This document shows, one piece after another, positions 1-20,632 of a DNA stretch of 20,632 nucleotides. This DNA comes from Chlamydiota bacterium (GTDB lineage Bacteria; Auribacterota; Tritonobacteria; UBA1439), in the NCBI GenBank assembly GCA_012729785.1, contig JAAYCL010000039.1, positions 1-20,632 on the forward strand, written 5' to 3'. Both the position numbers and the translations under genes were made by a program. The notes below the pieces were generated by a model that worked only from the letters and a program-made list of their open reading frames with translations, was not told the origin of the DNA and did no database searches. Numbering within the stretch: the first letter of the stretch is position 1; each line of letters opens with the position of its first letter.

Positions 1-323
1 TCGGCCGCGGGCGCGCCGCCCGTGGTCGCAGGCGACTCCGCCGCGCCGGTGTCGGCCGCGGGGGCCTCAGCCGCGGGGACGTCAGCCGTGGGGACGTCAG
101 CCGTGGGCGCGCCGCCCGTGGTTGCAGGCGACTCCGCCGCGCTGGTGTCGGCCGCGGGGGCCTCAGCCGCGGGGGCCTCGGCCGCGGGGGCCTCCGGGGC
201 ATCGCCCGTCGCCACCGCTTCCGCGGTCGTTGCGGGGCTCTCCGCCGCCTGATCCTGGGCGACAAGCAAACCGCATGCGCACAGCCCCAGGACCGCCGCT
301 GATACTGTGATCCAGCTTCTCAC
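1..323 (-). CDS. Secreted Ala/Pro/Thr-rich repeat protein, N-terminal part (runs off the window)
   Basis: The minus strand reads open from a GTG at 323-321 to the window edge (107 codons). An AAAGGAGG ribosome site lies 8 bases before the GTG, and a sigma70-like promoter lies further upstream. The first residues (VRSWITVSAAVLGLCACGLLVAQ) form a basic start and a hydrophobic core, so this is a signal peptide or possibly a lipoprotein signal around the Cys residues. The rest is low-complexity repeats of the type AEAPAAEAPAAD, TGGAP and TADVP, rich in Ala, Pro, Thr and acidic residues. Such tails usually act as flexible linkers or spacers in exported proteins. The rest of the protein is missing, so no function can be assigned. 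The opposite strand is also open here, but only as a mirror of the repeats. Confidence 0.7.
   Translation of the reverse strand, partial: MRSWITVSAAVLGLCACGLLVAQDQAAESPATTAEAVATGDAPEAPAAEAPAAEAPAADTSAAESPATTGGAPTADVPTADVPAAEAPAADTGAAESPATTGGAPAA
9..176. repeat. 96-bp direct repeat inside the secreted repeat protein
   Basis: A segment starting at 9 (gggcgcgccgcccgtgg...) recurs at 105, so the period is 96 bp, or 32 codons. By eye about 72 bases align with only two differences. Shorter 12-15-bp units coding Ala-Pro-Ala-Ala-Glu are nested inside. A multiple of three and near identity suggest recent in-frame expansion by slippage or unequal recombination. Confidence 0.75.
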
Positions 324-390
324 TATCTCATCCTCCTTTCCCGTTTCGATGAGATATTCTCTCGCGCTGACGAGTCGATCGTCGGGAAAA

Positions 391-420
391 AGTATACCCC
401 TGTTTCGCCGGCGTTGTCGA
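391..420 (-). promoter_or_regulatory. Promoter for the secreted repeat protein
   Basis: On the minus strand TCGACA (420-415), an 18-base spacer and TATACT (396-391) form a good sigma70-like promoter. It lies about 68 bases upstream of the GTG start at 323. The GC-poor run next to it (eight A on the plus strand at 422-429) is part of the same intergenic region. Confidence 0.55.
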
Positions 421-504
421 CAAAAAAAACGTCGGCCCGAAGCGCCCCGGTACGCGCCTTCCCCGGGCGTCCGGGGCGTGTGCCCGCGCCGCCCCCGGGT
501 CGGC

Positions 505-705
505 TCAGACGGTGAGATAGGGGCGTATCCGCCGCACTATCCCCTTCCCGATGCCCGGGACCCGGTCGAGGTCGTCCAGGCTCCCGAACCAGCCGTGGGC
601 GTTCCGGAACGCGATGATCCGGGACGCGCGCAGGGGACCGATGAGGGGGAGCGCCTCGAGGGCCTTCTGCGTGGCGCGGTTGACGTCGATCACGGGCGTC
701 TTCAT
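505..705 (-). CDS. Small ComEA-type helix-hairpin-helix protein
   Basis: This 66-residue protein is almost entirely a tandem helix-hairpin-helix domain of the ComEA C-terminal type. It has the IDVNRAT opening, a first hairpin LPLIGPLRASRII and a second hairpin VPGIGKGIVRRIRPYL. In ComEA this domain binds double-stranded DNA without sequence specificity. Here there is no signal peptide or membrane anchor, so it is probably cytoplasmic or works with another protein. The ATG at 705 is preceded by GAAAGGG, and a clear TTGACC-N17-TACACT promoter lies upstream. It is divergent from lon. A link to DNA uptake is inferred from the domain only; no other competence genes are visible apart from the secreted HhH protein at about 16.6 kb. 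Confidence 0.8.
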   Translation of the reverse strand: MKTPVIDVNRATQKALEALPLIGPLRASRIIAFRNAHGWFGSLDDLDRVPGIGKGIVRRIRPYLTV

Positions 706-723
706 CGCAGCCCTTTCACCTTT

Positions 724-740
724 CCCCGCGGCACGCGGGG
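724..740 (-). other. Leader hairpin just upstream of the HhH gene
   Basis: CCCCGCG-gca-CGCGGGG forms a 7-bp GC stem with a 3-base loop, within the expected transcript leader and about 10 bases before the ribosome site of the small HhH gene. It could influence translation or mRNA stability. No regulatory role is shown. Confidence 0.4.
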
Positions 741-759
741 GACCCGCCGCACGACCCCC

Positions 760-788
760 AGTGTAGTCCCGCCCGCGGCGTGGGTCAA
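760..788 (-). promoter_or_regulatory. Promoter for the small HhH gene
   Basis: On the minus strand TTGACC (788-783), a 17-base spacer and TACACT (765-760) match the sigma70 consensus well. The predicted leader is about 48 nt and includes the hairpin at 724-740. Confidence 0.65.
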
Positions 789-791
789 CCG

Positions 792-817
792 TGTCGCAGG
801 CCGATGTCGCAGGCCGG
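792..817. repeat. Two tandem copies of a 13-bp unit between the HhH gene and lon
   Basis: The 12-mer tgtcgcaggccg occurs at 792-803 and again at 805-816, with one base between. It lies about 75 bp before the lon -10 box. It may be a regulator site or chance slippage. Nothing else is evident between 706 and 920 besides the divergent promoters. Confidence 0.4.
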
Positions 818-890
818 AAAGAGGGCGATCGTCGCGTGCGAGGAGCGCGGGGAGGAGGGGAAAATGGGTGCCACGGTTGCGCCGGGCGGG

Positions 891-896
891 TATAAT
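891..896 (+). promoter_or_regulatory. -10 box of the lon operon promoter
   Basis: A perfect TATAAT lies 24 bases before the lon ATG. No convincing -35 hexamer is seen at 16-18 bases upstream. The predicted leader is about 18 nt and carries the AAGGAG ribosome site. No obvious heat-shock inverted repeat (CIRCE type) is seen. Confidence 0.55.
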
Positions 897-920
897 AACG
901 GCGATTGAAAGGAGCGGGGG

Positions 921-3312
<2,392 letters not shown>

Positions 3313-3320
<8 letters not shown>

Positions 3321-4410
3321 CCCCCGCGTGCGCAGGATCGGCCTCCTGACCGGGGGGGGCGACTGCCCAGGCCTCAACGCCGCCATCCGGGCGGTGGTCA
3401 AGGCCGCGGTCCACGACTACGGCATCTCCGTGGCGGGTTTCCATGACGGGTTCGCCGGGCTTGTCGAAAACCGCGCCCGGGAGCTCTCCTACAACGACGT
3501 GTCGGGCATCCTCACCTGTGGCGGCACCATCCTCGGCACCTCGAACACCGCAGACCCGTTTCGCTACCGCGTCGGGAAAGGGCGCCGGGCGGCCTGGCGC
3601 GACCTCTCCGCGCGGGCGATCCGCAACGCCCGGCGCCGCGGGATCGAGGCGCTCGTCTGCATGGGGGGGGACGGGACGCTCACCATCGCCCGGCGCCTGG
3701 CCGCGCAAGGCCTCCCCTGCATCGGGATCCCCAAGACCATCGACAACGACCTCCGCGAGACCGACGTGACCTTCGGGTTCGACTCGGCGGTCGAGACGGC
3801 GACGGAGGCGATCGACCGGCTCCGCACCACCGCCGAGTCGCACCACCGCGTGATGGTGGTGGAGGTGATGGGGCGCTACGTCGGCTGGCTCGGCCTCTTC
3901 GCCGGGATCGCGGGGGGCGGGGACGTCATCCTCATCCCGGAGATCCCGTACCGCGTCGAGGCGGTCTGCGACGCGGTGCGGAAACGCTCGCGGAGGGGGA
4001 GGCGCTACAGCATCGTCGTCGTCTCCGAGGGGGCGATGCCGCGCGGCGGCGGGCGCACGGTGGACCGGGTCGTCGACGGGAGTCCCGATCCGGTGCGCCT
4101 CGGCGGGATCGGCAAGGAGATCGCGCGCCAGGTCGAAACGCGGACCGGCATCGAGGCGCGCGTCGCCGTGCTCGGCCATCTCCAGCGCGGGGGCCAGCCG
4201 ACGGCGTTCGACCGGGTCCTCGCCACGCGGCTCGGAACGGAGGCGGCGCGCCTCGCGGCCGGCGGGATCTTCGGGCGGATGGTGGCCGTCCGCGGGGGAG
4301 GGGTGACCTCGGCGACGCTCGCGAAGGCGACGGCGGGCCTCAAGCGGGTGCCGCCCGGCCACCCGCTCGTCAGGGCGGCGCGCGCGATGGGCGCGAGTTT
4401 CGGAATATGA
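3313..4410 (+). CDS. pfkA: 6-phosphofructokinase, group III (mixed-substrate type)
   Basis: It phosphorylates fructose 6-phosphate to fructose 1,6-bisphosphate in glycolysis. The 365-residue protein has the family signatures: GGGDCPGLNAAI near the start, GGDGT at 118-122, PKTIDND at 140-146, MGRYVGWL and GHLQRGG. Two residues predict the phosphoryl donor. The position equivalent to E. coli Gly104 is Gly121 (ATP-type), and the position equivalent to Gly124 is Lys141 (seen in PPi enzymes and in group III). This Gly/Lys pair occurs in the ATP-using Streptomyces enzyme, so ATP is the more likely donor, but PPi use is not excluded. The ATG overlaps the lon stop by 8 bases, and the gene ends in an ATGA overlap with the next gene. 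No regulatory duplication is present. Confidence 0.93.
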
Positions 4411-4919
4411 CCGGTTCACTGCGCGAGCGTTGCAGGGCGTTGCTCGCCGCCAATACGTCCAACCACGCGATCGCCCTCGGGCTGGCCGTCGGGGTCTGCG
4501 TGAGCTTCTTCCCCGTCTACGGCCCCCAGATACCCGCCTGTCTGGCCCTCCTGCTGATCTTCAGGAGCTTGAACAAACCGGCCGTCCTGCTCGGGGTCCA
4601 GTTCTCGTGGCTCTACCCGGCGGTGGTCTGGCTCGACTACCGGGCGGGGCGGATGCTGGTGCCGGGGGACTACTCGTGGGTCGTCTGGCCCACCCTCGCG
4701 GAGATGCGCCGGCAGGGCTTCGGCGCGGTGTGCGCACGCCTGGCGGTCACGGTGAGGGACCTGTTCCCGATGATGCTCGCCGGGAGCGTCGCGGCGGGGA
4801 TCGCCGCCGGCGCGTGCACCTACCTCGCCGCCCGCGCGCTCCTGAACCTCTTCCGGAAACGGCCGGCGCCCGACGGCGGGCGGGCCGAATGCGGGGATCG
4901 CCACGGAGACTCGACATGA
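4407..4919 (+). CDS. DUF2062-family small membrane protein
   Basis: This 170-residue protein fits the DUF2062 family: a short amphipathic N-terminus, then the pattern NHAIALGLAVGVCVSFFPVYGPQ, which resembles the family hallmark (small residues followed by FFP and G-Q). There are hydrophobic segments around residues 20-60, 65-80 and 112-145, and a basic C-terminal tail. The biochemical role of DUF2062 proteins is unknown. They often occur with envelope or glycan genes. The start overlaps the pfkA stop as ATGA, and its own stop overlaps the antiporter start the same way. It is therefore embedded in the lon operon and probably made in fixed proportion to its neighbours. Confidence 0.8.
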   Translation: MTGSLRERCRALLAANTSNHAIALGLAVGVCVSFFPVYGPQIPACLALLLIFRSLNKPAVLLGVQFSWLYPAVVWLDYRAGRMLVPGDYSWVVWPTLAEMRRQGFGAVCARLAVTVRDLFPMMLAGSVAAGIAAGACTYLAARALLNLFRKRPAPDGGRAECGDRHGDST

Positions 4920-6412
4920 CCGAGCCGCTCTCCTCGACGCCGCAGATCATCCTCATCGCGGGGGTGCTCTTCTTCTTGAGCGTCCTCACCAACCGGCTCT
5001 CCGAGCGTTTCGGCGTGCCCGCCCTCCTGATGTTTCTCGCGGTCGGGATGCTGGCCGGCTCCGAGGGGGTCGGCGGCATCTACTTCGACAACGCCGCCGT
5101 GGCCAACTTCGTGGGGGTGTTCGCCCTCGCCTATATCCTCTTCTCCGGGGGGTTGGACACGGACTGGCGGGCCGTGCGCCCCGTGCTCTGGCGGGGGCTG
5201 ACGCTCGCCACGCTGGGTGTCGCCGTCACGGCGGCCCTCGTCGGCCTGTTTGCGTGGCTGCTGCTGGATCTGACGCTGAAGGAGGGGATGCTCCTCGGGG
5301 CCATCGTCTCCTCCACGGATGCCGCCGCCGTCTTCGCCCTGATGCGGGCCCGCGGCGTGGGTTTGAAAGGGCACCTCAAGCCCCTCCTCGAACTCGAGTC
5401 CGGGAGCAACGACCCGATGGCGGTGTTTCTCACGACGGCGCTCATCGGCACGATCGTGAACCCGGTCGGCTCGTGGGCGCAGTTTCTGCCGAGACTGCTC
5501 GTCAACATGTCGTGCGGGTGCCTGGTGGGCCTCGCCGTGGGCTTCATGGCCTCCTTCGCCCTCAACCGCCTGCGCCTGGAATACGAGGGGCTCTATCCGG
5601 TCTTGAGCATGAGCATCGTGCTCCTCGCCTACGGGCTCGCCGAGACGCTCCGGGGCAACGGCTTCATCTCCGTCTACATGTGCGGGATCATCATGGGGAA
5701 CAAGGAGTTCCTCCATAAGCGCTATCTGATGCAGTTCCACGACGGGCTGGCGTGGTTGATGCAGATCATCCTGTTCCTCGCGCTCGGGCTCCTGGTCTTC
5801 CCCTCCCGCCTGCTGCCGGTCGCGAAACCGGCCATGCTTCTGGCGGCGTTCCTGATGTTCGTCGCCCGTCCGGTCGCGGTGTACGCCGGGCTCTGGCGGA
5901 GCCGGTTCACCCTCCCGGAGAGGACGCTCGTCGCCTGGACCGGCCTGCGCGGCGCGGTGCCGATCGTGCTCGCGACCTTCCCATTCCGGGCCGGTTACCA
6001 GCGCTCGGACATGATGTTCAACATCGTCTTCTTCATCGTGCTCACCTCGGTGCTTTTGCAGGGCAAGACCCTCATGACGGTGGCGCGGTGGCTGGGGGTG
6101 GACAGGCCCCTGCGCCCCCGGTTGCGCTATCCGATCGAGTTCGAGTGGCAGCCGGGGATGCACAGCCGGACCCGCGAAATCGATATCCCCGCCTCCGGCG
6201 CGGTCGTCGGGAAGCAGGTCTCCGAACTCGATCTCCCGGGAGAGGTGCTGATCCTCCTCATCAGGAGGGGGCAGGAGTTCGTGGTGCCGAAGGGGCAGAC
6301 GCGGATCGAGGCGTACGACACCCTCATGTGCATGGCGAACGGGGAAGACCTCCGGAAGGCGCAGGCCGTGCTCACCGCCCCGGCGGCGCACGAGGAGGAG
6401 GGCGGCGCATGA
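4916..6412 (+). CDS. nhaP2: NhaP2/CvrA-type K+(Na+)/H+ antiporter
   Basis: This CPA1-type antiporter exchanges K+ or Na+ for protons across the inner membrane and helps control cytoplasmic cation levels and pH. Residues 1-395 contain about 12-13 membrane segments. The segment ELESGSNDPMAVFL holds the Asn-Asp pair expected at the ion site, and SSTDAAAVFAL is also typical. The soluble tail (about 410-485) fits a TrkA_C/RCK_C domain. At 498 residues it lacks the extra C-terminal domain of E. coli NhaP2. I place the start at the ATG overlapping the DUF2062 stop, because upstream in-frame sequence lies inside that gene. The last 47 codons are duplicated at 8050-8193. Confidence 0.9.
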   Translation: MTEPLSSTPQIILIAGVLFFLSVLTNRLSERFGVPALLMFLAVGMLAGSEGVGGIYFDNAAVANFVGVFALAYILFSGGLDTDWRAVRPVLWRGLTLATLGVAVTAALVGLFAWLLLDLTLKEGMLLGAIVSSTDAAAVFALMRARGVGLKGHLKPLLELESGSNDPMAVFLTTALIGTIVNPVGSWAQFLPRLLVNMSCGCLVGLAVGFMASFALNRLRLEYEGLYPVLSMSIVLLAYGLAETLRGNGFISVYMCGIIMGNKEFLHKRYLMQFHDGLAWLMQIILFLALGLLVFPSRLLPVAKPAMLLAAFLMFVARPVAVYAGLWRSRFTLPERTLVAWTGLRGAVPIVLATFPFRAGYQRSDMMFNIVFFIVLTSVLLQGKTLMTVARWLGVDRPLRPRLRYPIEFEWQPGMHSRTREIDIPASGAVVGKQVSELDLPGEVLILLIRRGQEFVVPKGQTRIEAYDTLMCMANGEDLRKAQAVLTAPAAHEEEGGA

Positions 6413-6468
6413 CGCCCGGTCTCGAGGCGCGGGTCGACGCGCCTTCGCGGCCGTCCGACGGGCCGGCC
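6269..6468. repeat. Direct repeat, copy 1 (antiporter tail plus PRTase-like gene head)
   Basis: These 200 bases align without gaps to 8050-8249. I count 29 mismatches by eye (about 85% identity). Bases 6269-6412 are the intact end of the antiporter. Bases 6409-6468 are a diverged copy of the first 20 codons of the gene at 8190 (MTPGLEARVDAPSRPSDGPA against MTPGLDARIDALSRRFNEPA). Similarity stops abruptly at both ends. Confidence 0.9.
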
Positions 6469-8028
6469 GGGAAAGATCCGGGGGCCGGGGGAAGACCCCT
6501 GCTCTTTTCCGTGAGCGCGCCGCGCGAGAAGTGCGCGGCGCTCCCCGGCGCCGCGTGCGCGCTGCCACATCGGCGATGCGAGGGAGTCCGCACGAATGCC
6601 GCGCATCGCGCGGCGCGGATGATGCCCCTGATCGCCCTGTGCGCCGCGCACGGGTGCGTCTCCGGGCCGCGGGAGGCGATGCGGATCGACGGGCGCTTCG
6701 ACGACTGGGCCGGGGTCCGTCCGGCGTGCGTCGATCCGCGCGGCGACGGGGGGCACTCGGGCGTCGACTTCGGGCGGGTGTGGATCTGTGACGACCGCGA
6801 CGCGCTCTATTTTCGCTTCGACACAGGGAAAGAGATATCCCTCCAGTCGAGGAACGGCATCGCGCTGTATCTCGACACCGACGACTCCGCCGAAACCGGC
6901 ATTCCGGTCGGGGGGATCGGTGCCGATGTCTCCTGGCGCTTCGGCGCGCGGGAGGGGGTCGACCACCGCTTCGCCCCCGCGAGGATCTTCAACGCCTACG
7001 AGGCCGGCATGGTGACCGGCCCCACGGTGACCTCGCGGGAGCACGAGGTCAAGATGCGGAAGGACGCCGGCACGAGGGCCGTCCGATGGCTCCTGCGCGA
7101 CGAGGGGGACGGCCGAGGCGACATCGCGCCGGACCAGGGCGCGGCGGGGCGCTACGAGTTTACGGGGGCGGAGGTCACCCGTACCGGGGCGCGCCCGCTC
7201 GCGAAGCGCTCGGCGCGGGACGTGCGGGTCGTCAGCAACAACGTCTACGAGGACAACATCTTCAACCGGGAGGCGGAATTCTCCCGCATCCTGAACGCGC
7301 TCGCCCCGGACGTGCTCGCCCTCCAGGAGATCAGGAGGCACCGCGCCGCACAGGTCGCGGAGGTCGTGACGCGAATGACGGGCGGCGCCTGGCACACGGC
7401 CGACCACGCGGACTGCTTCACCCTCAGCCGCTACCCGGTGCTGAGCGCCACGAAGGTCGCCGCCGGCATCGGCGCGCTCCTCGACCTCCCCGACGAAACC
7501 TATGCCCGCGACCTCTTCCTCGTCAACCTCCACCTCGGGGCCGGCACGAAGGACGAGCGCCGGCAGCGGGAGGTCGACGAGGTCGTCGCCGCGCTCCGCG
7601 ACCTGAGGGCGCCGGGGCGCCCCGGCTCGCTGCCCCCCGGCACGCCGATCGTCATCGTCGGCGACCTCAACCTCGTCGGCCTCGCGCGGCAGCTCGCGAC
7701 GCTGCTGACGGGGGACATCGCCGACGAGGCGCGGTTCGGGCCCGACTCGCCGCCGGACTGGGACGGCACGGCGATGACGGACCTCGCCCCCTCGCACCTC
7801 TCCGCCCCGGAGGCGTACACCTGGGCGAACTACCACCGCAGGGGGTTCGGTCCCGGCCGCATCGACTACGTGATCTACGCCGACTCCGCGGTGGCGGTGG
7901 CGAACCGCTTCGTCCTGAGCACCGACACGATGTCGGACGCGGACCTCGCCGCGGGCGGCTTGAGGAGAGACGACACCCGGACGGCGAGCGACCATCTGCC
8001 CGTCGTCGCCGACCTCGTCCTGCCCTGA
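6409..8028 (+). CDS. Exported endonuclease/exonuclease/phosphatase-family protein with a CBM9-like N-terminal domain
   Basis: The EEP fold cleaves phosphoester bonds in nucleic acids, lipids or small phosphates; the substrate here is unknown. Its hallmarks are all present from the ATG at 6409: SNNVY near residue 277, LALQEI with catalytic Glu307, GDLN with Asp419 and Asn421, and SDHLPV with Asp528 and His529. Before it, residues about 91-240 begin IDGRFDDWAGV, resembling CBM9/DOMON-like ligand-binding domains. The start is uncertain. The ATG at 6409 overlaps the antiporter stop and has an upstream GGAGG, but its first 20 codons are a duplicated piece of another gene. An ATG at 6619 gives a short N-terminus, MMPLIALCAAHGC, that looks like the end of a lipoprotein signal. 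A GGGAG-preceded ATG at 6596 is in another frame and meets a stop after 8 codons, so a frameshift is possible. The gene lies between two 200-bp direct repeats. Confidence 0.8.
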   Translation: MTPGLEARVDAPSRPSDGPAGKDPGAGGRPLLFSVSAPREKCAALPGAACALPHRRCEGVRTNAAHRAARMMPLIALCAAHGCVSGPREAMRIDGRFDDWAGVRPACVDPRGDGGHSGVDFGRVWICDDRDALYFRFDTGKEISLQSRNGIALYLDTDDSAETGIPVGGIGADVSWRFGAREGVDHRFAPARIFNAYEAGMVTGPTVTSREHEVKMRKDAGTRAVRWLLRDEGDGRGDIAPDQGAAGRYEFTGAEVTRTGARPLAKRSARDVRVVSNNVYEDNIFNREAEFSRILNALAPDVLALQEIRRHRAAQVAEVVTRMTGGAWHTADHADCFTLSRYPVLSATKVAAGIGALLDLPDETYARDLFLVNLHLGAGTKDERRQREVDEVVAALRDLRAPGRPGSLPPGTPIVIVGDLNLVGLARQLATLLTGDIADEARFGPDSPPDWDGTAMTDLAPSHLSAPEAYTWANYHRRGFGPGRIDYVIYADSAVAVANRFVLSTDTMSDADLAAGGLRRDDTRTASDHLPVVADLVLP

Positions 8029-8049
8029 GCGGGCGCGTCCGGACCTCCG

Positions 8050-8193
8050 GGGCGGGAGTTCGTTGTGCCGAAGGGGCGGACCCGGATCGAGGCGTTCGCC
8101 ACCCTTATGTGCATAACGAACAGGGACGACCCGCAGGGGGCGCAGGCCGTGCCCGCCGCCCCGGCGGGGCAGGCGGAGGAGGGGGGCGCATGA
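8050..8193 (+). pseudogene. Duplicated C-terminal fragment of the antiporter
   Basis: It encodes 47 codons and a stop matching the antiporter end: GREFVVPKGRTRIEAF here against GQEFVVPKGQTRIEAY in the intact gene. The frame is kept with no internal stop. There is no start and no upstream antiporter sequence, so it is a remnant. Its TGA overlaps the ATG of the following gene exactly as in the intact antiporter junction. Confidence 0.88.
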
Positions 8194-8249
8194 CGCCCGG
8201 TCTCGACGCGCGGATCGACGCGCTTTCGCGGCGGTTCAACGAGCCGGCC
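8050..8249. repeat. Direct repeat, copy 2 (antiporter tail remnant plus PRTase-like gene head)
   Basis: This is the partner of 6269-6468, in the same orientation and without gaps. Here the PRTase-like gene head (8190-8249) is the functional copy and the antiporter tail is the remnant. The DNA between the repeats, 6469-8049 (1,581 bp), holds essentially only the EEP-family gene. Confidence 0.9.
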
Positions 8250-9188
8250 ATCCCGGAGCCCTCGATCCGGAAATGGCTCGGGCAGTTCGAGGAGGAGGAC
8301 CGCCCGGCCGCGCTCCTCCTGCTCGAGCAGATCACGTTTCACACCTACCCCGCCCTCATCGGGGAGTCGCGCCTCCTACACGGCAAGCTGAAGGCGGCGC
8401 TCTCGGCGGCGGGGTTCGACGGCGATGGGTTGCGCGACGTAGATTTCACGCGCGAGTTCACCTGCAAAAGCGGGGACATCATCTCCTACATCTACCGGAA
8501 GGCGAACCTCATCCCGACGGCCGATTTCAAGACGGTCGACCGGCTCGTCGAGGCCTCCGCGCAGGAGGAGGAAGGGCGCGGCGAACGGGCGCTGGTGATC
8601 CTTGACGACTACATCGGCACCGGGTCGCAGTTCATATTCCAGTTCGTCGCGAGAAGCCCGGAGGATATCCGCCTCATCGGGAGCTACAAGCGGGTCTTTC
8701 TCTGCTGCGTCGCGGTGCACGAGAAGGCGATCGAAAAGGGGTTCCTCCTGCGGCATGGGAGGATCGAGGAGGTGATCAGGCTCGAGGAGGAGCAGATCCC
8801 CGACGTGGACTTCGCGCCGGACGAGAAGCTGTTCCGCGAATCGCTCCGAAAGGTGGACTGGTCCAGGATCGAGCTCGTCCGCCTCCACACGGACGTCTCC
8901 ATCCTGTCGGAGGAGAACGGCTCCCTCGACCGCGAACAGAAGCGGATCGTGGAGCGGTTTCTGAACAGATACGCGCTCAAGGGGTGCGAGGGCGCGACCA
9001 GTTTCCTCTGCGGGAGGCACGCGTTCTTCTACGGCGCGCCCAACGCCGTCCCGGCCGTCCTGCTGCCGCTCTTCACGCGCGTGGAGGATTTCACGGTCTA
9101 CCCGGACGAGCACTACACCGGGATCACGTCGCAGATCATCGACTACGAAATGGGCGACGGCGGGACGTGCACCATCGTGCGCATTTAG
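8190..9188 (+). CDS. Phosphoribosyltransferase-like protein, resembles PRTase-CE
   Basis: This 332-residue soluble protein has a PRPP-loop-like motif VILDDYIGTGSQ at 136-147: hydrophobic strand, two Asp, then TGS. The N-terminal part (IRKWLGQFEEEDRPAALLLLEQITF) is a helical segment typical of PRTase-CE proteins, which Burroughs and Aravind linked to prokaryotic conflict systems. In that setting such domains are proposed to act on nucleotides or as effectors. The assignment rests on motif resemblance, so moderate confidence is right for the family and low for the role. The ATG overlaps the TGA of the antiporter-tail remnant, with GGAGG upstream. Before the insertion it would have overlapped the antiporter gene itself. 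A 109-bp palindrome follows its stop. Confidence 0.65.
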   Translation: MTPGLDARIDALSRRFNEPAIPEPSIRKWLGQFEEEDRPAALLLLEQITFHTYPALIGESRLLHGKLKAALSAAGFDGDGLRDVDFTREFTCKSGDIISYIYRKANLIPTADFKTVDRLVEASAQEEEGRGERALVILDDYIGTGSQFIFQFVARSPEDIRLIGSYKRVFLCCVAVHEKAIEKGFLLRHGRIEEVIRLEEEQIPDVDFAPDEKLFRESLRKVDWSRIELVRLHTDVSILSEENGSLDREQKRIVERFLNRYALKGCEGATSFLCGRHAFFYGAPNAVPAVLLPLFTRVEDFTVYPDEHYTGITSQIIDYEMGDGGTCTIVRI

Positions 9189-9190
9189 CG

Positions 9191-9299
9191 CAGACGTTGT
9201 ATGGAACCGCATCCGGGGGAAGAAGTTATACATTAAGTCGTCCCTGGGACGACTAAACGTATAACTGGTTACCCCGGAATGTGTTGCATACAACGTCTG
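9191..9299. repeat. 109-bp in-register palindrome (MITE-like or hairpin element)
   Basis: The outer arms CAGACGTTGTATG (9191-9203) and CATACAACGTCTG (9287-9299) are perfect inverted repeats. The inner arms AGTCGTCCC (9236-9244) and GGGACGACT (9246-9254) share the same centre, base 9245. Pairing each base with its mirror gives about 44 of 54 matches without gaps, including AGTTATAC/GTATAACT and TCCGGGG/CCCCGGA. The element has much lower GC than its surroundings. No T-run follows, so it is not a standard terminator. It could be a miniature inverted-repeat element, a cruciform or an mRNA-stability hairpin. Confidence 0.85.
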
Positions 9300-9310
9300 T
9301 GTGATATACT
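9283..9310 (+). promoter_or_regulatory. Promoter for the MuiA-family gene
   Basis: An extended -10 (TG-a-TATACT, 9302-9310) is preceded by GTTGCA at 16 bases or TTGCAT at 15 bases. The -35 region falls inside the right arm of the palindrome, so the element overlaps the promoter. The predicted leader is about 18 nt and includes GGGAGG. Confidence 0.6.
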
Positions 9311-9333
9311 ACGCCGAAAGACGGGAGGACTAA

Positions 9334-11007
9334 ATGAAGACCTGGCGGTGGGTGGCGGCAATGGCGTGCGCGATGGCGATCGCGGCGGCGTCGGCGCTGT
9401 GCGGCGCGGCGGGCGGGAAGCCGCCGGCGGTGGAATCCGACATCGCGGCGGTCACGGTCTACGCGGACCGCGCGCGGGTGACGCGCCGGGCGGAACTCGC
9501 CCTCGACGCGGGGGTGCAGTCGTTCGTCTTCGCCGGGCTCCCGGCGGGTCTCATCGAGAGCTCTTTGCGGGCGCGCGGGGAGGGCGCGGCGGGGGTGACC
9601 ATCCTGGGGACGGAGATGGAACCCGAGTACCTGGCGGAGGCGCAGGACGCGCGGGTGCGCGAGCTCGAGGGGCGGATCGAGGCGCTCGAGGAGGACGCGC
9701 GCGCGCTCGAGGACGAGACGAAGGCGGTGGGGCTCCAGATGAAGTTCGTCGAGTCGATCGGCGCCTCCGTGCCCGAGGGGATATCGAAGGAGATGCTCCT
9801 CAGGGAGCCGAACCCGGCGGAGTGGGCCAGGGTGGTGGAGTTCATCGGCAGGGAGCGCGGCGCCCTCGCGCCGAAACTGCGGGAGGGGCGGAAAAAGCAT
9901 CGCGATCTGATGAAGGAGATCGAGGCGGCGAAGAAGACGCTGGAGCGCATCGTCTCCGAGTCCCCGCGGGAGCGCAAGAACGTCCGCGTGACGCTCGAGG
10001 CCGCCTCGAAGGGGCCGTTTCTGCTCGAGCTCTCGTACGTGACCTGGGGCGCGGGATGGGAGCCGCTCTACGACGCCCGCGCCGAGCGCGCCGCGGGGAA
10101 GGTTTCGCTGACCTACTGCGCGCAGGTGCGGCAGGCGACGGGGGAGGACTGGACCGACGTCGCGCTGGAGCTCTCCACCTCCCGCCCGTCGGTGAGCGGA
10201 AGGCCGCCGGAGCTTGCGCCGTGGTACATCGGCTTCGAAAGGCCGCGCGCGGCCAGGATGATGGCGCTTTCGGCCGCGGCCCCGGTCCCCCTGGGCGAGG
10301 CCGCCGAAAAAGCGGACGCGGCGGCCCCCGCGGGCGTGCCCGTCGAGGCGCGGGTCGCCACCGCGGAAATCGGCCGCCGCGGCGAGGCGGTCACCTTCAC
10401 CGTGAAGCGGAAGGAGACGATCCGGGGCGACAACTCCCTGCACAAGACCGTGATCGCGGAGTTCCCGCTCGTGGCGGAGTACGGCTACCTCTCCGTGCCC
10501 AAGCTGGCCGAGTTCGCCTTCCTGACGGCCGAGGTGAAGAACGAGACCGGCTTCCCGCTGCTGGCGGGGGCGGTGCAGATCTTCCTCGGGCCGGAGTTCG
10601 TCGGATCGTCCTCGATCGAGCACGTGGAGACCGGCGCGTCGTTCCCCCTCTACCTCGGCATCGACGAGGGGATCCGCGTGAAGCGGAAGCTCCTCGCGGC
10701 GGAGACGGAGAAGGGGCTGGTGCGGCGCCGCACGGGGTGGAGGAGCTTCCGCTACCGGATCGAGGTGGAGAATCTGCGGGACCGGACGGAGACGGTCACC
10801 GTGCTCGACCAGATGCCGGTCTCGAACTCCCCCGACATCGCGGTGGCGCTCGCCTCGGCGTCGCCGGAGCCGTCGAAGATCGCGGAGTGGGAGACGCCGG
10901 GGTCGCTCGCGTGGAGGCTGGAACCGGCTCCGAAGGAGAAGAAGACGGTGGAGTTCGAGTTCACGGTCCAGTACCCGAAGGAGAGGGAGATCGAGGGGCT
11001 GGACTGA
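9334..11007 (+). CDS. MuiA-family exported protein (DUF4140/DUF4139)
   Basis: The 557-residue protein starts with a signal peptide (MKTWRWVAAMACAMAIAAASALCGA). A DUF4140-like beta domain follows at about 38-115 (IAAVTVYADRARVTR). Next is a charged coiled coil at about 110-210, then a DUF4139 domain from about 215 to the end. The motif SYVTWGAGWEPLYDAR and the final stretch YPKEREIEGLD are characteristic of the 'mucoidy inhibitor MuiA' family. The molecular function of the family is unknown; the name comes from a capsule-suppressing effect reported in E. coli. Export to the periplasm or surface is inferred from the signal peptide. The start is supported by GGGAGG 6 bases before the ATG, and its own promoter lies just upstream. 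Confidence 0.85.
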   Translation: MKTWRWVAAMACAMAIAAASALCGAAGGKPPAVESDIAAVTVYADRARVTRRAELALDAGVQSFVFAGLPAGLIESSLRARGEGAAGVTILGTEMEPEYLAEAQDARVRELEGRIEALEEDARALEDETKAVGLQMKFVESIGASVPEGISKEMLLREPNPAEWARVVEFIGRERGALAPKLREGRKKHRDLMKEIEAAKKTLERIVSESPRERKNVRVTLEAASKGPFLLELSYVTWGAGWEPLYDARAERAAGKVSLTYCAQVRQATGEDWTDVALELSTSRPSVSGRPPELAPWYIGFERPRAARMMALSAAAPVPLGEAAEKADAAAPAGVPVEARVATAEIGRRGEAVTFTVKRKETIRGDNSLHKTVIAEFPLVAEYGYLSVPKLAEFAFLTAEVKNETGFPLLAGAVQIFLGPEFVGSSSIEHVETGASFPLYLGIDEGIRVKRKLLAAETEKGLVRRRTGWRSFRYRIEVENLRDRTETVTVLDQMPVSNSPDIAVALASASPEPSKIAEWETPGSLAWRLEPAPKEKKTVEFEFTVQYPKEREIEGLD

Positions 11008-11013
11008 CCGTCG

Positions 11014-11104
11014 CCACGGAGCGCACGGAGACAGTGGCAGCGTTCTTCGCCGCGGATCCGCGGAAATCCGCGGCGCCGTTGCTTTTCTCCGCGTCCTTTG
11101 TGCC
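11014..11104. repeat. Intergenic inverted-repeat element between the MuiA gene and lysC
   Basis: The inner arms CGCCGCGGAT (11048-11057) and ATCCGCGGCG (11066-11075) are perfect, with an 8-base loop. Outside them CCACGGAGCGCACGGAG on the left and CTCCGCGTCCTTTGTG on the right are imperfect complements. The phrasing (CACGGAG...CTCCGCG...TTTGTG) resembles dispersed intergenic repeats common in some environmental genomes. A terminator role for the upstream gene is possible, since CTTTT follows shortly after, but weakly supported. Confidence 0.55.
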
Positions 11105-11140
11105 CTATGTAACGACGCGCATCCTGCAAGGAGATCCACG

Positions 11141-12487
11141 ATGATCGTGATGAAGTTCGGGGGGACGTCGGTGGGCGGCCCCGAGGCGATGCGGCGGGTG
11201 CGCCGGATCGTCGCGGACCGCCTCGCCCTCGACCCGGTGGTGGTGGTCTCCGCGGTGGGGGGGGTCACGAACCTTCTCCTCGAGAACGCGCGGCGTTCGC
11301 GGGAGCGCTCGCGGGAGGGGATACGGCTGCTCGAGGAGTTCCGCCGCGTCCACGACCGGATCATCGGCGAGCTCGGCCTCCCCGCGGGGCTCGTGGCGAA
11401 GGAGTACACCCAGCTCGCCGAGGTGCTCCACGGCGTCTACTACCTCGGCGAGCTCACCCCGCGGACGCTCGACTACGTGGCCAGCTTCGGCGAGCGCGTC
11501 TCGGCAAAGATCATGAGCGCCCTCTTCGAGGCGGGGGGGATCCCGAGCCGGCCGTACACGGGCGCGGAGGCGGGGATCGTCACCAACGACGAGCACGGCA
11601 ACGCCAGCCCGCTCCCCTCGACCTACGGGATCGTCCGCAGGCGGCTGAAGAGGGCGCGGAAGCTCCCGGTGGTCACCGGGTTCATCGCGCGGAACAGGCG
11701 GGGGGAGATCACCACCCTCGGGCGCGGCGGGAGCGATTTCACCGCCGCCATCATAGGGCGCGGCGTGGGCGCGCGGGAGATCCAGATCTGGACCGACGTG
11801 GCGGGGATGATGACCGCCGATCCGCGCGTGGTCAAAACGGCGCGCACGATCCCGAGGCTCGGCTTCGACGAGGCCGCCGAGCTGGCCTACTTCGGCGCGA
11901 AGGTGCTGCACCCACGGACGATCGAGCCGGCGGTCGAGAAGGAGATCCCGGTGCGGATCCTCTACACCTTCGCGCCCGACGCCCCGGGGACGCTCGTGGT
12001 GCGGAAGGCGCCCCGGTCCCGCGGGGCGATCCGCGCCATCGCCTGCAAGAAGCGCAACACCCTCTTCACGCTGCGCTCCACGCGGATGCTGGCCGCGCAC
12101 GGCTATCTCGCCCGCATCTTCGAGGTCTTCAAGCACTACGCCGTCTCCGTGGACCTGATCGCGACCTCGGAGGTGAGCGTCTCCGTCACGGTGGACGCCG
12201 GCGCGGCGCCCAAGCTCAAGGGGATCATCGGCGAGCTCGGGAGGATCTGCACCGCCCGCGTCTTCGAGAACCGCGCCATCGTCTGCCTCGTGGGGGAGGG
12301 GATCGGGGAGACGCCGAGGATCGCCGGGAAGATCTTCAGCGGCGTCGGGCGCGCGGGGGTGAACGTGGAGATGATCTCCCAGGCCTCCTCCGCCCGTAAC
12401 ATCAGTTTCCTGGTCAAGGACGAGGACGCGGACAAGACGGTGCGCCTCCTGCACCGCAGCTTCCTCGAGAAGGGGGCGCGGGGATGA
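11141..12487 (+). CDS. lysC: Aspartate kinase (monofunctional, LysC/AK-III-like)
   Basis: It phosphorylates aspartate, the first step toward lysine, threonine, methionine and diaminopimelate. The 448-residue protein has KFGGTSVGG at 5-13, FGERVSA for the aspartate site, GRGGSDFTA at 194-202 and WTDVAGMMTADPR for the nucleotide site. Two ACT domains follow from about residue 300. SVDLIATSEVSVSVTVD closely resembles the lysine-binding ACT segment of E. coli LysC, so lysine feedback inhibition is likely. AAGGAG lies 9 bases before the ATG. No lysine riboswitch is recognisable in the 133 bases upstream. The stop overlaps the next gene as ATGA. Confidence 0.95.
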   Translation: MIVMKFGGTSVGGPEAMRRVRRIVADRLALDPVVVVSAVGGVTNLLLENARRSRERSREGIRLLEEFRRVHDRIIGELGLPAGLVAKEYTQLAEVLHGVYYLGELTPRTLDYVASFGERVSAKIMSALFEAGGIPSRPYTGAEAGIVTNDEHGNASPLPSTYGIVRRRLKRARKLPVVTGFIARNRRGEITTLGRGGSDFTAAIIGRGVGAREIQIWTDVAGMMTADPRVVKTARTIPRLGFDEAAELAYFGAKVLHPRTIEPAVEKEIPVRILYTFAPDAPGTLVVRKAPRSRGAIRAIACKKRNTLFTLRSTRMLAAHGYLARIFEVFKHYAVSVDLIATSEVSVSVTVDAGAAPKLKGIIGELGRICTARVFENRAIVCLVGEGIGETPRIAGKIFSGVGRAGVNVEMISQASSARNISFLVKDEDADKTVRLLHRSFLEKGARG

Positions 12488-13020
12488 TCGTCCGCGTCGG
12501 CTCCATGAACCGCGTGAAGCGCGCCGCCGTCGAGGAGGCCTGCCGCGAGCTGTTCGGGGAGGCGACCGTCCTCTGCTGCGCCGCCCCGTCGGGCGTCGCG
12601 GCCACGCCGCGCACGGACGAAGAGATGATCGCGGGCGCCGTCGCCCGGGCGCGCCGGGCGTTCGAGGACGGCGGGGCGGACCTGGGCATCGGCCTCGAGG
12701 GCGGCGTCATGCCGTCCCCGCACGGCCCGCTCCTCAAGGGGTGGGTCGCGGTGCACGACGGGGAGCGGGACCATGTCGGCGCGACGCCCGCCGTCCCGTT
12801 CCCCGCGCACCTCCTGGAGCGGGTGGGGGAGAAGGGGGAGCTCGCGCACGTGATGGACGCGGTGAGCGGGCGTGAGAACGTGCGCGAGAACGAGGGGGCG
12901 TTCGGCATCCTCACGGGGGACCGGATCACGCGGAAGGAGAGCTTCAAGCTGGCGCTCCTCTGCGCCCTCGCCCCGATCGTGAACCGGGGGCTGTACGAAG
13001 AGGGACCCTCGGGGGCTTGA
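12484..13020 (+). CDS. yjjX: YjjX-family inosine/xanthosine triphosphatase (DUF84)
   Basis: This family hydrolyses non-canonical purine triphosphates such as ITP and XTP, keeping them out of RNA and DNA. The 178-residue protein shows the signatures: an N-terminal strand IVRVGSMNRVKRAAV, then SGVAATPRTDEEMIAGAVARA, DLGIGLEGGV and AFGILTGDRITRKESF. The length is normal. The start codon overlaps the lysC stop (ATGA), so it is translated after lysC on one message. That pairing is not an obvious pathway link and may simply reflect operon packing. Confidence 0.88.
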   Translation: MIVRVGSMNRVKRAAVEEACRELFGEATVLCCAAPSGVAATPRTDEEMIAGAVARARRAFEDGGADLGIGLEGGVMPSPHGPLLKGWVAVHDGERDHVGATPAVPFPAHLLERVGEKGELAHVMDAVSGRENVRENEGAFGILTGDRITRKESFKLALLCALAPIVNRGLYEEGPSGA

Positions 13021-13137
13021 AGGTTGCCCGTGTTGTGTGTCGCGCGTGCGCCGACGCGCTCCACGCCCACACGCCGACGCGTGCGGCGCCAGCCGGGATA
13101 GCGCGTCTCGAATCGGGTTCACAAGGAATCTGGGATA
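13021..13137. other. Intergenic region with GC hairpins before the symporter gene
   Basis: The 117 bases contain GCGCGT-gcgccg-ACGCGC and CGCCG-acgcgtg-CGGCG hairpins and two copies of CGCCGACGCG, about 24 bases apart. No T-run follows either hairpin and no convincing promoter is visible, so readthrough from yjjX cannot be excluded. AAGGAA ahead of the symporter ATG serves as ribosome site. Confidence 0.4.
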
Positions 13138-14667
13138 ATGCCCGGAATATACTGGGGCGGCCTCGTCAGCATGGTCGTCTTCTACCTCGCCGTCTTCTGG
13201 GTCGGCGTCTATTTCCCCCAGAAGAAGGACTCGGGGAGCACCGAGGACCTGATACTCGCCGGGAGGAGGATGCCGCTCTGGGTCGCCATCTGCACGATGA
13301 CGGCGACGTGGGTCTGCGGCGGGTACATCAACGGCACCGCCGAGAACATCTACAAGAACGGGATCACCTGGGGGGCGCAGGCGGGGCTCTGCTACTCGAT
13401 CTCGCTGATCCTGGGCGGGCTCTTCTTCGCCAAGATCATGCGCCGCCACGGCTTCACCACGCTCCTCGACCCGTTCGAGCGGCGCTTCGGGAAGGCCGTG
13501 GCGGGGATCCTCTTCTTCCCGGCGCTCGCGGGGGAGGTATTCTGGAGCGGGGCGATCCTGATGGCCCTCGGTTCGACCTTCGGCACCATTCTGAACCTCG
13601 ACCTCGCGACCTCCATCATCCTCTCCTCCGGCATCGTCATCGGCTACACCGTCGCGGGGGGGCTCTGGGCGGTGGCGTACACGGACGTGGTGCAGCTCGC
13701 CCTCATCTTCATCGGCCTCGTCGCCGCCATCCCGTTCGCCGTCGGGCACGTGGGGGGATGGGCGGGGATGGTCGAGCGCTACCACGCGATGGGGGGGACG
13801 TTCACCTCGATCCTCCCGCCCGTGCGCGACATCGCGCACAGCCGGGGGTGGACGGTCCCGCAGGTATGGAACTGGTGGGACTGGTCGCTCCTGCTGATGC
13901 TCGGCGGGATCCCGTGGAACGTCTACTTCCAGCGCGTCCTCGCCGTGCCGAACGCGCGGGTCGCCCGGAACTTCTCCGTCTATGCCGGCTTCCTCTGCGC
14001 GCTCGCGGCGGTGCCGCCGGTCATCATCGGCATCATCGGGAGCGTCTTCCCGTGGAGGACGCTGGAGCTCGGCATCGACTACCCGGCGATGGTGCTCCCG
14101 TACGTGCTCCGCTACCTCACCCCGTACTGGGTCGGCGTCCTCGGCCTCGGGGCGGTCGCGGCGGCGGTGATGTCGTCGGTGGACTCGTCGTTCCTCTCGG
14201 CGTCGGCGATGTTCACGTGGAACTGGTACCGGCGGATACTGAACCCGAACAGCAGCGAACGGTCGCTCCGGGTCGTGCTGCGGATTTCCACCGTCGCCGT
14301 CGGCGTCGCCGCGACGGTGATCGCCCTGAAGGTGAGGAGCGTGCAGGCGCTCTGGTACCTGTGCAGCGACTTCGTCTATGTGATCCTCTTCCCGCAGCTC
14401 GTGGCGGCCCTCTTCTGGAAGAGCGCCAACCGCGCCGGTTCGATCGCGGGGCTCGCCGTCTCGCTGGTTCTGCGCTTCGGCGGGGGGGACCCGCTCCTCG
14501 GGATCCCGCAGTTCATCCCGTACCCGTGGTGGGACCCGGCCTCGGGGACGCTCTTCCCGTTCAAGACGATCGCGATGCTGTGCGGGATGGCGGCGATCCT
14601 CGCCGTGTCGAAGGCGACCGCCCGCGTCTGCCCCCCCCGCCCGCTGGGGTCGAATCCCGGCTCTTGA
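13138..14667 (+). CDS. Sodium:solute symporter, high-affinity choline transporter-like
   Basis: This 509-residue SSS-family protein has about 13 hydrophobic segments across its length. The stretch IGYTVAGGLWAVAYTDVVQL is a strong SSS signature and resembles the animal CHT1/SLC5A7 choline transporters. AGRRMPLWVAICTMTATWVCGGYINGTAE near the N-terminus also fits that subgroup. It would import substrate with Na+ across the inner membrane. Choline as substrate is inferred from the subfamily resemblance and from the convergent neighbour, a phosphatidylcholine synthase-like gene that needs choline. Another trimethylammonium or a different solute remains possible. The ATG is preceded by AAGGAA at 9 bases. 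Confidence 0.82.
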   Translation: MPGIYWGGLVSMVVFYLAVFWVGVYFPQKKDSGSTEDLILAGRRMPLWVAICTMTATWVCGGYINGTAENIYKNGITWGAQAGLCYSISLILGGLFFAKIMRRHGFTTLLDPFERRFGKAVAGILFFPALAGEVFWSGAILMALGSTFGTILNLDLATSIILSSGIVIGYTVAGGLWAVAYTDVVQLALIFIGLVAAIPFAVGHVGGWAGMVERYHAMGGTFTSILPPVRDIAHSRGWTVPQVWNWWDWSLLLMLGGIPWNVYFQRVLAVPNARVARNFSVYAGFLCALAAVPPVIIGIIGSVFPWRTLELGIDYPAMVLPYVLRYLTPYWVGVLGLGAVAAAVMSSVDSSFLSASAMFTWNWYRRILNPNSSERSLRVVLRISTVAVGVAATVIALKVRSVQALWYLCSDFVYVILFPQLVAALFWKSANRAGSIAGLAVSLVLRFGGGDPLLGIPQFIPYPWWDPASGTLFPFKTIAMLCGMAAILAVSKATARVCPPRPLGSNPGS

Positions 14668-14716
14668 ATTCCCCTTCCGCGCACGCCGTCCCGGGGGATG
14701 CCGGATTCCCGAAGAT

Positions 14717-15406
14717 TCAGGATCCGCCCCCGCGCAGGTTGATCCAGAACGAGGCGAGGAAGTAGTAGATCGGGTAGGCGAGGGATGCGCGGACGATGAA
14801 CGGGTCCGCCCGCTTCGCGGTGAAGACCAGCCAGAGGATCGAGAGCCCCCAGAGCACGGTCAGCGGCGCGGTCAGGAGCCGCAGCGGCTTGGTCTTGAAC
14901 GGGTCGATGTACTTGACCGGGACGAAGACCATCGCCGAGAAGAGGAGCACGATCGCGAGATTGAACGCCTTCCCGCAGCCGAGCAGGTACAGGTAGAAGA
15001 CCACGACGTTCCAGTAGCTCGGGAAGCCGGTGAAGAAGCCGTCGTCGGTCTTCGCCCGCTCCTGGCAGAAGCCGTAGGCGCTCGCGACGACGGGGACGAG
15101 CGCCCACGCCCACTGCCGTTCGGGGAGCATCTCGGCGACGGCGAGGATGAGGGAGGGGACGAGGACGAAGTTGAGGAAATCGACGATGTCGTCGAGCCGC
15201 CTCCCGTTGAACTCCGGGAGGAGCCGCCGGGTCTCGAAGCGGCGGGCGAGGGGGCCGTCGGTGGCGTCGATGATCGTCGAGAGGGTGAGGAGGAGGAACG
15301 CCTGGCGGGGGCTCCCGTCGAGCCAGGCGCGCACGGCGAAGAACCCGGCCGCCAGGCCGAGCGCGGTGTACGCCTGTACGCCCCAGGCGATCAGCTGCGC
15401 ATTCAT
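14717..15406 (-). CDS. pcs: Phosphatidylcholine synthase-like CDP-alcohol phosphatidyltransferase
   Basis: Pcs condenses CDP-diacylglycerol with choline to make phosphatidylcholine in one membrane-bound step. The 229-residue protein has the CDP-alcohol motif from Asp50 to Asp76 as DG-x2-AR-x12-G-x3-D-x3-D. The 12-residue spacing is the form known for Pcs, whereas most relatives have 8. The following KTDDGFFTGFPSYWNVVVF matches the Pcs segment KTDEYFFSGFPVVWN. About eight membrane segments are seen. I chose the ATG at 15406 because the protein begins well there and an extended -10 ends 7 bases before it. A longer in-frame start at 15577 would only add low-quality Arg-rich sequence. The choline transporter-like gene is convergent with it. 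Confidence 0.85.
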   Translation of the reverse strand: MNAQLIAWGVQAYTALGLAAGFFAVRAWLDGSPRQAFLLLTLSTIIDATDGPLARRFETRRLLPEFNGRRLDDIVDFLNFVLVPSLILAVAEMLPERQWAWALVPVVASAYGFCQERAKTDDGFFTGFPSYWNVVVFYLYLLGCGKAFNLAIVLLFSAMVFVPVKYIDPFKTKPLRLLTAPLTVLWGLSILWLVFTAKRADPFIVRASLAYPIYYFLASFWINLRGGGS

Positions 15407-15413
15407 CGCAGAG

Positions 15414-15422
15414 ACTATAGCA
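15414..15422 (-). promoter_or_regulatory. Extended -10 promoter of pcs, giving a leaderless mRNA
   Basis: On the minus strand TGCTATAGT ends 7 bases before the pcs ATG, with only CTCTGCG between. Normal -10 to start-site spacing puts transcription start at or next to the A of the ATG. There is no Shine-Dalgarno sequence. Confidence 0.6.
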
Positions 15423-15531
15423 TAAAACCGGCGCGGGACCCGCGGCGGGCGCCGCCGCGCCGCCGTTTCCCGCCCCCGCCGTCTGAAGACGCACCCGCCG
15501 ATCGCGGTGTCTTTTTCCGCGCGGCCTGTCG

Positions 15532-15537
15532 TATAAT
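15532..15537 (+). promoter_or_regulatory. -10 box of trxB, short or absent leader
   Basis: A perfect TATAAT sits 11 bases before the trxB ATG, so the message should begin 3-5 bases before the start codon. The region GGACGCCGTCC between them has no Shine-Dalgarno. The -35 region (about TGTCTT) is weak. The promoter is divergent from the pcs promoter, 110 bp away. Confidence 0.6.
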
Positions 15538-15548
15538 GGACGCCGTCC

Positions 15549-16478
15549 ATGACCGACCATCTGCACGACCTGCTCATCGTCGGCGGAGGCCCCGCGGGGC
15601 TCTCCGCCGGAATCTATGCGGCGCGGGACGGCCTCGACTGCATCCTCCTCGAGGGCCGGGTCCCGGGCGGCCAGCTCACGGGGATAGCCGAGATCGCCAA
15701 CTACCCGGGGTTCCCGGGGACGGTCTCCGGTTTCGAGCTCGCCGAGAAGATGCGAGGGCAGGCGGCCGCCTTCGGCCTGAACATCGCGGCGGAGGAGGCG
15801 CGGGGGATCTCCCGGCGCAACGACCGGATCGAGGTCGCCTGCGCCGGAGGCGTTCACGCGGCGCGGGCGGTCATCATCGCCACCGGCGCCACGTTGAAGA
15901 AGCTCGGGGTCCCGGGGGAGAACCGTCTGACGGGGCGCGGGGTTTCGTACTGCGGGACCTGCGACGGCCCGTTGTTCCGCGACCGGCGGGTCGCGGTGGT
16001 GGGGGGGGGCGACACCGCGGTGGAGGAGGCGGTATTCATCGCGCGCTTCGCCGCCCGGGTGACGCTCATCCACCGGCGCAACGCGCTCCGGGCGAGCCCG
16101 GGCCTCCAGCGACGCGCATTCGGCGAGAAGAAGATCGACTTCTGCTGGAACTCGGTCGTCCGTGAGATACGGGGACAGGAGCGTGTCTGCGGCGTCGTGG
16201 TCGGGAACCCCGGGGAGGCGGGGGAGATGCGCGAGATCCCCTGCGAGGGGGTCTTCATCTTCGTCGGGAGCGCGCCCAATACCGGTTTCTTGAAGGGGGT
16301 TGTCGATCTCGACGAGGCGGGCCGCGTCGTCGTCGACGGATCGATGGCGGCGTCCCTCCCCGGCGTTTTCGCCGCGGGCGACGTGCGCAGCGGCTCGGTG
16401 CGCCAGATCGCCTCCGCCGTCGGCGACGGCGTCACCGCCGTCCTGCGGGCCGAGATCTTTCTCGGCGTGCACGGCTGA
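15549..16478 (+). CDS. trxB: Thioredoxin reductase
   Basis: This NADPH-dependent FAD enzyme reduces thioredoxin and keeps cytoplasmic thiols reduced. At 309 residues it has the standard size. The FAD motif GGGPAGL is at 12-18, the redox pair is Cys135 and Cys138 in CGTCDG, and the NADPH motif GGGDTAVEEA is at 152-161 followed by IHRRNALRA. The second FAD motif is FAAGDVRSG near the C-terminus, with QIASAVGDG. The residue between the cysteines differs slightly from the common CATC, which is within normal variation. All essential residues are present. The gene has its own TATAAT promoter and is divergent from pcs. Confidence 0.95.
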   Translation: MTDHLHDLLIVGGGPAGLSAGIYAARDGLDCILLEGRVPGGQLTGIAEIANYPGFPGTVSGFELAEKMRGQAAAFGLNIAAEEARGISRRNDRIEVACAGGVHAARAVIIATGATLKKLGVPGENRLTGRGVSYCGTCDGPLFRDRRVAVVGGGDTAVEEAVFIARFAARVTLIHRRNALRASPGLQRRAFGEKKIDFCWNSVVREIRGQERVCGVVVGNPGEAGEMREIPCEGVFIFVGSAPNTGFLKGVVDLDEAGRVVVDGSMAASLPGVFAAGDVRSGSVRQIASAVGDGVTAVLRAEIFLGVHG

Positions 16479-16530
16479 CGCCCCGGGCGGGCGCCTTCGG
16501 GAGAATAGTGGCGCACGCCCGTGCGGGGTG

Positions 16531-16539
16531 TGCTATAGT
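16531..16539 (+). promoter_or_regulatory. Extended -10 promoter of the secreted HhH gene
   Basis: TGCTATAGT is the same extended -10 sequence as at pcs. No clear -35 is seen. The predicted leader to the ATG at 16596 is about 50 nt and ends with GGGAGGAGG. Confidence 0.55.
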
Positions 16540-16595
16540 ACCTGTGTCTGTTGATGCATGCCTTGTTGCGGTGCGCGACCGGGAGGAGGACAGTG

Positions 16596-17069
16596 ATGAA
16601 ACAGATGTGCGTGGCCGCGGGCGCGCTGTGCATCCTTGCCGTCTGCGCGGTGGCGCTCCCGACGGAAGCCGGGGCCGCGGGGGAGGGTCTCGCGGCGCTC
16701 GGCAACGAAGGGTTCTCCGCCGCCTCCATCGGCGACGGGTTCGCGGCGGAGTCCGCGCCGATGCTTCTGGCCAAGAGGAAGAAAAAGAAGAAGAAGAAGG
16801 AGGACGACGGGGCGGTGGGGGGCGGCGGCTCGGTGCGCATCGACCCGAATACCGCCAGCGTGAGCGAGCTGAAGGTGCTCCCGCTCGTCGACGAGGCCAC
16901 CGCCCAGGCGATCATCGCGCGGCGCCCCTACAAGGCCGCGGAGGATCTCGCCGCCGTTCCCGAGGTCGGTCCGTGCAAGTACCGGATCTTCAAGCACCTG
17001 ATCGAGGTCAAACAGCCGGAGGATGCGGGCGGCACCGCGAGAGACGGCGCGGAGAAGACGGCGCCCTGA
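16596..17069 (+). CDS. Secreted poly-lysine / helix-hairpin-helix protein
   Basis: The 157-residue protein has a signal peptide (MKQMCVAAGALCILAVCAVALPTEAGA), then a small Gly/Ala-rich segment. A strongly basic run RKKKKKKKEDD lies at about 60-70 and a ComEA-type HhH domain at about 80-141 (IDPNTASVSELKVLPLVDEATAQAIIARRPY...VPEVGPCKYRIFKHL). The domain suggests binding to DNA or, less likely, to protein, outside the inner membrane. A role in DNA uptake is possible, but no other competence gene is nearby. I chose the ATG at 16596 because GGGAGGAGG precedes it and it opens the signal peptide. In-frame TTG and ATG codons at 16551-16556 lack a ribosome site. It is convergent with the LysM gene. 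Confidence 0.8.
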   Translation: MKQMCVAAGALCILAVCAVALPTEAGAAGEGLAALGNEGFSAASIGDGFAAESAPMLLAKRKKKKKKKEDDGAVGGGGSVRIDPNTASVSELKVLPLVDEATAQAIIARRPYKAAEDLAAVPEVGPCKYRIFKHLIEVKQPEDAGGTARDGAEKTAP

Positions 17070-17097
17070 AGCGGGCAGTTGCACACGGGCGGGCGCG

Positions 17098-17676
17098 TCA
17101 GCGGGCGGGCCGGGGGATGGCGAGTTTCCGGCCCGCCCGCAGCACGTCCGGGTCCTCGATATCGTTCGCCTCCCGCAGCGCCTGCACCCGGACCCCGTGA
17201 CGCTGCGCGATCCCCGCGAGCGTGTCCCCCGGCCTGACCGTGTACTCCCCCCCCGCCCCGGACGCCGCGCCAAGTTCCGCAATCGCCTGCCGGAGCTGGG
17301 CGTTCTCCGCGGTCACCACCTCCACGACCGCCCGGAGCTTCTTCTCCGCGGCAAGGCGCTCCGCCGCCGCCGCCCGCTCCGCCGCCGCGAGCCGCTCCTC
17401 CACCGCGTCGATCCTGGCGCCGATCCGGGCGACCTCGTCTCGGATCGGACGGGCGAACGCGTCGTCCGCGTAGCGGTGGTCGAGCTCCTCCTGCGCGGCC
17501 CGCACGGCGCGCATCTCCCGCTGGAGCGTGTGCAGCTCCTCGGCGAGCGACGCCTGCCGGGAGAAGAGCGACTGGGCGGGCGAAGGGGCGTGGACGCCGC
17601 CGGCGGGGTAGGCGCAGCCGCCGAGCAGCGCGCAGAAGAGGAGGGACGCGGCCGCCGCCGCATGGGGCCGATGCAC
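17098..17676 (-). CDS. LysM-domain lipoprotein with coiled coil
   Basis: The 192-residue protein begins with a GTG at 17676, 6 bases after GGAGG. A lipoprotein signal SLLFCALLGGC anchors it through the Cys, probably at the outer membrane. Residues about 35-130 are a long Ala/Glu/Arg-rich coiled coil. The C-terminal LysM domain (about 146-189, YTVRPGDTLAGIAQRHGV...LRAGRKLAIP) binds peptidoglycan. The architecture is that of an envelope spacer or cell-wall-binding lipoprotein, with some similarity in plan to YbgF/CpoB-like helpers of the Tol-Pal system, though no TPR repeats are visible. It lies directly downstream of pal on the same strand, separated by a terminator-like hairpin. Confidence 0.82.
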   Translation of the reverse strand: MHRPHAAAAASLLFCALLGGCAYPAGGVHAPSPAQSLFSRQASLAEELHTLQREMRAVRAAQEELDHRYADDAFARPIRDEVARIGARIDAVEERLAAAERAAAAERLAAEKKLRAVVEVVTAENAQLRQAIAELGAASGAGGEYTVRPGDTLAGIAQRHGVRVQALREANDIEDPDVLRAGRKLAIPRPAR

Positions 17677-17708
17677 GGGATGCCTCCGTGGCGGGGGGCG
17701 AACGCGGC

Positions 17709-17736
17709 AAAAGGCCCGGGGGACTCCCCCCGGGCC
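17709..17736 (-). terminator. Rho-independent terminator after pal
   Basis: On the minus strand a 10-bp GC-rich stem (17736-17727 with 17722-17713) and a 4-base loop are followed at once by TTTT (17712-17709). It lies 42-69 bases after the pal stop. It would limit readthrough into the LysM gene, which starts 33 bases further on. No separate promoter for the LysM gene was recognised. Confidence 0.75.
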
Positions 17737-17777
17737 CGTGCCGTTGCGCCGCGGGCCGCCGCTCAGCGGCGCGGCGC

Positions 17778-18329
17778 CTACTGCGGCGTGAGGCCGAGGA
17801 GGAAATGCCCCCTGCGGTTCCTCGCCCAGCACGCCTCGCCCTGCTCCGCGCAGAGCGGGCGCTCCTCGCCGTAACTGATCGTGTAGATCCGGTCGGGCGA
17901 GATGCCGAGGTTCGCGAGGTAGCTGCGGACGCTCAAAGCGCGCCGCTCGCCGAGCGCGAGGTTGTACTCGTTCGACCCGCGCTCGTCGCAGTGTCCCTCG
18001 ACCTTGATCGTGAGCGTCGGGTGCTCCCGCATGTACCCCGCGATCCCCTCGACGATCGGGCGTTCGCTCGCCCTGATGTCGGACTGGTTGTAGTCGAAAT
18101 GCACGTCGACGAAGATCTCCTTCGCCGCGGGGTCCGAGTAGTTCTCCGGCTCCGCGAACGGCCCCTCGGGGCTCTCGCTGAGGGGGAACCCGCCCGGACC
18201 CACCCCCTCGTCTCCGAAGATCCCCCCCCTGCCGGTCGAGGGTATGGTGACCTTCGCCTTCGGCGTACAGCCCGCGGCGACTATGACCGCCAGCGCCGCC
18301 GCGGCGGCGCACGACACCCAGCTCTTCAT
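17778..18329 (-). CDS. pal: Peptidoglycan-associated lipoprotein Pal
   Basis: Pal links the outer membrane to peptidoglycan and works with Tol proteins in envelope constriction at division. The 183-residue protein starts with a lipoprotein signal (MKSWVSCAAAAALAVIVAAGC). A flexible Gly/Pro-rich linker follows, then an OmpA_C domain from about residue 70: FDYNQSDIR, VEGHCDERGSNEYNLALGERRA and YGEERPLCAEQGEACWARNRR. The last segment, with its Cys pair and NRR, is typical of Pal. The ATG at 18329 follows GGGAGG; an upstream in-frame ATG at 18383 would put odd residues ahead of the signal. tolB, tolA, tolQ and tolR are not in the window. Confidence 0.95.
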   Translation of the reverse strand: MKSWVSCAAAAALAVIVAAGCTPKAKVTIPSTGRGGIFGDEGVGPGGFPLSESPEGPFAEPENYSDPAAKEIFVDVHFDYNQSDIRASERPIVEGIAGYMREHPTLTIKVEGHCDERGSNEYNLALGERRALSVRSYLANLGISPDRIYTISYGEERPLCAEQGEACWARNRRGHFLLGLTPQ

Positions 18330-18383
18330 CCCCGATCCTCCCCTGTTGCACGAGGCCCCGGAATCCCCGATGGTGCCGTACAA

Positions 18384-18412
18384 ATCCTACACCAAATCGT
18401 GGAGGGCCTCAA
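18384..18412 (-). promoter_or_regulatory. Promoter of pal
   Basis: On the minus strand TTGAGG (18412-18407), a 17-base spacer and TAGGAT (18389-18384) give a sigma70-like promoter with a leader of about 48 nt. It sits between the uridine kinase-family stop and pal. Confidence 0.6.
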
Positions 18413-18426
18413 CGTATTTCGAGCCC

Positions 18427-19488
18427 CTAGTAGCGGTAGGTGCTGCCTCCGATGAACTCCCGCAACAGCGAGGTCTCCGGCACGCAGGAGTCGTCCTCCA
18501 TGACCTCGATCTCGCCGAGCATCTTCTGGACGCGCTTCGCCCGGACGAAGGCGTCCTGGCGCTTCGGGTTGTCCCGGTACTCCTCGATCGCCTTCGCGAA
18601 GTACGGAAACATGAACTTCTTGTGGATCGGGAGCTCGAACGGGAGCGACCCGTTCAAAACGAAGTCCACGCTCGTGATGAACGGGACGATGTGGCGCATC
18701 TCGCTCTTGCGGACGTAGTGCCAGTGGCCGATCGTCCGCACCGGGTCGTAGCTCCGGTGCCAGCTGTCCCGCACCATCCGCCGCAGCAGACGGGTGTCGG
18801 TCCAGCGGATCCAGTTCCCCTCCGTATCCTTCAGCTGGGTCAGGGTCTCGATGTAGAGACGGAACTTCATCCGGCGCGGGACGCTGGAGGTCATCTTCTC
18901 GTAGAGGCCGTGCAGGCTGTCTATCAGCAGGATCTGGTTCTTCTCGAGGCGGAGCGGGTCGGTCGCCGTCTCGCGCTTCCCGGTCTTGAAGTTGTAGCGC
19001 GGGACCTGGACGGTCCGGTTGTCGATCAGGGCGGCCAGGTGCTCGTTGATGAGCTTCAGGTCGAGGGCCTCGGGCGTCTCGAAGTCGTAGTCGCCGAACT
19101 CGTCCTTCGGATGCATCTCGAGGTTGAAGAAGTAGTTGTCGAGGTTGATCGGGACGATGCTCATCCCCTCCTGCTTGAGGCGTTCGTTCAGCTTGATCGT
19201 CGTGGTGGTCTTCCCGGAGGAGGAGGGGCCGGCGATGATGACGATGCGCACCCGGTCGCGGTGGGCGATGATCTCCTCGGCCGCGCGCGTGACGTCGGCG
19301 TGGTACTTCGCGTCCCCCTCGCGCACGAGTTCCGGGAAGGAGCCGTCCAGGACCCTCTTGTTCAGGCCCGGCACGGTATCCACGCCGTGGGCGATGTTCC
19401 AGTCCAGGACGTTCTGGATGACCATGCTCGGGATGCTCTTCTGCTCGATCCGCTCGAACCTGTTGTTGTCGGAGAGGCGGTCTGTCAT
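18427..19488 (-). CDS. Uridine kinase/phosphoribulokinase-family P-loop kinase
   Basis: The 353-residue protein has a Walker A motif GPSSSGKTTTT at 87-97 and the family element PINLDNYFF shortly after. These are typical of uridine kinase-like enzymes that phosphorylate a nucleoside or sugar using ATP or GTP. LLIDSLHGL is the second conserved strand. The N-terminal 80 residues resemble the region before the kinase in longer bacterial proteins with TGS domains, but no TGS domain is present. The exact substrate cannot be read from the sequence. The ATG at 19488 follows GAGGAG. It has its own TTGACA promoter and is followed by pal on the same strand. Confidence 0.85.
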   Translation of the reverse strand: MTDRLSDNNRFERIEQKSIPSMVIQNVLDWNIAHGVDTVPGLNKRVLDGSFPELVREGDAKYHADVTRAAEEIIAHRDRVRIVIIAGPSSSGKTTTTIKLNERLKQEGMSIVPINLDNYFFNLEMHPKDEFGDYDFETPEALDLKLINEHLAALIDNRTVQVPRYNFKTGKRETATDPLRLEKNQILLIDSLHGLYEKMTSSVPRRMKFRLYIETLTQLKDTEGNWIRWTDTRLLRRMVRDSWHRSYDPVRTIGHWHYVRKSEMRHIVPFITSVDFVLNGSLPFELPIHKKFMFPYFAKAIEEYRDNPKRQDAFVRAKRVQKMLGEIEVMEDDSCVPETSLLREFIGGSTYRY

Positions 19489-19569
19489 CGTATTCTCCTC
19501 GGCTGCCGCGCAGGCGTCTCCGCGGGAGGCCCGGCCAAACCCGCACGGGCACCCTGCGGCGCGGGCATT

Positions 19570-19597
19570 AGTCTAGCCGTGCCTTCGGCTTTGTCAA
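19570..19597 (-). promoter_or_regulatory. Promoter of the uridine kinase-family gene
   Basis: On the minus strand a consensus TTGACA (19597-19592), a 16-base spacer and TAGACT (19575-19570). The spacer holds most of a short inverted repeat, AGCCG-aaggca-CGGCT, which could be an operator. The leader is about 75 nt. Confidence 0.65.
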
Positions 19598-19657
19598 CAG
19601 CATTTTCGGTATTTTCGGCTCGCCGCCGCGGCGGGGATGGGGGATGAGGAGGGGGCG

Positions 19658-20392
19658 TCAGGACGTTTCGGCGCCCCAGAGGCCGCGCTGCAGATTCCTC
19701 GCGAAGCGCTCGAGCGATTCGAACGCCTCCCGGTACGGATGGGGGGCGGGGGTTTCCGAGGCGCGGGCCCAGCCCCGCTCGATCATCTCCGCGTTCAGGA
19801 GCGCGCCGTCGAGGACGACGTAGGCCTGCGGGGTCCCCCGGTCTTCGGAACCCTGCGGGCCCGGGAAGAGGGAGATCACCCGCCCCTTCACCCGGTCGAA
19901 GAGCCAACGCGCGGCCCGGTCCCCTCCCGTGTCGCCCGACGGCTCCGGGAACGGGGCGACGCCGAGGAGGCGCACCGCGCCGCCCCCCGCGAGCTCGATC
20001 GTCGCGGCATCCCGGGCCCCGGCGCAGGAGACGCGCACGGGGACGCCCTTCGGGAGCTCGATGCGGGGGATTGGCGCGGCCTTCTTGCGGCGGGGGAGCA
20101 GCACCCTCGCGAGCGGGAAGAAGCCGTCCCGCTTCTTCTCCGTCGGCTCGTTCCCGCGCGGCATCAGGTAGTACAGCATCCCGTCCGACGTGATGATCCG
20201 GGAGACCTCGCCGTAGGGGTAGTAGCGCCCCGGGGAGGTCTCCTTCTCCCGGAAGAGCAGCCCCTTCTCGTAGGTGATGATGATCTGCCCCTCGAGCCGC
20301 TCTCCGTTCTGGAGCAGCACGATCTCGGCGCCCGCGGCGGCGGCGCACGACAGGAGAGCCAGGATGGGGACTGCGGCGCGGCGGGTTCTCAT
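19658..20392 (-). CDS. Exported protein with diverged thermonuclease-like C-terminal domain
   Basis: The 244-residue protein has a signal peptide (MRTRRAAVPILALLSCAAAAGA). A small beta domain begins EIVLLQNGERLEGQIII, a pattern common in exported proteins of unknown role. Basic residues around 85-105 link to a C-terminal SNase-like domain (about 115-240: VRLLGVAPFPEP...AYVVLDGALLNAEMIERGWA...GLWG). Relative to staphylococcal nuclease, Arg141 and Glu150 seem to match Arg35 and Glu43. The second catalytic Arg (in the usual YGR-x-LAYV) is not seen, since the local sequence is DRGTPQAYV. It may be inactive or have a changed mechanism. The ATG at 20392 follows GAGGAG. Confidence 0.72.
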   Translation of the reverse strand: MRTRRAAVPILALLSCAAAAGAEIVLLQNGERLEGQIIITYEKGLLFREKETSPGRYYPYGEVSRIITSDGMLYYLMPRGNEPTEKKRDGFFPLARVLLPRRKKAAPIPRIELPKGVPVRVSCAGARDAATIELAGGGAVRLLGVAPFPEPSGDTGGDRAARWLFDRVKGRVISLFPGPQGSEDRGTPQAYVVLDGALLNAEMIERGWARASETPAPHPYREAFESLERFARNLQRGLWGAETS

Positions 20393-20418
20393 CGACTCCT
20401 CGCGGGTCGTTTTCCTTC

Positions 20419-20448
20419 AGTATACCCGAGGGCGAGGCGCCGCGTCCA
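20419..20448 (-). promoter_or_regulatory. Promoter of the thermonuclease-like gene
   Basis: On the minus strand TGGACG (20448-20443), an 18-base spacer and TATACT (20424-20419). The leader is about 20 nt. The stretch 20449-20509 upstream of it shows nothing recognisable. Confidence 0.5.
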
Positions 20449-20509
20449 GCGGGCGATCCGTCGGGGAAACCCCGGCTGCATCCCCCCCGCGCCGTCCCCG
20501 GGTCGAGGA

Positions 20510-20632
20510 TCATGCAACAAAAAGTGTGGGCTTTCCGCCGAAGGGCTTAGTCAAATAGCCGGGCACAAGCTCTCCGGATTTATACACGACATACGTAAAC
20601 AGCGCCAAATTGAGGTTTGCTCGTCCCTGGAA
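20510..20632 (-). CDS. C-terminal end of an unrecognised gene (cut by the window edge)
   Basis: The minus strand is open from the window edge to a TGA at 20512-20510, encoding 40 residues that end GYLTKPFGGKPTLFVA. The composition looks protein-like (mixed hydrophobic, Gly-Pro turns, Tyr). GC is about 50% by my count, against well over 60% elsewhere, and codons such as TTT, TTG, AAT and TAT are used freely. I do not recognise the family. It may be the edge of an acquired segment. Confidence 0.55.
   Translation of the reverse strand, partial: FQGRANLNLALFTYVVYKSGELVPGYLTKPFGGKPTLFVA

Follow-up and report, generated by a model that had tools for sequence, protein, structure and literature searches.

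The target-site duplications made by transposases are usually a few bases long, and genes are often duplicated in tandem or deleted. For mitochondrial remnants similar to those described here, duplication-random loss is the standard model (PMC5745709). In homology-facilitated illegitimate recombination, as set out in PMC3240628, DNA is added by way of a homologous anchor and its other end is joined illegitimately; the term is also used in PMC5361080, on stepwise immunity gene arrays.

Here we describe a bacterial locus where an EEP-family (endonuclease/exonuclease/phosphatase) gene stands between two copies of the junction of its neighbors. The window, which is the whole stretch of 20,632 nucleotides that was analyzed, holds the following features around this gene:

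4916 to 6412, plus strand: intact K+/H+ antiporter gene, CPA1-type with a TrkA_C domain (NCBIfam NF003716; Pfam Na_H_Exchanger and TrkA_C)
6268 to 6468, plus strand: repeat copy 1, a functional antiporter tail to 6412 and a decayed PRTase head at 6409 to 6468
6409 to 6412, plus strand: ATGA overlap of copy 1, read from the sequence
6469 to 6618, plus strand: unique 5' part of the insert, with an SD-like GAGGGAG (6580) and, close to it, an ATG (6596) in another frame than the EEP gene
6619 to 8028, plus strand: EEP-family gene (Pfam Exo_endo_phos), 6619 being a candidate start
8049 to 8249, plus strand: repeat copy 2, a decayed antiporter tail at 8050 to 8193, then a functional PRTase head
8190 to 9188, plus strand: intact PRTase-like gene (PRTase-CE, PF24390), with the conserved PRPP-loop-like motif ILDDYIGTGSQ
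9191 to 9299, no strand assigned: 109-bp palindromic element with 54-nt arms that are 81% complementary
9334 to 11007, plus strand: DUF4140/DUF4139 gene (Pfam DUF4139, 6.8e-57), by synteny the next gene of the ancestral operon

Self-comparison of the window aligned the two copies as a direct repeat of 201 bp, gap-free and with 29 mismatches (86% identity). A first-pass annotation of this DNA had described the repeat as 200 bp without gaps and with the same number of mismatches, which is correct except that the similarity starts one base earlier (6268 and 8049). As it had also said, each copy joins the end of the antiporter to the start of the PRTase-like gene: copy 1 carries the last 47 antiporter codons with the stop and the first 20 PRTase-like codons, and copy 2 (8050 to 8249) has the same content, its ATGA overlap lying at 8190 to 8193. 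A ribosome-binding-like GGAGGAGGG is found 5' of the ATG in both copies, at 6394 and 8175. Both edges of the repeat are sharp, and the sequence outside it scores like shuffles. When the genome (2.59 Mb, 45 contigs) was searched with copy 1, the repeat pair was recovered at E = 4e-62 with no further copy beyond a weak 67-base match, while in 57 other genomes the sole sizeable match was an antiporter coding stretch in the genome G039 and the remaining matches spanned 26 to 47 bases. A conserved element recurring at unrelated loci, which the annotation had named as evidence that would count against its account, was looked for and not found in the genome or its relatives, and we ruled out a dispersed element. 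It is true, as the annotation remarked, that the frames of both broken pieces are open, but this is uninformative as 48% of wrong-frame 70-codon windows are open in this G+C-rich window. An open frame running from the captured PRTase ATG (6409) through the EEP gene was rejected as a sign of fusion, such frames being common here.

Comparison with outgroups distinguishes the two halves of each copy. Where the PRTase heads differ, an archaeal outgroup sided with copy 2 at six nucleotides and with copy 1 at one, and at the amino acid level it favored copy 2 by 6 to 0. Where the antiporter tails differ, the G039 outgroup sided with copy 1 eleven times and with copy 2 four times (7 to 2 for amino acids), and copy 1 outscored copy 2 against all ten antiporter homologues compared. 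The inner halves, namely the PRTase head of copy 1 and the antiporter tail of copy 2, are therefore relics and the outer halves functional, which is the pattern that duplication of an intact junction around the EEP gene should leave. Very probably, then, the antiporter and PRTase-like genes once overlapped by ATGA and their junction has since been interrupted and duplicated. The relic-specific decay bears out both parts of what had been proposed from the sequence, an ancestral order of antiporter overlapping PRTase-like gene and a later event that left a broken PRTase head before the EEP gene and a broken antiporter tail behind it.

The kind of change separating the copies is also informative. 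Between them, dN is 0.18 and dS 0.16 in the antiporter tail, and dN is 0.20 and dS 0 in the PRTase head; for the functional antiporter, compared with its orthologue in the congener, the values are 0.086 and 0.44. Pooled, the copies differ by 5 synonymous and 24 non-synonymous changes as compared to 104:71 in genus-level antiporter orthologues (Fisher p = 3e-5). Since the differences are mainly non-synonymous, the copies were identical, or nearly so, when formed and have drifted since, the inner parts without selection. A diverged junction would have brought mostly synonymous differences, and a diverged donor is therefore disfavored. The duplication may be younger than the split of the genus, with synonymous differences of about 10% between the copies and 33% between the orthologues, although with few sites and an extreme base composition this comparison is only indicative.

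Both genes of the ancestral pair score above the cut-offs of their families. The antiporter scored 599.5 bits against NF003716 (K+/H+ antiporter PRK05326; curated cut-off 355) and the PRTase-like protein 51.4 bits against PF24390 (gathering cut-off 27). The only close relative of the latter that we found is a full-length protein, 51% identical, in a Methanospirillaceae MAG, where no antiporter lies directly upstream. The gene was absent from 58 other genomes searched, including every other genome of the phylum among them, no relatives were found in the viral contigs, phages and plasmids of the collections searched, and sequence search found no solved-structure relative of this protein or of the EEP protein. 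The true gene downstream of the PRTase-like gene is the one at 9334 to 11007 rather than a longer ORF at 9279 to 11144. The antiporter itself (window 4407 to 6412, and L049) is patchily distributed: in this genus it lies between DUF2062 and DUF4139 and it is missing there in the family relative G003, while G039, which belongs to a distant family, has one that is 72-74% identical beside an unrelated beta-helix-like gene. This patchy presence, together with the identity shared with a distant family, suggests transfer of the antiporter within the phylum.

The EEP protein matched Exo_endo_phos (PF03372) at 3.8e-14 and 53.4 bits, above the gathering cut-off of 24.5, and has the family motifs QE, GDLN, and SDH. 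It also contains a lipobox-like LCAAHGC, a putative lipoprotein signal, and the product is predicted to be a secreted nuclease/phosphatase-like protein. Third-position G+C is that of the neighboring genes. The 150-bp flank at 6469 to 6618 had no significant match or source elsewhere in the genome, and the region upstream of the G003 orthologue matches it only briefly, near 6571 to 6582. The ATG at 6596 is one base out of the EEP frame, in which the ATGs are at 6619 and 6622; judging from these positions, either the native start has been shifted out of frame or a later ATG serves. The SD-like site and the ATG at 6596 encode MPRIARRG, whose stop codon, a TGA, overlaps the in-frame ATGATG at 6619. 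This stretch (6580 to 6622 of the window) could be read as a frameshifted signal peptide or a leader peptide.

The gene order in relatives makes the antiporter, EEP, and PRTase-like genes all additions or losses at this locus, for G003, with the order Lon-PFK-DUF2062-DUF4139-aspartokinase-DUF84, joins DUF2062 directly to DUF4139. In the congener G001 the order is Lon-PFK-DUF2062-antiporter, the contig ending inside the antiporter and the next one beginning inside the DUF4139 gene, and neither the EEP nor the PRTase-like gene was found in this 80%-complete assembly. No uninterrupted antiporter-PRTase junction was found in the relatives: none of those searched has the PRTase-like gene, and the contigs of G001 end on both sides. 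G003 does have an EEP orthologue, 63% identical, at another locus, where the gene on one side reads by eye as an Mg transporter and those on the other as a response regulator, then agmatinase and arginine decarboxylase. The corresponding RR-speB-pdaD block is kept on another contig of the present genome without an EEP gene, and no convincing EEP relic was seen there (contig C14). G031 and G028 have their orthologues in different neighborhoods again, orthologues more distant than that of G003 occur in other families of the phylum, and no duplication adjacent to the EEP gene was found in the other genomes examined, G006 showing a 68-bp repeat pair with a spacing of about 3.2 kb. With orthologues in family and phylum, differing neighborhoods, and a block that lacks it here, the EEP gene is thus a phylum gene that changes place, by relocation or by transfer within the phylum, and it bears no mark of foreignness. 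As a side observation, a stretch of about 120 bp that precedes the Mg-transporter-like gene of G003 (L047, 11676 to 11799) is 79-84% conserved at other places in four relatives and had no Rfam match; this is possibly an undescribed conserved element.

We also surveyed the genome for other long repeats at close spacing, sampling about 760 kb of its own sequence and reading seven other pairs in detail. None of the seven enclosed an inserted gene between copies of a coding junction. Most of the repeats surveyed resembled paralogous or internally repetitive genes, the exceptions being a family of palindromic elements and a two-gene cassette on contig C13. The 109-bp near-palindrome of the window, which lies 2 bp past the PRTase stop and has the termini CAGACGTTGTATG and CATACAACGTCTG, belongs to this family; the genome has at least six further members of 107-118 bp, along with some half copies, but a search of the seven nearest relatives found none. 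The element resembles a MITE-like hairpin, and we do not assign it to the event at the EEP gene. The cassette (L119) encodes a 101-aa protein, of weak similarity to DUF6788, together with an NTP_transf_8 nucleotidyltransferase, and is surrounded by direct repeats of 137 and 146 bp (5991 to 6127 and 7345 to 7490; 80%), hairpin-like at the start. On contig C37 (L143), 130-bp direct repeats (10061 to 10190 and 11205 to 11334; 88%) enclose a short stretch that contains a single small ORF, and they open with the terminus of the palindromic element (GCAGACGTTG[T/C]ATGCAATAC). Two 93-bp tandem copies, 91% identical and 96 bp apart, are found at 1 to 189 of the window.

How the junction came to be duplicated can be stated less firmly. 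We lean, at a little under an even chance, towards a one-step duplicating insertion of lineage-derived DNA carrying the EEP gene. An EEP-bearing fragment from the bacterium's own lineage, with no distant donor, would have been joined into the junction in a single step. This could have occurred at a staggered break that was filled in on both sides, or through a polymerase that switched template to the EEP locus and returned 201 bp upstream of its point of departure; by either route the junction would be copied on both sides of the insert, the exact joining chemistry being conjectured from the scar. Such an insertion would be tolerated as it leaves both neighbors whole and supplies the PRTase-like gene with a fresh ribosome-binding site and start, and translation of this gene should still be possible via copy 2, where GGAGGAGGG is retained before the ATG. 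The insertion would be the most economical course because the EEP gene came from another neighborhood anyway and a single event is enough, and the sharp edges, the gap-free copies, and the relic polarity on both halves speak in its favor; against it, no relative searched shows the uninterrupted junction, and 201 bp is a long target duplication for break repair. Tandem duplication followed by loss would give an identical final map, as would a single crossover, and the data do not separate the insertion from tandem duplication and loss, which we regard as possible though clearly short of even. An antiporter-PRTase pair may have been doubled and the EEP gene may then have taken the place of the inner bodies of both genes, PRTase and antiporter. 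Alternatively, in an antiporter-PRTase-EEP arrangement, the segment that begins at antiporter codon 452 and ends just beyond the EEP gene may have been duplicated, with deletion of the first PRTase body and the second EEP gene. This course predicts what is seen, a neutral broken PRTase head before the EEP gene and a neutral broken antiporter tail after it. However, it requires two to four events, the 150-bp flank beyond the repeat has no significant homology to the PRTase-like gene nor the EEP end to the antiporter, and the genome has no second EEP gene.

The first-pass annotation had favored a Campbell-type single crossover with a circle carrying the EEP gene and the junction. This would yield exactly the observed layout, but we consider it unlikely: the circle must beforehand have held the antiporter-PRTase junction, PRTase relatives are missing from the plasmid, phage, and viral collections, and the EEP gene, for which the annotation had envisaged a foreign origin, has an orthologue within its own family. 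That the copies show no excess of synonymous differences argues against a circle of diverged origin; a near-identical circle still fits, and nothing points specifically to it. It is still more doubtful that the EEP gene is a habitual roamer of the phylum that enters operons in one step, duplicating hundreds of target bases and so giving both downstream genes a ribosome-binding site. Its different neighborhood in each relative read is in keeping with this, yet the other EEP loci examined have no flanking duplication. Finally, the repeat might be no scar but a selected regulatory or coding element kept twice, as GGAGGAGGG and the ATGA are retained in both copies and are needed at least in copy 2 for PRTase translation. 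We hold this to be very improbable, given that the inner parts show a neutral substitution pattern and that the repeat is absent elsewhere in the genome and in relatives, save for the G039 antiporter coding match.

The locus is a clean and datable scar in which two decaying gene fragments preserve an earlier gene order. The fragments supply an internal neutral clock, having changed by about 10-18% per site class, where congeners differ by about 33% at synonymous sites. The locus also suggests that an operon of overlapping genes can take up an extra gene with its neighbors unbroken, as the duplicated junction brings a ribosome-binding site and a start.

Several known systems resemble parts of this locus. 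The PRTase-like protein gave weak to moderate matches to the PADLOC retron III-A PRTase profiles, its N-terminal half matching the type III effector PRTase_III-A at 1.7e-15; as regards partners of such a retron, no reverse transcriptase was found by Pfam among the window ORFs scanned or, by eye, among the ORFs beside the archaeal PRTase relative, and the window had no Rfam match. Transposon target-site duplications likewise place direct repeats of the target on either side of an insert, but here the repeat, at 201 bp, is far longer than those of transposases and the insert has no transposase or terminal inverted repeat. In homology-facilitated illegitimate recombination (PMC3240628), the homologous anchor is a point of likeness, whereas at this locus the part of the anchor falls to the junction of the target itself, on both sides. 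The mitochondrial remnants of tandem duplication-random loss (PMC5745709) share with this locus an altered gene order and decaying partial copies of neighbors at the joints; they differ in that here the remnants enclose a gene from another neighborhood and no full-length duplicated gene is left. The kind of event is already known and belongs to ordinary genome remodeling, though the rearrangement scar that it left is an unusually legible one.

Follow-up and report, generated by a model that had tools for sequence, protein, structure and literature searches.

The stretch of DNA analysed here (the window, 20,632 nt) is contig C39 of the 2.59-Mb host genome, G000, whose contigs are designated by C-numbers. 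Two co-directional genes of the forward strand are separated in it by a long palindrome. The upstream gene (8190–9188) encodes a 332-aa protein with a PRTase-CE domain, a family often linked to conflict and defence systems, and 1 nt separates its stop codon from the left half of the palindrome. The downstream gene (9334–11007) encodes a MuiA-like protein with DUF4140 and DUF4139 domains and starts 33 nt past the right half. Elsewhere in the window, a direct repeat of 201 nt (6268–6468 and 8049–8249, 86% identical, spacing 1781 nt) flanks an endonuclease/exonuclease-like frame; it is apparently a duplicated 3' end of an antiporter-like gene plus the start of the next gene, and looks like a segmental duplication or an insertion.

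The palindrome at 9191–9299 is the strongest inverted repeat within the window. When recomputed, its geometry agreed with the values first read from the sequence: two arms of 54 nt (9191–9244 and 9246–9299) face each other in register around a centre at 9245, with 44 of 54 pairs matching (81% complementarity) and outer arms perfect over 13 bp. The number of such palindromes expected anywhere in the window, from a binomial calculation on its composition, is about 6e-11. Folded as single-stranded DNA, the region reaches −41.5 kcal/mol (z = −11), which none of 200 shuffles equalled. It is also AT-richer than its surroundings, as had been noted, with a GC content of 48.6% versus 69.5% for the window. 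The limits given by family conservation are one base wider on each side (9190–9300), so that the palindrome comprises a left unit of 55 nt on the plus strand, a terminal inverted repeat (9190–9244, GCAGACGTTGTATGGAAC...AAGTCGTCCC; nhmmer family profile, E 6e-13; conservation confined to unit positions 1–55), and a right unit of 55 nt, inverted and thus on the minus strand (9246–9300, ACAGACGTTGTATGCAAC...TAGTCGTCCC; E 3e-13, in agreement with the conservation profile). The single base 9245 separates them; in other copies the centre holds 0–12 bp, a remnant of an IS4-family element (on C25) or a RAYT gene (on C14).

We asked whether such a structure could serve the adjacent gene. A palindrome between two co-directional genes would be transcribed, and the hairpin is strong, as expected if selection kept it at this locus as a cis-regulatory hairpin or as an attenuator controlling the MuiA-like gene. 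However, a scan for terminator-like sites found none in the palindrome region, a scan for sigma-70-like promoters passed no site in 9100–9400, and an Rfam scan of the window gave no match. The −35 region that the sequence-only reading had placed in the right arm is therefore unconfirmed, its suggestion of a regulated hairpin found no support, and that of a replication or cruciform site found no specific support. Moreover, orthologues of the MuiA-like gene in three relatives (G001, G002 and G003) have no unit upstream; the palindrome is therefore no conserved part of a promoter. Since the upstream gene is not syntenic in the relatives, it is only the absence of the unit that can be read at this locus. 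Finally, the palindrome is not unique in G000, and we consider a regulatory origin very improbable. Uniqueness and conservation confined to the promoter had been named as arguments against a mobile element, and neither was found.

A whole-genome search of G000 revealed related palindromes and half-palindromes on many contigs, and the search for dispersed copies, which had been proposed for this genome and its relatives, was thus positive; a plasmid collection searched in addition gave no match. The halves form a gapless alignment that defines a single unit of 55 nt, GYAGACGTTGTATGNAAC-N12-CAA-NN-RGTTRYGCNTTTAATCGTCCC, and the palindrome consists of two inverted copies of this gapless unit (GYAGACGTTGTATGNAAC...TTTAATCGTCCC). 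Conservation begins at position 1 of the unit, ends at position 55 and is flat beyond both. The 16-nt end AGACGTTGTATGCAAC occurs 43 times in G000 at up to 3 mismatches, versus 3 times for a reversed control pattern. G000 holds about 38 credible units, which are found as singles, as 12 compact head-to-head pairs and as pairs with an insert between them. All 12 compact pairs have the identical head-to-head orientation and measure 106–118 bp; from AGACG to CGTCT, eight copies are 106–107 nt long and four are 116–118 nt long. These two length classes differ by about one helical turn of DNA. Most units begin with GTAG or GCAG. The copies are only about 70% alike, and most insertions are therefore old.

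The GTAG or GCAG start, the hairpins formed by inverted pairs and the linkage to a RAYT gene described below recall the classical REP/REPIN organization, in which each half is a short hairpin with a GTAG foot recognized by the RAYT. This interpretation appears unlikely here, because the folding of single units does not surpass that of shuffles (mean z −0.43), and because conserved boxes mark the two ends of the unit, about 55 nt long, whose interior holds no conserved stem. As a single unit forms no hairpin, we regard it as a terminal inverted repeat and not as a REP, and the idea of a REP hairpin inside one unit was set aside for lack of excess folding. Pairing is found between the two arms of an element. 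Across seven palindromes of 107 nt, 79% of the cells pair and 20 pairs show changes on both sides, with a covariation score that none of 500 shuffles and none of the slid controls reached. At unit positions 37–55, the arms agree more within an element than between elements (0.81 versus 0.63; 0 of 20,000 permutations), and no such excess is seen at positions 19–36 (0.41 versus 0.40). Either pairing constrains the central stem, or the two ends of each element come from one subfamily; the similarity from arm to arm could reflect common subfamily membership instead of pairing.

What kind of enzyme, then, is associated with these units? On contig C14 of G000, a RAYT gene lies between inverted units (7102–7955) with a further unit at 8068, which gives the order unit, RAYT gene, unit over about 7.10–8.07 kb. 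The product (230–258 aa) matches Y1_Tnp (PF01797, E 4e-8); it also matches REP_Tyr_transpos, the model of REP-associated tyrosine transposases, at E 2e-17, a score under the cut-off of that model. Its frame, HuH histidines and tyrosine motif are intact, although the enzyme could nevertheless be inactive. In G002, a Candidatus Auribacterota genome of a related genus (contigs JAPLCW01), two genes, on C4 and C185, lie between inverted units, and their products are 53–54% identical to the C14 protein. Scanning the named genomes for RAYT homologues gave 49 loci, the closest of which are mostly from Omnitrophota, and an inverted unit of the matching kind flanks the gene in 21 of 27 close homologues (Omnitrophota and one Scalindua). 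A gapless alignment of 22 units from Omnitrophota, Scalindua and Auribacterota has 10 invariant columns; the association of transposase and unit extends over several phyla. Y1_Tnp is matched by all 23 transposases compared, and a profile built from them found a sole match in the PDB, the E. coli TnpAREP (4er8, E 3e-8). The HuH histidines, the tyrosine and the NP residues are invariant across the aligned transposases, with a tyrosine motif Y[IV]ERNP; their C-terminal tail has no HTH match in Pfam.

Further Y1 transposases are present in these genomes. A different Y1 transposase (L123 and L129, on C36 of G000 and C44 of G001) is flanked by inverted GGGGTCGGACCACGWTATCT, which is near the GGGGWSAS terminal repeats of the literature. 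Related RAYTs at L152, L142 and L149 (G002, G005 and G004, respectively; 37–40% identity) lie between inverted repeats whose outer sequences are different (GGTGACAC.., GGGACACTCTT..). At L142 the repeat has the unit's inner GCAA..AGTTAT motif, suggesting that the ends diverge along with the enzyme.

A partner of another class was also considered. One inverted pair of units in G000 (C25:67751–68333, corresponding to L068:1052–1634) encloses about 470 bp with a remnant of an IS4-family transposase. This arrangement would fit a MITE derived from a DDE insertion sequence (IS4- or IS630-like), which should share its TIRs with that sequence and show a target-site duplication; the RAYT link would then be coincidental. 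We hold this to be most unlikely: the IS4 remnant was met once, whereas units bracket a RAYT gene in G000, two in G002 and 21 of 27 homologues, and the target-site duplication that had been suggested as a check was not seen by eye in the examined flanks. IS4 was accordingly rejected as the partner on the basis of its one remnant. Two further candidates were discarded, an IS630-like element with a TA target, since the outer dinucleotide varies and no duplication was seen, and an integron attC site, whose core-site consensus is not matched by the ends on inspection. The earlier proposal of a mobile element is supported as far as the element is concerned; its kind, which had been left unnamed, is given by the link to a HuH/Y1 transposase of the RAYT type and not to a DDE insertion sequence.

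When the unit model was used to search genomes of the host phylum and of Omnitrophota, each of the six genomes in the host's GTDB family proved to contain units, and the phylum's 38 other genomes had none (0/38), a result that doubles as a control of specificity. Several Omnitrophota genomes contain tens of dispersed units. Among ten Omnitrophota and Scalindua regions with paired units, five show a palindrome of 115–130 nt at the pair, the Scalindua region shows a longer and weaker one, and in the remaining four the paired units are not the best palindrome of the stretch. Since palindromic pairs of about 115 bp occur in Omnitrophota, the palindromic dimer is not peculiar to G000. A literature search combining Omnitrophota, transposase and palindrome found no paper.

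Units are frequently located at gene 3' ends, where the TAG or TAA of the unit is the stop codon of the upstream frame. The thiL gene of G000, for example, ends ...EGGFAHLA-TAG, with the TAG supplied by the unit. At this thiL–tsaE locus, a pair of units is present in G000 and absent from G001, a genome of the same genus, in which the thiL orthologue ends ...EGGFGHFGGGRA-stop and is followed by tsaE. Comparison of G000 with G003, which belongs to another genus, gives the same pattern at a phosphoglucomutase-like gene, and the units at C4:3009 and C42:10598 of G000 are likewise absent in G003. The absent/present pair at the syntenic thiL–tsaE locus, together with the dispersed copies and the units in every family genome, supports the suggestion of a miniature inverted-repeat element. 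The loci on C4, C42 and C14 are syntenic between G000 and relatives but yield no base-exact empty sites, because the intergenic DNA is too diverged to align. Because stops occur in several frames of the unit, insertion near gene ends by itself accounts for part of the stop-codon pattern, and a true preference for gene 3' ends as targets is a tentative suggestion. One half-unit (C42:14322 in G000) is kept at the corresponding position of G003; some copies therefore persist vertically. Such retention across genera, and the divergence of the copies (about 70% identity), could indicate a domesticated binding site (nucleoid, gyrase or replication) in a genome, G000, where transposition died out long ago. 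We judge this improbable given the presence and absence of units between genomes of the same genus and the intact transposase frame, and there is no positive evidence for such a binding protein.

We therefore propose, with a probability of roughly 85%, that the palindrome is a non-autonomous derivative, REPIN- or MITE-like and devoid of transposase, of a RAYT transposon flanked by terminal inverted repeats (a ‘TIRtron’), and that it is mobilized in trans. It would consist of the two 55-nt terminal inverted repeats of a RAYT/TnpAREP-like Y1 HuH transposon, abutting head to head without an intervening gene, and the C14 element would be an intact transposon of the same family. The following scenario draws on the IS200/IS605 and TnpAREP literature and on general knowledge. 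In single-stranded form, such as on the lagging-strand template at replication forks, the element would fold as one long hairpin; a transposase supplied in trans would recognize the unit ends and cut through its catalytic tyrosine; and the element would be re-inserted, often at gene 3' ends, with the in-frame TAG or TAA of the unit becoming the new stop codon. The sequence comparisons establish the family, the limits of the unit, its link to the transposase and the presence or absence of copies between relatives, and transposition itself is deduced from them; mobilization in trans, the way the enzyme would act on the element, the route through single strands and the rule for target choice are proposed by analogy. 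The element is a new family of a kind already known, with an unusually clear link between transposase and unit across phyla. More tentatively, and with less than even confidence, we speculate that there is a distinct lineage of RAYT transposons, common to Omnitrophota, one Auribacterota family and Scalindua, characterized by a conserved linear (non-hairpin) end of 55 nt, by spread as full-length palindromic dimers, and by preferred insertion at gene 3' ends with the GTAG end serving as stop codon.

The biology of REPs and REPINs is known mainly from Proteobacteria, and here uncultured phyla provide a cognate transposase linked to its dispersed palindromic repeats. The unit is conserved across phyla though it forms no hairpin. 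It thus offers a natural comparison for whether RAYTs recognize linear ends or folded stems, and bears on how the ends of transposons become populations of REP-like repeats.

The RUP element of pneumococcus is an IS630-type MITE of about 107 bp, non-coding and dispersed between genes. The present palindrome resembles it in these features of size, coding and location, but the partner transposase is HuH/Y1 and not DDE, and no target duplication was seen. RUP is listed among the IS630-type MITEs (PMC3733652). Another comparison is with the REPINs of Pseudomonas fluorescens (Bertels and Rainey 2011, PMC3116915), likewise dispersed inverted doublets of about 110 bp that each fold into a single hairpin; their outer ends are conserved, the arms show compensatory changes, and the same repeats flank a cognate RAYT. 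However, the halves are here 55 nt long and nearly fully paired, without a REP stem-loop in each, and copies number tens versus hundreds; although most units start with GTAG or GCAG, the repeat is not a short stem-loop with a GT[AG]G foot. TIRtrons are RAYT-like genes flanked by long non-REP inverted repeats, and their dispersed TIR families are often dimers (Di Nocera et al. 2013, PMC3733652). Their transposases (TIRYT) fall mostly in TnpAY1 subclass 2.1 (Quentin et al. 2018, PMC6006769), which has NH[VYF]H, W[EQ] or FQ, and Y..NP motifs, a length of about 238 aa and no REP hairpins (PMC6006769). The present family differs from these in its tyrosine motif, Y[IV]ERNP, in its hosts, Omnitrophota and one Auribacterota family, in a C-terminal tail without an HTH match in Pfam, and in a unit consensus that lacks GGGGWSAS, a motif common but not universal in described TIRs (PMC3733652), and has a REP-like GTAG/GCAG tip. 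By inspection, the NH[YF]H and W-Q type motifs and the length near 230 aa are compatible with subclass 2.1, to which the transposases may belong. As in TIRtrons, a Y1 gene is flanked by long non-REP inverted repeats (C14 of G000, C4 and C185 of G002, and 21 of 27 homologues), and these repeats are also dispersed as singles, dimers and groups.
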